A stretch of 64,000 nt of DNA, taken from contig NZ_CP046566.1 of assembly GCF_009740285.1 (NCBI RefSeq), positions 682,001 through 746,000 of the forward strand, in the 5' to 3' direction. Under the pieces are notes generated by a model that saw only the letters and a program-made list of their open reading frames with translations, was not told where the DNA came from and searched no databases. Of this stretch, positions 1 through 64,000 are shown piece by piece (within the stretch, counting starts at the first letter, position 1; the number at the start of each line of letters is the position of its first letter). Origin of the DNA: Phnomibacter ginsenosidimutans (GTDB lineage Bacteria > Bacteroidota > Bacteroidia > Chitinophagales > Chitinophagaceae). A program made the position numbers and the translations under genes.

Positions 1-612
1 GTTGATGATGATGACCTGCTCACAAATAGCCTCCACTTCTTGCATAATATGAGTGCTCAGCAGTACCGTCTTATCCTCACTCAGTGTTTTGATGACCTGC
101 CGTATTTCTACAATCTGGTTGGGGTCGAGGCCGGTGGTGGGTTCATCTAAAATGAGCACGGCGGGGTTGTGAATGATGGCCGCGGCCAATCCCACCCGTT
201 GCTTGTAACCTTTCGACAGCTGGCCAATTTTTTTGTTGGCTTCAATGGTCAGTCCCACTTGCGTGATGACTTCTTCTACCCGCTGCTTGAGGTTGGACAC
301 TTTGTACAAAGCGCCAGTAAAGGCCAGGTATTCGCGGATGTACAAATCGTAATACAAGGCATTACTCTCAGGCAAATAGCCAATTTGTTGTTTCACTTTT
401 TCGGGGGTACTTACCACGTTGAGGCCACTCACCAATGCGGTGCCGCTGTCGGGTTGCAAGTAGCCGGTCAGCATTTTCATGGTGGTGCTTTTGCCCGCAC
501 CATTGGGCCCGAGAAAGCCGGTGATTTGACCGGGGCGGGCTTCAAACGAAATATTGTTGACCGCCAGCTGGCTGCCGTATTGCTTGCAGAGTTGTTGTAC
601 TTGTATCGACAT
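1..612 (-). CDS. gldA: GldA-like ABC transporter ATP-binding protein (C-terminus cut by window)
   Basis: ATPase subunit of an ABC transporter of the gliding-motility type; the family partner is the GldF/GldG membrane complex, not visible here. The reverse strand reads from an ATG at 612 as MSIQVQQLCKQYG, then Walker A GPNGAGKSTTMKM, the stretch IGYLPESNALYYDLYIREYL, ABC signature QLSKGYKQRVGLA, Walker B LILDEPTTGLDP, and the H-loop LLSTHIMQEVEAICEQ near the edge. This ordering and wording closely match GldA proteins of Flavobacterium-type bacteria as I remember them. About 204 residues are present; the last ~100 lie before base 1. It is divergent from the DUF2490 gene. It could be another Bacteroidota ABC-2 ATPase, since gldA-like paralogues exist, but the DLYIREYL segment favours GldA. 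Confidence 0.85.
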   Translation of the reverse strand, partial: MSIQVQQLCKQYGSQLAVNNISFEARPGQITGFLGPNGAGKSTTMKMLTGYLQPDSGTALVSGLNVVSTPEKVKQQIGYLPESNALYYDLYIREYLAFTGALYKVSNLKQRVEEVITQVGLTIEANKKIGQLSKGYKQRVGLAAAIIHNPAVLILDEPTTGLDPNQIVEIRQVIKTLSEDKTVLLSTHIMQEVEAICEQVIIIN

Positions 613-674
613 AAAGTGCATGCAAGATATTTGATTGGCTGCCAAAAAATCGTCAAAACCGCTACACCTTACTT

Positions 675-1410
675 TTGCGTCGTGAAAAAATTATTGCAGG
701 CTGCCTGCTACTGGCAGCACAAAGCACACAGGCACAGCAAGTGCAATATAGCGGCTGGCTGGCCAGCTTTAATACCATCAAGCTCAAAGGCAAGTGGGCA
801 TTGCATGCCGAGCTGCAATTGCGCAGCACCAACCATATAGCACAATTGCAAACACTGCTGCCCAGGGTGGGGCTCAACTATCAGGTGCGAAGCAACCATG
901 TGGCTACGGCAGGCTATGCATACATACCCAACCGTTACAGGGCTGGTGCTGTAGATGGATTGGTTGCGGAGCATCGCTTGTGGCAACAGTACATCATCAA
1001 TCAACCGCTGAGCAAAGCGGTGGCGTTGCAGCACCGCTTTCGGTTGGAAGAACGCTGGCTGCCAAACGTAGCTTGCCGTGGGCAATGCGTTGGAAAAAAC
1101 CGGCAGCCGTTTTACCACAAGGTTTCGCTACTTCAATAGGCTGGTAGTGCCGTTGCACAAACAATCGGGAGCTTTCAGCAAAGGTTTTTTTGCAGCTTTA
1201 CAAAATGAAGTGTTCATCAATACGACACATCGCAGTCATGTGAATGGTCGTTGGTTTGATCAAAACCGGTTGTATATGGCCGTGGGCTACAGGCTTAGTA
1301 AAAGAGCCGATTTGGAAACGGGTTATCTCAATCAATACCTGAAGGCTGCGGGCAACAATGCCAACACGGTGAATCATATTTGGCAATTGGCGCTGTATAC
1401 GAGGTTATAG
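675..1410 (+). CDS. DUF2490 family outer-membrane protein, frame broken once
   Basis: Likely secreted or outer-membrane beta-strand protein of unknown function. The N-terminus is a signal peptide ending LLLAAQSTQAQQ, followed by WALHAELQLRSTNHIAQLQ and LWQQYIINQPLSKAVALQH, wording typical of DUF2490. The frame breaks between about 1065 and 1080: after ERWLPNV the homologous continuation (GNALEKTGSRFTTRFRYF, then LSKRADLETGYLNQY) lies one base over and runs to 1410. Removing one base joins it into about 245 residues, a normal length. The start is uncertain: TTG at 675, or GTG at 682 if the A-run at 685-690 has also lost one A. Function not inferred beyond family. Confidence 0.7.
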
Positions 1411-1463
1411 AGAATAATGGAGTAACGAGGGAGTCACAGGCCGGGAGGCCTGCGACAGAGTAA

Positions 1464-1492
1464 CAGCGCCATCCTGCATCAGGATGGCGCTG
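1464..1492. other. Perfect 13-bp inverted repeat with 3-nt loop
   Basis: CAGCGCCATCCTG, loop CAT, CAGGATGGCGCTG. The stem is perfect and GC-rich and lies between two convergent genes, but no T-run follows on either strand, so it is not a standard intrinsic terminator. It sits just before a structured repeat element (1525-1645). Confidence 0.7.
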
Positions 1493-1524
1493 GTGTAATT
1501 GCTGAATAAAGATTGATGGCTGAA

Positions 1525-1645
1525 GGGCTGCGGTGCCTGCAGGGCCACGCCACAAGCGTGGGCCCGGAGTGCAACGAAGGGCCGAACGCAGTGAGCCCGA
1601 AAGGGACCGAACGACTGCAGATTGATGCAGTTGGATGAGAGCCCC
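1525..1645 (+). repeat. Copy 1 of a ~120-bp structured intergenic element
   Basis: Begins GGGCTG and ends GAGAGCCCC, so the ends are complementary. It contains GGCCACGCC, an internal hairpin region, GGGCCCG, and GCAACGAAGGGC. The same order of words occurs, reverse-complemented, at 27141-27266 (GGCCACGCC, a different internal hairpin, GGGCCCG, GCAGCGAAGGGC, TGAAAG, AACTGCC, AGCCCC). It abuts the stop codon of the small membrane protein at 1648. Confidence 0.6.
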
Positions 1646-1647
1646 AG

Positions 1648-1905
1648 TTAATCTTCTATAAAATGGGCATGCTCGGGATTGTCATCAATCAATTCGTATT
1701 CACCCTGCCAGGCATACAGGCCAAACAGGAACAAGCCACCCACCACAATGGGCAGCAAAATAAAAATGATGATGATGCCGAAAACCAGATCGTCTTGTTT
1801 GCCACTGTTGAGCTTGGGCCAGCCCAGTACCGTGATGCCGAAATACAACACCGCAAGTGCCAAAGCTATCCAAACCAGTCCGAGTATTTTTTTGATGCGA
1901 TTCAT
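1648..1905 (-). CDS. Small two-helix membrane protein, DUF6814-like
   Basis: 85 residues, starting MNRIKKILGLVWIALALAV. Two hydrophobic segments are visible (about residues 7-28 and 42-66), then a short acidic tail. From memory this resembles the small proteins (DUF6814) encoded right after MHS-type MFS transporters in Bacteroidota, and it indeed starts 23 bases after the stop of such a transporter, on the same strand. It is probably co-transcribed and may assist the transporter; that role is inference. I chose the ATG at 1905; the frame stays open further upstream but that part overlaps the transporter gene and looks non-coding. Confidence 0.7.
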   Translation of the reverse strand: MNRIKKILGLVWIALALAVLYFGITVLGWPKLNSGKQDDLVFGIIIIFILLPIVVGGLFLFGLYAWQGEYELIDDNPEHAHFIED

Positions 1906-1928
1906 CGTACATGTATTTGTGTAGTGAA

Positions 1929-3458
1929 TTAATCGTTGATTTCTTTGTCTTTGGGGTTGAGGTACAGCACACCAATGATGAGACACACCAGTGCTACGCC
2001 AATAGGATACCACAAGCCTTGCAGGTACCACTGAGGATGATTGTTGGCTTTGGCAGTAGTAGCCAGATAAGTGGCCACTGCTGGTAGCAAGCCGCCAAAC
2101 ACACCATTGCCAATGTGGTAAGGCAGGCTCATAGAAGTGTAACGGATTTTGGTAGGAAACATTTCGACAAGGAATGCTGCAATGGGGCCATACACCATGG
2201 TAACGAACAACACTTGCACAAACACCCAAAAAATAAGCGTCCATTTATCGCTGCTATTGATATGAATGCTGGTGCTGATATCTTGTTTGTTTTTGCCGGC
2301 TTCTACAATGGGCAAGCCGTTTTGCAGCGGCAGCTTCTTTTCTACTACTGCTACAGTACCATCGGTATAAGTGGTGCTGGTGCTGTAGATGCTATCCTGT
2401 TGATTGTTGGTATGAGTAACGACGCTGGCAGTTGTGCTACTGGTTTGTACCGTTTTGTGTTGCAGGTTGGTGGTTTGATACATGCTTTCGTAAATAAACC
2501 AATAGCTGCAAATGGCAATGAGCATGCCGCCCATCATGATCCACTTACGGCCGAGTTTATCGCTGAGCCAACCAAACACGAGGAAGAACGGTGTGCCCAG
2601 CATAAGGGCAATAAACATGAGGCTGTCCACCTGGTCTTTGGCGATGTTCATGGTTTTTTCGAGAAAGCTCATGGCATAAAACTGACCGGTGTACCAGATA
2701 ACGCCCTGCCCCATGACTGCCCCAAACAATGCCAGCAATACAAACTTGAAATTGTACTTGTTGCCAAAGCTTTCTTTGAGTGGATTGGTGGAAGTTTTAC
2801 CGCTGGCTTTGGCCTTGGCGAAGATGGGCGACTCTTCCATGTTTTTGCGGATGAGGTAACTTACCAACACCATGAGGATGGAAACCCAAAACGGTACCCG
2901 CCAACCCCAGTCGTTGAACTGCTCTTTAGTAAGCGCAGCTCTTGTGCCCATGATAACGAGCAATGACACAAACAGGCCAACAGTAGCAGTGGTTTGTATC
3001 CAGCTCGTCATAAATCCACGCTGGTTGGCTGGTGAGTGCTCGGCTACATACGTAGCTGCGCCGCCATACTCGCCGCCCAGAGCAAGGCCTTGTAACAAAC
3101 GCAATACCAAAATGAGCAATGGTGCCATAAAGCCAATGGTTTCGTAGCCGGGCACACAACCAATTAAAAATGTAGCGCCGCCCATGAGCATAAGCGTTAC
3201 CATGAAGGTGTACTTGCGTCCAATTAAATCGCCAAGGCGGCCAAAGAACAAGGCGCCAAAAGGTCGCACCACAAAGCCAGCGGCAAAAGTGGCCAGTGTA
3301 CTCAGGAATGCCGCAGTTGGATTGCCCTGCGGAAAAAACTTGGTAGAAATAATGGAAGCCAGACTTCCGAAAATGTAGAAATCGTACCACTCAATCATGG
3401 TGCCTACAGAGCTGGCACCAATGATGGTGAAGAGCGAACTTTTTTTAGCGCTACTCAT
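1929..3458 (-). CDS. MFS transporter, metabolite:H+ symporter (MHS/ProP-like) type
   Basis: Inner-membrane transporter of about 509 residues. The N-terminus reads SVGTMIEWYDFYIFGSLAS, followed by FVVRPFGALFFGRLGDLIGR and LLQGLALGGEYGGAATYVAE, which are hallmarks of the MHS subfamily that carries carboxylates, amino acids or compatible solutes with protons. A polar loop of about 80 residues (rich in Thr/Ser, around residues 325-405) interrupts the second half before KWTLIFWVFVQVLFVTMVYG. The ATG at 3458 is chosen because the sequence before it (16 residues) is not family-like. It is divergent from acs with 364 bases between, so uptake of acetate or another short carboxylate is a reasonable guess from context; the substrate cannot be read from sequence. 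Confidence 0.85.
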   Translation of the reverse strand: MSSAKKSSLFTIIGASSVGTMIEWYDFYIFGSLASIISTKFFPQGNPTAAFLSTLATFAAGFVVRPFGALFFGRLGDLIGRKYTFMVTLMLMGGATFLIGCVPGYETIGFMAPLLILVLRLLQGLALGGEYGGAATYVAEHSPANQRGFMTSWIQTTATVGLFVSLLVIMGTRAALTKEQFNDWGWRVPFWVSILMVLVSYLIRKNMEESPIFAKAKASGKTSTNPLKESFGNKYNFKFVLLALFGAVMGQGVIWYTGQFYAMSFLEKTMNIAKDQVDSLMFIALMLGTPFFLVFGWLSDKLGRKWIMMGGMLIAICSYWFIYESMYQTTNLQHKTVQTSSTTASVVTHTNNQQDSIYSTSTTYTDGTVAVVEKKLPLQNGLPIVEAGKNKQDISTSIHINSSDKWTLIFWVFVQVLFVTMVYGPIAAFLVEMFPTKIRYTSMSLPYHIGNGVFGGLLPAVATYLATTAKANNHPQWYLQGLWYPIGVALVCLIIGVLYLNPKDKEIND

Positions 3459-3822
3459 GGGTTGCAAAGCGTTGGTTGATGGCTGTGCACTGCAGCATGG
3501 CAAGCATGTGCAACAGCATGGATGATGGATTGCCTGATTCGTTGAGCTCGTAATATAAATCGGTAAAATGGTACGCTGCCAAAAAAATATCCTCGGTACA
3601 GAGCAGGATGCTGCCTCCTGTTTTTTTTAGTAAAGCTGTTGCTGATGTTGATTTTGCAGCGGTGTGTTACAAAGCTTTGCAGCATGTATCAATAAATTTT
3701 CTTAGCAACGCAAATAGAAAATTGGTGCTTTTTTTGACTTGCTGTTTGGTCATAAATCTTTTTCTTTAACCAGTGATGTATTGCATCATCGATTGTATTA
3801 CCAAGATTGAAAAAGTGTTGCC
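3459..3822. other. Divergent intergenic region MFS/acs
   Basis: No gene seen. It holds a perfect palindrome CAAAGCTTTG at 3670-3679, whose AAGCTTTG half is one base off a TAnnTTTG -7 box with TTG 21 bases upstream (3648-3650), so it may be a weak promoter or an operator for acs. Several T-runs occur. Nothing else recognised. Confidence 0.35.
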
Positions 3823-5788
3823 ATGTCAGTTCCCTATCAGATCAGAAGTATGAACCAGTACCGGATGGCGTATGATTACAGCGTTACCAATCCGGAAGAT
3901 TTTTGGGCAGGAATAGCCGAGCATTTTGTTTGGAAAAAGAAGTGGGACAAAGTGTTGGAATGGAATTTTAAAGAGCCCAGCATTGAGTGGTTCAAAGGAG
4001 GCAAACTCAACATTACAGAAAACTGTCTCGACCGCCACCTGAACAGCATGGGCGATAAGCCTGCATTGATTTGGGAGCCTAACGATCCTGGAAGATCACC
4101 ATCGAATACTAACATACAAAGAGCTATACAATAAAGTTGTGCAGTTTGCCAATGTGCTCAAGAATAACGGTGTGAAAAAGGGTGACCGTGTATGCATTTA
4201 CATGGGCATGATTCCTGAGCTGGCCATTGCTGTATTGGCCTGTGCCCGCATTGGTGCCATTCACTCTGTCATTTTTGGTGGCTTTAGTGCCCGCAGCATT
4301 GCCGATCGCATCCAGGATGCCGAAGCATCCTGTGTGATCACCTGTGATGGTGCTTATCGGGGCAATAAAGTAGTGCCATTGAAGAGCACTATCGATGATG
4401 CCATGATTGGTTGCCCTTCAGTAAAACGCATCATTGTATGTACGCATACCCGCACACCGGTGAGCATGATTAAAGGCCGCGATGTGTGGTGGGAAGACGA
4501 AATTAAAAAAGTAGAAACACAAGGCAATCCTGATTGTCCTGCGGAAGAAATGGATGCGGAAGACACGCTGTTTATTTTGTACACCAGTGGTAGCACGGGT
4601 AAACCCAAAGGTGTGGTGCATACCTGCGCCGGCTACATGGTTTGGGCCAATTATACTTTCCTGAATGTGTTTCAATACAAGCGTGGTCAGGTGCATTTTT
4701 GTACGGCAGATATTGGTTGGATTACAGGACACACGTATATCTTATACGGCCCATTGAGTGCCGGTGGTACTACGCTCATGTTTGAAGGTATTCCTACATG
4801 GCCCGATGCAGGAAGATTCTGGGACATCGTTCAAAAATTTGGAGTCGATATTTTGTATACGGCACCTACTGCCATTCGCAGCCTCATGGGTTTTGGCGAA
4901 GGACCATTGCATGGAAAAAAGTTAGATTCATTGAAAGTATTGGGCACTGTGGGTGAGCCCATCAATACCGAAGCGTGGCATTGGTATGATGAAAATGTGG
5001 GACAAGGACGCTGCCCCATTGTTGATACCTGGTGGCAAACAGAAACCGGCGGTGCCATGATCAGCAATCTGGCTGGCGTTACGCCTGCAAAACCCACTTA
5101 TGCCTCTTTGCCATTGCCTGGCATTCAGCCAGTGTTGGTTGATGAAAATGGCAATGCCATACCAAACAGCGACGCAGCAATAGATGGTGTTTTTCTGGAA
5201 AAACCTGAAGGCGATGGATTAAAAGCGTCTGGCAATTTGTGTGTGAAGTTTCCATGGCCGGGCATGCTCCGCACTACCTATGGCGATCATGAACGTTGCC
5301 GGCAGACCTATTTTTCTACCTACGACAATATGTATTTCACCGGCGATGGTTGCTTGCGGGATGAACAAGGCATGTATCGCATCACGGGTCGTGTGGATGA
5401 TGTGCTCAATGTGAGTGGTCACCGTATTGGCACGGCAGAAGTAGAAAATGCCATCAACATGCATGCGGGTGTAGTGGAAAGTGCTGTAGTGGGTTATCCG
5501 CACGACATTAAAGGACAAGGCATTTATGCGTATGTCATTTATCAGGGTTTTCATGAAGATGAAAACCTGACTCGTCAGGATATTTTGCAAACCGTTACCC
5601 GCATCATTGGTCCCATTGCCAAGCCGGATAAAATTCAGTTTGTAAGTGGCTTGCCCAAAACAAGAAGCGGTAAAATCATGCGGCGTATTCTGCGGAAAAT
5701 TGCTGAAGGTGATTTTACAAATGTGGGAGATACCAGCACCTTGCTTGACCCTGCCGTGGTGGAAGAAATACGTGACGGCAAATTGTAA
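3823..5788 (+). CDS. acs: Acetyl-CoA synthetase, frame broken once by an extra G
   Basis: AMP-forming acetate--CoA ligase: acetate + ATP + CoA to acetyl-CoA, cytoplasmic. The first frame (MSVPYQIRSMNQYRMAYDY... KLNITENCLDRHLNSMGDK, ALIWEPNDP) breaks at the GG of 4090-4091; dropping one G gives PEDHHRILTYKELYNKVVQF and joins to the long second frame. Motifs: ATP-binding YTSGSTGKPKGVVHT, WWQTETGGAMI, YFTGDGCLRD, VSGHRIGTAEVENA, and the C-terminal lysine motif KTRSGKIMRRILRK. The joined protein is about 654 residues, the normal length for Acs. A terminator follows at 5808-5843. The break is almost certainly a consensus error, because everything on both sides is fully conserved. Confidence 0.95.
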
Positions 5789-5807
5789 ATTCCTTTTGTT
5801 GTAAAGC

Positions 5808-5843
5808 AGCGGCGTTGTTTCAAAAAAGCAGCGCCGCTTTTTT
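5808..5843 (+). terminator. Terminator after acs
   Basis: AGCGGCG (5808-5814) pairs with CGCCGCT (5832-5838), followed by six T. It lies in the 53-base gap between convergent acs and the AlkB-type gene; the A-run in the loop could let it work weakly in the other direction. Confidence 0.6.
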
Positions 5844-6906
5844 ATGCCGTTACATCAATTTGGTAGCGTTGCATTTGCTTGTCCATTACTACAAACCATA
5901 CCGGAGGCACCAATGCCAGCAACATACTGCCGGGGTATCCGGTGGGTAGTTGTGGGGCATCGTCGTGGTGGCGGAGTAGCTGGTATTTTCTGCTGGCCAG
6001 ATAATGATGATCGCTGTGGCGGCTGAGTTCAAAAAGCAGAATGCGTCCTACCACATGATTGCTGTTCCAGCTATGCCAGGGCATGGCCCGTTCATATTTA
6101 CCCGGAGTGCTTTCTTTTCTTGCCAGCCCATAGTGTTCAATGTAGTTGACTGTTTCGAGCAGTAAAATGCCCAAGGTTGCAGCCGCCAAAAAATACAAGA
6201 GTACAGTGCCGCTAAAAAAGAATCCAATCATCAGCAAAAAGATAACGCTCAGCAATTGCAGCTGCAGCATTTCATTTCTCAGGTGAAATGTCGGTGTATT
6301 GTTTTTGTGTTGCTCTGCGTTGGCAATTTTCCATGCGCCGCTGTACACACCGGCAATGCTTCGAAACCAAAAGCGATACACCGACATACGATAAGGAGCA
6401 CTGCTGGGATCACCGGGGGTACTCACATGTTTGTGGTGCCCTTTGTTGTGCTCAATAAAAAAGTGTGTATACAAAGAAGTTAAGAGTAAGGCCTTGGCCA
6501 GCCACTGTTCATAGGACTTACTCCGATGCCCCAATTCGTGGCCAACGTTGATGCCAAAAGTGCCGCACATCAATCCCATGGAAGCAATCCGGCCCAACTG
6601 TTCCCACCACAAAAGAGTAGGATTATCTATCTCTTTTAAAAAAATGAACAGGGTAAAATATTGCAATGGAACGACAGCATACAGCAACACATCATACAAT
6701 GAATCTGCTTTGGCGATGGCTTCTTCAGCAGCATCCATGTTGCTGCTATCGGGGGGAAAAATAAGTTCGAGTAAAGGAAGAAAGACAAATGAAATAATGA
6801 CGGGTAAAAATACCAGCCAGCCTTGTGTTTGCATGGCTATTAGCGCAGCAAAAAACAACAGCAGGGGCAATGCATATTTGAGGGCTTTCCACCGCATAGC
6901 AAGCAT
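5842..6906 (-). CDS. AlkB-type alkane 1-monooxygenase / membrane di-iron hydroxylase
   Basis: Integral-membrane non-heme di-iron hydroxylase of 354 residues. All histidine boxes of the AlkB branch are visible: NVGHELGHRS (about 120-129), FIEHNKGHHKHV (about 150-161), NYIEHYGLARK (about 255), and ELSRHSDHHYLASRKYQLL (about 295-313). Multiple hydrophobic helices flank them. AlkB enzymes hydroxylate terminal methyl groups of n-alkanes using electrons from rubredoxin; no rubredoxin or rubredoxin reductase is encoded nearby. NYxEHYG separates AlkB from ordinary acyl-lipid desaturases. Start at 6906 or the in-frame ATG at 6897. In a Bacteroidota host the true substrate may be a lipid rather than a free alkane, which cannot be told from sequence. 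Confidence 0.88.
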   Translation of the reverse strand: MLAMRWKALKYALPLLLFFAALIAMQTQGWLVFLPVIISFVFLPLLELIFPPDSSNMDAAEEAIAKADSLYDVLLYAVVPLQYFTLFIFLKEIDNPTLLWWEQLGRIASMGLMCGTFGINVGHELGHRSKSYEQWLAKALLLTSLYTHFFIEHNKGHHKHVSTPGDPSSAPYRMSVYRFWFRSIAGVYSGAWKIANAEQHKNNTPTFHLRNEMLQLQLLSVIFLLMIGFFFSGTVLLYFLAAATLGILLLETVNYIEHYGLARKESTPGKYERAMPWHSWNSNHVVGRILLFELSRHSDHHYLASRKYQLLRHHDDAPQLPTGYPGSMLLALVPPVWFVVMDKQMQRYQIDVTA

Positions 6907-6966
6907 CGTTTGAAATGATGTGATGAATGTACTGGATAAACAGGCTCATCCTCATTCTTGTGCATG

Positions 6967-6997
6967 AAAAAGGCCGCCCAATCGACATTGGACGGCC
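6967..6997 (-). terminator. Terminator after the giant T9SS protein gene
   Basis: On the reverse strand GGCCGTCCAAT, loop GTCG, ATTGGGCGGCC (one mismatch), then five T. It lies 37 bases past the stop of the 7034-10831 gene and upstream of the AlkB-type gene. Confidence 0.75.
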
Positions 6998-7033
6998 TCG
7001 TTGCTCTAGGGTTGTTTCAGGTCAGGGTTTATA

Positions 7034-10000
7034 TCAATGTTGTACAATAATCTTTCCGAGTTGAACATTGTTGCCGGCAAACACTTGAACGGTGTAAGTA
7101 CCAACTGGCATTCTTTCCAAACCACCTACGTTGATGCTGATGTTACCAGCAGGCTGAGTGGTTTTTTGTTGTGCTACAACCTGGCCAGCCATGTTGATTA
7201 CCCGTACACTTACGTCTTGTGCTTTAGGGTTGTTGAAGCGAACCTGCAAATCGCTGCTTACTACGGTTGGGGTAAGTTGCAAGCCGGTGATAGCAGCCAG
7301 TTTCAGACTTACGATGTTGCTGTAAGAAACGGTTCCGTTTTTACGAACCAACTTCACACGGTAGAAAGCATCGTTGGCCATGTAGCCATGCAGGTCGTCG
7401 ATGTAGTTGTAGGCATTACCATTGGCAGGTACCACAGCTACTTGCTTAAATCCGTTGGCAGTGTTGCTTCTTTCCAGTACATAGAAGGCAGCTTCAGCAC
7501 CGTCGATGATTGTCCAGCGGAGGTTACCCTTGCTGCTACCATAGCTACCAGTCAGTTCCAAACCATTGATAGGCAGAATAGCAGTGAAAGAGTACTGAGC
7601 AGGCTCTGTGCTGGTAGCACCGGCAGCATCTACAGCGCTGTAGGTAAATGAACCGCTGTAAGCACCCATTCCACTTTCAAAGAATACATACAGTTTTGAA
7701 TTGTCGTAGTTAGGAATATCTACAAAAATGTTGTCTTCAGGATCTGCGCTGGCATCAAGAATATCAGCAGCATCAGGACCATTACCGTTGGCATCGTAGG
7801 CTACTTTAATTACCATGCTGCCAGAGGTTGTTGGGTTGGCCAACAGGCGGAATGTTTTGCTCATGCCAGTTTCAATCACACCGTCTTCTGCATCCAAACC
7901 AGACAGCATTTGATCGGCGTTGTCCAGCTGCCAGAAAGTACCAGTAGGACGCATAGGCAGGTTGGTAAATACCTGGTTGCTCACAGGGCGAGATTGCATC
8001 GCAACATCCATGTCAGTTTCCGGAGTATAAGGAGAAGAAACGGTTACATTTTCAAATACACCTACGGCGTTGAATTTGCCAGCACCTGCACCGCCATCGC
8101 TGGGGTTGGTGATGTAATATTCGCTACCGGTAGTTGGCGCTGCACCCATAGCACCTGTAGGCGCTACGCTGTAGTTGCTGCCTACAGAAGGCGCTGCATC
8201 TGCACGTACAATGGCAATGGTGTAAATAGGATCAACTACGTTGCCATTATCATTTACAGGGTTAGCAGGAACGCTAATGCTGTAAGTACCATTAGATGCG
8301 AAAGAAGCAGACTGCATTACCTTACCAGCATCAGGTCCATTGGCCGCAACAGCAATTACTTTGTAAGTGCCCTGTGCAGGTTTAGCTTCAGTGCCATCCA
8401 TTGTGCGGTTACCGTTGGCGTCAATCCAAATTTTACCACTGAAAGTTTGTGAAGCTGCACATGGTGTAATAGTGAACTGAATGTAACAACCTTGCTCAGC
8501 AGGAGGAATAGCATAGTAAGTGCTGGTACCACTTGTAGCTGGGAAAGGATTGCTACTGTTGTATTCAATACTGCTTGGTGTAACAGGATATGAATTGTAA
8601 AAACGTGTACCGGCAGGGAACTCAGCGCTGATAGCTGATACTGCAATGCTTGGTCCGCTTACAGGGCAAATGGGGAAGTTGCGTACTGATGGAGTAGCAG
8701 TGCAATGAGTATTGTTATAGGCAGTCACATCAAAATTGATAATCAATGGATTGGTGATAGGCTCACCAGCACAAGAACCATTTTGAGTAAAGCCTTGTAC
8801 CAATGGCTGGCTATTGAAGCTAGTGCCAGAAGTAGCACCAGTACCAGAACTTGTTCCGGCAACAGTGATTGTTTGGGCACAATTGGTATTCTTCAGAATC
8901 ACACAGTTTTCAGTACCCTTAAACTTGAAGCTGAGTTCAGCCAACAAGGTAGAAGCATCTGCAGGCAAAGGCACTGTACCAAAGTCATATACTACTGAAC
9001 CAGTTGAACCTAACAATGGATCGAAATAAGCATTGTTTGGCGTAGGAGCAGGAGTAAAGTGAATGGCTGTGGTAATGCTACCAGGAACAAATGTGGTGTT
9101 GTAAGGAATCGGAATTACCAACTTATAGTTGTTGATGGCTTCTGTACCCAGATTGCGCATTTCCACTTTGTATTCTACTTCTTCGCCTGGCTTCACACTG
9201 AGTGTACCGTTGGTAGGTACTACACCATTGATTTTGCTAACAGTCAACAGGTTTTGCACTTCAGGAATGTAAGCATCAACAGACAGTGCCATGTTGAAGA
9301 TGATATACGTATCCTGCGTAGAACCATAGCGGAACATGGTTTCTGTAGCATTGTTTGGAATCACTTCGTTGTTGGTATTGCTGATGTTGAACATAGCAAT
9401 ATCAACACCGGTGTTGTTCAACACATTTGTGTTGCGGCTGTTGCCACCAGTCTGAATGCTAGAGTTAAAAAAGTTGTCGGCGCTGTTGCCATCGTGAGAC
9501 AATGAAACAAAAGTATTGTCGCTGGCACGGCGAATCTGGAAGTAGTCACCAGTAATACCACGGTCACCTTCACCAGCCATCATACCAACTTTTACGTTTA
9601 CAGGACCAGTTTGTACTGCTTTAAAACCGCTGATGGGCAGATCATAGTTGGCAACAGTATTGCCGGCTACATAAGCGTAACCATCAAATACGGTTACATC
9701 TCTCCACTTCATCTTAGAGTTTTCGTATACAACAATAATGCCCCAGCCACCATAATAACCAGTGCTACCGCCATCGCCTTCCAGCAATGCCATGTCAGCA
9801 ACAGTGTAGTTGCCAAGGCCATTGGCTTTTACGTAGTCGGTAATTTCAGCATAAGCGGCATACATGCTGCCTTCAGATGTGGTAGGAAAATAAATGTCAG
9901 AAGGTGAAGCTGTAATAGTAGTGTATGCGCTGGCAGCAGGGCCTTTCAGTTGCACTTGCTGCTTATTGAAAGTTTTGCTGATGGTAGAAGTACCTTGTGC

Positions 10001-10831
10001 AGTACCTGAAACATTCACTACGGCATCAGAGCCATTTTGTGTATCGTCAGTTGCACCAGTGCTGTTAGGATAAGCCGGACGAATAAGGCTATTTACAACA
10101 AGCGTAATACCACCAGTAGCGCTGTACACCTGATAAGGAGTGGTAAAAGTTGCAGTGCTAAAACCACCATTGGTAGCAATAGTTGCGGCTACGTTAGTAG
10201 TGTTACCATTCACAGTAACTGTAATAGGGTTGCTGGCGTTGTTAGTGAAATCGAATGTTACTGTATTACCATTACCTGTAAACGTGTAACGAGGATAGCG
10301 GTTCCCGCTACCACCCTGGCGAGAAACACTCATGGTGTACGCAGTGTACTGAATAGCTTCATTGTGATTTACTGTTTGCGTATTGTTTACAGCAACAGGC
10401 GTGTTTACAGTCTTGTTTGCGGTAAACGTTGCATCAGCACCTGCACGACCAGTCCAGTACAAGCCTGCAAACAAAATGTTTGAGCAAGAAGGGATGGCAC
10501 CATTCTCAGTAGAGAACGCCAGGTTTGCAGATGAAGAGTTGAACGTAGAAGCATCGCCATCGATATCTACATACACCATATTGTTGTTACCGTTACCTGT
10601 ATTGTCGCCGTAGGTAGACAATGTCAGGTTGGTATTACCAATCATGGTAAAATCACCTTTGATGTTGTAGATTTTGCGGTTTGGGCTTACGGCTGCAGAG
10701 CGTTGAGCAAATTGCTTCACAACTTGAGCAGTCGTCGTATCAGCGGCAATCAGCGCTACTGCGGTAAGAACAATAGCAAAAGTTGCTGTACGGCTGCGCA
10801 GGCGCAACCATTGTGCGTAAAGATGTTTCAT
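7034..10831 (-). CDS. Giant secreted surface protein with T9SS C-terminal sorting domain
   Basis: About 1265 residues from the ATG at 10831 (MKHLYAQWLRLRSRTATFAI). The signal sequence ends near ADTTTAQVVKQ. A beta-rich Thr/Asn/Gly repeat-like body follows, with a DUF11-like segment (LLTVSKINGVVPTNGTLSV, then PGEEVEYKVEMRNLGTEAIN) and a SdrD/CNA-B-like stretch (FSGKIWIDANGNRTMDGTEA). The C-terminus (about the last 85 residues: PTVVSSDLQVRFNNPKAQDV, VRVINMAGQVVAQQKT, GTYTVQVFAGNNVQLGKIIV) is a type A T9SS sorting domain, so the protein is expected on the cell surface or released. It is preceded by a small secreted protein gene, 62 bases upstream, probably the same transcript. No enzyme motif was recognised; adhesion or matrix roles are only guesses. 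Confidence 0.85.
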   Translation of the reverse strand: MKHLYAQWLRLRSRTATFAIVLTAVALIAADTTTAQVVKQFAQRSAAVSPNRKIYNIKGDFTMIGNTNLTLSTYGDNTGNGNNNMVYVDIDGDASTFNSSSANLAFSTENGAIPSCSNILFAGLYWTGRAGADATFTANKTVNTPVAVNNTQTVNHNEAIQYTAYTMSVSRQGGSGNRYPRYTFTGNGNTVTFDFTNNASNPITVTVNGNTTNVAATIATNGGFSTATFTTPYQVYSATGGITLVVNSLIRPAYPNSTGATDDTQNGSDAVVNVSGTAQGTSTISKTFNKQQVQLKGPAASAYTTITASPSDIYFPTTSEGSMYAAYAEITDYVKANGLGNYTVADMALLEGDGGSTGYYGGWGIIVVYENSKMKWRDVTVFDGYAYVAGNTVANYDLPISGFKAVQTGPVNVKVGMMAGEGDRGITGDYFQIRRASDNTFVSLSHDGNSADNFFNSSIQTGGNSRNTNVLNNTGVDIAMFNISNTNNEVIPNNATETMFRYGSTQDTYIIFNMALSVDAYIPEVQNLLTVSKINGVVPTNGTLSVKPGEEVEYKVEMRNLGTEAINNYKLVIPIPYNTTFVPGSITTAIHFTPAPTPNNAYFDPLLGSTGSVVYDFGTVPLPADASTLLAELSFKFKGTENCVILKNTNCAQTITVAGTSSGTGATSGTSFNSQPLVQGFTQNGSCAGEPITNPLIINFDVTAYNNTHCTATPSVRNFPICPVSGPSIAVSAISAEFPAGTRFYNSYPVTPSSIEYNSSNPFPATSGTSTYYAIPPAEQGCYIQFTITPCAASQTFSGKIWIDANGNRTMDGTEAKPAQGTYKVIAVAANGPDAGKVMQSASFASNGTYSISVPANPVNDNGNVVDPIYTIAIVRADAAPSVGSNYSVAPTGAMGAAPTTGSEYYITNPSDGGAGAGKFNAVGVFENVTVSSPYTPETDMDVAMQSRPVSNQVFTNLPMRPTGTFWQLDNADQMLSGLDAEDGVIETGMSKTFRLLANPTTSGSMVIKVAYDANGNGPDAADILDASADPEDNIFVDIPNYDNSKLYVFFESGMGAYSGSFTYSAVDAAGATSTEPAQYSFTAILPINGLELTGSYGSSKGNLRWTIIDGAEAAFYVLERSNTANGFKQVAVVPANGNAYNYIDDLHGYMANDAFYRVKLVRKNGTVSYSNIVSLKLAAITGLQLTPTVVSSDLQVRFNNPKAQDVSVRVINMAGQVVAQQKTTQPAGNISINVGGLERMPVGTYTVQVFAGNNVQLGKIIVQH

Positions 10832-10893
10832 CTTTAAGGGTTTAGCGTTTAGGTTATATCGGATCAAGAATAGGGGCGTGGTAGGGTAGTTGC

Positions 10894-11394
10894 TTACGAT
10901 GGCTGTTGAACATCGAACAACACGGTGATACCTGTAAGGGTGGCAGGAATCAATTTTTTTATATCAGCAGCTGTGCAAGGCACTTGGCTTTTGAAGTAGA
11001 TGTACTTCACATTACTCAGGTTATCGAGCATGGCCTGCGTTACAATAGCGGCTTGTAAATCTTTTTTGCTGTCAATGGCAATTTCCAGTACCTGCACTTT
11101 AGCAGGGCGGTCAGCCATAGTAGCCAGTTGGCTTAATGATGTGGCATCGGTACTCAGTACAACTGCAGGAGTGTTTCCTGAAACCGCTTTTTGATTCTTT
11201 TGGAAAACGATAGTAGGCTGTACATCAAACAACAGACTTTCAACCGATGATTTGGATGTGCTACCAGCGCCCATTACCTGAGCACCACTTTGTACCTTTT
11301 GGGCAGCCAAGAAATCTTTTACAGTAAACACTTGTTGAGCGTATGTGGCACCTACAGACAGGCAAACCACCGCCAGGGTGAAAAGCGTTTTCAT
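10894..11394 (-). CDS. Small secreted protein of unknown function
   Basis: 166 residues with a clear signal peptide (MKTLFTLAVVCLSVGATYAQ). The rest is soluble, with two cysteines at most (one in SQVPCTAADIKKLIP) and no family I recognise. It is the first gene of a unit with the giant T9SS protein downstream (62-base gap), so it may be an accessory or be exported with it. A long, AT-rich leader lies upstream (see promoter at 11767-11796). Confidence 0.7.
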   Translation of the reverse strand: MKTLFTLAVVCLSVGATYAQQVFTVKDFLAAQKVQSGAQVMGAGSTSKSSVESLLFDVQPTIVFQKNQKAVSGNTPAVVLSTDATSLSQLATMADRPAKVQVLEIAIDSKKDLQAAIVTQAMLDNLSNVKYIYFKSQVPCTAADIKKLIPATLTGITVLFDVQQPS

Positions 11395-11766
11395 TGTTTA
11401 AGTTTAGGGTTTGGAATCAATGGCAGACAATAGGGTGAGTCTGCCATTGATGTCCGTTTGGTTTGTTTAAAGGTTGTTCAGGTTTAGGTCTTAGTTCAAG
11501 GTTCGGGTTGGGTCGTTCAAGGGTTTCAGGTTCAAATCGGATCAAGTGTCCTTAATTATTTTGGTACAAAACTCTTCCAAGGCAACCTGCATGGGTTAAT
11601 TGCAGTTACCCCGAATTCGTCTGGTATTTTTTTAGTAAGGGGTGGTTGTTTTTTGTAACCTGTCAGCTTTTTTCAAGGGGGTTAATCTTGTAGTACAGCT
11701 TTCATTTCACAAATCTGAACCTTTCAGGAAGCAGAGGTTTAGGGTTTCAACTCTGATATCCTTTTG

Positions 11767-11796
11767 TAAAGGTAATATGGCAAATCAATTTTGCAA
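11767..11796 (-). promoter_or_regulatory. Candidate promoter of the 11394-7034 unit
   Basis: Reverse strand: TTG (11794-11796), 19 bases, TACCTTTA (11767-11774), one base off the Bacteroidota TAnnTTTG box. If used, the mRNA has a leader of about 365 bases before the ATG at 11394. Confidence 0.35.
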
Positions 11797-11800
11797 CATT

Positions 11801-11832
11801 GATTTTTGTCAAATTTGATTTTTGTCAAATTT
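11801..11832. repeat. 16-bp perfect tandem duplication
   Basis: GATTTTTGTCAAATTT occurs twice without spacing, immediately upstream of the candidate promoter box. It could be a doubled regulator-binding site or simple slippage. Confidence 0.7.
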
Positions 11833-12054
11833 TATTTCACCGGAAAATATTAAATGCTTGAAAATGAACTAGTTGCAAAATCGATGTTGAAAAATTATTT
11901 TCAAAAAAAGTTCTGACAAAGATGTTGAAACGCTTAAAAAAGGCCTTTTGGGGATAATTCGGGGTCCGAAATTTTGTAGAACAACCTTGATTTTTGGTCC
12001 TAAAACTTACTACATCACGCTGTCGTTTGTAGAACCCTTACTACAGATTTTGTC

Positions 12055-12090
12055 ATAAAAAAAGCCCCGGAGAATGCTCCGGAGCTTTTT
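12055..12090 (-). terminator. Terminator after atpA
   Basis: Reverse strand: AGCTCCGGAG, loop CATT, CTCCGGGGCT, then a T-run. Located 20-30 bases past the atpA stop. Confidence 0.8.
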
Positions 12091-12109
12091 ATTGTAAATA
12101 GGATTATGC

Positions 12110-13687
12110 TTATTTATACTGAGCAGCCAAACCCTTGGCGAGTTCGGTCATTTGCTTCAGGCTATCGTCGTTCAGATTGCCTTTTTTGAATTCAGCCAGT
12201 ACGTTGGGCAGTTTGTTCTCCATTTCCATCATAAAGTGCTCTTCAAAGGCCTTTACATTCTTAACCGCTACATCGCGGAGCAGGCCTTGTGTACCGAGGT
12301 AAATGATAGCTACCTGCTTTTCTACACTCATAGGAGAGTATTGCAGCTGCTTCAGGATTTCCACGTTACGGGCACCTTTGTCGAGTACCAGCTTTGTAGC
12401 AGCGTCCAGGTCACCACCAAACTTAGAGAAGGCTTCCATTTCGCGGTAAAGGGCCTGATCCAGTTTCAGGGTACCGGCTACTTTCTTCATCGACTTGATC
12501 TGGGCGTTACCACCTACGCGGCTTACAGAGATACCTACGTTAATGGCCGGGCGGATACCAGCGTTGAACAGGTTACCTTCCAGGAAGATCTGACCGTCGG
12601 TGATAGAGATTACGTTGGTAGGAATGTAGGCAGATACGTCGCCAGCCTGTGTTTCAATGATAGGCAGGGCAGTCAGACTACCGCCACCTTTCACCAAATG
12701 CTTGATGCTTTCGGGCAGGTCGTTCATGTTTTTGGCTACTTCATCTTTACCAATCACCTTGGCGGCACGCTCCAGCAAACGGCTGTGGAGGTAGAATACG
12801 TCACCAGGGTAGGCTTCACGACCGGGAGGACGACGGAGCAGCAGTGACACTTCACGGTAGGCCACAGCTTGCTTACTCAGGTCATCATAGATAATCAGGG
12901 CAGGACGTCCGGTGTCGCGGAAGAACTCACCGATGGCAGCACCGGCAAAAGGAGCGTAGAACTGCTGAGGAGCAGGGTCAGACGCAGAAGCCGCAACAAT
13001 AGTAGTATAGGCCATGGCACCATTGTCTTCCAGAGTCTTCATTACACCAGCAATGGTAGACGCCTTTTGGCCGATGGCTACATATATACAATATACAGGT
13101 ACACCAGCTTCGAAGAATTCCTTCTGGTTGATGATAGTGTCGATAGCAATGGCAGTTTTACCAGTCTGGCGGTCGCCAATGATCAATTCACGCTGGCCAC
13201 GACCAATAGGAATCATGGCATCGATAGCCTTGATACCAGTTTGGAGCGGTTCTTTTACCGGCTCACGGAAGATTACACCGGGAGCTTTGCGTTCCAACGG
13301 CATTTCGTACAGTTCGCCAGCAATCGGGCCTTTGCCGTCAATAGGCTGACCGAGGGTGTTGATTACACGACCCAGCAAACCTTCACCTACTTTAATAGAG
13401 GCAATCTGACCGGTACGGCGGGCTTTGTCGCCTTCCTTAATTTCAGCGCTGTCGCCCATCAGTACCACACCTACGTTGTCTTCTTCGAGGTTGAGGGCGA
13501 TGGCTTTTACGCCATTTTCAAATTCAACGAGTTCGCCACTCTTTACGTTGTTGAGGCCGTAAATGCGGGCAATACCGTCACCCACCTGAAGCACAGTACC
13601 TACTTCTTCCAGGTTGGCTGCGGCGTCAAAGTTGCTGAGCTGCTGGCGCAGAATCGCCGAAATCTCATCTGGCTTAATGTCCACCAT
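12110..13687 (-). CDS. atpA: F1 ATP synthase alpha subunit
   Basis: Regulatory/structural nucleotide-binding subunit of the F1 head of ATP synthase. 525 residues, full family length and intact. P-loop GDRQTGKT at 171-178, the segment [20 protein letters not shown], and the alpha-subunit signature [17 protein letters not shown] with the arginine finger. The N-terminal [15 protein letters not shown] matches Bacteroidota AtpA. In many Bacteroidota atpA sits inside atpBEFHAG; here there is a promoter directly upstream (13752-13782), a terminator directly downstream, and unrelated genes on both sides, so the gene appears to be its own transcription unit. Confidence 0.98.
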
Positions 13688-13751
13688 AGTTTTTTATTGA
13701 ATAGTGTAAAGAATTCAAGATTTCAGGGTTTACCCCTAAATTTTCAGGCCG

Positions 13752-13782
13752 CAAAAGTAAGGCACTATCCCTCAGTTAGCAA
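13752..13782 (-). promoter_or_regulatory. Candidate promoter of atpA
   Basis: Reverse strand: TTG (13780-13782), 20 bases, TACTTTTG (13752-13759), a full match to the Bacteroidota -33/-7 pattern, 65 bases before the atpA start. Confidence 0.65.
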
Positions 13783-13863
13783 AAGCATTTTTGGAAATGA
13801 CCGGCCCGATATTTTTCCTTTTCATTATGTAAGCACCAAACCACGCTGTCAGGCCAGTTGCGG

Positions 13864-14499
13864 CTACCCATTTCCCCAAATGAGCCAAGTCAGCATGGCC
13901 GCTACTATTATGGTAAATACCCAGCCCGGGTGAATGCGGGGCCGGCTGATAAAGTAATAAGGTACCATGCTGAGGCCCAATGCAATAACCCACCAACCCA
14001 TTTGGCCGTTATTGCCCAAAGCCCGGTTGTAGCCCGCATCATCTATAATATAGGTATTGGTTTTCGAGAGTAAACTGATTTGCACCCTTCCGCCGCCTCC
14101 CCGGTTGGCAAAGTGGCCTGCATTTACATCGTCGAGCCAAACTGTAATCTTATCGCCAGTTTGCAGGCTGCGTATCAGGCTATCTGCGCCAATGGCTTTC
14201 AGCGCAAAATTTTCAACAACTAAAAGTTTACTGTTTTCTTCAACTGGTATCAATACCAGATTTTTCTGGACAGATGAATCCATGCCCGGTTGATAAGGTT
14301 TACTTTTTACCGTGGCCTCTACTTTGGTTAACTTGTTTGCATCCAGCTGTTTTTTTCCAACAAGCAACCAACTACCTAACAGCAGCAACATGCCTACAGC
14401 TACTTTTCCCATGGTGCTGTTGAGTCCCTGCAGTATTAATCCTTCCATCATGTTACTACGGGAATTGGTATGCCGCCGAAAAGGTTGGTTCATGTGCAT
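13864..14499 (-). CDS. Membrane protein of unknown function
   Basis: 211 residues from the first ATG (14499); the ATG at 14451 (MMEGLILQG) is also possible and would remove a basic N-terminus. Visible parts: one hydrophobic segment (about residues 31-47, VAVGMLLLLGSWLLVG), an extracytoplasmic domain of about 100 residues with KNLVLIPVEENSKLLVVENF and DKITVWLDDVNAG, and two C-terminal hydrophobic segments (MGWWVIALGLSMVPYYF and GWVFTIIVAAMLTWLIW). No family recognised. It is followed by atpA on the same strand but atpA has its own promoter. Confidence 0.65.
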   Translation of the reverse strand: MHMNQPFRRHTNSRSNMMEGLILQGLNSTMGKVAVGMLLLLGSWLLVGKKQLDANKLTKVEATVKSKPYQPGMDSSVQKNLVLIPVEENSKLLVVENFALKAIGADSLIRSLQTGDKITVWLDDVNAGHFANRGGGGRVQISLLSKTNTYIIDDAGYNRALGNNGQMGWWVIALGLSMVPYYFISRPRIHPGWVFTIIVAAMLTWLIWGNG

Positions 14500-14810
14500 G
14501 CTAAAGAATTATCTGCTGGTAAATGTAAGCCCGGAAATTACATGCCGGGCCATGGCGATGCAGCAATGATTGTTCATGATCAATTACTTCGGCTTTTACT
14601 GATGCAATTCAGTACAACTACGCTTTGACACAGCATTAGCAGCTAATACTTTTACATCCACCAGCAATAGCTGCATACCCTGATTGTTAACTTGATGATT
14701 GTCAAAAAACGATGAACAGCATGCCTGTACCCCTTTCAGCGTATTGACAATGCCATGCACACACAGTACCTTCTACACATCATTTCTTCACTCCATAAAA
14801 ACAAACAAAC
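14500..14810. other. 311-bp intergenic region upstream of the DUF2589 operon
   Basis: Divergent region. No gene seen; the only clear signal is the promoter-like pair at 14625-14654. Confidence 0.5.
14625..14654 (+). promoter_or_regulatory. Candidate promoter of the DUF2589-protease operon
   Basis: TTG (14625-14627), 19 bases, TACTTTTA (14647-14654), one base off TAnnTTTG. The leader to the ATG at 14811 would be about 150 bases. Confidence 0.45.
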
Positions 14811-15503
14811 ATGGCTACCAGTAAAAAAGCAGCTGCACCAGCCCGCAGCCAAACCGCTACTAAGGCCGTTGCCACACGTAAGGCTTCTACCGAGCCGGTA
14901 GACGTTGCTGCCAAAGCAATCCGATCTGTTGCTGCATTAAGTGGCAATCCCCGTCCGCTGGGGGCACCCAGCACCAACCTCACCAGTGAGCTCAACAACA
15001 TCAACTTCCACAAGATGATTGGTGGCCCGCTGCAAGCCGCTATTGAAGCACAAACTGCTTCGGCAATGGCTACCATCAACTTTATCAATGCCGTAGGTTT
15101 TACAGAAGTCGACGGTAAAAAAGAATTGGTGATGGTCGACTTTTCGCATACCAAAAAAGATGTGGATGCGGAAGGCAAAGAAGTAAAAACCGATTCTTTT
15201 ATCAGGGTGCCCTTGCTGGCTATGCTGCCCATCCCCTCTATCCGAATCGAAACGGTAGACATTAACTTCAACGTAAAGCTGAACTCCGTTGAAACGTCCA
15301 ACACCAGCGACAAACTGAATGTAGCTGCCGAAGTAAAAGGCGGTTTTGGTCCGGTGAGCTTCAAAGTTTCTGCCTCTTACCAGCGCCAAAGCAGCACTGG
15401 TGTAAAGGTGGAAAAAGAATACAGCCTGAATGTGAAAGTAAAAGCCACTCAGGATGAAATGCCCGCAGGTTTGGAGAAAATCCTGAACATGCTGGCCAGC
15501 TAA
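14811..15503 (+). CDS. DUF2589 family protein
   Basis: 230 residues, no signal peptide, therefore probably cytoplasmic. An Ala/Lys/Thr-rich N-terminal tail (about 1-40) precedes a DUF2589-like core: IGGPLQAAIEAQTASAMATI (about 70-89), INAVGFTEVDGKKELVMVDF, IRVPLLAMLPIPSIRIETVD (about 131-150) and INFNVKLNSVETSN, then a second beta-rich half (KGGFGPVSFKVSASYQRQSS). DUF2589 proteins have no established function that I know. It is the first gene of a rightward cluster with two unknown proteins, a papain-like protease and a chagasin-like inhibitor. The beta-rich core with a hydrophobic centre suggests an assembly or binding protein, which is inference. Confidence 0.85.
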   Translation: MATSKKAAAPARSQTATKAVATRKASTEPVDVAAKAIRSVAALSGNPRPLGAPSTNLTSELNNINFHKMIGGPLQAAIEAQTASAMATINFINAVGFTEVDGKKELVMVDFSHTKKDVDAEGKEVKTDSFIRVPLLAMLPIPSIRIETVDINFNVKLNSVETSNTSDKLNVAAEVKGGFGPVSFKVSASYQRQSSTGVKVEKEYSLNVKVKATQDEMPAGLEKILNMLAS

Positions 15504-15588
15504 TCTTCCCAACGCATTTTCCATACAACATGCTACAGCGCCATGCCGGCTTGCCCGGTATGGGCTGTGGTTGTATCACTCTATTGTT

Positions 15589-16356
15589 ATGATTACCGTA
15601 GCACAATACCTCTCTTTTATTTTCAGCGAAATCACCCGGGCCCGTGTGATAGCCGACACCGAATCGGTACGCATTGCCGGCGAGTATGCTAAAGATCCGG
15701 TGATGAAACATTTCTCTGTACCAAGGTTTAAAATACCAGAACTGGAACTCAATATTCCCATGGTGATAGCGGGTGCACAGTACAACAACATTTACACGTT
15801 TACCTGGCAGTACGAAGAATTTGAAAAATTCATGCTCGGTTATGTCGATCGTTTTGGCCGGCAGTTTGCCAAACCCTTTCCCAACGATGCCAGAGAAATG
15901 ATGCCAGTGCGTCAGTTGATAAAAGAAGCGTATACAGACCTGAGTGAAATGCCCAATCTGCAAGACCTCAATCAACTGGTGATTGAAAAGAAGGAAGATG
16001 CAGTGCAACACATCGACAGGATTGTAAAAACACTCATGGGTATTTATGCAAATGTAGAGCGGGTAAAACCCAATCCGAATCCGTTGATTGTAACACGGTT
16101 CATTCGCATTCAAACCATGGAAGATTTGATAGCCGAATGGAAAAAAATGATACAGCAAACGCTGGGCGAAAACATCCGCCTCACAGATAGTGTACTGAAG
16201 AATCTGCTCATAAGTCCGGAAACACAAATAGTGAAAACAGAAGGCACAGATATATCCATTTTACAAATCAGGGCAAAGATTACCGAGGAAGGCATTTTCG
16301 TAAATAGTGTAACAAACGCAGAAGGCGAAGAAACCAAAGTAGTAGATTTCGAATGA
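15589..16356 (+). CDS. Unknown protein, second gene of the protease operon
   Basis: 255 residues from the ATG at 15589 (MITVAQYLSFIFSEITRARV); an ATG at 15571 is also in frame. No family recognised. The N-terminal third has VPRFKIPELELNIPMVIAGA, reminiscent of the membrane-facing beta strands in DUF2589-type proteins; the middle is helical (VRQLIKEAYTDLSEMPNLQD, then EWKKMIQQTLGENIR); the C-terminus returns to beta strands (ISILQIRAKITEEGIFVNS). No signal peptide or clear transmembrane segment. Its stop overlaps the next start in ATGA, so the two are translationally coupled. Confidence 0.75.
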   Translation: MITVAQYLSFIFSEITRARVIADTESVRIAGEYAKDPVMKHFSVPRFKIPELELNIPMVIAGAQYNNIYTFTWQYEEFEKFMLGYVDRFGRQFAKPFPNDAREMMPVRQLIKEAYTDLSEMPNLQDLNQLVIEKKEDAVQHIDRIVKTLMGIYANVERVKPNPNPLIVTRFIRIQTMEDLIAEWKKMIQQTLGENIRLTDSVLKNLLISPETQIVKTEGTDISILQIRAKITEEGIFVNSVTNAEGEETKVVDFE

Positions 16357-16937
16357 TACCTGTACTGCAATACCACAAACTGGAGCTGCTCGATAAGCTG
16401 ATGCTCGATGGCAGAAAAGTGTTTGCTTCTTACGAGATGCGGGACTATTATTTTGATGATCAGCTGAAGCAATGGTTGCAAGGATGCGACCAATTTTTCG
16501 AGCAACACAATGGTCCGGTGGAAAGATCAAAAATGAAATCCTTGTACACCGATTTTGCCACATTGCTTCGGGGCACCGATCCTTACAGCTTTGAAAAAAT
16601 AGAACGCAACAAACGTGCCCAGGAACTAACCATTGGCTACCGCATAGCAAGGGAAGCTTTGCAGGTGCTCATGGATTATTATCAGCTGGTATACAACCGA
16701 CTGGAAGAATCGAAAAACCTGATAGGGCAAATGGTTTTGGCCATGCTGCAAGCCGGCTTAATTACCACCAACGACATACAGAAAATGACCACGCAAAAGC
16801 ATAGCGAAACGCTTTGGCAAAAAATGGCAAAAGACAACCAGCTGCTATTGGTGCAGCAAAAAGTACTGCTGCAAACCAGCAAGTATGATGCCATCATTTT
16901 GCTGGGCTTGGTGCTCACAGCTTTGCGCCATAAATAA
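16353..16937 (+). CDS. Unknown mostly helical protein, third gene of the protease operon
   Basis: 194 residues, start overlapping the previous stop (ATGA). It is strongly helical and charged (LLDKLMLDGRKVFASYEMRD, EKIERNKRAQELTIGYRIAR), with a hydrophobic C-terminal stretch (SKYDAIILLGLVLTALRHK) that could be a membrane-contact helix. No family recognised and no cysteine/histidine pattern of an enzyme. The next gene, the protease, starts 37 bases downstream. Confidence 0.75.
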   Translation: MIPVLQYHKLELLDKLMLDGRKVFASYEMRDYYFDDQLKQWLQGCDQFFEQHNGPVERSKMKSLYTDFATLLRGTDPYSFEKIERNKRAQELTIGYRIAREALQVLMDYYQLVYNRLEESKNLIGQMVLAMLQAGLITTNDIQKMTTQKHSETLWQKMAKDNQLLLVQQKVLLQTSKYDAIILLGLVLTALRHK

Positions 16938-16974
16938 TGCTACACTTTTTTTCTACACCCCCAAAAATCACATT

Positions 16975-17886
16975 ATGGAAACATCGAACTATGGCATGGG
17001 CTGGTTGCCCGATTTGCCCGACTTCCGCGATTACACCGCCGACAGTACTGTAGTGCCCGCCAAACTGCTGGCTGTGGGCCGCACCGAAACTGTAAAAGCC
17101 ATGCTGGCTTCGGCCAACATTAAAGGTAGCAAGCCAGCAAAGGCACCAACAACTGCAGACCTTCGGGGTTGGTGCTCACCTATTGAAGACCAAGGTTCTA
17201 TTGGCAGCTGCACGGCTCATGCTGGTGTGGGTATGATTGAGTATTTCGAGAACCGTGCCTTTGGCCGCCACCTCGATGCCTCAAGATTGTTTTTGTACAA
17301 AGTAACCCGCAACATGCTCGGCTGGACCGGCGACACAGGTGCCTTTCTGCGCACCACCATGGGTGCCATGGCTTTGTTTGGCACGCCGCCAGAATCTTAC
17401 TGGCCCTATGTCATCAGCAAGTACGATCAGGAACCCAGTGCCTTTTTGTATGCTTACGGGCAAAGTTTTCAGGCCATTCAGTTTTACCGCCTCGATCCGC
17501 CGGGTACAGCCCGCCCCGATATTTTGACCAGCCTGAAAACACATTTGGCTGCAGGCTTACCTGCCATGTTTGGCTTTACCTGCTACAGCTCTTTGTATAG
17601 CGAAAGCGGTCGCAAGGGTATGATACCTTTCCCCAGTGCAACAGAAAAAACTGCTGGTGGTCATGCGGTAATGGCAGTTGGTTTTGATGACAACAAAACC
17701 ATCACCAACCCCAACGATAAAAAGAAAACCAAAGGCGCCATCCTCATCCGTAATAGCTGGGGAACTGGTTGGGGCGAAGCGGGCTACGGCTGGCTGCCGT
17801 ACGAATATATTTTGCGTGGCCTGGCCGACGACTTTTGGTGCCTCATCAAGAAAGAATACATCAATACCGGACAGTTCGGTATCTAA
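16975..17886 (+). CDS. C1 (papain-like) cysteine peptidase, no signal peptide
   Basis: 303 residues from the ATG at 16975. The papain triad is complete: Gln73 and Cys79 in EDQGSIGSCTAHAGVG, His230 in AGGHAVMAVGFDD, Asn260 in LIRNSWGTGWGEAGYGWLPY. A short N-terminal part (GMGWLPDLPDFRDYTADS) matches bacterial C1 peptidases that start with a W-x-P-D-x-x-D-x-R motif. There is no signal peptide, so it is expected in the cytoplasm unless exported by another route. The following gene encodes an inhibitor of exactly this protease class, and the three preceding genes are co-directional, which suggests a controlled intracellular protease. The target is unknown. Confidence 0.9.
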   Translation: METSNYGMGWLPDLPDFRDYTADSTVVPAKLLAVGRTETVKAMLASANIKGSKPAKAPTTADLRGWCSPIEDQGSIGSCTAHAGVGMIEYFENRAFGRHLDASRLFLYKVTRNMLGWTGDTGAFLRTTMGAMALFGTPPESYWPYVISKYDQEPSAFLYAYGQSFQAIQFYRLDPPGTARPDILTSLKTHLAAGLPAMFGFTCYSSLYSESGRKGMIPFPSATEKTAGGHAVMAVGFDDNKTITNPNDKKKTKGAILIRNSWGTGWGEAGYGWLPYEYILRGLADDFWCLIKKEYINTGQFGI

Positions 17887-17913
17887 GGAATCGCCATCTT
17901 TGATTTAGTACAT

Positions 17914-17965
17914 ACAGCAGGTTTCGGTGTTGCTACTGCACCGTCCTGCTGTTCTTTTATTTTTA
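17914..17965 (+). terminator. Hairpin with T-tract between protease and inhibitor genes
   Basis: ACAGCAGG (17914-17921) pairs with CCTGCTGT (17945-17952); inside, CGGTG pairs with CACCG, giving a long stem; TTCTTTTATTTTT follows. The inhibitor ATG is only 4 bases beyond the T-tract, so this looks like a partial terminator or attenuator that also sits over the inhibitor translation start. Confidence 0.65.
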
Positions 17966-17968
17966 CAT

Positions 17969-18247
17969 ATGCGTATCACATTGCACATTGGAGAAAGCAA
18001 AACCATTTTGCTGCAAAAGGAAGCTGTGGGCGGCTACAACTGGCAATTGCAGAATCCTGATGAAGAAAGTTTGCAAATCAGCACTTCAATATTGCCGGCC
18101 AAATCCAAAGTGATAGGGGCAGGTGCTGTACTCGAAGTAAAAATTACAGCTACCAAAAAAGGAACATTCCTGCTGTTGGCAACCTACTGCCGCAGTTGGG
18201 AAAAGCAAGCGGCTAAAGTGCAGCAATACGAAGTCGTTGTATTGTAG
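17969..18247 (+). CDS. Chagasin-like (I42 family) cysteine protease inhibitor
   Basis: 92 residues from the ATG at 17969, no signal peptide. The three inhibitory loops of chagasin can be placed: GGYNW (21-25, loop L2), GAGAV (50-54, where chagasins have GxGG, loop L4) and RSW (75-77, for RPW, loop L6), on an all-beta scaffold. Chagasins block papain-family (C1) proteases. It directly follows a C1 protease gene, so it most likely restrains that enzyme inside the same cell. Its expression probably depends on readthrough of the hairpin at 17914-17965. The GxGG loop is imperfect, so binding strength may differ. Confidence 0.85.
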   Translation: MRITLHIGESKTILLQKEAVGGYNWQLQNPDEESLQISTSILPAKSKVIGAGAVLEVKITATKKGTFLLLATYCRSWEKQAAKVQQYEVVVL

Positions 18248-18249
18248 GA

Positions 18250-19377
18250 TTATGATGAGGCTGATGTTTTCACAGCTTTCTTTTTTCGCCGTCCCCACCA
18301 AATGATAAAGCCGGTTATGGGTAAGCTAGCTGCCAGCAGGCTGGCCAGAAATGCCATGATTTTACCCGGTAGCCCGAGTACTGCACCAACATGAATATCA
18401 TAATTCATGCGAACAATTTTGTCGGCAAGTTTTGCAGTTGCAAATTTTCCTGCATAGCTGCCTGTTGCTTCCAATTCTTTCCCACTGTACTGATCATAAT
18501 GGTAAAAATCGCTGTTGTAATAAGTGCCCGGTTGATGATTAACAACAACCTCCAGCGGGTCTTCTTTTGTATGCGCAAAATACACCGCCATGCTTTCATG
18601 AGCTTTTACCTGTGGCAGATGCTGCTGCCATAAATAATCCGCCATAGATGCATGCTGCAATGGTTGAGTGCTATCGGAGTGCGGATGTTCATGTGGGGCC
18701 ATCTGTTCGCCGCCACTGCTCACGAAATAAATACTTTTTGCCACCCATTCAAATCCGAATGCCAGGCCACTGATAGCAATAAAGATGGCCACCCAGGTCA
18801 TGTAAAATCCGAGCACATTGTGCAGGTCGTAGTTCACCCTTCGCCACTTGGCATTCCATTTTATACTGAAGCGTTGTTTAAGACCTACTTTGCTTTTGGG
18901 CCACCACAGAATGAGGCCGCTAATCATAAGTATTACAAACATTAGTGTAGCAGTGGCTACAATGGGTTGGCCAATATGTGGTGGCAGCCACAGATAAAAG
19001 TGTCCATCAATGACGATGCGAAAGAAATCTTTCTTCATGTTTTTGTGCTGCAGCACTTCGCCAGTGTAGGGGTTGAGAAAGAGTAATTCATAATGTAACG
19101 AATCGTAGTAAGGGGCAATGGCTGCCTTGTCTTTTCCGGGATATTCAATGCCCAATGCCATGCCGGAAGTGAGGTGTTTGTTGGCAATGGTTTTGAGTTG
19201 AGACGGTGGCAAAAACGAACGGTTTTCAGGAATAACTTTTCTAAAGTCTTCGGTCCAGTTTCGGATTTCTACTTCAAAAGCAAGTATGCAACCAGTGAGG
19301 CCGAGAAAAACAACAATAAGCCCGGAACTTAAACCGAACCACAAGTGAATGTTGCGAATAATTTTTTTAAAACGCAT
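18250..19377 (-). CDS. PepSY-associated membrane protein (iron-regulated type)
   Basis: 375 residues, inner membrane. Four hydrophobic segments and the conserved histidines of the PepSY_TM family are visible: NIHLWFGLSSGLIVVFLG, RIVIDGHFYLWLPPHIGQ, VNYDLHNVLGFYMTWVAIF, MNYDIHVGAVLGLPGKIM. A His-rich loop (APHEHPHSDS) lies between helices 3 and 4. Proteins of this type are often encoded beside siderophore receptors and are thought to reduce or release iron from siderophores; this one follows a siderophore-type receptor on the same strand (129-base gap). Convergent and nearly abutting with the chagasin gene (2-base gap). Confidence 0.88.
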   Translation of the reverse strand: MRFKKIIRNIHLWFGLSSGLIVVFLGLTGCILAFEVEIRNWTEDFRKVIPENRSFLPPSQLKTIANKHLTSGMALGIEYPGKDKAAIAPYYDSLHYELLFLNPYTGEVLQHKNMKKDFFRIVIDGHFYLWLPPHIGQPIVATATLMFVILMISGLILWWPKSKVGLKQRFSIKWNAKWRRVNYDLHNVLGFYMTWVAIFIAISGLAFGFEWVAKSIYFVSSGGEQMAPHEHPHSDSTQPLQHASMADYLWQQHLPQVKAHESMAVYFAHTKEDPLEVVVNHQPGTYYNSDFYHYDQYSGKELEATGSYAGKFATAKLADKIVRMNYDIHVGAVLGLPGKIMAFLASLLAASLPITGFIIWWGRRKKKAVKTSASS

Positions 19378-19506
19378 GTGGGCAAGATGAAATTAGAAGA
19401 GCGATAAAAAGTATTGATACGGACCAGGTGCAGAAAGAAAACATGCATGCCTTGTATGTGAAGGCATCCATGTTTTCTTTAGTAAAGTTGCGAATGTGAT
19501 GTGCTC

Positions 19507-21876
19507 TTAGAAGCGGTAGTTTACACTGAAACGTGCATTGATGCCGGCTTCGGCCTGCCAATAAAAATAATCGGCGTAAGGCCCGCCAGAATAGAGGTAT
19601 TCATCCAGCAGATTGTTCACAAACAAATTGAATCCCATTTTTCCTTTCTGATACGATAAACCTGCATCCAAACGGAAGTAATCGGGCAAACTATTGTTGC
19701 TGCCATCAAACACAAACCACGGCGAACGTTTTGCCTGATATTGATAGCCCAACGAAATGCCCACGCCTGCCAATGCGCCTGTTTCAACACGATAATTGAG
19801 CCATGTGTTTTGTATGTGGCGACTGCTGCCTGCTACTTGTGTCCCAATGTTTTCAGGTTTGCTGTCTTCTGTTACTTTGGCTTCGGTAAAAGCATAATTT
19901 ACTACAACATCAAGACCACGAAACAGCTGTCCTTTAATGTCAACTTCCAAACCTTTGGTGGTTTGCTCTCCCGTTTGCCGATTGAAATAACCGCCGGCTG
20001 GATTGGGGTGTTCGAGGTCGGCAGTGAGAACATTTTTTCTGGTGATTTGATACACGGCTACAGTGCTGTTCCATTTCCCATTGAGCCAGTCTTTTTTAAT
20101 ACCCAGCTCCATGTTGTTACCCACAATGGGGTCAAATGATTTTCCCTGCCAGTCTGCACCAAAGTTTTCCATGAATGATTGGTCATTCAACGCATACAAA
20201 GCTGTGTTTTTATCCAGTGAAATACTTACACCTACACGTGGTGTGAAACGGGTGCTGTTGTAATCGCCGCTGTATGCATTGCCGGTGGTAAGCGATGTGA
20301 AACGACCAGCCAATGTAAGGCGTACCATGTTGTTGAAGAAACTCAATTCATCTTGCACATACATGCCTTTGTAACCATTGTAATACCGAACGCCACGTTC
20401 ACGAATGTTTTTGCTTCGATCAAAAACAGGAGCGGTAGCCGTGCCATATACAGGTGCATAAATATTGAACACAGTGCCCAATGCTGCACCCTGATTCCAA
20501 TCATGGTAATAGTCTTTATTGCTCAGGTCAATACCGGCTAAAATTTTGTGGCCAACACTGCCTGTTTGAACTTCTCCATTCAGGTATGCCTGTCCCATTT
20601 TGCTGATGCCTTCAATATCCCAAATGCTCATGCCGCGTTGCATCAGGCTGTCGTTGCCGGCCTGAAAGCCCCATGGCCACAGCGATGCACCACGCTGCTG
20701 ATAATTGAAGTAGGCAGCTTGTGCAGTAAACTTCCAACGGTCATTGAATTTGTGTTCAAAAATGGCCAGCACACTTTTGTCATTCATTTTGGTTGGTGCC
20801 AGCCTGGCTTCTGCTGTTGTAAAATCACGGGGCAAATCAGCATATCCTTTTTTAGAAAACAGGTAGTTGGAGCCAATCACGTTTACTTCAGCAAATTGAT
20901 GCGTGTACTCCAGTGTTACACTTGTTTTTTCATCAATCAAATATTTCAATACTGGTACAATGGAATAACGGTTGTTGAAATCATAATCGCGGTGAGCTCC
21001 TTTGAGCTGCCCCATGATGTTGAGGCGGTACAACAGTTTGCCGTCTTTGCTGAGTTTGCCATCTAGATCGGCAGATGTTCTGTAAAAATCAAAACTGCCG
21101 AGGCTCATACTTACTTCACCCTTGCTGCGTCCGCTTGGTTTTTTAGTTACCACATTGTAAAAGCCTGCGGGGTCGCCATTGCTAAGCATAAAGCCTGCCG
21201 GACCTTTTACAAATTCAATACGTTCTACCATGCTCATGTCTTCGGTAAGCGGCCCCCATGTGGTGCTTACATTCATGCCGTTTCTAAAGGCGGCCACACT
21301 ACTACCACGCATGGTTATGTTGGCGTAGTTGTCCCAGTGTTCCCTACGGGTAGCGCCGCTTACATTGCGGGTCACGCCTTCCAGCATATCGAAAATTTGT
21401 TGGTTGTAAATGAGTTTGGAAGTAACTACCTGAATGTTTTGCGGCAGCTGTTGAATGGGCGTTTGCAAACGCAGTGAACTGCTGATGCGGTTTGTTTTAA
21501 ACATGGATTTATTGCCCAGCACCACTACTTCATTCAGTTCCCTGTCTTTCAGTGTCAAAGAAAAACTCACATTGCTCGTTTGGCCAGCGGTTACTGTTAC
21601 TGTTTGGCTCACATCCTGATGACCAATGAGGGTGATGAATAAGGTATAGGTTCCTGCATTTAACCCGTTCAATTCAAAATGGCCATTGTTGTCGGCCACT
21701 GCACTACGATCGGTTGGCTGTATGCTGATGGTTACGCCTTCTGCAGGATGATTGTCTGCAGTAGTAATAGTACCAGATATATTTCCGGTGGCTTGCTGCG
21801 CCTGGCTAGTGATACTGTGTGCTACCAGTATGCTGCACAATAAAAGAATGAATGAAAATTGTTGTAGATGCTTCAT
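19507..21876 (-). CDS. TonB-dependent siderophore-type receptor
   Basis: About 789 residues from the ATG at 21876 (MKHLQQFSFILLL), with a signal peptide cleaved near SQAQQA. The domains in order are a carboxypeptidase-regulatory domain (ISGTITTADNHPAEGVTISI), a plug domain (LQTPIQQLPQNIQVVTSKLI, ITMRGSSVAAFRNGMNV, VERIEFVKGPAGFMLSNG, then GFYNVVTKKPSG), and a 22-strand barrel ending in the aromatic RFSVNYRF. The PQNIQVV and KGPAG/GFYN motifs are typical of ferric-siderophore receptors. It is transcribed before the PepSY membrane protein, together forming an iron-uptake unit. No Fur box was identified by eye. Confidence 0.93.
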   Translation of the reverse strand: MKHLQQFSFILLLCSILVAHSITSQAQQATGNISGTITTADNHPAEGVTISIQPTDRSAVADNNGHFELNGLNAGTYTLFITLIGHQDVSQTVTVTAGQTSNVSFSLTLKDRELNEVVVLGNKSMFKTNRISSSLRLQTPIQQLPQNIQVVTSKLIYNQQIFDMLEGVTRNVSGATRREHWDNYANITMRGSSVAAFRNGMNVSTTWGPLTEDMSMVERIEFVKGPAGFMLSNGDPAGFYNVVTKKPSGRSKGEVSMSLGSFDFYRTSADLDGKLSKDGKLLYRLNIMGQLKGAHRDYDFNNRYSIVPVLKYLIDEKTSVTLEYTHQFAEVNVIGSNYLFSKKGYADLPRDFTTAEARLAPTKMNDKSVLAIFEHKFNDRWKFTAQAAYFNYQQRGASLWPWGFQAGNDSLMQRGMSIWDIEGISKMGQAYLNGEVQTGSVGHKILAGIDLSNKDYYHDWNQGAALGTVFNIYAPVYGTATAPVFDRSKNIRERGVRYYNGYKGMYVQDELSFFNNMVRLTLAGRFTSLTTGNAYSGDYNSTRFTPRVGVSISLDKNTALYALNDQSFMENFGADWQGKSFDPIVGNNMELGIKKDWLNGKWNSTVAVYQITRKNVLTADLEHPNPAGGYFNRQTGEQTTKGLEVDIKGQLFRGLDVVVNYAFTEAKVTEDSKPENIGTQVAGSSRHIQNTWLNYRVETGALAGVGISLGYQYQAKRSPWFVFDGSNNSLPDYFRLDAGLSYQKGKMGFNLFVNNLLDEYLYSGGPYADYFYWQAEAGINARFSVNYRF

Positions 21877-22152
21877 GTGTTGCTGCAATTAATAAGGTGA
21901 TGTACAGGCAATACTTTACCATGCCGATGCTGCCTTATTTTTTTCAGCAGCTCAACTTGCAAGCATTGCCCTTTAATTTTTGTGAAACGGGTGCAAACGT
22001 ATTCAGCCATGGCAGTACTGCATTGCCGTATCGGGAAATGCGATTACGGAATGAGGAAATCGACTTTTTACAGGGAACATGTGATGGTCAGAAAAAAATG
22101 AAAGTGTTTTCCAACCCTGCGGTTGCGCTTTCCCTCTATAAAAAGAAAACAC

Positions 22153-23167
22153 ATGCAGCAATCATTGTTTATGGTACACATACCCAAGCCCTGCCACGAA
22201 AACTGGCAGCACATGACCCCCGCAGAAAAAGGTCGCTTTTGTGGCCAGTGTCAAAAAACGGTGATTGATTTTACCACAATGACTGATGATGAAGTGCTTG
22301 ACACATTGCAAGCTTGCTACAGGCAATACCTGTGGCCGTTTTTTGGCACTACAATTAGACCGGCCGTTGCAACCCACTCACTTACAACGGAAATGGCTAC
22401 GGGTAAAGTGGTTTTGGGCAGCTCTCATTTCCGGCGCATTGTTTGCCAACAGGGCGACTGCACAAAAAGCAACCTATGGGGATACGGTGGTAGTGACAGC
22501 TCCAAAATCCAACGCTGAAGTGGTGACAATGGGCAAGCTAAAGATGCCAGATACTCTACCTGTCATTATCCAGGGGCAGGTAACAGATGAAAGCGGCATG
22601 CCCATGGCAGGCGTAACGGTGCAAGTAACAGGCACTTCACAGGGCACCACTACCAATGGCTTGGGTATGTATGAGTTGCGGTTGAAAGATCCCGGCCAAT
22701 CGGTACAACTTCAATACTCATTCGTTGGATACATGCCCATGCAACATCAACTACAATTGGCGCCATTGAAGTCTTACCATATTTACCAACATCATGCACA
22801 GTTTACCAAGGCAGTGATGGCTCTTTCTGGCGAAGTGGTGATTGTACGCAAGAAGAAAAAATCAAAGCCTGCAGCATCAATGAAACCAACTGTGGAGAAA
22901 ACCACAACGAAAGAATTGCTGCAGGTCTTTCCCAATCCGGCAAAGGCAGGCCAGCCCATTTTCATTACACAAGTAAAAGCCGGCACCTACTCACTTCAAT
23001 TGTATAGCAACGATGGACGACCAGTGGCCACCGCCTGCATTCTACAAGCAAAAGGTGCTGCCAACCTGAGCTGGACATTGCCCGCACCACTCAGCGCTGG
23101 TTTGTACACGCTGCTACTGACAAATGAAAACCAGCAGGCACAAACGGTAAAGGTATTGGTGCAGTAA
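22153..23167 (+). CDS. Cys-motif/TM/carboxypeptidase-regulatory protein with T9SS-like tail, frame broken once
   Basis: The start is at ATG 22153 (MQQSLFMVHIPKPCHENWQH). The N-terminus carries CHENWQHMTPAEKGRFCGQC and TVIDFTTMTDDEVL, a short Cys-rich motif found on many Bacteroidota proteins. The frame breaks at 22310-22311: dropping one A gives DTLQLATGNTCGRFLALQL and continues into a transmembrane segment (VKWFWAALISGALFANRATA), a carboxypeptidase-regulatory domain (GQVTDESGMPMAGVTVQVTG) and a C-terminal domain like type A T9SS sorting sequences (LLQVFPNPAKAGQPIF, GTYSLQLYSNDGRPVA). The total is about 337 residues. The topology is odd: a cytoplasmic motif before a TM is unusual for a T9SS cargo. 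Confidence 0.75.
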
Positions 23168-23265
23168 TTGTATCACAGCTCTTTTGTTAAGGGTGTGTAA
23201 GGATTGTAGATCAGGCTTGCATCTTGGCAGATTGGGTATTATCTTATCCGCCAAACCCTTGTAAT

Positions 23266-24579
23266 ATGCGTTATCTCTTCTTCATCCTCTGCTGTATTAT
23301 TTGTTGTTTGTTTTCTATTGGCTTCGTATCAGCACAACCTTTACTCACTGTGCAGCAGCTGGAGCAAACAAATTTCACTACACATAAAGGAGGCATTGTT
23401 TCGCCACAAGCATTGTATGTTGATGCTGACGTGTTTGAAAGTGTATTCAATCTGGGCGCTGTGGTACTGCGCAAAGGCAACAGCTATGCTTTGATGAATG
23501 CAAGCGGCGAAATTTTGGTGCCTTACAACAAATACAAAACGCTGAGCAGTACTGGTGTTTTCAATATCAATAATGAACTCATTCACAATGGTTGGTTCAA
23601 TTACAGTACGCCAGATGGCTTTGGCTTTGTAGATGCCACTGGCAAAGTAGTGATTCATGATCCTTATGCGGCTTTTCAGTTGTCGGCAGATAAGCGGCAT
23701 TTGGTGTCGCTTACGCAAAAGCCATACAACATCATTGCAATGGATGGAAAAAAGTATCAGCCAGGCTTTTATCCGAATGCTATTGGTGAAGGCTTCTTTT
23801 TTAGTAACGAGCCGGCAGGTAGCAAAGCAGCCTACAGGAAATTGAATGGCAGTATCCTGGTGCAAGATCAATTCAACAGTCCAGGCCATCCTTTCAAAGA
23901 CAAGCTGGCATTGGTGCAAAAAAGAAATGAGTTTAATGAACTCAAATATGGCTTTGTTGATGCCACTGGCAAACTGGCAATTCCTTTTATGTACAGCGCT
24001 ATGCCTTCCTATTTTCAAAATGGAAGAGCAAGAGTACAACCCGCTAACATTGCAGATTTCGTATCGGCCATCATCAACAAGCAAGGTGCTGTATTGCTGA
24101 AGCAAACCAAGCAAACCATACAGCAAATGGGGGAGTTTAAATTCTTTGCCAACGGACTTAGTGTAAGCAACAATGCTGCTGCCATTATGGATACCAGCAT
24201 GGCCACCATATCCATGCAACAGTTATTGCAAAAGGCAGGCATCACACAGCCGGTATCATTTCATGCTGTTGACCTTACCTGGCGGGAAGAAAAGCATCCC
24301 ATCCTCATCTATTCGTATGCTGGAAGAGCAGGGTTGAACAGCATTAATCCCAATGCCCGCAACTACGGTTACATATTGCTGCGAGATGGCATAGTAGTGC
24401 CACCGGTGTTTCACATCGATGGCACCAAAAACTTGTTGGAATTTGATCCGGTGAGTGGGTTGGCCCGGGCCAAAATGTTTACAGGCAAAAATCCCAATGG
24501 TCAGCCCATCGTGATGGATGGATTCATTGATTTGAAGGGTACGTTCACTGTTTTACTAAAAGAGAAAAGTGCCTGGTAG
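23266..24579 (+). CDS. WG-repeat secreted protein
   Basis: 437 residues from the ATG at 23266, with signal peptide MRYLFFILCCIICCLFSIGF. Several WG (KWG-type) repeats are visible: FGFVDATGKVVIHDPY, YGFVDATGKLAIPFMY, and degenerate ones (YALMNASGEILVPYN, YGYILLRDGIVVPPVF). The repeats form beta-propeller-like or solenoid surfaces used for binding; no catalytic motif. Expected in the periplasm or outside. A bidirectional terminator follows. Confidence 0.8.
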   Translation: MRYLFFILCCIICCLFSIGFVSAQPLLTVQQLEQTNFTTHKGGIVSPQALYVDADVFESVFNLGAVVLRKGNSYALMNASGEILVPYNKYKTLSSTGVFNINNELIHNGWFNYSTPDGFGFVDATGKVVIHDPYAAFQLSADKRHLVSLTQKPYNIIAMDGKKYQPGFYPNAIGEGFFFSNEPAGSKAAYRKLNGSILVQDQFNSPGHPFKDKLALVQKRNEFNELKYGFVDATGKLAIPFMYSAMPSYFQNGRARVQPANIADFVSAIINKQGAVLLKQTKQTIQQMGEFKFFANGLSVSNNAAAIMDTSMATISMQQLLQKAGITQPVSFHAVDLTWREEKHPILIYSYAGRAGLNSINPNARNYGYILLRDGIVVPPVFHIDGTKNLLEFDPVSGLARAKMFTGKNPNGQPIVMDGFIDLKGTFTVLLKEKSAW

Positions 24580-24598
24580 TTAGCCATATTGATTCATG

Positions 24599-24638
24599 AA
24601 AAAAGCGATCAGAACATTTGTGCTGATCGCTTTTTTGA
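24599..24638. terminator. Bidirectional terminator between convergent genes
   Basis: AAAAAAGCGATCAG, ten-base loop, CTGATCGCTTTTTT: a perfect stem with A-run and T-run, serving the WG-repeat gene (+) and the beta-oxidation gene (-). Confidence 0.9.
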
Positions 24639-24655
24639 TTGGGGTAAAATACCGG

Positions 24656-27032
24656 TTAATTCCTCACCGGCTTTCCTCCCTTCAATACACTCTGTATGCG
24701 TTCCAGTGTTTTCTTTTCACCCGTGAGGCTCAGGAAGGCTTCCCGCTCAATGTCGAGCAGGTATTGTTCGCTTACCAATGCTGCTTCACTCAGGTCGCCG
24801 CCGCACATCACGTAGGCCAGCTTCTTCGCAATCTTCACATCGTGTTCTGTAATGTAGTTGCCCAGCTGCATGCCATTGAGGCCGGCCAGCATGGCACCCA
24901 ATGCTCCACGGCCCAGCACTTTTACATCGGTACGCTGTACGGGCTTGCACATAACCTTCGTTGTACATTTCCAACACGCTGCGTTTAGCATCGGCCACCC
25001 GGCGGTTGATGTTCATGCTCACTTCATCAATACCCTTGCGTAAGATGCCGAGTTCGTAGCCTTCGTACGCACTGGTGGCCACTTTGGCCATGCCAATGGT
25101 AAAAAAGCGACGCTTCAATGCTTCCATCTCTATTTCGCCATCAAAGTATTCGTCGCCGGCACGCAGCGCAAATTCTTTGGTACCGCCGCCACCGGGTATC
25201 AGGCCCACGCCCAGTTCTACCAGGCCAATATAAGTTTCGGCAGCAGCCTGTATTTTATCGGCATGCAGGCTAAACTCGCAGCCGCCGCCCAGCGCCATGC
25301 CATGCGGCGCTACCACCACGGGCACACTGCTGTAGCGCAGCCGCATGCTGGTGTTCTGGAACATGCGAACGGCCATGTCCAGCTCATCATATTCCTGATC
25401 AATAGCATACATAAAAATGAGGCCCACATTGGCACCGAGGCTGAAGTTGGCGCCTTCGTTGGCTATCACCAGTCCCTTGTATTTTTCTTCGGCAATGGCC
25501 ACACTTTTTTGAATGCCCGCCAGTACATCGCCGCCAATGGTATTCATCTTGGTGCTCCAGCTCAGGCCCAGCACATCATCACCCATGTCTACGAGGGTGC
25601 AGGCACTGTTTTTCCAAACGGTCTTTTCTTTCAGGTCAGAAAGAATAATAAAGTTATCGCCACCTGGCAGCAGCTTGTAGGTTTTGCTGGCTACATCGTA
25701 ACAAAGTCGTTTGCCATTTTCTACTTTGTAAAAAGTTTTGTTGCCGGCAGCAATGAATTCTTCCACCCAAGCCGCCACGCTGAAACCAGCGGCTTTCATG
25801 GCGTCGGTGGTTTTGGCTACGCCCAACAAATCCCAGGTTTCAAAGGCGCCAATTTCCCAGCCAAAGCCCGCCATCATGGCGTCGTCTACGCGGTACAGTT
25901 CATCGCTTATTTCGGGTATGCGGTGGCTGATGTAGCTAAACAAATGGTGGTGGAAGGCACGGTAGAATTCACCTGCTTTGTCAGGGGCAGCTACCAGCAT
26001 TTTGATACGTTGCCTCAGGTCGTCAATTTGCTTGCCGGCTTCTATACTCGCAAACTTTGGTTTCACTTTCGCACCGTATTCAAGCGTTTGCAGGTTCAGC
26101 GTCAGTATTTCTTTTTTACCGCCGCTCTTGTCCATTTTAAAGAAGCCGCCCTTGGTTTTGTCGCCCAGCATATTGGCCGCTACCATTTTTTCCAGCCACG
26201 CAGGGATGGTAAAAATGTCTTTGGCTTCATCATTGGGGCAGTTGGCGGCTACGCCCTGCGCCACTTTTACCAGCGTATCTATACCCACCACATCGGCTGT
26301 GCGGAAAGTGGCACTCTTGGGTCGGCCAATGGCAGGGCCAGTGAGAGCATCAATTTCATCGGTAGTTAATCCTTGCTGCTCCATCACCCGCATAATGGCC
26401 ATCATGCTGAACACACCAATGCGGTTGGCAATAAAGGCCGGTGTGTCTTTACACAGCACGGTGGTTTTACCCAGGTACAAATCGCCGTAGTGCATCAAAA
26501 AATCCACGATGGCGGGGTCGGTATCGGGCGTGGGAATAATCTCCAGCAACCGCAGGTAGCGGGGCGGGTTGAAGAAGTGCGTACCGCAGAAATGTTGGCG
26601 GAAATCTTCGCTTCTTCCCTGGCTCAGCATGTGAATGGGAATGCCCGATGTATTGCTGGTAATCAGCGTTCCGGGCTTGCGGTATTTTTCTACCTGTTCG
26701 TAAATGAGTTGTTTGATGTCGAGGCGCTCCACCACCACTTCAATCACCCAGTCGCACTGGGCAATGTCCTTCATGTTGTCGGTAAAGTTGCCGGTGGTTA
26801 TTTTTTTAGCTACGCTTTTGGTAAACACCGGGCTGGGGTTGCTTTTCAGCGCAGCGGCCAGCGCATCGTTTACCAATTTATTGCGTTCGGCGGGCTTTGT
26901 ACTTTCGGTAGCTTCTTTGGGTACCATGTCCAGCAGCAGTACCGGCAGGCCGATACCTGCAAAATGACACGCAATGCGGCTACCCATAACGCCGCTACCC
27001 AACACAGCCACTTTTTTAATGGAGCGATTCAT
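24656..27032 (-). CDS. 3-hydroxyacyl-CoA dehydrogenase / enoyl-CoA hydratase fusion (FadN-type), frame broken once
   Basis: Bifunctional beta-oxidation enzyme. The N-terminal NAD-binding domain is VAVLGSGVMGSRIACHFAG; 3HCDH parts are HFCGTHFFNPPRYLRLLEII, LCKDTPAFIANRIGVFSMM and TFRTADVVGIDTLVKVA; the C-terminal crotonase domain has NFSLGANVGLIF, PHGMALGGGCEFSLHADKIQ and LVELGVGLIPGGGGT. The dehydrogenase-then-hydratase order and length (about 791 residues) match FadN rather than FadB/FadJ. The frame breaks at 24947: after MYNEGYV one extra base; dropping it gives KPVQRTDVKVLGRGALGA and the normal end ERIQSVLKGGKPVRN at 24656. A thiolase partner is not encoded within the window. Confidence 0.92.
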
Positions 27033-27140
27033 ATAGCAAAACAGTTTTTAAGCAAGATGATGACGAAGTAACCAAAAAATGGTTGCATAAACAACTATTT
27101 TAAGAAACTCTTTTCACTGCCCATGATGACATACTTTTTT

Positions 27141-27266
27141 GGGGCTGTCGGCAGTAGTACATGGCCCGGCAGTTGTTCCCGTGCTTTCAGGGTGCCGCCC
27201 TTCGCTGCGCTGCGGGCCCCCGCCCTCGACTAAGTCGAGGCGTGGCCTTCCAGCCCGGGCAGCCCC
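27141..27266 (-). repeat. Copy 2 of the ~120-bp structured intergenic element
   Basis: Reverse-complement orientation relative to 1525-1645. Ends GGGGCT and AGCCCC are complementary. Inside are GGCCACGCC, a hairpin CTCGACTTAGTCGAG (different in copy 1), GGGCCCG and GCAGCGAAGGGC. It lies in the divergent region between the FadN-type gene and pdxH. Confidence 0.6.
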
Positions 27267-27349
27267 TGAGCTGTGGTACATCTCTCGTCAAAATACTTGT
27301 GGCTTGCTGCGGCGAAAAACAGGAATTTTGCAAACCAAAAATTAAAGTC

Positions 27350-27997
27350 ATGAGTCAACATAACATAGCCGATATACGTAAAGATTATACCCTGCATACC
27401 CTCGATGAAGATTCGGTAGCCGCCACACCGGTGGCCCAGTTTGGTCATTGGTGGCAGGAGGCAACCGGCGCCCAAATATTGGAGCACAACGCCATGACAC
27501 TGGCCACCTGCGGCGCCGATGGCATGCCTGAAGCCCGTACCGTTTTGCTCAAAGGATTTGATCAGGAAGGGTTTGTTTTTTTTACCAATTACGATAGTGC
27601 CAAAAGCAAGCAATTGCTGGAAAACAACCAATGCAGCCTGCTGTTTTTTTGGAAAGAACTGGAGCGGCAGGTACGCATTGCCGGCATCGCCGAAAAAATA
27701 AGTGAAGCAGAAAGCATTGCCTACTTCAACAGCCGCCCTGATGGCAGCAAGCTGGGTGCATGGGCATCGCCACAAAGCCTGGCGGTGGCAGGTAAAGCCT
27801 GGCTAAAAGAAACTTTTGAGTTTTATAAAGAACGCTTCAAACACGGCGAAATACCCAAACCGCCGCATTGGGGAGGCTGGCGGGTAAAGCCCGTTCGCAT
27901 GGAGTTTTGGCAGGGTCGCCCCAGCCGCATGCACGATCGCATTTTGTACCAGCAAAATCCAGAAGGTGGCTGGAATATTTCCCGCTTGGCTCCGTAA
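27350..27997 (+). CDS. pdxH: Pyridoxamine 5'-phosphate oxidase
   Basis: FMN enzyme that oxidises pyridoxine/pyridoxamine 5'-phosphate to PLP. 215 residues from the ATG at 27350 (MSQHNIADIRKDYTL). Conserved parts: MTLATCGADGMPEARTVLLK, GFVFFTNYDSAKSKQL, LFFWKELERQVRI, SKLGAWASPQS, and the C-terminal substrate/FMN motif VRMEFWQGRPSRMHDRILY ending ISRLAP. Full family length and intact. The frame stays open upstream into the repeat element, so the longer start is rejected. Confidence 0.97.
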   Translation: MSQHNIADIRKDYTLHTLDEDSVAATPVAQFGHWWQEATGAQILEHNAMTLATCGADGMPEARTVLLKGFDQEGFVFFTNYDSAKSKQLLENNQCSLLFFWKELERQVRIAGIAEKISEAESIAYFNSRPDGSKLGAWASPQSLAVAGKAWLKETFEFYKERFKHGEIPKPPHWGGWRVKPVRMEFWQGRPSRMHDRILYQQNPEGGWNISRLAP

Positions 27998-28042
27998 GCA
28001 TCTACTACCTTCTTGTATTTATGTAGGCAATATATTTGAACC

Positions 28043-29023
28043 ATGAAATGCAAGAATATTTTGCTACAGGGTATATTGGCAATTGTGTTATGTTTTGTTG
28101 TAGGTACATCATTGCACAGTCAAACCATTGACGATCCATTGGTGTTTTACAAAGACTATCAGCGAAAAGATGTGTCTGGAACAAAGGCATTCAATTACAT
28201 TGAAGCCATATGGAAAGATGGCCTGTTGTGGCGGGCACAGCTCATCAGATATCCCGAACTCATTATTAAGGAAACCTATTGGTATACAGACAGTACACGG
28301 AAAGTAAAGCAGGGCTTGTTTAAGGCCTATCACGACAATGCTGTATTGGCTGATTCAGGCTGGTATGAGCAAGGCCAGCTGCATGGTGATTATTTTCAAT
28401 GGCATGATGATGGAACGCTGAACAGCGAGTACCATTACAATCATGGCAATTTCGCCGACACCTGTGTGAGTTGGAACAGAGAAGGAGACATGGACTACAT
28501 CAGCATTACCGATAGTGCAGGGAATGGCATTTGTCATGCATACATTCATCCATCAGGAAAGCCAAAGTTTTATGGCCGCTTGTTCAACAGTCGTAGGCAG
28601 GGAAAATGGCTGGTGAAAACCGAAAGCGGGCAGGTGAAAATGGAAGTGTATTATGAAGCAGGTGAAGAAAAAAATCTCATCTGTTATGATGAAGCAGGCC
28701 AAACTGTAAAGGGTAATTGCGTACTGGAAAAACCGGCTGAATTTCCAGGAGGCGCAGAGGGGTGGCGCAGGTTTTTGGAGCAGGAATTACAGTATCCTGA
28801 ATATGCTCAAACAAACAATATTACTGGTACAGTAAAAGTGCAGTTCAATGTAGCTAAAGATGGAACTGTGTCAGATTTTAAAATACGGCAATCGCCGCAT
28901 AGCAGCTTGTCGCAAGAGGTGCTCCGGTTGATGCGCAAAAGCCCGAAGTGGCAGCCAGCCGTGCAGTTTAATGAGCCGGTGGTGTACCGCCATGTTCAAA
29001 ATATCACCTTCAATTTGCGGTAG
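28043..29023 (+). CDS. TonB-like energy transducer with MORN-type repeats
   Basis: 326 residues, signal sequence or anchor at the N-terminus (NILLQGILAIVLCFVVGTSL). The middle shows YwqK/MORN-like repeats (WYEQGQLHGDYFQWHDDGTL, SRRQGKWLVKTESGQVKM). The C-terminal ~80 residues are a TonB C-terminal domain: PAEFPGGAEGWRRFLEQELQ, then GTVKVQFNVAKDGTVSDFKI and a final WQPAVQFNEPVV. Such proteins may touch TonB-dependent receptors or act in envelope sensing; the specific partner is unknown. The 3' end overlaps the convergent gene by 14 bases. Confidence 0.85.
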   Translation: MKCKNILLQGILAIVLCFVVGTSLHSQTIDDPLVFYKDYQRKDVSGTKAFNYIEAIWKDGLLWRAQLIRYPELIIKETYWYTDSTRKVKQGLFKAYHDNAVLADSGWYEQGQLHGDYFQWHDDGTLNSEYHYNHGNFADTCVSWNREGDMDYISITDSAGNGICHAYIHPSGKPKFYGRLFNSRRQGKWLVKTESGQVKMEVYYEAGEEKNLICYDEAGQTVKGNCVLEKPAEFPGGAEGWRRFLEQELQYPEYAQTNNITGTVKVQFNVAKDGTVSDFKIRQSPHSSLSQEVLRLMRKSPKWQPAVQFNEPVVYRHVQNITFNLR

Positions 29024-30483
29024 CAGATCGTACAGTCAGTTGTTTTATCAACAACAATTCTTCACCGTTGAACAGTGCCCAATAAACCGTCGCAGATTTA
29101 CTGTTGGCAATGCTTTGTGCTGCTTGTTCATTTGCTGCAAAATTGAAAGTCCGTTTGCTGTACCATTCAATAATCTTTGGTGCTTGATGATTGCTTAGGA
29201 TAATGGCATCAGCAGGAATTTTTTGTTGTATGTGGCTGGCGATGGTTTGTTGTGCGTTGTAAGGCTCACCACGTATGTTTTTAGGGCCCGGCAGATTGAT
29301 GATATAAAATGCCAGTAGTGAAACAACCATCACTGCACGTACCCATGTAGCAGCGGTTGACAGCAATGCTTCACCATAATGCAGAAAGAGCCACAAACAA
29401 AAGACCAGGCCGAACGCCATCCAGGCAAATTCGTGTAATGCACTCCAGTTAAACAGCAGCAGGTTGTAGAGCAACACAGCACACAATGCCCAAGTGCTCC
29501 AATGTTTTAAAACGGAAGTTGTACTGGATGGCAATTTTTTTATACCAATAATGGCTTGCTACAATAAACAATGGAAAGTAGCCACTTAGCAAATGCTTGC
29601 CTGCTTGCAGTACAAGTTGTATAGTTGTATTGCCGGCTGTGCCCATCGACCTTTCTGCACTACGGCTTTGCCAGTACTGCCACACTTGTTCCCAACCAAG
29701 GTAGCTGGCAAACTGAGTAAACACCAGACATATGCCCGTTGCAACAGCCAAGCCACAGGTTATCCAAACGACATGGTATTGCGGTTGGCGAAAGCTTTTC
29801 CAAAGGGCCCATGCTGCCATGCTGAAACCTACAAATACCGGCAGCCAGTCAATATATAGCAGCAATACAAATGCCGTGAATAATTGTAACAGCTGAAACA
29901 GGCTCAGTTGTTTTGTGGATGCTATTTGCCACAAGCGAAGTATCCACAACAGCAATGGCAGCATAATGCCGGTGGTAACATAGCTATGACCCATGTACCA
30001 CAGTGGCGCAGGCATTAGTGTAAAGAAGGCCGTAATCAGCAGTGCTGATTTTTTATGTTGCAGCCAGTGAAGCAGTAACCGGTAAAGTAGCAATGTGGTC
30101 AACATACCTATCAGTATGTTGAGTATTTCCAGTGCCGCCGGTGTAGGCGACATGTGCAGGGATTCAAAAACGAAATAGGGCAATACATACCAGCCTGCAC
30201 CAAATGAAAGATAGACATGGTTATGCTCAGCATCAATGTGCGGACCGTTTTCAAGAAGTTTATTGCTTTCTCCCTGAAAGTTCATGAGCGGGGTATACGC
30301 AAATGCTGCTCCTCCACCTGCTTGCTGCCAGCTCACAGCATTGATGAGAATCACCGCATTATTAAAATCGTGGTGCTTGCTCAATGGCCTGTTGAAATGA
30401 GGTATCCTCAGTACTACTAATAAGAACAGCAATAGCAACAGGCCTTTGTTGTGTTGCCACCATATGATTGTTTTAGACAACAT
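29010..30483 (-). CDS. Polytopic membrane glycosyltransferase-like protein (GT39/ArnT-like), frame broken once
   Basis: About 490 residues and roughly ten hydrophobic segments, starting MLSKTIIWWQHNKGLLLLLF. The first periplasmic loop has FNRPLSKHHDFNNAVILINA, and later ALLITAFFTLMPAPLWYMGH, similar in plan to dolichyl-phosphate-sugar-dependent transferases (GT-C fold). The frame breaks in a T7 run at 29535-29541; one base less gives HYWYKKLPSSTTSVLKHW and the normal end. Its start lies 2 bases after the stop of a GT2 gene that would make a polyprenyl-phosphate sugar, which supports the call. The acceptor is unknown. Confidence 0.7.
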
Positions 30484-30485
30484 GT

Positions 30486-31645
30486 TTAGCGAAGCTTTTG
30501 CTGTTGTAATTGACGAAGGCTGTACAGTAAAAAACCAAACACCATCACTTGCATGCCCAGCGAAATACAAAAACCTGCAGGTATAATGATGCGGAAAACA
30601 GCAGATGGCTCCAAGGGACCGAAACCTGCCTGCTGCCATTGCCATACGGCATACAACGATAATGCAATGCCTGAAAAGAAAATGAATGCGCCAGTCAGCA
30701 AGCCGGTTTCAAAACCCAGCCAGCGAAACACCCACTGCGAAAAACGACGGGCAGGATAAAGTCCCATACTACTGCCGTACAAACGTGCCAATACATAAAA
30801 CTGCAACAGTTGTATACCCAGCATCACAAATACAGAAGCGTAGTACAACGTGTGAATGTCTAAAACCAGATTGAAGACTTCGATAAAATTGAAGAGTAAT
30901 AAACTGCCGAGCAGTACACCTGCTAGTAGAAACAAAACAGCTGGTGCCAGCAGCAGCCACTTGGGGCTGAGCAGCAACATTAAGCGAAGATGTTTCCAAC
31001 CATCTTGCCAGGTTTTCAAATGCGGCTTTCTGTTGCGACCATCTTTGTGCAACCGCACAGGTACTTCAGCAATAGGCATGCGTTGCAGTCCTGCTTTGGC
31101 AATCATTTCCGAAGCGTACTCCATGCCCGGCGATTGCATGTTGAGCTGTGCATAGGCACTGTTGCGTATGGCCCGCATGCCACAATTAAAATCATTCAAT
31201 GCCACGCCAAACGACTGCCGGCCAATCCATGAAATAACCGGTGTGCCCAGATAACGGTGTAAAAAGGCATGGCGCCTTTGTCGATGCCACCGGCAAACCG
31301 GTTGCCTACAATCAGCGAATAGTGCTGCTGCATGGCAGGCAAAAAATTGGGTAAGTCGCCGAAGTTGTAACTCTCATCGGCATCGGCAAAAACGATCCAT
31401 TCGTATTGAGCGGCAGAAATGCCTGCATGCAAAGCTGCTCCATAACCTTTGGTAGTTACCTGCACTACACTAGCCTGAAATGACGCTGCTATTTGCAGAG
31501 AGTCGTCAGTACTGCCATTGTCGGCAATGATGATTTCGTATTGTGCAATGCCTGCTTGCTGCAGTGCCTGTTGTGCATTGCGAATGCAATTGGCCAGTGT
31601 TCTGGCTTCATTGAGGCAAGGCATAACAACAGAGATAGACAACAT
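30486..31645 (-). CDS. Membrane-bound GT2 glycosyltransferase (polyprenyl-phosphate sugar synthase-like), frame broken once
   Basis: The N-terminal GT-A domain has ISVVMPCLNEARTLANCIRN, EIIIADNGSTDDSLQIA and EWIVFADADESYNFGDLPNF; the DADESY motif supplies the metal-binding aspartates. The frame breaks in an A5 run at 31261-31265; one more base gives MPFLHRYLGTPVISWIGRQS and LNDFNCGMRAIRNSAYAQLN, which is the family continuation. The C-terminus has several hydrophobic helices (LLLAPAVLFLLAGVLLGSLL, and others). About 387 residues. The start is the ATG at 31645. Likely transfers a sugar to a lipid phosphate for use by the next gene. Confidence 0.82.
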
Positions 31646-31665
31646 AAGCACAAATGTGCAGCAAT

Positions 31666-32229
31666 TTACAACACCACTGCAGCCGGTTTGCCAAACACAA
31701 ACAGATTGTTGAGTCCGAGTTGAAAACGTTGATGCTGGATGAGTTGAAAACCTGATTTGGCGGCAATGTCTGGTGTTTGTTGTACATCAAACCCATGGTG
31801 TTCTTCCAGACTCATTCCCTCAATCAAACGAAGTTTGGAGAGTATGGCTAAAATATAATCCACCTGTTTGGCTGGAATGCTGCAAATAAGTTGACCGCCG
31901 GGTTGCAAGCATTCAAAGCAGCAGCTGAAAAAAGGCAACAATACATCGTTGGGCAAATGCTCTACCAGCGCCAGCGCTGTGATGCGGTCGAACTGCCAGT
32001 GCGGCGATACATCGAAAGGAAATTGTGCTTTGATGAAATGCAGGTGCGGTTGGGTAGAAATGGTTTGGCACAATGGATCGATGCCCACACCAAAAGAAAT
32101 ATGCTTGCCCAGTTGCAGCAGCATTTCGCCTTGATGGCAGCCAATATCGAGCAGCCGGCTACCTGCAGGTATGTGTTGTACAGCTTTGCGAATGCGTTGC
32201 TGTTGTAAAAAACGATCGAGGCTTTTCAT
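31666..32229 (-). CDS. Class I SAM-dependent methyltransferase
   Basis: 187 residues. SAM-binding motif I GSRLLDIGCHQGEMLLQLG (about 24-42), motif II region GVGIDPLCQTISTQPHL, motif IV FDRITALALVEHLPNDVLL, and the post-motif CLQPGGQLICSIPAKQVD. Small, soluble, similar to methyltransferases found in surface-polysaccharide clusters. It sits between an AsmA-like gene and the GT2 gene with gaps of 42 and 20 bases, so it may methylate a glycan or lipid intermediate; the substrate is not readable. Confidence 0.85.
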   Translation of the reverse strand: MKSLDRFLQQQRIRKAVQHIPAGSRLLDIGCHQGEMLLQLGKHISFGVGIDPLCQTISTQPHLHFIKAQFPFDVSPHWQFDRITALALVEHLPNDVLLPFFSCCFECLQPGGQLICSIPAKQVDYILAILSKLRLIEGMSLEEHHGFDVQQTPDIAAKSGFQLIQHQRFQLGLNNLFVFGKPAAVVL

Positions 32230-32271
32230 AGCAGGGGCAAAAATAACCGGCCATTAGGTTCAGAATGCTTG

Positions 32272-35200
32272 TTACAAATCATCATTGCCCCAATAGTTGG
32301 TTGGCAGTTTGTACTTGTGCAAATTCTTTTTGAATTTTTTCCGCTCTTTACGGTCGGTTTTGATACCGACATTGATGAGCATCGCTTCCAATCCAATCTT
32401 GCTCAAAAAGTTGATATGCGCTTTGCTTACATTCCGTTTTTTGTATACAAGATTGGGATTGCCATTGTCGTGTCGGCGAATGACACGGTTGGCCAGCCAG
32501 TTAATAGCACCCGACATTAAATAGTGTTCTTCTCCCATTTTATTGAGTAGCCGAACCTTCATTTTTCGATAGCGCATATCGATAGTACCATACGCAAAAC
32601 GATCATTGCCATTGATAAGTAAAGTAAGTGTGTCAACGGTACCGTTGCTGATGAGTAAGCCGAGTTGCGATCGCAGCAATGCATTCATTTCCTGCATTTG
32701 CATTTGACCCATGCGAAGGCGCATCCAAAAACTTTGCAATGAATCAGCGTAGGATTGACGAAGGATTACCCATATGGGTGCTTGGTTGTAGAACGATGCT
32801 TTTACCAATACAATCAATGAATCCTGCGGAAGCTGATGATGCGTCTTCACATTGGTGAGCATGCCGTGCACCTGTGTGAATTGTACCATACCCTCCAGTC
32901 CGGTACGTCGGTTGATTTCATTGTACTGCACTTTTCCATTACGAAGAATTATGGTGTCCAGTTGCAATGGCCACGGAATTTGTTGTAGTTGCTGTGCCAG
33001 CAATGGTCGGTATTGCACCGTGTCTACAGGTCTGGTTTTATCTCTTTGTGGCCATACGTTGATGGCATCAATCAATAACCGGCCAATATGAATGGGCGGC
33101 TTCTGTTGTTGTAAATCTAACTGTACTCTTTCTGCTTGAATGCGGCCGGTACTGATTTGCAAATGGTCTTTTTCAAACGGCTCCTGTTGCCAAAAGACTT
33201 CTCTGTTTTGCCGGTGACGCCATTGCATTGAGTCCAGTGCCCATCGAAGGCCATGTTGTTGAGCGGCTTGCCATCCATGCACTCTCATTACCTGCGTAGG
33301 ATTGCGGTATTGCAACTGCGTGTTGCTTATCCACCAATGTTGTTGCCATAACAATTTTTTCCATTGAATGCTGTCTCTGGTATCAAATGCATAATTGGCT
33401 ATACCCATGTTGCCAAACTGAATATTGGTCGTGTCTTTTGCATTGCCGGTGAATGTGTATGACAGGTCCATTACCTGCAAACTATCTACATGAAATGTCA
33501 ATTGTTGATTGGCAGCATTATATTTCAGTTTGCTTAACGTGGCTTGTACTTGTGCAGGCTGCCAGGCTTGTTTGGCCAACCATGCATAGGGTTGATCTCC
33601 GCTGTACCGGATACTGTTGATGCTGAAGTTAGAAGCGGTATTTCCATCGACGCGAAGATCTTTCATATTGAGTAATCCTTTTCGAACGTTGCTGTATGCA
33701 ATGGTATCTCCTTTGGGTTGTAGGTGTAGCCATTCAATGTGCGGATCATGCATCTGTAATTGTTGCACAAAAACAGGTGTGGCTATGCCTCCTGATGAAG
33801 AGGATGACTGATTGGCTGTCGATTCTTTTGCTATAGTGTGAATGCGAAAAAAGGGTTGTTCTAATTGAAGGTTCGCAATGCGACAAGCATCAATAGAAGT
33901 ATTGCTGATGTTGAGTGCAGCAGTAAGGGTGGGGATATTGAATTCCAGTTTTCCATTGTTGAATTGTGTATTGCCCTTGGCTTGATGTACCTGCAACACG
34001 CCGGGCTGCAACCATGCAATACTGCCGGCAGATAACGAGGTGCTGCCTTGCTGCCAATTATTACCGCTGCTGTTGATACGCAAACTATCCCAACTGGCCA
34101 TTCTATTATCGAACAGCAGGGAACTGCCATGTAGCTGCATGCTGGCTGTGGCAGTTGTTTGATTGTATTGTTGCACATTCAGTTGAATGTCGTTTAAATC
34201 AAGCTGACCAATACGGATGGGTGGAATAATGGTTTTATTTGTATCGCTGACTTTGTCCAATGAAAATGTAATGCTGCCACTTTGTACTGAAACATGTGAT
34301 GGCGAAAGACCCTCTTGCGTTGTGAGGTCAATGCTGTTGTTGGCATTCAGTATTTGTACACCCCTCAAATCAATATTTGCCATTTCGCCAAACTGGCCTT
34401 TTACACTCCCAAAATAAAATCCCCTCGGATTGCTCAGTAGTTTAGCATCAGTTACTTTGAGTAAAATGTTTTTACCTGTGAGTGTGAAGCCTTGTGTTTG
34501 AAATGCATTGATGGATTGCAATAGTTCCTTCACATTATTGGCTTTTACCGCTTGCTTTCCATCAATGCGCAGCGATAGGCCAAGCAATGTAAATTCCTGA
34601 TTGGGAGTTTGCTTCGGAATGAGTTTTACTACTGCTTCATGCACGAGGATATCATCCAGCTGTATGCTGGCTTCTATTTTGCGCAGCATAGCATCTACCT
34701 GTTGGTTGATGTTGGCCGGTTGTTGCTGAGGTTGTTTGCCCAATACATGCAAGTTCAACTTCGGTTGAATTACGGTCAGCTTTTGGGCAATGAGTTTACG
34801 CAAGAGCAAATCGCTGAGCGAATAACCATCCAGCCGCAGTTGTGGAACTACCACGGTGTTAGCGGGTGCATTGGCTTTTTGTCGTTCCTTCAATTGGTAG
34901 TTGCGTAAAATGAGGGTGTGGTCCTGAACTGCCAAATCGCTGAGCGAAGTGCGGTATAAACTATTACTGTCTGTTTCTGAGTAGTCGCGGATATGCACAT
35001 TGAGGGTACTAACATCCAGCACCGGTTTCCTTCCTTTAATGATAGATAACTCATCCACCAATAACTGATCGCCTTGCAAACGCATCATCGATACATCATT
35101 TTTATCGACATAATTATTGGTGGTGAGGGCGTAGGTTACATTGGAAATCGCCGCATGATGTATGAGAAATGAGCTGCCCTCATATGCAGTGCGTTGCTTT

Positions 35201-36093
35201 CGTTTTGCAGCATTGTTGTTACTGAGGTCCAGTGTAGCTTCTCCTTTATCAATCAAAACAGAATCCACTTCAAAAAATCCTTCAGTAAGGTAACGGGGCC
35301 AGTTGAAGTTGCGGATGTCAATGCTATTGAGGCGTACTTTTTCATGTGCATCGTTCAGGGTTTGGTAGTTGATGTCGAGTGAGTCAATCTCTACATCGCC
35401 TTTTATGCCATCTGCCACCAGTTTGCCCAATTGTATTTGCAGGCTGCTGTCTTCCAAATGAATATCGGGACGCAACAAAGTGATGTTGCCGCTGGTAAAT
35501 GTGGGTACTGTTTTTGTAGTTCCATTCTTCGATAAGTCGAAGCCTTCCAGTGTCAGGTTCAAATGGTTGAGCGAAAAATACCTGCTGGTATCCTGTTCAT
35601 TGATGATTTTAAACGCCGCATCTGTGAGATGCGCATCACGTACATCCATGGCTTCAAACACCTGAAAAAACTTTTCCTGTACTGCAGCAAGTGTTTGTGC
35701 AACCGGCTTGCGAATGCCGGTACTATCTGCATGATAATTGCTGTATGCTACCAGGTTGGCTTTGTGCAAATACATGGCTTGCACATCCAGTTTGTTGTGT
35801 AATAGCAATGCCCAGAAAGAGCCCAGTGTAAGTTGAATGTTATCTGCCTGAAAGCGAACCAGTTTTTTATCAGTACGCAATGGTTGCAAGGCAAAGTCTT
35901 CCAGTCGAACAGATACAGGAAAATAATCGATGTCTACTTTTTTTGCATAAGCACTGTATTGGTCATCCGATAAGTTTTCGACCACTTCTTTCAGTACTTG
36001 CCGGGCACGGTATTGCAGCAGCAAGTGTACCGATAACATCAACAGCAGCACTATTCCCAACAACCACAATAGTATTTTCTTCAGCTTTCGCAT
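32272..36093 (-). CDS. Large AsmA-like envelope protein
   Basis: 1273 residues, intact. One N-terminal membrane anchor (ILLWLLGIVLLLMLSVHLLL) followed by YRARQVLKEVVENLSDDQYS and then a very long beta-rich periplasmic part with repeated short strand patterns (FSLNHLNLTLEGFDL, IRNFNWPRYLTEGFFEVDSV, LQVMDLSYTF). This plan fits the AsmA/YhdP/TamB group that form hydrophobic-groove bridges for phospholipid transport between membranes, but no signature motif is sharp enough to be sure. The C-terminus is basic (KTDRKERKKFKKNLHKYKLP). It is first in the leftward operon with the methyltransferase and glycosyltransferases. Confidence 0.65.
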   Translation of the reverse strand: MRKLKKILLWLLGIVLLLMLSVHLLLQYRARQVLKEVVENLSDDQYSAYAKKVDIDYFPVSVRLEDFALQPLRTDKKLVRFQADNIQLTLGSFWALLLHNKLDVQAMYLHKANLVAYSNYHADSTGIRKPVAQTLAAVQEKFFQVFEAMDVRDAHLTDAAFKIINEQDTSRYFSLNHLNLTLEGFDLSKNGTTKTVPTFTSGNITLLRPDIHLEDSSLQIQLGKLVADGIKGDVEIDSLDINYQTLNDAHEKVRLNSIDIRNFNWPRYLTEGFFEVDSVLIDKGEATLDLSNNNAAKRKQRTAYEGSSFLIHHAAISNVTYALTTNNYVDKNDVSMMRLQGDQLLVDELSIIKGRKPVLDVSTLNVHIRDYSETDSNSLYRTSLSDLAVQDHTLILRNYQLKERQKANAPANTVVVPQLRLDGYSLSDLLLRKLIAQKLTVIQPKLNLHVLGKQPQQQPANINQQVDAMLRKIEASIQLDDILVHEAVVKLIPKQTPNQEFTLLGLSLRIDGKQAVKANNVKELLQSINAFQTQGFTLTGKNILLKVTDAKLLSNPRGFYFGSVKGQFGEMANIDLRGVQILNANNSIDLTTQEGLSPSHVSVQSGSITFSLDKVSDTNKTIIPPIRIGQLDLNDIQLNVQQYNQTTATASMQLHGSSLLFDNRMASWDSLRINSSGNNWQQGSTSLSAGSIAWLQPGVLQVHQAKGNTQFNNGKLEFNIPTLTAALNISNTSIDACRIANLQLEQPFFRIHTIAKESTANQSSSSSGGIATPVFVQQLQMHDPHIEWLHLQPKGDTIAYSNVRKGLLNMKDLRVDGNTASNFSINSIRYSGDQPYAWLAKQAWQPAQVQATLSKLKYNAANQQLTFHVDSLQVMDLSYTFTGNAKDTTNIQFGNMGIANYAFDTRDSIQWKKLLWQQHWWISNTQLQYRNPTQVMRVHGWQAAQQHGLRWALDSMQWRHRQNREVFWQQEPFEKDHLQISTGRIQAERVQLDLQQQKPPIHIGRLLIDAINVWPQRDKTRPVDTVQYRPLLAQQLQQIPWPLQLDTIILRNGKVQYNEINRRTGLEGMVQFTQVHGMLTNVKTHHQLPQDSLIVLVKASFYNQAPIWVILRQSYADSLQSFWMRLRMGQMQMQEMNALLRSQLGLLISNGTVDTLTLLINGNDRFAYGTIDMRYRKMKVRLLNKMGEEHYLMSGAINWLANRVIRRHDNGNPNLVYKKRNVSKAHINFLSKIGLEAMLINVGIKTDRKERKKFKKNLHKYKLPTNYWGNDDL

Positions 36094-36164
36094 GTACACA
36101 CTTAAACGACCTTAAATTACATGGATTGTATTAGCCCGGCAGCAACTAGTTTTCCCTATTACCC

Positions 36165-36203
36165 ACAAAAAAAGCTGCGGACAAATTCGCCCGCAGCTTT
36201 GCT
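36165..36203 (-). terminator. Terminator after metG
   Basis: Reverse strand: AAAGCTGCGG, ten-base loop, CCGCAGCTTT followed by T-run. Begins about 20 bases past the metG stop. Confidence 0.85.
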
Positions 36204-36221
36204 GAAATATAAGCAGGTGGT

Positions 36222-38347
36222 TTAGCTTACGCCGGCACCCGCATTTATCTTGTCTTCGGGATTTACAAAGTGCAGCTTGCCGTTGGCATCTTCAGCCATC
36301 AATATCATGCCCTGACTTTCGATGCCACGCATTTTGCGGGGCGCCAAATTCACCACTACGGTTACTTGCTTGCCTACAATGTCTTCAGGCTTGAAGTGAA
36401 GCGCAATGCCGCTTACAATAGTGCGGGTTTCAAAGCCCAAATCTACCTGCAGTTTCAGCAGCTTGTCGGCCTTCTCTACTTTTTCGGCAGCTACAATGGT
36501 GCCTGCCCGCAGGTCTATTTTGGCAAAATCATCGAACACGATTTCTGGCTTTACCGGAGCAATCGCTTTTTCCTCCACAGGAGCTGGAGTTGCTTGCTGC
36601 TACAGGTTTTCCTGCCTTTAGTTTCTCAATCTGCTTCTCAATTTCTGCATCTTCAATCTTGCGGAAGAGCAGCTCCGGAGCCCGCAGGTTGTAGCCGGTG
36701 CTCAGCAGTTTTTCTTTGCCGGCATTTTCCCAGTCCAGCATCTTTTCTACCACCTTCATCATGTGCATCATTTTGCGGGCAGTGCCGGGCAAAAACGGAT
36801 TGATCGATCATGATGGCGAGGTTGGCACTCAGCTGCAAGCATACATGCATGGTAATGTCGATGCTTTGGCGTGCTGCCACTTGCTCAGGGGTGGCCAGTC
36901 CGCCCTTGCCGCTCAGCAAATCATCGCCCAATACTTTGGCCTTAATCCACGGCTCTTTTTTCTGCATGTACTGGTTGCCTTTGCGTGCCAGGTCTATTAC
37001 TTCAAACAGTGCATCGCGGAACTTGTATTGCTCCAGCAGTTGCTCCATTTTGTGCTTGGTGGCTCTTATTTCATTGAAGATGTTGCGGTCGTCATCTTCC
37101 ATCGCATCCAGATGCAATGGCGGTACCTTGCCACCGCAGAGTTTGTGCATCAGCACCCAGGTGCGGTTGATGAAGTTGCCAAAGATGCTCACCAGCTCAC
37201 TGTTGTTGGCATCCTGAAAACCCTTCCAGGTAAAGTCGCTGTCTTTGGTTTCTGGCGCAATGGTAGTGAGGTAGTAGCGCAGCACATCTTCACAACCGGG
37301 GAAGTCTTCGAGGTATTCGTGCAGCCATACCGCCCAGTTGCGGCTGGTGCTTACTTTTTCGCCCTCGAGGTTTAAAAATTCGTTGGCCGGCACATTGTCG
37401 GGCAACACGTATTTGCCATGTGCTTTCAGCATCGAGGGGAAAATGATGCAGTGGAACACAATATTGTCTTTGCCAATAAAGTGTACCAGTTTGGTATCCT
37501 CTTGCTGCCAATAGTCTTGCCAGGTATCGGGCAGCAGTTCTTTGGTAGCGCTGATGTAACCAATGGGTGCATCAAACCACACGTAGAGCACTTTGCCTTC
37601 GGCATCGGGTAGCGGCACCTGCACACCCCATTGGCTGTCGCGGGTCATGGCTCTGGGGTGCAAGCCGCTGGTGAGCCAGCTTTTGCACTGGCCAAACACG
37701 TTGGTTTTCCATTCGGTATGCCCCTGTAAAATCCATTCGTTCAAAAAAGGTTCAAACTCATTCAGCGGAAAATACCAGTGTTTGGTTTTACGCTTTACCG
37801 GCGGGTTGTTGCTCAGTGTGCTGCGGGGGCTAATGAGTTGCTCAGGACTTAATGATGTACCACATTTTTCGCACTGATCGCCGTACGCATTGGGATTGCT
37901 GCACACGGGGCAGGTACCGGTAATGTAGCGGTCGGCCAAAAAGGTTTGCTTCTCTTCGTCGTAGTACTGCTCGGTTTCTTTTTCTTCAAACATGCCGTCG
38001 TCGTACAGCTTTTTGAAAAAGTCGGCCGAGGTTTCGTGGTGCACTTTGTTGCTGGTGCGGCTGTATACATCAAAGCTGATACCCAGTTTTTCAAAACTGT
38101 CTTTGATGATAGTGTGGTACTTGTCTACCACATCCTGTGGCGTAATGCCTTCCTTCATGGCACGGATGGTGATGGGCACTCCATGCTCATCGCTGCCGCC
38201 TATGAATTTGATATCGTTTTTACGGGCCCGTTCCCAGCGTACATAAATATCCGCCGGCAGGTAGCAACCCGCCAGGTGGCCCACATGCACGGGGCCGTTG
38301 GCGTAGGGCAGCGCTGCCGTTACCAGTATGCGTTTATAGTCTTTCAT
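36222..38347 (-). CDS. metG: Methionyl-tRNA synthetase, frame broken twice
   Basis: Charges tRNA-Met. HIGH-type motif [20 protein letters not shown], zinc-knuckle [18 protein letters not shown], and KMSKS-type [13 protein letters not shown]. The C-terminal tRNA-binding (Trbp111-like) domain reads [20 protein letters not shown] and [20 protein letters not shown]. Two +1 breaks: near 36795 (LAIMID, then [14 protein letters not shown]) and at the TT of 36590-36591 (dropping one base gives [17 protein letters not shown]). The joined length is about 708 residues. Start ATG at 38347 with AAGGAA nine bases upstream; ATG at 38356 is the alternative. An essential single-copy gene with two breaks strongly supports sequence error. 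Confidence 0.95.
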
Positions 38348-38424
38348 CGTGTTCATTTCCTTGGTAAAAAAAGCCGGCCATCGGGGCCGGAGGCGCAAAG
38401 ATAAGCGTTAGCAGCGGGTAGTCG

Positions 38425-38504
38425 GGAAGACGGAAAGTCCGAAAGACGGAAAGTCCGAAAGACGGAAAGTCCGAAAGACGGAAAGTCCGAAAGACGGAAA
38501 GTCC
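38425..38504. repeat. 16-bp tandem repeat, five units
   Basis: GAAAGACGGAAAGTCC repeated four times perfectly, plus one unit with a single mismatch at the left. Each unit is itself two related 8-mers (GAAAGACG, GAAAGTCC). Followed by GTAGTCGGTAGTCCGG. It begins 22 bases upstream of a perfect metG -7 box (38396-38403). Confidence 0.95.
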
Positions 38505-38528
38505 GTAGTCGGTAGTCCGGAGAAATCG

Positions 38529-38612
38529 TCATGCCGACGCAGGAGGCATCTCCTCAATCGAAGTCGACTTCATCTCCTCTCCCTCTAGGGAGAGGCGGGG
38601 GGGTGAGGGTTT
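38529..38612. repeat. Second intergenic repeat block with hairpin
   Basis: Carries GTCATGCCGACGCAGGAGGC-type words, the palindrome AAGTCGACTT (38561-38570) and a perfect hairpin CCTCTCCCT / AGGGAGAGG (38576-38595) followed by a G-run. These words resemble interspersed intergenic repeats that I have seen in other Bacteroidota genomes; only one copy is in this window. Confidence 0.45.
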
Positions 38613-38668
38613 TGGCAGTGCCAACTTCATTCATTATTCCTGCTTACCTTTCCCTAAAATCGTGAAGA

Positions 38669-38896
38669 ATGGAGCAAGTATATCTTGTAAAAGTGAAAAA
38701 GGAATATGCCGCCGCAGCTATCGAGCAGTTGTTGCAAGAAAATGCGCTGGAAGCCATTGAACACCCCGGTGCCGTTTCTCCTGATGAACGCATGAACGTC
38801 ATCAGAGAAGAACGGGAAAAATACATTCGGGGAGAAGATGCCTCCTTTACATGGGAGCAGGTGAAAGCTTTAGCGCAACGTAAAAGTTTGCATTAA
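38669..38896 (+). CDS. Antitoxin of a type II toxin-antitoxin pair
   Basis: 75 residues, rich in Glu and Lys: MEQVYLVKVKKEYAAAAIEQ, then HPGAVSPDERMNVIREEREK and a C-terminal FTWEQVKALAQR. The size, charge and position fit antitoxins of the addiction-module type. It overlaps the toxin start by one base, so the two are co-translated. The C-terminal helix probably wraps the toxin; DNA binding would be by the N-terminal part, which is inference. Confidence 0.75.
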   Translation: MEQVYLVKVKKEYAAAAIEQLLQENALEAIEHPGAVSPDERMNVIREEREKYIRGEDASFTWEQVKALAQRKSLH

Positions 38897-39192
38897 TGAT
38901 GGCCATTCAATTGGAGATCCGGCCATTGGCTTCACTGGAAATTTTGGATGCGTATGATTGGTATGAATCGCAGCTTGCTGGATTAGGAGATCGGTTCTTG
39001 TCCGACCTCGACGAATTCTTTGCTATGTTACTTCGCAACCCCAATACTTGTGGGTTTCTTGAAGACAACATCCGCCAAGGCAGGCTATCCACCTTTCCTT
39101 ATTTGGTAGTGTATGAAGTCTTTCAAGAGAAGGTGGTTGTTTTTAGTGTATTTCATGCATCACAAAACCCGGATAAGAAGAGGAAGATGTAA
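38896..39192 (+). CDS. RelE/ParE family toxin
   Basis: 98 residues. Typical ParE/RelE build: IRPLASLEILDAYDWYESQ, GLGDRFLSDLDEFFAMLLRN, IRQGRLSTFPYLVVYEVFQE and VVVFSVFHASQNPDKK, with the conserved Arg, the FPY-x-V-Y strand and the C-terminal H-x-x-x-xP. ParE relatives poison gyrase and RelE relatives cleave mRNA on ribosomes; which applies cannot be told. Start could be the first or second ATG (38896 or 38899). Confidence 0.85.
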   Translation: MMAIQLEIRPLASLEILDAYDWYESQLAGLGDRFLSDLDEFFAMLLRNPNTCGFLEDNIRQGRLSTFPYLVVYEVFQEKVVVFSVFHASQNPDKKRKM

Positions 39193-39301
39193 TTCCTCAA
39201 AGTTTTTTTGTTTGCATGCAGTGAATCGTATTCTTTGGTGGACACGTTTTTAATTTGAATTTATGATTGGTAGTTGGAGTCTTTACCGAAGTGACCCTAA
39301 A

Positions 39302-39679
39302 ATGTCTAACAGAATCAGCTTTGTTGGATTGATTGTTGTGTTTGTTATTCTAACTGGCCAATTTTTATGGAAACAAATATTTAGTTCACCTTCATCGCCT
39401 TATCAATACACCATAGGATTCATCACTAGCGACCTTACAAAAAAATCAGACTCTATAAGCGTTCGTTATCTGGTTGGTACAAGTAGGTATTCATTGAAAA
39501 ATGCTTTGCCATATGAAGAAGTTGATAAACTGCTACAAAGCCCACAACGTCTTTTTGTGAAATTCGATAAGAAAGATCCGCAAAAAGCCAGTCTGCTTTT
39601 CACACCATTGCCCAATGCACAATACTTTCAAGCAGGAGAAATTTTGGATAGTGTTTTCACTTCTATAAATAAAAATTGA
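39302..39679 (+). CDS. Small membrane-anchored protein of unknown function
   Basis: 125 residues from the ATG at 39302 (MSNRISFVGLIVVFVILTGQ): one N-terminal hydrophobic helix, then a soluble domain (YTIGFITSDLTKKSDSISVR, PQRLFVKFDKKDPQKASLLF). No family recognised. It lies next to the toxin-antitoxin pair and is more AT-rich than neighbouring genes by eye, which hints at a separate origin, but this was not measured. Confidence 0.55.
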   Translation: MSNRISFVGLIVVFVILTGQFLWKQIFSSPSSPYQYTIGFITSDLTKKSDSISVRYLVGTSRYSLKNALPYEEVDKLLQSPQRLFVKFDKKDPQKASLLFTPLPNAQYFQAGEILDSVFTSINKN

Positions 39680-39864
39680 CAAATCTATTTCCCAAGCAGG
39701 TAGTCTTCTCAAGAACCTTTGTCCGCCAGTTTCTTTATCTAAGAAAATCCTTTTGCAAGTAGGCACAAATAAACAATGTGTTGCTTTCGACAGATGCTTT
39801 CCGATATTCGAAACTGCAATCATACGTATTGTCGTCTGATACAACTGTAAAACCAAAACTGTAT

Positions 39865-41529
39865 ATGCGATCTCTTTTGATGACGCTGATGCTGGCGGGT
39901 ATGGTAGCCGGCGGCCAAACCATTGCCCAGCCCAGCAATCCCTGCATGGCCCGCTCCAGTATTTACCCCCGCCCCGAGCCCAAATATGGCGGCAAACTGG
40001 CCCGCAACTTTTCAATTTTTGATGCCGAACTGGCCAAGCACCCGCAGGTGCAAACACCAGCCTTTCACAGCATGGTGCATGGGCAAACCGTACAGCAGTT
40101 GCAACAGCTGATGCGCAGCAACAAACTGAGTTCAGTAGAGTTGATGCTGTACTACGTGCACCGCATCAAGCAGTACGATGAAGGCCTGCTCAACAGCATC
40201 ATCGAGCTCAATCCGGATGCGTTGAGTATTGCTGCCAAACTCGATGCTGAACGCAACAGCAAAAAAGCACAAGGCGCTTTGCATGGCATTCCCCTTTTGC
40301 TAAAAGACAATATTGCTACGGCCGATAAAATGCATACCAGTGCAGGTACTGCGGCACTCGCTTTGTGGAAGCCAACAAAGGATGCGGCATTGGTGCAACA
40401 ACTGCGTAAATCCGGAGCCGTTATATTCGGCAAAGCCAACATGAGTGAGTGGGCCAACTACATGGACCCCTGCATGCCCAGTGGCTTCAGTACCAATGGC
40501 GGACAAACCCGCAACCCTTATGGCGCTTACGATACATGGGGCAGCAGCAGTGGCAGTGCGGTGGCTGTAGCCGCCGATTTAGTTACCGTAAGTATCGGTA
40601 GCGAAACACAGGGCTCTATCATTATGCCGGCGGGTATCAACAGCATTGTGGGCCTCAAAACCAGCATGGGATTGTTTAGCGGCGAAGGCGTTGTGCCGCT
40701 CATGTTGTTTCAGGATGTGGCTGGCCCCATGGGTCGTACCGTAGCCGATGTGGCCGTAGTGTTGAATGCATTAACTGCCAACACGCCACAGGCCAAAGAT
40801 TTTACCAAAGCCACTGCCGATAACAAAGTGTGGCGGGTGGGCTTGCCTGATTACAGTGCCGCAGTGGTTGATAGCCTAATGAATCGTTTGCCTGCCAATA
40901 CAGATTCTGCCATGAAAGCCCGTAGCAAAAACTTTTATGCCGGTGAGCAGCTGAAAATGGAGCAACAAAAAGCGGAATTTGAAAAAGCTGGTGTGCAAGT
41001 GGTACGCATTCCTGCGTATGATTTGCCAGGAGGTTTAAATGTTGGCCCCTTGCTGCAGCATGGCTTCAAGCGTGACCTCAATGCATTTTTACAGGGGTTG
41101 GGTAAGGAAGCTCCCCATGCTTCTTTGGAAGCCATTATTGCATACAACAAAGCAGACTCTGTTAACAGGGCGCCGTATGGCATGGGGCATTTGATAAATG
41201 CACAAAACAATACCATGACCGAAGCGCATTACGACAGTGCCACCGCAGATCACCTGAAACGCTCCAGAGCAGCCATTGATGGTTTGTTGAAGAAGTATGA
41301 TGTGCAGGTGATTGCTTCTTCACTCTCACAGGTGTATGCACCGGCAGGTTATCCGGCACTGGCCGTGCCATCGGGCTATGCAGTCAATGGTCAGCCTAAC
41401 TGGATTGTATTGGTAGGCGGCTACATGGGCGAATACGAATTGCTCGCAGTTGGCCATCGCTACGAGCAGGCTACCAAGGCCAGAAAAGATCCGGATTTGA
41501 ATGCGACTATTCAGCAATTGAAAAAGTAA
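39865..41529 (+). CDS. Secreted amidase (amidase signature family)
   Basis: 554 residues from the ATG at 39865, with signal peptide (SLLMTLMLAGMVAGGQTIAQ). The Ser-Ser-Lys triad is visible: Lys in GIPLLLKDNIATADKM, cis-Ser in WGSSSGSAVAVAADL, nucleophile Ser in SIGSETQGSIIMPAG. The region after GLKTSMG matches secreted amidases of Bacteroidota rather than GatA (no GatB/GatC nearby and it carries a signal peptide). Acts on a small amide or peptide-amide in the periplasm; substrate unknown. A bidirectional terminator follows. Confidence 0.92.
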   Translation: MRSLLMTLMLAGMVAGGQTIAQPSNPCMARSSIYPRPEPKYGGKLARNFSIFDAELAKHPQVQTPAFHSMVHGQTVQQLQQLMRSNKLSSVELMLYYVHRIKQYDEGLLNSIIELNPDALSIAAKLDAERNSKKAQGALHGIPLLLKDNIATADKMHTSAGTAALALWKPTKDAALVQQLRKSGAVIFGKANMSEWANYMDPCMPSGFSTNGGQTRNPYGAYDTWGSSSGSAVAVAADLVTVSIGSETQGSIIMPAGINSIVGLKTSMGLFSGEGVVPLMLFQDVAGPMGRTVADVAVVLNALTANTPQAKDFTKATADNKVWRVGLPDYSAAVVDSLMNRLPANTDSAMKARSKNFYAGEQLKMEQQKAEFEKAGVQVVRIPAYDLPGGLNVGPLLQHGFKRDLNAFLQGLGKEAPHASLEAIIAYNKADSVNRAPYGMGHLINAQNNTMTEAHYDSATADHLKRSRAAIDGLLKKYDVQVIASSLSQVYAPAGYPALAVPSGYAVNGQPNWIVLVGGYMGEYELLAVGHRYEQATKARKDPDLNATIQQLKK

Positions 41530-41549
41530 TGCGGACCTCTACATAATGG

Positions 41550-41581
41550 AAAAGGCTGACCAGAATTGGTCAGCCTTTTTT
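41550..41581. terminator. Bidirectional terminator
   Basis: AAAAGGCTGACCA, loop GAAT, TGGTCAGCCTTTTTT. Between the convergent amidase and 41603-42088 genes. Confidence 0.92.
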
Positions 41582-41602
41582 GTCAACTATCACACGAACT
41601 GC

Positions 41603-42088
41603 TTAGTGTTTTCTGCCTTTTCCTTTGCCGGGATGGTTGTCGTGTTGACCTTTGTTTCCCTTCCATTGTTTGTGCATGGGGTGATACCTGCTTTCGAAGT
41701 AATGTTCGTCGCGGCTATCCCGAATCATAGGTTGTGGTTTACGGCCTTTATAACTTGCATAACTCCGTATGTGGTTATCGTGGTACAAATAGGCCTGTGG
41801 TTGTGTGAGCACTACTTTGTAAGAACGATACGGGCTGAAACCCACTACAGGTACGGCACTTAAGTACACCCAGCGACCACGTTGCCACACTACATAGCGG
41901 GCCTGTACCACGTCGTAGTAAAAATCATGATCGGGGAAATAATAAAACCGGGCATAGTCGTATCCTACAGGACCCCAGGCTGGTTGTACACCAATGTTTA
42001 CACTCACTTGTACCTGGGCTTGTGCGGTGCTGGCAGTAGTGCCATATATCATCAGCAATGCTGCTGCGGCTATCAGATGTTGTTTCAT
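41603..42088 (-). CDS. Small secreted Tyr-rich basic protein
   Basis: 161 residues; signal peptide MKQHLIAAAALLMIYGTTAS, then an aromatic region (YDYARFYYFPDHDFYYDVVQ, YVVWQRGRWVYLSAVP) and a strongly basic His/Lys tail (HKQWKGNKGQHDNHPGKGKG). Similar short secreted proteins with FPDxDxYYD words are common in Bacteroidota, with no known role. The His-rich tail could bind metal, which is only a guess. Confidence 0.75.
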   Translation of the reverse strand: MKQHLIAAAALLMIYGTTASTAQAQVQVSVNIGVQPAWGPVGYDYARFYYFPDHDFYYDVVQARYVVWQRGRWVYLSAVPVVGFSPYRSYKVVLTQPQAYLYHDNHIRSYASYKGRKPQPMIRDSRDEHYFESRYHPMHKQWKGNKGQHDNHPGKGKGRKH

Positions 42089-42212
42089 AGCATGTGCGTT
42101 TTAGTGAATGAATACTTGTTTGCTGTGTAAGACCTGAATACAAGTACAACGTTTATGCCACAGTGCTGCCTTTGCTTTTTTTAAGAAAATTGCTTGGCGG
42201 TAAATGCCCATA

Positions 42213-42246
42213 AAAAAATGCGCAAACCCTTTTGGTATGCGCATTT
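42213..42246 (-). terminator. Terminator after aguA
   Basis: Reverse strand: AAATGCGCA, 12-base loop, TGCGCATTT and further T. About 20 bases past the aguA stop. Confidence 0.8.
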
Positions 42247-42268
42247 CAATAAATCGTTAAAGCAATGC

Positions 42269-43311
42269 TTATAAAATAGCCGGTTCCTGCTGGCTCAGGC
42301 AGTGAAAGCTCCCCAGCCCCCAAATTATTTCTGTAGAATCGATGCCAACCACTTCTCTTTCGGGGTGTGCCTGCTGAATAATTTGCATGGCTACATCATC
42401 TTTTGCAGAGCGAAACGTGGGCACTATCACATACTTGTTGGTGATGAGATAATTGGCGTATGACGCCGGCAGTCGCTGGTCTTCCCAAATAACAGCATCG
42501 GGCATGGGCAGTTCAATAATATTGAGCTGCTTGCCATTCAGCAAACGCATTTGCTGCAGCTGCCGCAGGTTGTGTTGCAAAATATCGTGGTTCTCGTCTT
42601 GCTTGTTGGGTTCAATCACTGTAATAACGGTATCTGCATTGACGAAGCGTACGGTATCATCAATATGCCCGTCGGTATCATCGCCCACAATGCCTTCATC
42701 TACCCACAGTACTTGTTCTTGTCCGTAATAGTCGCAGAGGTATTGTTCTATTTGTGCCTGATTGAGATGCGGGTTACGATTTTCGTTGAGCAGGCAAGCG
42801 GTTGAAGTAAGAATGGTACCAGCGCCATTAAATTCCACTGAACCGCCTTCCATTACAATGCCGGGGTGAAACACTTCGTAACCATAATGTTTACCAATCA
42901 ACGTCGGAATCACATCATCCAAATCGTAGGGCGGATACTTGCCGCCCCATGCGTTGTAGCCCCAGTCAACGATGGCTTTTTTTGTTCGGTTTTGTGCAAC
43001 AAAAAAGCCGGTCCATGGTCGCGGCACCACGCATCGTTGGTGGGGTGAAAGAAAAATTCCACCTGGCTCATGTCAACGCCTGCCTGATGCAAATGACCGC
43101 TGGCAAAGGCTTTCATGGCTTCGTCGGCCACGTTGATGCGTACCTTTTCGCTTTGTGCCACGTATTTTACAAACTGGCTGTAGTAGGGAAAAATGGCCTG
43201 AATTTTATCGGGCCAGCTGGCTTCTTTATGCGGCCAGCTCAGCCATATGGCTTCATGAGGTGCAAATTCTGCCGGAAAGTAGTAGCCGAGTTCTTTTGGT
43301 GTTGGTTGCAT
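42269..43311 (-). CDS. aguA: Agmatine deiminase, frame broken once
   Basis: Converts agmatine to N-carbamoylputrescine and ammonia. The start is MQPTPKELGYYFPAEFAPHE. Substrate/active-site motifs: FFFHPTNDAWCRDHGPAF, GGSVEFNGAGTILTS, EGIVGDDTDGHIDDTVRF, and the catalytic cysteine in WGLGSFHCLSQQEPAI. The frame breaks in the A6 run at 43001-43006: one more base gives GPAFFVAQNRTKKAIVDWGY. Joined length about 347 residues, normal. It follows aguB on the same strand; together they give the two-step agmatine to putrescine route. Confidence 0.94.
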
Positions 43312-43413
43312 GAAATGAATTTTATGGGACGCAGATTTTAAAGGATGAAAAAAGATGTGCGCAGATAAAAACCTCCATGTACATCTGTTTTTATCTGCGT
43401 TATCCGTGTCCTA

Positions 43414-44289
43414 TTATCCCTCATCAATAAACCGCTTCGTAATAGGTTGGTAGCTGTCGATGCGGCGGTCACGCATGAAGGGCCAGTGGGTGCGGTAGCG
43501 GTCGGTTTTGCTGAGGTCGAGTTCTTGCACATGCACTTCCTCTTCGGTATGGCTGGCTTTGTACAGCAGGCTACCAAACGGATTGCTGATGAAAGAACCA
43601 CCCCAAAACTGCATGGCGCCATCTTGTTCCAATCCGCAGCGGTTCACACTTACCACGTGCACACCGTTGGCCACAGCATGGCTGCGCTGTATGGTTTGCC
43701 AGGCATTGTATTGTTCTTCGTTGGTAGCGGCATCTTGTGAGGTAGCCCAACCAATAGCAGTAGGATAGAAGAGAATCTCTGCACCCATGAGGCTGGTAAT
43801 GCGGGCCGCTTCGGGGTACCACTGATCCCAGCAAATGAGCACACCAAACGTGGCATATTTCGTTTTCCAAACCTTGTAACCAAGGTCGCCGGGAGTGAAG
43901 TAAAACTTCTCGTAGTAAGCCGGATCGTCGGGAATATGCATTTTGCGGTATTTGCCCAAATAGCTGCCGTCGGCATCTATCACGGCCGTAGTGTTGTGAT
44001 ACAAACCCTGAGCACGTTTTTCAAACAAGCTGGCAATGATTACCACGTTCAATTCGGCAGCCACCTGTTGCAGCGCATCGGTGCTGGGCCCGGGTATGGG
44101 CTCGGCCAGCTCAAAGTTGGCATAGTCTTCTACATCGCAGAAATACAAGCTGGTGAACAGCTCTTGCAGGCACACAATTTGTGCTCCCTTGGCAGCTGCC
44201 TCCCTTACTTTTTCAATGGCCTTTTGCAGGTTCTCTTGTTTGTTGGCGGTGCAGGTCATTTGCACCAGTCCTACGTGCACTTTACTCAT
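43414..44289 (-). CDS. aguB: N-carbamoylputrescine amidase
   Basis: Nitrilase-superfamily enzyme that hydrolyses N-carbamoylputrescine to putrescine, CO2 and ammonia. 291 residues from the ATG at 44289 (MSKVHVGLVQMTCTANKQEN). The Glu-Lys-Cys triad is visible in IVCLQELFTSLYFCDVEDY, LGKYRKMHIPDDPAYYEKFY and FGVLICWDQWYPEAARI. WPFMRDRRIDSY near the end is typical of AguB. First gene of the aguB-aguA unit, with a clear promoter at 44330-44361. No arginine decarboxylase was seen in the window, so agmatine must come from elsewhere. Confidence 0.95.
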   Translation of the reverse strand: MSKVHVGLVQMTCTANKQENLQKAIEKVREAAAKGAQIVCLQELFTSLYFCDVEDYANFELAEPIPGPSTDALQQVAAELNVVIIASLFEKRAQGLYHNTTAVIDADGSYLGKYRKMHIPDDPAYYEKFYFTPGDLGYKVWKTKYATFGVLICWDQWYPEAARITSLMGAEILFYPTAIGWATSQDAATNEEQYNAWQTIQRSHAVANGVHVVSVNRCGLEQDGAMQFWGGSFISNPFGSLLYKASHTEEEVHVQELDLSKTDRYRTHWPFMRDRRIDSYQPITKRFIDEG

Positions 44290-44329
44290 AGGTATCAATT
44301 GAAATTTGCCTCCCCGGTTTGGGGGCGGG

Positions 44330-44361
44330 CAAAAGTACCGCATCCCATGCGTATTAGCCAA
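44330..44361 (-). promoter_or_regulatory. Candidate promoter of aguB-aguA
   Basis: Reverse strand: TTG (44359-44361), 21 bases, TACTTTTG (44330-44337), full match to the Bacteroidota pattern; ATG of aguB about 40 bases downstream. Confidence 0.6.
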
Positions 44362-44420
44362 TTGTTAAAATATCATCAACCCCGCAGGATTCGACTGTTC
44401 GGAAACGCTTCACCGTCAAA

Positions 44421-47292
44421 ATGGATATGTTCAAAAGGATAGCAAGCACACTACTACCAATGTTGCTCTTGTTGCTGGCCGCCGGCCACTCGCAGGCACA
44501 AACTGTTTCTGTAAAAGGTACCATTCAGGATGCCGATACGGCCCGCATGCTGGCCAAGGCTTCGGTGAAATTGTCACCCGCCGCCGATACCACCCGTGGC
44601 CGCTACGTAACCGCCGATGATAAAGGCGCTTTCATTTTTACCGAGGTAAAACCCGGCGCTTATGTGCTGGCATTTAGTTTTACCGGCTATCAGCTGCAAA
44701 CCCGAAAAATTACTGTGGGAACTACCTCCCTCGATTTGGGTGAAGTATTGCTTATTAAAAAAGACAAAACCCTCGGCGATGTGGTAGTGGTGGGCAAAGT
44801 ACCACCGGCCCGCCAAAAAGGCGATACCACCGAGTTTAATGCCGCTGCACTGAAGGTAAACCCCGATGCGACGACTGAAGATGTGCTGAAAAAAGCACCG
44901 GGCATTACCATTGAAAACGGACAGGTAACCGCACAGGGAGAACAGGTACGCCGCATTACCATTGATGGCCGCCAGTATTTTGGCGACGATGCCACTGCAG
45001 CCTTGCGCAACCTGCCTGCCGAAGTGATAGACAAAGTACAGGTGTTCGACCGCCTGAGTGATCAGGCACAACTCACCGGTTTTGATGATGGCAATGGTTT
45101 CAAGGCCATCAACATTGTCACCAAGGCCAACATGCGCAATGGCCAGTTTGGCCGGGTGTATGGCGGCTATGGCACCGACGACCGCTATGCCGCTGGCGGT
45201 AGTGTCAATTTTTTCAAAAACAATACCCGCCTCAATGTCATAGGCTTGTTCAACAACGTGAACCAGCAAAACTTTTCGGGTGAAGACCTGCTGGGTGTAA
45301 ATGGCCAGGCCAATGCCGGTCGTGGTGGTGGCGGTGGTCGCCCCGGTGGTGGTGGATTTGGCGGTGGCTTTGGTGGCCGTGGCGGTGGTGGTTTCTCCGT
45401 GGGCCAGCAGCCGGGCATTGCCAATACCAATGCCTTTGGCCTCAACTTCAGCGACCTGTGGTTTAAAAAAATGGAAGTTTCAGCCAGCTATTTTTTCAAC
45501 AACAGCAACACGGTGGCCCGTTCAGAAACCAACCGGCAGCTGTTCCTTACCGGCGATACCAGCCAGTTTTACAATGAAGTAAGTCGCAGCAATGCTGACA
45601 ACTTCAACCACCGCATCAACTTTAGGGCGGAGTATAAAATTGACAGCAACAATACCTTGATTATTGCGCCCAATCTGAGCTTCCAGAAAAATGAATCGTG
45701 GAGCGACCTCACAGGTATCAACAATACCTCGGGCAAGCAACTCATCAATAGTACGGCCAATCTGCGCAACAGCGATGCGGCCGGCTTTAACCTCCGCAAT
45801 GAGATTACTTACCGCCACAGCTTTGCCAAGCGGGGCCGTTCTATTTCGGTGAACCTGAATAACAGCGCCAGCAACCGCAACAGCGATAGCTACCTAGATG
45901 CTATCTCGGCCTATTTCAATGGTGGCCTGTTGCTGGGCGATACCCTGCGTCAGTACACCGACAACAGCACCCGCAGCAGCAGCATTTCTACCAATATTGC
46001 CTACACCGAACCCGTAGGTAAAAAAGGTCAGATTCAGCTGAACTACAACCCGCAGTTTACCACCAACAAAGCCGATCAGCGCAACTTCAGGTACGATAAA
46101 ACCGAAGGCGATTACACCAACTTCGACACCACACTCTCCAACCTGTTCGACAACAAAGTGCGGGCCCAAAATGCCGGGCTTACTTACCGCCTCGGCGACC
46201 GCGACAATCAGTTTTCTGTGGGCATCAACTTTCAGCACACCCGCCTGCTGAGTGAGCAGCAGTTTCCGGCCGTGGCTACCCTCAACAAAACATTCAGCAA
46301 CTGGCTGCCCAACCTGCAGTGGCGCAAGCAGCTGAGCAAACAAACCAGCCTGCGCATGTTTTACCGGGCATCGGTGAATCCGCCATCGGTGAATCAGTTA
46401 CAGAATGTGATCAACATTTCCAACCCGCTTTTCATTACCACGGGCAATGAAAATCTGGATCAGAGCTACACGCATTTTCTTACCGCCCGTATCAACAATA
46501 CCAATGCAGCCAAAGGCCGCTCTTTGTTTGCCGGTTTCTTTGGCCAAATGGTGAGCAAATACGTTACCAACGGTACATGGATTGCTTCAAAAGATTCAAC
46601 CATTGCCAACAACATTACGCTACGCAAAGGCGCACAAATCAGCAAGCCCGTCAACCTCGATGGGTACTACTCGCTGCGGTCGTTTGCTACCTATGGCTTT
46701 CCGCTCAAAGCCATCAAAAGCAACCTGAACCTGAATGCCGGATTCAACTACACCCGCACACCGGGTTTGGTCAACAATCAGCTGAACTACTCTAACAATT
46801 ACGGGTACACAGCCGGCATCAACATTGCCAGCAACATCAGTGAGTTTATCGATTTCAACGTGAACTATTCGGCCAATTTCAACAATGTGGTGAACAGTAT
46901 CCGCCCGGAATTGAACAACAAATTTTACTTCCATACCACCGGTGCCAAGGTGAACCTGCTGACTAAAAACGGCTTGGTTTATTTTGAATGAAGTAACCAA
47001 CCAACTGTACAGCGGCTTGGCAGATGGCTTCGACCAAAGCTTTTGGTTATGGAACGTAAGCGCCGGTAAAAAGATGCTCAAAAACCGCCGTGGCGAAATC
47101 AAAATGAGTGTGTTTGACCTGCTAAAGCAGAACCAGAGCATTGCCCGCAACATTGGCGAAACCTATATTGAAGACGTGCAAACCCAGGTATTACAGCAGT
47201 ATTTTATGCTTACGTTCACGTATACCCTGCGAAATTTCGGACAAGCGGCGAAACGCAATGCGGGTGAAACGCCTACCTTGCAGCGCCGCTAA
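44421..47292 (+). CDS. TonB-receptor-like outer-membrane beta-barrel protein, frame broken near the end
   Basis: Signal peptide (STLLPMLLLLLAAGHSQAQ), carboxypeptidase-regulatory domain (VKGTIQDADTARMLAKASVK), plug-like domain (NPDATTEDVLKKAPGITIEN, RRITIDGRQYFGDDATAALR), a Gly-rich loop at about residues 295-335, then an outer-membrane barrel of the PF14905 type. The first frame ends falsely at 46991; one base less near 46970-46985 continues as LNEVTNQLYSGLADGFDQSF to AKRNAGETPTLQRR at 47292. Total about 956 residues. Such proteins are TonB-receptor relatives of unclear substrate. An ECF sigma gene follows 30 bases later, probably one operon. Confidence 0.85.
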
Positions 47293-47322
47293 TCGGGCGG
47301 ATTACCTAACCGTTCCAACCAC

Positions 47323-47898
47323 GTGACTGAGCTAGAACTGATTGATAAACTGAAGAAAGGCGACCAGGCGGCATTCCGCTTCATGGTTACCTCGTGGCAG
47401 GATATGGTATATAATACCTCGCTGGGCCTGGTGCAGAATGAAATGGATGCCGAAGATGTGACGCAGGAAGTGTTTGTAAAAGCCTTCGAAAGCATCCACG
47501 GTTTTAAGGGCGAAAGCAAAGTGAGCACCTGGCTGTACCGCATTACTGTTACCAAAAGCCTCGATTTTTTGCGCAGCAAAAAGCGGAAAAAGCGCTTTGG
47601 ATACATCTATAGCCTTTTTGGCGAAGACAATGAACTGGCCATCAACCCGCCTGAATTTGTACACCCCGGCATTGTGTCGGAAAAAAAACAGGTGGCTGCG
47701 GCTTTGTTTAAAGCGTTGGAAACTTTGCCCGAACAGCAGCGGGTAGCTTTTGTACTTACCCGGCTCGAAGGCTTGGGCCACAAAGAGGTAAGTGAGGTAA
47801 TGGGCAACACCGTGCCGGCCGTAGAGAGCTTGCTGCAACGGGCCAAAATGAACTTGAAGAAACAGTTAACAGATTTCTACCGTCAGAATTTAGAATAA
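47323..47898 (+). CDS. ECF-type RNA polymerase sigma factor
   Basis: 191 residues, GTG start. Region 2 with NEMDAEDVTQEVFVKAFESI and FKGESKVSTWLYRITVTKSL; region 4 with LPEQQRVAFVLTRLEGLGHK and VSEVMGNTVPAVESLLQRAK. Directs RNA polymerase to envelope-response promoters. The next two genes encode small membrane proteins, one of which may be its anti-sigma partner. The upstream neighbour is an outer-membrane barrel protein, in the same direction. Confidence 0.93.
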   Translation: MTELELIDKLKKGDQAAFRFMVTSWQDMVYNTSLGLVQNEMDAEDVTQEVFVKAFESIHGFKGESKVSTWLYRITVTKSLDFLRSKKRKKRFGYIYSLFGEDNELAINPPEFVHPGIVSEKKQVAAALFKALETLPEQQRVAFVLTRLEGLGHKEVSEVMGNTVPAVESLLQRAKMNLKKQLTDFYRQNLE

Positions 47899-47936
47899 TG
47901 ATCGTCTAAATAGCTGGCAGTATTAAATTGCCTAAT

Positions 47937-48269
47937 ATGAAAAAGGAACAACAAGCAGAACAATGGGTAAATGAGGCGCTGGATAGCCTCGATGGTATTG
48001 GCCGGGCCACTGCCAACCCCTTTCTGTTTACCCGCATCGAAGAACGCCTCCGCCAACGCAACAGCCCCTGGGAAAAACTGGCCGGCTTTGTAGCCCGCCC
48101 TGCATTTGCCCTGGCCGTGGTGCTGTTGTTTTTGGCAGCCAACTTTTATGTGGCCAATCAGGAAAAACAAGAACGGTTGGCCCGTGAAAAGCAGGCCAAT
48201 GAGCAGCTGTTCGCCGCTGAATACAGTACCAGCTCTAACCTTAGTAACGAACTCAGTGCAAATAAGTAA
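47937..48269 (+). CDS. Small single-helix membrane protein, possible anti-sigma factor
   Basis: 110 residues from the ATG at 47937. N-terminal soluble part (about 1-50: EQQAEQWVNEALDSLDGIGR, FTRIEERLRQR), one transmembrane helix (PAFALAVVLLFLAANFYVA), then a short polar tail. No zinc anti-sigma motif is present. Its place directly after an ECF sigma gene, its small cytoplasmic N-terminus and single helix fit a short anti-sigma factor of the CnrY type, but no sequence family was recognised, so this is inference from position. Confidence 0.65.
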   Translation: MKKEQQAEQWVNEALDSLDGIGRATANPFLFTRIEERLRQRNSPWEKLAGFVARPAFALAVVLLFLAANFYVANQEKQERLAREKQANEQLFAAEYSTSSNLSNELSANK

Positions 48270-48272
48270 TTC

Positions 48273-48752
48273 ATGAAGTCGAACAACAAGGTTTTACTGG
48301 TGCTCATCATGGTGCTGCTGGCTACCAACTTTGGTATGCTCTGGTATTTTACCCGCGAAAGCAAGGTAGAAACCAAACCCGTAAGCCGCACCGAACGCAT
48401 GGGCGATATGATGCGCAAAGAGCTTGGTTTCAACAACGACCAGGTGCAGCAATACATTACGCTCCGCCTGCGCCGCGACTCGTTGATGCAGCCCCTCAAT
48501 CTGGAACTGCGCCAGGCCAAAATGAATTTTCTGGAACTGCTGCGCCAGCCCAACGTACCCGATAGTCTGGTGCAAAAAGCAGCATTGGAAGTAGCCCTGA
48601 AACAAGCGCCAATTGAAGTAGAATTTTTTCAGCACTTCAAACGCATACAAGGCCTTTGCTCTACCGAACAGCTGGCCAGTTTCGATAGCATGCTGTCCCG
48701 CATGGTACGCCGCAATACGGGTGATACCAGCAATATCAGTCCCGGTAAATAA
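48273..48752 (+). CDS. Spy/CpxP-like membrane-anchored periplasmic protein
   Basis: 159 residues. One N-terminal helix (VLLVLIMVLLATNFGMLWYF), then an all-helical periplasmic domain: MMRKELGFNNDQVQQYITLR, SLMQPLNLELRQAKMNFLEL, LCSTEQLASFDSMLSRMVRR. The FNNDQ..Y..LR..RDSLM and TEQ..SFDSML patterns resemble LTxxQ/Spy-CpxP and CnrX-type proteins that sense misfolded protein or metal. It starts 3 bases after the previous stop. With the sigma factor and the small membrane protein it makes a sigma/anti-sigma/sensor unit like CnrYXH in plan. Confidence 0.75.
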   Translation: MKSNNKVLLVLIMVLLATNFGMLWYFTRESKVETKPVSRTERMGDMMRKELGFNNDQVQQYITLRLRRDSLMQPLNLELRQAKMNFLELLRQPNVPDSLVQKAALEVALKQAPIEVEFFQHFKRIQGLCSTEQLASFDSMLSRMVRRNTGDTSNISPGK

Positions 48753-48771
48753 TGCATCTACTGTATAGTAC

Positions 48772-48801
48772 AGCTCACCCCAACAAGGTGAGCTTTTTTT
48801 T
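48772..48801 (+). terminator. Terminator after the sigma-factor operon
   Basis: AGCTCACC, short loop, GGTGAGCT, then a run of T. 20 bases past the stop at 48752. Confidence 0.88.
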
Positions 48802-48845
48802 GTGCCCATTCAGGAGGAAACTGGTAAAATCCCTACCTTTTTCGC

Positions 48846-50827
48846 ATGAGAAAAATGCATTCCTTTTAGCAGTACAAACTGGGTTGCTATTGGCAGCAGT
48901 TTCTTGCTCCAGTCTGTCGCTGGCGCAGCAAGCCAATACCGTGTTGCAACCTGTCAACTTCGATCAGGTCATCATCAATGATGATTTTTGGAAACCCAAA
49001 ATGGACAATGTTGCCACCAAAACACTGGCGGCTTGCATTTACCAAACCGAAGAAAAAACGCCCCGCATTCGAAATTTTGAACGGGTAGCCAATGGCAAAG
49101 GAGAGCCGCATGAAGGCATTTTTTACGACGACTCAGATGTGTTTAAAGCCCTTGAAGCAATGGCCTATGCTTTGAAGGTAAAACCTGATGCGGCCATGGA
49201 AGCCAAGGCAGATGAATGGATTGATAAGGTAGCCGCTGCACAACTGCCCGATGGTTATCTCAATACCTGGTATACGCTTAAAGGCCTCGACCAGCGCTGG
49301 ACCGACATGAGCATGCACGAAGATTACAACGGCGGCCACATGATAGAAGCCGGCGTGGCTTATTATCAGGCAACGGGCAAACGCAAGCTGCTGGATGTAT
49401 GCATTAAATGGGCTGACCATTTTGATAGTTTGTTTGGCCCCGGCAAGCGCCACTGGGTAACAGGCCATCAGGAGCTGGAGCTGGCTCTCGTAAAGCTGTA
49501 CACTGTTACCAACAACAAAAAGTATCTGCAACTGGCCGACTGGCTGCTGAGCGAACGTGGGCACGGTTATGCAAAGGGCTACACCTGGACCGATTGGAAA
49601 GACACTGCCTATGCACAAGATGTATTGCCCGTAAAACAACAAACAGAAATAACCGGCCACGCTGTACGGGCCATGTACATGTACACCGGCGCTGCAGATG
49701 TAGCAGCGCATACCGGCGACACCGCCTACATGCGGGCCATGCGTAGGGTATGGGAAGATGTGGTGTACCGAAACATGTACATCACTGGCGGCATTGGTTC
49801 TTCTGGTGGCAACGAAGGCTTTAGTGTAGATTATGACCTGCCCAATGAGCAGGCTTATTGTGAAACCTGCGCTTCGGTTGGTATGGTGTTTTGGAACCAA
49901 CGCATGAATGCCATGACGGGCAGCAGCGAATACATGGATGTACTGGAGCGGGTGTTGTACAACGGTGCACTGGATGGCCTGAGCCTGAGTGGCGACCGGT
50001 TTTTTTACGGCAACCCATTGGCCAGCGATGGTCGTCATTATCGCCGCGAATGGTTTGGTACAGCATGCTGCCCGGCCAACATTGCAAGACTGGTGGCTTC
50101 TTTGGGCAACTATGTATATGCCCATACAGCCAGCGATTTGTATGTGAATTTGTTTGTTGGCAGCAGTACCAAAGTACGGCTCAACAATATTGCTGTAGAC
50201 ATTGCCCAAACAACTGGCTACCCATGGAATGGATTGATTCAGCTGACGATTAATCCTGAAAAGGCCGGCAACTTCGGATTGCGTATTCGCATACCCGGTT
50301 GGGTAAGCCAGCAGGCAGTGCCCGGCAACCTGTACAGCATGAAGCCAACTGTAACGAACTATGTATTGAAGCTGAACGGACAACCAGTGTCCTACACCCT
50401 GCAAGATGGCTATGCAGTAATACAACGTAAGTGGCAAAAAGGCGATCAACTAACGCTGGAACTGCCGATGGAAGTACAACTCTTAACCAGCCGCAGCGAA
50501 GTGAAACAGAACGAAGGCCGTGTGGCCATTCAGCGTGGGCCACTGGTGTATTGTGTAGAAGGTGCCGACAACAACGGCAAGGCATGGGATTTTGTAGTGC
50601 CGGCCAACACCAGCTTCAGCACCATGCCTCACCAGGTACTGCAAGAAAAAGTAACCGCTATAAGCATGCAAGTGCCTGCTTTGCAAATAGCCGGCAATGG
50701 TTTGCAGGTGCAAACAGGCAGCAAGCAGGTGCTGGCCATTCCTTACTATGTATGGGCCAACCGCGGCAAAAATGAAATGCAGGTGTGGTTGCCTACGAGC
50801 TTTCAAAACATCAAAATCAACCGGTAA
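48846..50827 (+). CDS. GH127 beta-L-arabinofuranosidase-type enzyme, frame broken in signal peptide
   Basis: Secreted glycosidase. GH127 residues: EQAYCETCASVGMVFWNQ (Glu and Cys of the zinc site) and FGTACCPANIARLVASLGNY (adjacent cysteines, one the nucleophile), plus FYDDSDVFKALEAMAYALKV near the N-terminus. A continuous frame extends back across the preceding terminator, which is implausible; the likely start is ATG 48846 (MRKMHSF), with one T missing in the run 48864-48867, giving a normal signal peptide running into LAVQTGLLLAAVSC. About 660 residues. Family members remove L-arabinofuranose from plant glycans or glycoproteins. A second GH127 follows 110 bases downstream. Confidence 0.9.
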
Positions 50828-50937
50828 AAGGCCGTTGCTGTTTGCAAAAATTAGCCAATGCTTTACGGGTTGTAGCTATCGGCGCAGTACTAGCCTGCCG
50901 TGCAGTATTTTGATGCTCATTCCAACCACCAACCAAT

Positions 50938-53304
50938 ATGCGTAGTCGTATTTTTTATGCTGTTTTCTTTTGCTTTCAGTTGTGTAGCATGCATGTTGCA
51001 GCACAATCCTACGTGCCTGAATACGGGCACCCTTTGAGCAAGGCCAAAGAAGTAGTTCCGATAAAAGCCTATGCTTTTCCATTGGCAGATGTGCGTATTA
51101 CACAAGGTGTTTTTTACAAAGCCCTGCAACTGGACAGTGCCTACCTGATGCTGCTGGAACCAGACCGGTTGTTATATCGGTTTTACAAAAATGCCGGACT
51201 GCCACCCAAAGACAGCATCTATGGCGGTTGGGAAAGCGATGGTTTGAGCGGCCACACATTGGGTCATTATTTATCGGCCGCCAGCCTCATGTACACCAGC
51301 ACGGGCAATGCTGTTTTGAAACAACGGGTAAATGATATCGTAACTGCATTGATGCAGTGCCAGCAAGCAAGAGGAACGGGTTATGTTGGCGCCATTCCCA
51401 ACGAAGATTCCATTTTTGCCAAAGTGGCCCGTGGAGAAATCAAATCGTCTGGTTTCGATTTGAATGGCGGCTGGAGCCCTTGGTACACCGTGCACAAAGT
51501 GATGGCAGGCCTTGTGGATGCCTATTTGTATGCACACAATGAACAAGCCCTGCAGGTGGTAGAAGGCATGGCCAACTGGGCCTACAATACAGTGAACCAT
51601 CTGCCCGACAGCACAAGGTTGAAAATGCTCAACTGCGAATACGGTGGCATGAATGATGTGCTGGCCAATTTGTACAGTATTACGGGCAAGCAACGGTATT
51701 TGGATTTATCCTACAAGTTCACCGATGAATTTGTAATGGGCCAACTGTCAAAAAAATAGATCCGCTGCCCGGCAAGCATAGCAATACCAATGTGCCCAAA
51801 GCCATTGGTGCAGCCCGACAGTATGAGCTCACCGGCAAGCCGGCCGATCAAACCATTGCACAGTTTTTTTGGGACCGCATGGTGCACCACCACAGCTACG
51901 TGATAGGGGGCAACAGCAACTACGAATACTGTGGCGAACCCGACAAACTGAATGACCGGCTGAGCGACAATACCTGTGAAACCTGCAACACTTACAACAT
52001 GCTGAAACTTACCCGCCACTTGTTTGGCTGGCAACCTTCGGCAGCCTATATGGATTATTACGAACGGGCTTTGTACAATCACATACTGGCATCGCAGCAC
52101 CCAGAAAGCGGCATGATGACTTACTTTGTGCCGCTCCGCATGGGCACCCGCAAAGAGTTCAGCGATTCGTTCAACACGTTTACCTGCTGTGTGGGTAGCG
52201 GTATTGAAAACCACGCTAAGTATGCCGAACAACTCTATAGTTACGACGGCAGCAATACATTGTACGTTAATTTATTTGTACCCTCTGTGTTACAGTGGAA
52301 AGCACAAGCTGCCGTCATTGAACAACGCACTGCTTTTCCCTATAGCAACAGTACTGCATTGCATTTTAAAGTTCAGCAACCGAAGCAACTGCGTATTAAA
52401 CTACGCAAACCTTTTTGGTTGAAAGGCCAACCGCAATTACTGCTCAACGGTAAACCAGTAACTGCAGAAATGGGAAACGATGGTTACCTGATAGTGCAGC
52501 GTGTTTGGAAAAATGGTGACAAACTGAGCATGGCTTTGCCAATGGATTTGTATACAGAAGCCATGCCCGACAATGCCAACCGTGTTGCCATTAAATACGG
52601 ACCGCTAGTTTTAGCAGGCAACCTGGGCAATACCCGGCCCGACCCTGTGGTAGGCGTGCCCGTGCTGATGACTGCTAATAGAAATGTGCACGACTGGCTG
52701 AAACCTGTACCCGGACTTCCCTTGCAGTTTGCCATGCAAAAAATAGGACAGCCTTTTGATGTAACGCTGCAACCATTTTTCGCCACGTACAAAGGATACT
52801 ACAGTGTGTACTTGGGATTATTTTACACCACAAGACTGGGAGAAACGCCAGCAGGAATATGCTGCGGAAAAGCAACGACAGCAAGCCATTGAAGCCCGCA
52901 CCATTGATGTATTCAGGGTAGGTGAAATGCAACCAGAAAGGGATCACAAACTGGAGGCTACCGAAAAATCGTACGTGAGTGATGCGCTGGACCGTAAGGG
53001 CCGAGAAGCCCGCCGCGACAACTACTTTGCCTTTGATATGAAAATAGCACCGGGGCAAAAAAATACATTGTTGCTTACCTACATCGGCGACGACAAAGAC
53101 CGGATTTTTGATATCGTTATAGACGGCATAAAGCTGACAACAGTTGATTGGAAGGGAGGCACTACTGGTAAGTTTTACGATGTAGAGTATCCGCTGCCGG
53201 ATGCTATGCTTCAAAACAAAACCAGCATTCGGGTGAAAATAGATGCGGCACATGGCAAAACAGCCGGCCGTGTATTTGCTGTGAGAACAATAAGGACTGA
53301 TTAG
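50938..53304 (+). CDS. Second GH127-family (DUF1680) enzyme, frame broken twice
   Basis: Signal peptide MRSRIFYAVFFCFQLCSMHV. Catalytic-domain parts: YGGWESDGLSGHTLGHYLSA, SDNTCETCNTYNMLKLTRHL (Glu/Cys) and FNTFTCCVGSGIENHAKYAE (Cys-Cys). The breaks are in the A7 run 51750-51756 (one more A gives LSKKIDPLPGKHSNTNVPKA) and at 52812-52813 (one less T gives YYSVYWDYFTPQDWEKRQQE). The C-terminal domain, about 790 residues in total, includes a beta-rich tail (NTLLLTYIGDDKDRIFDIVI). It differs enough from the first GH127 to be another subfamily, so the pair may act on different linkages of one glycan. Confidence 0.9.
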
Positions 53305-53325
53305 CAGAATATGAATTGTACAATG

Positions 53326-53367
53326 CAAAAAGCCCGTGGCAGATTTAATTTGCCACGGGCTTTTTTT
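53326..53367. terminator. Bidirectional terminator
   Basis: AAAAAGCCCGTGGCA, short loop, TGCCACGGGCTTTTTTT. Lies between the second GH127 gene and the convergent S74-chaperone gene. Confidence 0.93.
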
Positions 53368-53381
53368 GTGTAATGGTTAAA

Positions 53382-54786
53382 TCAGTTTTTTGAGTGTTGC
53401 TCTTTTCCTGCAACCAACGCAGATGCGGCCAGTAGCTGTTTTACTGCAGTTTTTAATTCGGCTAATTCAGCAAGTTGTGAACGCAGCATCGCATTTTCCT
53501 GTTGCAGGCTTGTCAGGCGTTCTTGCTGCTCCCGTGTTCTTTTTCTAAGCCTTGAAGCAATATCATCATGATGCCATCCATATCGGCACTGGCCAATGTG
53601 GTGTCATTGCCGATGATGCCAAATTCATCTTTGCCGTAGGCAGCAAATATTTCTTGTGCCATGGGGCCGTAATGCCTGTCATTGCCGGGGTTTTGACCTT
53701 TGTAGTTCCACGAACCCAATTTCAATGAGGTCAGTTTTTCTAAAAACGTTTCGCCGGAAGCGGGTTCAAAGTTTTCTTTTCTTGAAGAATCTGAAATGGA
53801 TGCCCAAGAGTTGCCACCGGCAGCTAATGATACGCCTACAGTTCGTGTGGCATTGCTAAACAGTCGATATCCACCCGCATACCGGGCCGAAAATTGGTTG
53901 CTGGCTGTAGCCAGTGTACTATCGGTTGTTGATGCATCTGACAATACGAATGCTCCATTAAAATTATTGGCACTGGCACGTTGGCCGATGGCAATGCTGT
54001 AATCACCGTTAGCGGTGCAGCGGTAGCCCAATGCTACGGCTCCGGTTCCATCGGCAGCACAGGTATAGCCCAGGGCGCTGGAATAAGAGCCCATGGCATA
54101 GCTGGTATAGCCGGACACAAAACTGGATAACCCCAGTGCTACAGTGTTGTAGCCAAAAGCTGTTGAGTAAAAACCTACCATGGGATCATCCCATTGAGTA
54201 CCTGCCGAACCGATAGAGCCAGCTCTGAAAGCTGCTTTGTAAGGGTGCCACATCATTCTTTCACCAGCACCTGTTGCTGGAATAAATCCGATGCCTAAAG
54301 TGCTTTTGGCAACAAAGCCCCCTCCTGCATCAAACCGAAACCGTTCTCCTACAGTACCGGAAGAGTAGCCTGCGCCTTTATAGTCCGTCAGTATTCTTAC
54401 AGCACCACTGTCGAGCAATTGAATGCCCATATTGGTGCCGTATTTTGACATGTACAAGTTGTTAGTTGCCAGGTTCATGGTTTGGGTATGATTACCCATG
54501 TTGTCGCCTTCTCCTGCAACGGTGAGTTTTGCCCACACAATGCCGTTGAAGTAATAAAAGCCACTGATGCCATCTGTTTGGTAAATGAGCAAACCACTTG
54601 CAGGAAAAGCGATGGCTGCTTTTGCTGCAGCTGTCATTCTAGGCACTAAAAATCCTTTGTTGGTACTTTTAAGTCGAGAATTGCAGAGCCATCTGGCGTA
54701 CTGGATGGCGAACTAATAGCAACACCTTGTGCAAAACCGGAAAGCATTGCCGTTGCAAATGCAATGGTCAAGATTAAATTTTTCAT
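53382..54786 (-). CDS. Fibre-like protein with S74 chaperone domain, frame broken twice
   Basis: Begins MKNLILTIAFATAMLSGFAQ (signal peptide), with the Bacteroidota words SSTPDGSAILDLKSTNKGF after restoring one base in the T4 run 54667-54670. The middle has YadA-like head repeats (GYNTVALGLSSFVSGYTSYA, MGSYSSALGYTCAADG, AIGQRASANNFNGAFVLSD). The peptidase S74/endosialidase-chaperone domain reads ISDSSRKENFEPASGETFLE and DRHYGPMAQEIFAAYGKDEF. A second missing base (T5 run 53540-53544) restores a coiled-coil end: EKRTREQQERLTSLQQENAM, stopping at 53382. About 468 residues. S74 domains trimerise fibres and then cut themselves off. No phage genes lie nearby. Confidence 0.82.
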
Positions 54787-54961
54787 GGGGAAGGGGGAGT
54801 TTAAGTAAAACTAATGTAATCATCCTCTGGCAATCTTTTCATAACTTAAATGCGCATCTGTACACGAATACTTAGTCGCAGTACTTGCAGCAATGCAGCT
54901 ATAGATGCCAAGCTGACGTTCCTCATGCACGTTTAGCCTCAACGCACCTTTTCTTTGCAGC

Positions 54962-56149
54962 ATGCAAACATCTGTATTGATAGTAGGGCAGGGCCTTTGC
55001 GGCACATGGCTGAGCTTTTGGCTGCAGCAAATGGGCATTGATTGTATAGTGATAGATGAAGAGCGACCCAACACCAGCACCCGTGTGGCCAGTGGCGTTA
55101 TCAACCCTGTAACCGGCCGCCGCATGACCCGTACCTGGATGGCCGATGAAGTGATTCCCTTTGCTGCGAAAGCATATGAGGAGTTGGGAAGGGTGCTAAG
55201 GACGAAGTACGAAGGACGAGGTACGAATGAAGGTCGAGGGCAAGGTCAAGAACAAGAGCAAGGTCGAGGGCAAGAAGGAAGCTTAAATAAAAACGATGTA
55301 TTTCCTGCCAACCACCAACCAGCAACTATCCAACTGATTCAACGTTGCGATATCATCGACTTCTTCAACAGCCCCGACAGGCGCAAAGACTTTGAAGAAA
55401 AAGCCAAACAGTATGCAGCCGAATACCTGCAATGGCCCCAAGATGAGGCGGCCATGCAACAACATTTTCGCTACGAGTTGGGCTACGGCTTTATTGCACC
55501 TGCCTATCAGGTAGACCTGCAAACCATGCTCGACGGCTGGCGGCAATACCTGCTGCAACAGCAGCAATTGCTGGCACAACGGTTTGATGCCAGCCAACTG
55601 CAACTACTGCCCAACGGGGTACAGTATCAGGATATCCGTGCCGACAAGATTGTATTTGCAGATGGTATAGCAGCCCATGCTGCCGGCTTTTTTCAGCTGC
55701 TGCCTTTTGCGCTTAATAAAGGTGAAGCGCTGATACTGCAAATAGAGGGCTTACCCAATAATCACATTTATAAAAAGGGCAACAGCCTTACGCCTTGGCG
55801 GGGCGGGTATTTTTGGGCAGGCAGCACCTACAACAATCATTATACCAACGACCAGCCCAGCGAAGCTTTTCGCCAGCAAATGGAAGCCTGGTTGCAAAGT
55901 GTATTGAAGCATCCTTTTTCGGTGCTCGACCATGTAGCAGCCATACGCCCGGCTACTGTGGAACGGCGGCCCTTTGCAGGCTGGCACCCGCAGCATCCGC
56001 AGGTGGGCATCCTCAATGGCACGGGCACTAAGGGCGTCACCCTTGCCCCGTATTTTGCACAGCAGCTGGCCGCCAATATTGCGCAGCAAACCTCACTGCT
56101 ACCCGTTGTAGATGTAGCAAGGTTTGCACGGGTGCTGAGCAGGAGTTGA
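54962..56149 (+). CDS. FAD-dependent oxidoreductase (DAO family) with in-frame repeat-like insert
   Basis: 395 residues. Rossmann motif SVLIVGQGLCGTWLSFWLQQ at 4-23 and RVASGVINPVTGRRMTRTW, characteristic of the D-amino-acid oxidase/glycine oxidase superfamily; the second half has RGGYFWAGSTYNNHY and the C-terminal FAD part AAIRPATVERRPFAGWHPQH with GILNGTGTKGVTLAPYFA. No signal peptide. Residues about 77-115 are low-complexity (EGRGTNEGRGQGQEQEQGRG and following) and look like translated intergenic repeat; the flanks read as normal enzyme. Substrate unknown. Confidence 0.8.
   Translation: MQTSVLIVGQGLCGTWLSFWLQQMGIDCIVIDEERPNTSTRVASGVINPVTGRRMTRTWMADEVIPFAAKAYEELGRVLRTKYEGRGTNEGRGQGQEQEQGRGQEGSLNKNDVFPANHQPATIQLIQRCDIIDFFNSPDRRKDFEEKAKQYAAEYLQWPQDEAAMQQHFRYELGYGFIAPAYQVDLQTMLDGWRQYLLQQQQLLAQRFDASQLQLLPNGVQYQDIRADKIVFADGIAAHAAGFFQLLPFALNKGEALILQIEGLPNNHIYKKGNSLTPWRGGYFWAGSTYNNHYTNDQPSEAFRQQMEAWLQSVLKHPFSVLDHVAAIRPATVERRPFAGWHPQHPQVGILNGTGTKGVTLAPYFAQQLAANIAQQTSLLPVVDVARFARVLSRS
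55195..55340 (+). repeat. Intergenic-type short-word repeat inside a coding gene
   Basis: Purine-rich words GACGAAGTACGAAG, GACGAGGTACGAATG, AAGGTCGAGGGCAAG (twice) up to about 55275, then CCAACCACCAACCAGCAAC at about 55308-55326. Similar word-like repeats are intergenic at 58183-58230 (GTTGG words) and 58700-58770. Confidence 0.6.
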
Positions 56150-56165
56150 GTGGGAAAATACCACC

Positions 56166-56845
56166 CTATTCTCCCACATACGGGTCTTTAATTTTTTTGA
56201 CCTGGTAATGGATATCGGAGAAGTCTACCGCACAAATGTTGCCAGTGGGAGACAGGGCTAGAAAGCCCACCCGCAGTGGCTTGCTGGCATTAAACTGCAG
56301 GTGCCGAACCAGCAACCATTTGATGCCATCTGTGGACGCATAGAGGGTGATGACATTGTCAGCCTTGGCTATTTTGAAATGCGCTTTGGTGTCGGATACG
56401 GCAATAGAATTGCAATCATCTGAAATGTCATTGGTGACTACACTTACCACCCGATGGGCGCCGGTGTAATCTTTTCGAAGCAAAACTTAATCCAGTGCAG
56501 GCTGTCTTCCATCAGCACAATGGCGCCGCCATCCCACTTGTGTACAAAGCCATGTTGAATGGAAGTGCTGAGCACAAAATTATCCGCCGGCTGAAACAGC
56601 AGCTTGGGTGCATTGTCGGTGTTGTAAGTCACATTGGGGTCTCTGAACATATCTGTTTTTGCACCAGCTACGATGACAATTTTATTGCCTTTGACCACAA
56701 AACTGTTGGGCTTGTTGGCCCAATACAACTTCGATGGAATGGAGGGAACAATGACACTGTCTGCCACCTGTGCCCGGGCAGAGGGCAGCTGGCAAATGGC
56801 AAGTAATAGCAGTATACAAATGCGTATAAGCTGGAGGCGGATCAT
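56166..56845 (-). CDS. DUF1349 (concanavalin-like) secreted protein, frame broken once
   Basis: 227 residues when joined. Signal peptide MIRLQLIRICILLLLAICQL. Core with NKIVIVAGAKTDMFRDPNVT, DNFVLSTSIQHGFVHKWDGG, GGAIVLMEDSLHWIKFCFE; after adding one base at the T4 run 56472-56475 it continues EKDYTGAHRVVSVVTNDISD, then HFKIAKADNVITLYASTDGI and LRVGFLALSPTGNICAVDFS. This is the DUF1349 jelly-roll fold, similar to regulatory or lectin-like domains. It probably binds a carbohydrate; no catalytic residues are obvious. Confidence 0.85.
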
Positions 56846-57039
56846 GATGATGATTTAGCGAATGTTTAGAAAGGGCTTTTGCATAAATGTAAACGGTGAA
56901 AGGCAAAAACTCAAACGAAGCACTCTGCAACTGCGGACAACTTTTTTGATAGATTGATCTTTGTCAATTTACACCTCCCGCATTTTACCCGATATTCGAC
57001 CCATTACATTTTTCTTTACTGCTTTCAACGATAGATGCC

Positions 57040-58182
57040 ATGAGCCAAGCGCCTGCTGCTTTTGCCGACAGCAAACAACATTACCCCATTCTCGACGGGC
57101 TGCGGGGCGTGGCCGCCGTGATGGTGGTGGTCTTCCACATTTTCGAAACTTTTGCGGGTGGCAATCACAGCAAGCAAATCATCAACCACGGATATCTGGC
57201 GGTTGATTTTTTCTTTTTGCTTTCGGGCTTTGTGATTGGGTATGCCTACGATGACCGCTGGCACAAAATGACACTTGGCGGATTTTTCAAACGTCGCCTC
57301 ATTCGCCTGCACCCCATGATTGTAATGGGTATGGTGATTGGAGCGGCTCTCTTTTACACACAGGCGGGACCGGTGTTTCCCGACATTGCAGCTACGCCAG
57401 TTTGGAAAATGCTGCTGGTAGTGTTGGTGGGCTTCACCTTGTTGCCACTGCCCGTATCGTACGACATTCGGGGCTGGGCAGAAATGCATCCACTCAACGG
57501 CCCGGCATGGTCGTTGTTTTTTGAATACATCGCCAACATACTGTATGCTTTAGTGCTGCGTAAATTGTCAAACGTTATCCTCGGTATTTTGGTTGTGCTG
57601 GCTGGTGCTAACTTGTTGCATTATTGTGTCACGGGTGCCAATGGCGATGTGATTGGTGGCTGGTCGCTGGAGCCGCTGCAACTGCGCATTGGTTTCACCC
57701 GTTTGCTATATCCATTTTTGGCAGGCCTCTTACTTTCTCGTTTGGTTAAGCCCGGAAAGTTGCACAATGCTTTTACATGGAGCAGCTTAATATTAGTACT
57801 GGTACTGGTTTGGCCACGGGTGGGCAGCGATGATGCCAAATGGGTAAATGGATTGTACGATGCCTTGGTGATTTTACTGGTATTTCCTGCAGTAGTGTAC
57901 ATGGGGGCCAGCGGTCAGTTAGGCAAAGGGCCAGTATCAAAAATCAGCCGTTTCCTCGGCGATATTTCATATCCCATTTACATCATTCATTATCCCTTTA
58001 TTTACTGGTACACCAATTGGGCTATTGAACATGACCAATACCTGTTTGGTTCCACCACTGGCCATATCGTACTTGTATTGGTGAGTGTAGCAGTGCTGCT
58101 GGTAAGCATACTGGTGGCTTATTTGTGCCTCAAGCTCTACGATGAACCGGTTAGGCGCTGGCTTACCCGAAAATGGATGTAG
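57040..58182 (+). CDS. Acyltransferase 3 (OafA/YrhL family)
   Basis: 380 residues, about ten hydrophobic helices. The family motif is present at the N-terminus: YPILDGLRGVAAVMVVVFHI (conserved histidine in the first helix), GYLAVDFFFLLSGFVIGYAY, FFKRRLIRLHPMIVMGMVI and LNGPAWSLFFEYIANILYAL. These enzymes move acetyl or other acyl groups from the cytoplasm to envelope glycans. No clear operon partner: the gene on the left is on the opposite strand, and the next rightward gene begins past a repeat region. Confidence 0.93.
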   Translation: MSQAPAAFADSKQHYPILDGLRGVAAVMVVVFHIFETFAGGNHSKQIINHGYLAVDFFFLLSGFVIGYAYDDRWHKMTLGGFFKRRLIRLHPMIVMGMVIGAALFYTQAGPVFPDIAATPVWKMLLVVLVGFTLLPLPVSYDIRGWAEMHPLNGPAWSLFFEYIANILYALVLRKLSNVILGILVVLAGANLLHYCVTGANGDVIGGWSLEPLQLRIGFTRLLYPFLAGLLLSRLVKPGKLHNAFTWSSLILVLVLVWPRVGSDDAKWVNGLYDALVILLVFPAVVYMGASGQLGKGPVSKISRFLGDISYPIYIIHYPFIYWYTNWAIEHDQYLFGSTTGHIVLVLVSVAVLLVSILVAYLCLKLYDEPVRRWLTRKWM

Positions 58183-58230
58183 TTGGCAGGTTGGTAAGTT
58201 GGAAGGTTAGTAGGTTTAGGTAAGGGAGGC
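58183..58230. repeat. GTTGG/GGTTAG short-word repeat
   Basis: AGTTGGCAGGTTGGTAAGTT and GGAAGGTTAGTAGG directly after the acyltransferase stop. Similar in style to the repeat at 58700-58770. Confidence 0.55.
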
Positions 58231-58301
58231 TTCGATGGTAGCCTGCTCCTATGCTTCAGCAAAATTGTATTATTGCAAACTGCAACAAAACAACTGCGCT
58301 G

Positions 58302-58694
58302 ATGGAAAACAGTCCCGCTACTGCGTATAGCATACCCATGAAGTACCGCATGATGGAAAACCTGCACATCGTGTTTTGGCTCTTCAAAGATTTGGCCTGG
58401 TGCATGATTTGGAAGCCACTCGGCATCGCCATGATTTTTCCTACGTTCATTATTTCTGTCGTCATAGCATGGCGAACCCGCAGCATCATGAGTGAGCTCT
58501 GCCACAACCTGGCGGTGAGCATTTGGATTGCCGCCAACAGCTATTGGATGGTGAGTGAATTTCTGGGCTTCGATGAAAATATTTGGTTTGCGCATTACAC
58601 TTACAAACAAATTGCCGTGTTGCCTTTCGTAGCAGGGCTACTCATTTTGGGATATTACTATTTGTATTATAAGCCGTTTAAGAAGGGGGAGTAA
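58302..58694 (+). CDS. Small membrane protein of unknown function
   Basis: 130 residues from the ATG at 58302 (MENSPATAYSIPMKYRMMEN). Three hydrophobic segments are visible: LHIVFWLFKDLAWCMIWKPL, GIAMIFPTFIISVVIAW, and the C-terminal IAVLPFVAGLLILGYYYLYY. A polar part LCHNLAVSIWIAANSYWMVS connects them. I recognise the wording NLHIVFWLFKDLAWC as common in hypothetical Bacteroidota proteins, but know no function. It lies between two short-word repeat blocks. Confidence 0.7.
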   Translation: MENSPATAYSIPMKYRMMENLHIVFWLFKDLAWCMIWKPLGIAMIFPTFIISVVIAWRTRSIMSELCHNLAVSIWIAANSYWMVSEFLGFDENIWFAHYTYKQIAVLPFVAGLLILGYYYLYYKPFKKGE

Positions 58695-58699
58695 GGCAG

Positions 58700-58770
58700 G
58701 TTTGAAAGTTCACAAGTTCCAGAGTTCACAAGTGTGAGTGTTCCAAAGTTCCAGTGTTCACATGTTGATT
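58700..58770. repeat. AGTTCACAAGT/GTTCCA short-word repeat
   Basis: AAAGTTCACAAGTTCCAGAG, AGTTCACAAGTGTGAG, GTTCCAAAGTTCCAGTGTTC: variations of two short words in a non-coding stretch after the small membrane protein. Confidence 0.6.
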
Positions 58771-58809
58771 TGTGGCTGGCGTAATGTGCCCATGCTATTT
58801 TCTTATTCC

Positions 58810-61800
58810 TTATTTACTTATCCTCACCTGCTGCATCCGGTTGTATCCCTCAAACACGGGGAAATACATGAGTGCAATACGAGCCGGATTGAGCCGGAAA
58901 ACGCCGTTGAACCTTGTGTCGAGTTCTAAGCGGTAGCGATGGGTACCGGCGGGCAGTTTTTCAATAAACACACTCAGTTTTTCTTTACGGTATTCCCGGT
59001 GTTCGTTCCAATAGCTGGCCGGCTTGCTGTGGTAGCTGCAACCCGCCGGAATGGGGATATCGAGCTGCACATATTCGCCGTCTTTATTGGCTTGTACGGT
59101 TACTTCTAATATAACGGTTGTACCGCTTTTTACTTGTTGTAGTTGTAGCGTATCGCCTTGCTTGCTCAGCAATCGGGTATGCACGGCAAAGAGGGAATCT
59201 TTTGCTACTTGCGGCACCACATGCTTTTGCTGAGACAGGCCAAGGTACACCAGCCCTGGGCCTTCTTTGCGAATGTGAACAATGCCGTTGCCAGGCAATT
59301 TTGCAGTGTTAGGAAACTGCGTAAATCTGTGCTCGTTTACCTGTAGTGTGGTGCTGCTGTTCGATTGCAATTTCTTAGCCATGGCATCACTCAACAACAG
59401 GTTGATGATTTCTGCCTGCTCCACTGTATTGCGGTAGTACACCGATTTCTTTTCTGCTATAAAGTATTGTTTGATTTGCGGACTGTACCGGCGATAGTTA
59501 CTATCCGCAGCTATGGTTTTGGCTGCAATCACCATGGTGCTTTGGCGGTTGCGGTACCACAGCCAGTTGTCTTCGCCCCAATACAAACTGCCGGTAAACG
59601 TTTGTTGTTTTAGTTGCCAGAGTTTGGCTATCTCTTTGCTATACGGTAGTCCCGCCTTTTGCTTAATGCGTACATACTGCCATTGAGCATGTATGTGCAG
59701 GCTATCAAAGGGTATGCTATCGAGTGCAAACTGATAGGGGTAAATATGGCCGCCTTCGCTTAGGCAGTACAGGGCTTCGAGTTTCGCTAGTCTCTCTGTT
59801 TTGGGTAGTTCATTTTGCAGGTAAATGTATCCTTCCCGTATGGCCTGTTTTACGCTGGCCGTTGTATCGGCATGGCGCAATGCCTGCAATACTTTGGTGG
59901 TAATGTAGAGGTTGGGCGATGATTTTTCCCACCAGCCCCAGCCGCCACCGTACTGTTGGTTTTCGAGCAAACGGGTTTGCAGTTGTGCAATTTGCTTGTC
60001 GTACTTAAATGGTTTGTTCATCCGCTCATTGATTTGTTTCATCATGAGCAATCCCCACATTTTGTTAGCGGTTTGTTCCATACATGCCTGCGGATAATTG
60101 CGCAGTGATTCCAACTCTTTTTCCAACAGGTTGAGCAGGTTGTTTTCGGTGTATACCTGCAGTGGTGCATCTGTGTAGTCAGGTGTGTACGTAAAGCTGG
60201 TGTCATTGTCGAGTACAAAAAAACGTCCCTTGGTATCGAGAGTGCCGGCGGGCAAAACAGGAATGGTTCTTTCTTCACCATCGCTGTTGCGAAGACTATC
60301 TGCCACAGTGAATTGTACTGTAAGCGTATCAAATGCAGCTTGGTGCTTTGATGCCAAAATAACTGATGGCTGATTGGCCTTCATTGGCCAGCACTGTTTG
60401 TGTGGTTTGTTGTCCACGCATGCCAAAGCTGGTCTTGATCTGCTTTGTTTGCTGGCTGTAGTTGATGGCTTTACCGCTCAGGTAAATGCTGTCACCTTCA
60501 GTAAGGAAGGCAGGCACCTGCAATATGCCTTGCAATAGTTTGAAGGTTTTGCTTACAATGGCGGCACTGCCATATTTACCCTTGGGCGCAGCGGCATATA
60601 CCACATGCTGCCAACCGGTGATGTTTTCTGGGTAACGAATAGGTATACGGGCAAACCCTTTTTTGTCGGTGCTGGCATCGGGCAAAAAGTAAGCATCATC
60701 ACTAAACCTGGTACGAATGGCGGGGGCTTTGTTGCCGCCTGTTGTAATCACAATTACACCATTGGCAGCACGACTGCCATAGATAGCAGTGCCCACTGCA
60801 GCTTTCAATACTTCAATAGTCACCGTGTTAGGGTCGAGGTTGCCGGGCATCGCATCCATGAGTATACCATCTACTACATAGAGTGGTGTATTGTCGCCGC
60901 TTATGCTGCCAGCGCCTCTTATCTGAATGCTGGTTTCTGCCATGGCGCCGCTGTTGCTGGTAACCGTTACACCCGCTACTTTTCCTTGTAGTGCGTTGCC
61001 AGAAATAGTTGTTACACTGGCTGTTATGCTTCTTTTTTGACTGAACCATAGCCTACTACCACTACTTCATCCAAAGAGCTATGTGATACATGCAAGGCAG
61101 CATCCACGGCATTGTCGGCATACAAGCGGGCAAAGTGCTGTCGTTCCAGTGTTCCATACCCAACGTATTGAAATACCAGCGTATACTGTGCACTGGCAAT
61201 ATTGCTGAATTGATACATGCCATCGGCTCCGGTGCTCACTGTACGGTTGGTGTTTTTCAACTGCACCGTTACACCTGCCAGTGGCATGCCCGTTACTGCG
61301 TCCGTTACTTTTCCGGAAATACTGGCCAAGCCCGGCAACACTTCTTCTATTTTAGTGGTTGATTCTTCTTGTTTTGTGGATTGCTGTTGCCATTTTTCAA
61401 ATTCTCTACGGTGTTGTGCAGCGTATATTTCGTAGGCTGCTGCATTGGTAGCGGTAAATGCTGTTGCATGAATACGCAATGCATTGGCGCCTGCAGGGTG
61501 TATGTAAAATGGTGCTGTATTGAAACCAAAATCATGTTTGTCTACCAGCACCAGTTGATAGTAACCGGTATCCAATTGGTGAATGATATTGGGTTGGCCA
61601 TTAAATACCATGGCTGTATTGTATTGACCCGCTTTGATGAGGATGGTAAACCGAATGCTGCTATCTGTTTTGTATTGCAAATGCAAACTGCCATGCCTGC
61701 GGTCGGTGCTGTAGGATTGATACAGATAGTTGCTGAAGTTTCTTCTTGTATCTGCAACTTTCTTTTCTGCCAAAGGCAAGTCATAATGCCAGGTGGTATC

Positions 61801-64000
61801 TCCCAAACGCCAAGGCATAGATTGATTACGCAGCTTTATTTTGCCGGGCAGTAAGTCCGTTTTTTCTAACCGAACCAGATGTTGTGAAATGCGGTAGCGG
61901 TAGTTGCTTTCAAAAGGAAATTTGGTGTGGAGGTTAGTGCTGCTGTTGTAAATGGTAATACTATCGAATGTCATGAATGGACCGGCGATGTAAGTGCCAT
62001 TGGCATAAGAAAGTTTTGCTTGCAAACTATAATTCCACAGCCAGGCGCCGCTGCTGTTGCGGTCGTTTTCAATTTGTATGAAATAGCGCTGCAGCTGAGT
62101 TTTCTCTGCATGGGTCAAGGTGTCGGGCATGGGTGTAATGCGTACGTGTGGATGCCATGCCGCACTATCCAACTGAATAAACACATCGTGTTTTTGGTAA
62201 GGCTGCATGTATACGCTGTCTATCTCAATGAGTTTGTTCCAGGTGCGCAGGCTGATTTTGCTGTAACCGGGATAGACAATGTTGCTGTTGGCCTGTATGG
62301 CATTTTGCCACCACATATGTACAGGAAGATTATTTATATGGGTAACATAAATAGCTGCGGGCTTTCCTTTTTCTATGGCGTAAATGCTTGCCTCAGGATA
62401 TGCATTGTTAAGAGGTGAACGCACAATGCGGATGGCGCCGGTATCCATTAGTCGTTGGTAATAAAACATGGTATCGCCATGCAGCTGATGAAGTATTTGC
62501 GCAAATCTCGTTGCCACAGTATCTGTTTTGAATGCTATTTCACTGTTGTCAAATTCACCGGGCTGCACTACTTTTTTGTAGCGCTTCAGCCTTATACGAA
62601 CGGGCATGTCGGGGTAGCGAAAATGCTGTTGCAATTGAGTGTTGTTGGCCACGGCAGTAAGGTTGGCATGGGCTACAGGCTTGCCTTTGTAGTCGGTTAC
62701 TTTTACTGTGAGTGTATCTGCTGCACCTGGTTGCGCAGTAGGCGCTATGTTGGGAGTTACCTGCAGCAGGTTGTATTGCAGTTGCAGTCTTTCAGTGAGC
62801 AATCGTTCCTGATCGCCTTCCCAATAATTAACCTGTACCAAATAGCGGTCGCCTTTGCGGGCATGTTGTTGCCAGCTGTAGGTGGTTTGGCGCAGCATCA
62901 TGCGTTGGATGCGGCCTTTGTTTTTGGTAACGGCCAACCACACCGGCATGCCGGTTGGATTACTGATGACAAAACTTACCGTGTCGCCTTTGGATGTGTT
63001 GCTGATAGCAGGCGTAGTCCTCATTTTCGACAGGTCGTAATTTTCTGATACTACTTTTTTGCCCAGCGCATCCAGCACTGTTACATCATAATCGTTGGCC
63101 ATGGGATGAATACGCATGCTCAATGGCAGCTGCACCACCGTATCGAGATTGTACCAATCTTCCATGCTTTCTATTCGTGCTGTAGCCACAGTGGGTACGC
63201 CATCCGTTTCAAATCGAATGTGCAGGCTATCGCTGCTGCGTTCAATTACAATGCGCTGCTGCCGGGCATAGTGGGTAAGGGTAAGTTGTTGCTCCTTCAA
63301 TTCATTCGAGCTATTGCGAAGTTGTGCAAACAATTGAGTTTCGATATTAGCCTCTGGTAATGCATACGCAGGAATGTACACTTGCGTAGGGCCATCTGTA
63401 AGCAAGGCTATTTTTGTACGCCAAAGTGTATCAGGTACAAACAAACTATCGGGGTAAAAATGCTGCAGCGTTTTTCGGGTAAGCAACAGCTCCACACTAC
63501 CATCGGGCAGCAGGATGCCACTGGCATCTTTGGCTTCCAGTGAAATGCGCAGGCTGTCTTTGCGCAGCCACCAGTTTTGTAACGTGCTTACACTGAAGCT
63601 GGAAATATCAGGCAGCTGATACTCTTCCGTTTTAAAACTGCTGTTGAGCTTATTGTAGGTCTTGGGGCCTTGCAAATACAGCTCGTACTGCACATCCATG
63701 GGCAGGCTGTCGGGCAGTGGCCAGCTCATGTGGTAGCTGCCGGGTACGGTAGGTTCCAATTGGCCAAGTTCTATTTTTTTGCTGCTTTTTTTGTAGTAGT
63801 ACTGTATGCTCACGGTTTGTGTGCTGTGTACGGGATTGCCTTTTCTGTCTGTAATCCATGCTTTGAATTTGAGCGTATCCGCTGGCTTGTACAGCGGCTT
63901 GTTGAAAAGCACAAAACCTCTGTATAATTGGCGGCGGCTTTTGTTGCTGTTGTAGTAAGTATCGCCAGAAAAAATGCGGCTAATTTTTCTGCCTGTATTC
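58810..64000 (-). CDS. Alpha-2-macroglobulin family protein with embedded CarboxypepD-regulatory and TonB plug domains (N-terminus outside, frame broken twice)
   Basis: The visible part is about 1730 residues and begins before the window edge. Order: MG2-like region (RQLYRGFVLFNKPLYKPADT); further macroglobulin domains; a carboxypeptidase-regulatory domain (ISGKVTDAVTGMPLAGVTVQ) at about 61150-61330; a SusC-type plug (GNALQGKVAGVTVTSNSGAM, NTPLYVVDGILMDAMPGN, GTAIYGSRAANGVIVITT) at about 60740-61050; the A2M core (RTRFSDDAYFLPDASTDKKG, ENITGWQHVVYAA); and a thioester-type domain whose RNYPQACMEQTANKMWGL holds the CxEQ motif (codons 60073-60084). Breaks: T6 run 61033-61038 (one more base gives SVKKRSITASVTTISGN) and near 60375. 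Bacterial A2Ms are periplasmic protease traps; the embedded plug without a barrel is unusual. Confidence 0.85.

Follow-up and report, generated by a model that had tools for sequence, protein, structure and literature searches.

Polymorphic modules of effector and immunity genes, T6SS effectors among them, carry interchangeable lytic enzymes and small partner proteins beside a conserved core. The same arrangement was found around the genes described here, although no injection marker was detected in the genome and no enrichment of one was seen. I42 proteins inhibit C1 peptidases. The loop motifs of chagasin are NPTTG, GXGG, and RPW/F; in chagasin, removal of two L2 residues reportedly abolished inhibition of papain, and single changes had target-dependent effects (PMC2607524). 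In the nuclease-protease pairs of antiviral systems, the protease gene has repeatedly joined unrelated cores, and its partner is a predicted nuclease (PMC12799240), whereas at the loci examined here an inhibitor or a small uncharacterised protein takes that part. For DUF2589 (PF11655, pfam11655, IPR024510), the literature searched gave no mention beyond a passage on Archaeoglobus fulgidus, in which the DUF2589-related genes AF0414–AF0417 rise during growth with lactate (PMC3949148). The A. fulgidus genes share the family name with the gene studied here and stand several in a row; the lactate response is all that the passage gives for comparison.

The 64,000-nucleotide stretch of Phnomibacter ginsenosidimutans DNA that was analysed is called the window, and positions are counted from its first letter; in comparisons among loci it is set beside other DUF2589 or C1 loci, which are named by L-numbers.

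Genes and signals of the locus

The initial annotation had described five rightward genes, two of them overlapping in ATGA. Five co-directional ORFs were confirmed on the + strand between 14811 and 18247, and the overlapping genes are g2 and g3 (16353–16356 region). The five genes are two modules, a DUF2589-g2-g3 triad and a C1-I42 pair. The gene upstream of the locus, probably that of the ATP synthase alpha subunit, is also found upstream in L077, and the intervening gene is present in L066 as well (both compared by eye).

The first triad gene (14811–15503, + strand) encodes a DUF2589 protein of 230 aa (PF11655, E 1.1e-33, 117.2 bits against a cut-off of 23). AF2 modelled it with low confidence (pLDDT 59.6, pTM 0.39) as a long helix at residues 66–96 followed by long strands. 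No Pfam family was found for g2 (15589–16356, + strand, 255 aa) or g3 (16353–16937, + strand, 194 aa), nor an NCBIfam family for g2; homologues of g2 occur at DUF2589 loci, and those of g3 in 35 of 57 loci. The AF2 model of g2 (pLDDT 77.7, pTM 0.57) shows a long N-terminal helix, strands, and a helical insert. A fold look-up with the DUF2589 and g2 models returned no match at E ≤ 0.001 that could back the carrier proposed below, and no solved structure or fold matched the core proteins at a useful level. Hcp and tail-tube names among the fold matches (E 0.9 and above) and a Vip1 match of the DUF2589 profile (E 0.005) were set aside. Homology between DUF2589 and g2, considered for their similar pattern of a helix and then a strand with prolines, was rejected because the profile comparison was not significant (E 0.28).

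The fourth gene (16975–17886, + strand) encodes a protein of 303 aa that by sequence is a member of peptidase family C1 (papain) and a putative cysteine peptidase (PF00112, E 6.8e-12, 46.4 bits against a cut-off of 20.7). Its best PDB match is 3ois (3.1e-31), presumably xylellain of Xylella fastidiosa. The full catalytic set originally noted is borne out, with Gln73, Cys79, His230, and Asn260 invariant in all four aligned triad C1 proteins. Family and catalytic set are those of the xylellain-type C1A peptidases, and an N-terminal GW-x-x-D-x-PD-x-RD motif is common to the C1 proteins of the tree; what distinguishes the window enzyme is its place behind the DUF2589 triad. A crude hydropathy check from the gene starts given in this section showed no signal-peptide-like N-terminus, as had been claimed; against the contrast first drawn with secreted C1 enzymes, C1 peptidases lacking a signal peptide have been reported in prokaryotes (PMC10380794).

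The last gene (17969–18247, + strand, 92 aa) encodes a chagasin-type protein, the presumed inhibitor of the adjoining C1 peptidase (Inhibitor_I42, PF09394, E 2.4e-13, 50.6 bits against a cut-off of 27.2; chagasin match in a PDB search, 2.4e-5). Three chagasin loops had been assigned to it, and their positions are indeed those of the known inhibitors, but most motif letters are changed (L2 from NPTTG to EAVGG, L4 from GXGG to GAGA, and L6 from RPW to RSW); the length of L2 is kept, and it aligns to chagasin without a gap. An upstream GTG would add a more hydrophobic N-terminus, but agreement with the family alignment is better from the ATG. The gene also differs from described chagasin/I42 inhibitors in adjoining the gene of its presumed target and in lying behind a terminator-like hairpin.

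This hairpin (17914–17952, + strand, −22.4 kcal/mol, z −5.42, reached by 0 of 200 shuffles) occupies the gap between the C1 and I42 genes and is followed by a U-rich tract, UUCUUUUAUUUUU. The same element is present in L065 and, altered in both arms of its inner stem, in L064 (stems compared by eye). A home-made terminator scan, which raised hairpin length in steps of two, overlooked the hairpins of the window, L065, and L067, and no count was taken from it. A second stable hairpin, in the gap between DUF2589 and g2 (15523–15576, + strand, −31.1 kcal/mol, z −4.0, 0 of 200 shuffles), has no U tract, and a search of Rfam over 14400–18500 gave no match at E 0.1. The single candidate promoter first proposed was not recovered: no sigma-70-like match lies on the + strand between 13500 and 14811, and the 10 matches in 13500–19500 compare with 9.1 expected. 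The exact Bacteroidota-type TTTG-N17-25-TAnnTTTG is likewise absent upstream of DUF2589 (13500 to 14811, + strand), its one match in the window lying on the minus strand at 13752–13783. Short gaps and the ATGA overlap speak for one transcript, whereas the lack of a promoter match and the hairpin before I42 speak against it; the claim of a single five-gene operon is weakened by the hairpin, past which I42 may be transcribed by read-through only.

The DUF2589 triad and the enzymes behind it

The triad was found in 35 of 57 DUF2589 loci from six phyla, with its genes on the same strand in all 35 and in the same order in 34; in 5 further loci of the 57 a g2 homologue accompanies DUF2589 alone, with no g3. 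Distribution among genomes is patchy, with matches in 19 of 296 genomes of the Bacteroidota, 7 of 299 of the Pseudomonadota, 1 of 296 of the Actinomycetota, 2 of 321 of the Chloroflexota, and 3 of 307 of the Acidobacteriota, counts that each include the centre genome among the matches. That all five genes might stay together elsewhere holds for the triad, but C1 follows in only 5 of the 35 (the window, its close kin L064, L065, and L066, plus L067) and I42 in 4 of those 5, L066 having no I42 in the 1.2 kb downstream examined.

Two C1 lineages have joined the triad separately. In the C1 tree, the window and L067 enzymes fall in two clades split at 100/100, the first of enzymes of about 300–315 aa and the second of about 250–280 aa, which also holds L117 and L118. 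In the triad tree, which omits L064 because it nearly duplicates the window's kin and in which L081 was labelled "none" before its subtilase was found, holding the four C1-bearing rows together was rejected (p-AU 5.4e-5). The trees support at least two independent events in which C1, followed by I42, either joined a triad or was exchanged there. Change counts from the triad tree (8 and 10) were set aside given the L081 label and the L064 omission.

Unrelated enzymes stand behind a third of the triads. A co-directional peptidase or endolysin-type enzyme is the next gene within 300 bp of g3 in 12 of 35, or in 12 of 28 once the triads without a co-directional ORF of at least 60 aa in that distance are discounted. 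These comprise five C1 enzymes (in the loci named above), three S8 subtilases (L081, L089, L098), two trypsin-like peptidases (L079, L080), one CHAP enzyme (L095), and one M15C endolysin (L115). Peptidase genes make up about 2% of genes (PMC10178584), a generic base rate, and the compared loci are not independent; binomial tails were set aside because their base rates were guessed. The trypsin-like enzymes of L079 and L080 are followed by a small protein related to the N-terminal domain of the protease itself (5 and 0 of 1000 shuffles, respectively), and the subtilases of L089 and L098 by a 67-aa protein without a family. The latter was considered by eye as a stray I9 propeptide and rejected, as 241 (L089) and 373 (L098) of 1000 shuffles scored as high; in Pfam, L089 had no match, and the sole match of L098, DUF6038 (E 0.049), fell well short of the cut-off.

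A wall hydrolase or caspase lies within 2.1 kb in 7 of the 22 loci that lack one or more triad genes. These are a lysozyme (L062), GH19 enzymes (L110, L114), muramidases (L007, L063), an Amidase_3 (L111), and a caspase with Amidase_2 (L082). Homologues of the enzymes, with the query itself excluded, numbered 13 genes within 2.1 kb of the core (219 kb) against none in the 563 kb beyond, a control that is biased because its queries were drawn from the near set, that missed a Pfam-detected patatin 2.3 kb from the core in L104, and whose 13 genes include the near-identical ones of L064, L065, and the window and two (L007, L084) that match weakly by a shared peptidoglycan-binding part (2e-6 to 3e-6).

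No recognised peptidase or wall hydrolase lies directly behind g3 in the other 23 of 35 triads, which include all six Chitinophaga rows and rows from the Actinomycetota, Planctomycetota, and Acidobacteriota; the core must therefore act without a linked enzyme too. A co-directional ORF of at least 60 aa within 300 bp is missing from seven of these 23. When one ORF from each of the remaining 16 was compared with Pfam, an SpvB/TcdB-like protein (L086), BNR repeats (L087), and a glyoxalase (L096) were found, with an outer-membrane protein (L093) and a hint of GH97 (L069) below cut-off and nothing in 11. Three further DUF2589 loci (L139–L141), fetched after the pattern had been noticed, yielded no family-supported peptidase or wall hydrolase (0 of 3; Pfam on three proteins each from L139 and L141, and the ORF list only for L140). 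Papain-like or caspase-like motifs were seen in L139 and L141 by eye only, and two PDB searches with L139 proteins gave nothing useful.

A proposed modular cassette and its rivals

The initial annotation had proposed a caged or triggered protease module. Of its five genes the triad stays together and C1 mostly does not follow, and the single operon is weakened; the idea of a protease restrained by an inhibitor and linked to a device is supported by the recurrence of the triad beside unrelated lytic enzymes and by the joining of C1-I42 at least twice. We favour, at a probability of about 40%, the reading of the locus as one form of a modular cassette, whose core would store a latent lytic enzyme, carry it, or set it free, with I42 silencing C1. 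DUF2589, g2, and g3 would be three soluble proteins forming an oligomeric carrier or release device, and the gene behind them would supply a lytic cargo, which is C1 at this locus and at others a subtilase, trypsin-like peptidase, or endolysin-type wall hydrolase. Binding of I42 to the active site would keep C1 silent in the producing cell, until a trigger such as infection, damage, or contact with a rival led the core to free the enzyme or bring it to its target. We infer the oligomer, the carriage or release, the trigger, and the target, and a role in defence or cell-cell conflict is likewise our inference.

The same partners could instead serve triggered self-destruction, with the cytoplasmic triad as a sensor-switch and phage or damage freeing the protease from I42, or activating the other lytic enzymes, so that the cell is killed or stalled. 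Abortive-defence effectors include enzyme classes like the partners found here (papain-like, trypsin-like, subtilase, caspase, patatin, and wall hydrolases), and the patchy distribution also fits. We nevertheless regard self-destruction as unlikely. PADLOC matched none of the five proteins except g2, and that weakly (PDC-S06, E 0.0034); no defence island was seen in the viewed stretch 12110–21888, where the upstream gene is presumably that of the ATP synthase; and cytoplasmic wall hydrolases cannot reach peptidoglycan without export. Searches of PHROG at E 0.1 gave no match for DUF2589, g2, g3, or I42 and one peptidase PHROG for C1. A phage origin was set aside; in the scans run, relatives were carried by a single 4-kb "phage" record and a single 7.4-kb viral contig. 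That the triad is a scaffold or regulator of an ordinary intracellular peptidase and its inhibitor, in housekeeping proteolysis with no conflict or killing, appears rather unlikely. It would agree with the lack of signal peptides (by the crude check), with the intracellular prokaryotic C1 peptidases on record (PMC10380794), and with the upstream neighbours shared, by eye, with L077 and, for the intervening gene, with L066, which suggest stable vertical inheritance. A scaffold for one protease would not, however, be expected to yield its place to unrelated enzymes of differing substrates (proteins, peptidoglycan).

A chance adjacency of the triad and an independent C1-I42 pair seems improbable. 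Thirty of the 35 triads have no C1, I42 stands behind a xylellain-type C1 in two same-family genomes without any DUF2589 (L117, L118), and the hairpin separates C1 from I42; against this, C1 and I42 arrived behind a triad on two or more independent occasions, and the same place is taken elsewhere by other peptidases. Most improbable is delivery through a contractile injection system, either T6SS or extracellular, in which the triad would load the enzyme as cargo and I42 would confer immunity. The enzyme classes do resemble T6SS effectors, a Tle1-like phospholipase lies 1.2 kb from the core in L111, and antibacterial protease toxins that come with immunity proteins are known (PMC12136450). A search of the window's own genome (one contig, 99.39% complete), however, gave no match to the spike family PF04717, which occurs at similar frequency in genomes with and without DUF2589 (15 of 34 vs 12 of 34), and such a cargo was set aside after this test of 68 genomes.

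Returning to the cassette, a broader proposal can be put forward only tentatively and is itself doubtful: DUF2589-g2-g3 might be the core of an undescribed bacterial machine, present in several phyla, for the storage and deployment of soluble lytic enzymes that lack signal peptides. Its non-homologous cargoes (papain-like, trypsin-like, subtilase, and endolysins) would be swapped, the protease cargoes frequently accompanied by a small protein that is, or resembles, an inhibitor, and the machine would offer a new route of release or aiming independent of contractile injection systems. If the triad does store, carry, or release lytic enzymes, this would be the first function for DUF2589 and for two protein families unnamed in the libraries searched, and a device for delivery or control would join the secretion, lysis, and defence systems already known. 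On a more modest reading, a bacterial cytoplasmic C1 peptidase beside a chagasin-type inhibitor would provide a clean system in which to study I42 function.

The five-gene locus and its hairpins

The five rightward genes described in the initial annotation were found at 14811-18247 on the forward strand. They encode, in order, a DUF2589 protein (Pfam E 1.1e-33), two proteins termed g2 and g3, a C1 papain-like peptidase (E 6.8e-12) and an I42 chagasin-type inhibitor (E 2.4e-13); searches of Pfam and NCBIfam returned no family for g2 or g3. The Xylella enzyme 3ois was the nearest PDB entry to the peptidase (3.1e-31), and the full Gln/Cys/His/Asn set ascribed earlier to the peptidase is present as Gln73, Cys79, His230 and Asn260, none of which varies across an alignment of four triad-linked C1 proteins. 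The chagasin-like character of the inhibitor was borne out by the I42 family match and by a PDB match to chagasin at 2.4e-5, but its loops differ from those of chagasin, in which deletion of two loop L2 residues had the greatest cost according to an excerpt of PMC2607524. By analogy with its family, I42 likely silences C1. A crude hydropathy check of the starts as called found no signal-peptide-like N terminus among the five proteins, in agreement with the earlier claim for protease and inhibitor; intracellular prokaryotic C1 enzymes without signal peptides are on record (PMC10380794, in excerpt). A second I42-type match in this genome falls beyond the window, some 80 kb away from the five-gene locus (L135, ~2782-3303); its product has a signal peptide by eye, and the 6-kb stretch examined holds no C1 match.

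The gaps between the five genes are 85, -4, 37 and 82 bases. The single promoter proposed earlier was not recovered, with neither a sigma-70-like match on the forward strand nor an exact Bacteroidota-type match in 13500-14811. A terminator-like hairpin followed by a U-rich tract lies between C1 and I42 on the forward strand (17914-17952; -22.4 kcal/mol, z -5.4), and the I42 start codon comes 16 bases after the hairpin. The region before I42 was compared across the window and five other loci. The same element is present in the close kin L065 (z -4.5) and L064 (z -5.3, its inner stem altered on both sides), and a hairpin with a U tract also precedes I42 in L117 (z -2.5) and L118 (z -3.5), two C1-I42 loci, the latter with two C1 genes before I42 and the hairpin after the second. 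That of L067, another C1-bearing triad locus, is weaker and AT-rich (z -1.8, 11 of 200 shuffles as good). Three other I42-C1 neighborhoods (L119-L121) are of the signal-peptide-bearing kind, by eye. Because of the hairpin and U tract, I42 expression may depend on read-through, or else the operon may end after C1; the element may serve as an attenuator controlling the ratio of protease to inhibitor. A very stable hairpin without a U tract was also seen between DUF2589 and g2 (15523-15576, z -4.0), which could separate the expression levels of these genes.

A conserved triad and a separate C1-I42 pair

DUF2589 loci were gathered from the window, a genome contig set (24), genome searches (25), plasmids (5) and viral- or phage-labelled records (2), giving 57 loci, three of which (window, L064 and L065) are closely related. 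The proposal that the five genes form one unit held for the first three, as a complete DUF2589-g2-g3 triad is found in 35 of the 57, but C1 is absent from 30 of these 35. The triad genes share a strand in 35/35 and keep their order in 34/35, and they span six phyla: Bacteroidota, Actinomycetota, Planctomycetota, Pseudomonadota, Acidobacteriota and Chloroflexota. In the contig set, 22 of 24 loci hold the triad, the contig ending inside g2 in the other two (L077 and L082). The 22 loci without a complete triad each contain one to three DUF2589 genes, with g2 in five. Among 98 genomes of the bacterial family, C1 occurs in 74, I42 in 9, and DUF2589 and g2 in a shared set of 4; in L117 and L118, I42 stands behind a xylellain-type C1 in genomes with no DUF2589 match.

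The C1 tree places the window and L067 enzymes in two clades (split 100/100), each of which also holds same-family C1 proteins from genomes without a DUF2589 match. In the tree of joined triad proteins, grouping of the four C1-bearing rows was rejected (p-AU 5.4e-5), and the window's group has as its closest relatives the two triads linked to trypsin-like enzymes, one from Chloroflexota and one from Bacteroidota (90/76, short of the tree's own threshold for firm support). Because the C1 clades split and the C1-bearing triads do not form one group, the sequences indicate that C1 joined a triad, or was exchanged there, on two or more occasions, and I42 lies behind C1 in both lines. L066 carries C1, with I42 absent from the 1.2 kb downstream examined.

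Several conserved or motif-bearing proteins were seen near other DUF2589 genes. Six loci with paired DUF2589 genes carry a conserved protein of ~90 amino acids beside or between the pair (L060 8842-9117; L061 8875-9150; L063 8906-9190; L109 9107-9373; L110 9317-9583; L111 9434-9712), the L111 copy having no Pfam family at E 0.01. Small proteins that by eye carry motifs resembling those of papains or caspases (L139 4385-5807; L141 10237-11630; L100 10597-11025) gave no Pfam match. A TIR-domain protein (L103 10731-12272) and a patatin-like protein (L104 10574-13948), both from Bacteroidota genomes, are each 2.3-2.4 kb away from a short, solitary DUF2589 gene. The 4-kb record L007 (MT839761), labelled bacteriophage but too short to show whether it is one, holds DUF2589-g2-DUF2589 and a muramidase.

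Enzymes adjoining the triad

In 12 of 35 triad loci (12/28 of those in which g3 has any co-directional follower in this range), the first same-strand gene after g3, no more than 300 bp away, encodes a peptidase or endolysin-type enzyme: C1 in the window, L064, L065, L066 and L067; trypsin-like enzymes at the edge of Pfam cut-offs in L079 and L080; subtilases in L081, L089 and L098; CHAP in L095 (263 bp from g3); and an M15C endolysin in L115. Behind each trypsin-like enzyme lies a small protein similar to the N-terminal domain of that enzyme (5 and 0 of 1000 shuffles); that of L080 may have a lipoprotein-like start, judged by eye, and would, if this is real, sit outside the cytoplasm. Two of the three subtilases (L089 and L098) precede a 67-aa protein with no detectable relation to the neighboring enzyme (241 and 373 of 1000 shuffles, respectively).

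In seven of the other 23 triads, no ORF of ≥60 aa running in the same direction lies within 300 bp of g3. When one follower ORF from each of the remaining 16 was scanned with Pfam, SpvB/TcdB-like (L086), BNR-repeat (L087) and glyoxalase (L096) proteins were found, with hints below cut-off of an outer-membrane protein (L093) and GH97 (L069); 11 had no match, and several of these look like chance ORFs. The SpvB/TcdB-like protein adjoins its triad at L056/L086 2622-6818, and one similar by eye lies beside a signal-peptide-bearing C1-I42 neighborhood (L119 1-1505). No recognized enzyme follows the triad in six Chitinophaga loci or in those of Actinomycetota, Planctomycetota and Acidobacteriota. 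Upstream of triads, GH46 (L084, 254 bp), DUF922 (L112, 66 bp), and a patatin at 667 bp with M15_4 at 2.0 kb (L092) were found, and a wall hydrolase or caspase lies within 2.1 kb in 7 of the 22 incomplete-triad loci (L007, L062, L063, L082, L110, L111 and L114).

Since peptidases make up about 2% of genes (PMC10178584, in excerpt), 12 of 35 is far above the base rate even allowing for kinship, the base rate being generic and the loci not independent. A local control counted 13 enzyme homologues (query itself excluded) within 2.1 kb of the core (219 kb) and 0 in the 563 kb beyond, a comparison that is biased because its queries were drawn from the near set and that missed the L104 patatin, detected by Pfam 2.3 kb away. 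None of three loci fetched as a test once the pattern was seen had a family-supported enzyme match.

Possible roles of the triad

AF2 models were weak (DUF2589, pLDDT 59.6, pTM 0.39; g2, pLDDT 77.7, pTM 0.57), and fold searches with them gave no match at E ≤ 0.001. The spike family PF04717, a contractile-injection marker, is absent from the window's own genome and about equally common in genomes with DUF2589 (15/34) and without (12/34). Triggered self-destruction by triad and enzyme is a possible but rather unlikely explanation; a PADLOC search of the five proteins returned one weak match. Plain regulation of the peptidase by the triad seems slightly less probable still. For DUF2589 (PF11655, pfam11655, IPR024510), the literature searched yielded nothing beyond a rise of DUF2589-type genes on lactate in Archaeoglobus (PMC3949148, in excerpt), and no description of a triad-enzyme cassette was found in searches made mostly at title level. 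A functional link between the triad and a lytic enzyme is likely, at least over part of the triad's distribution, and our guess is that the triad stores, carries or releases that enzyme.
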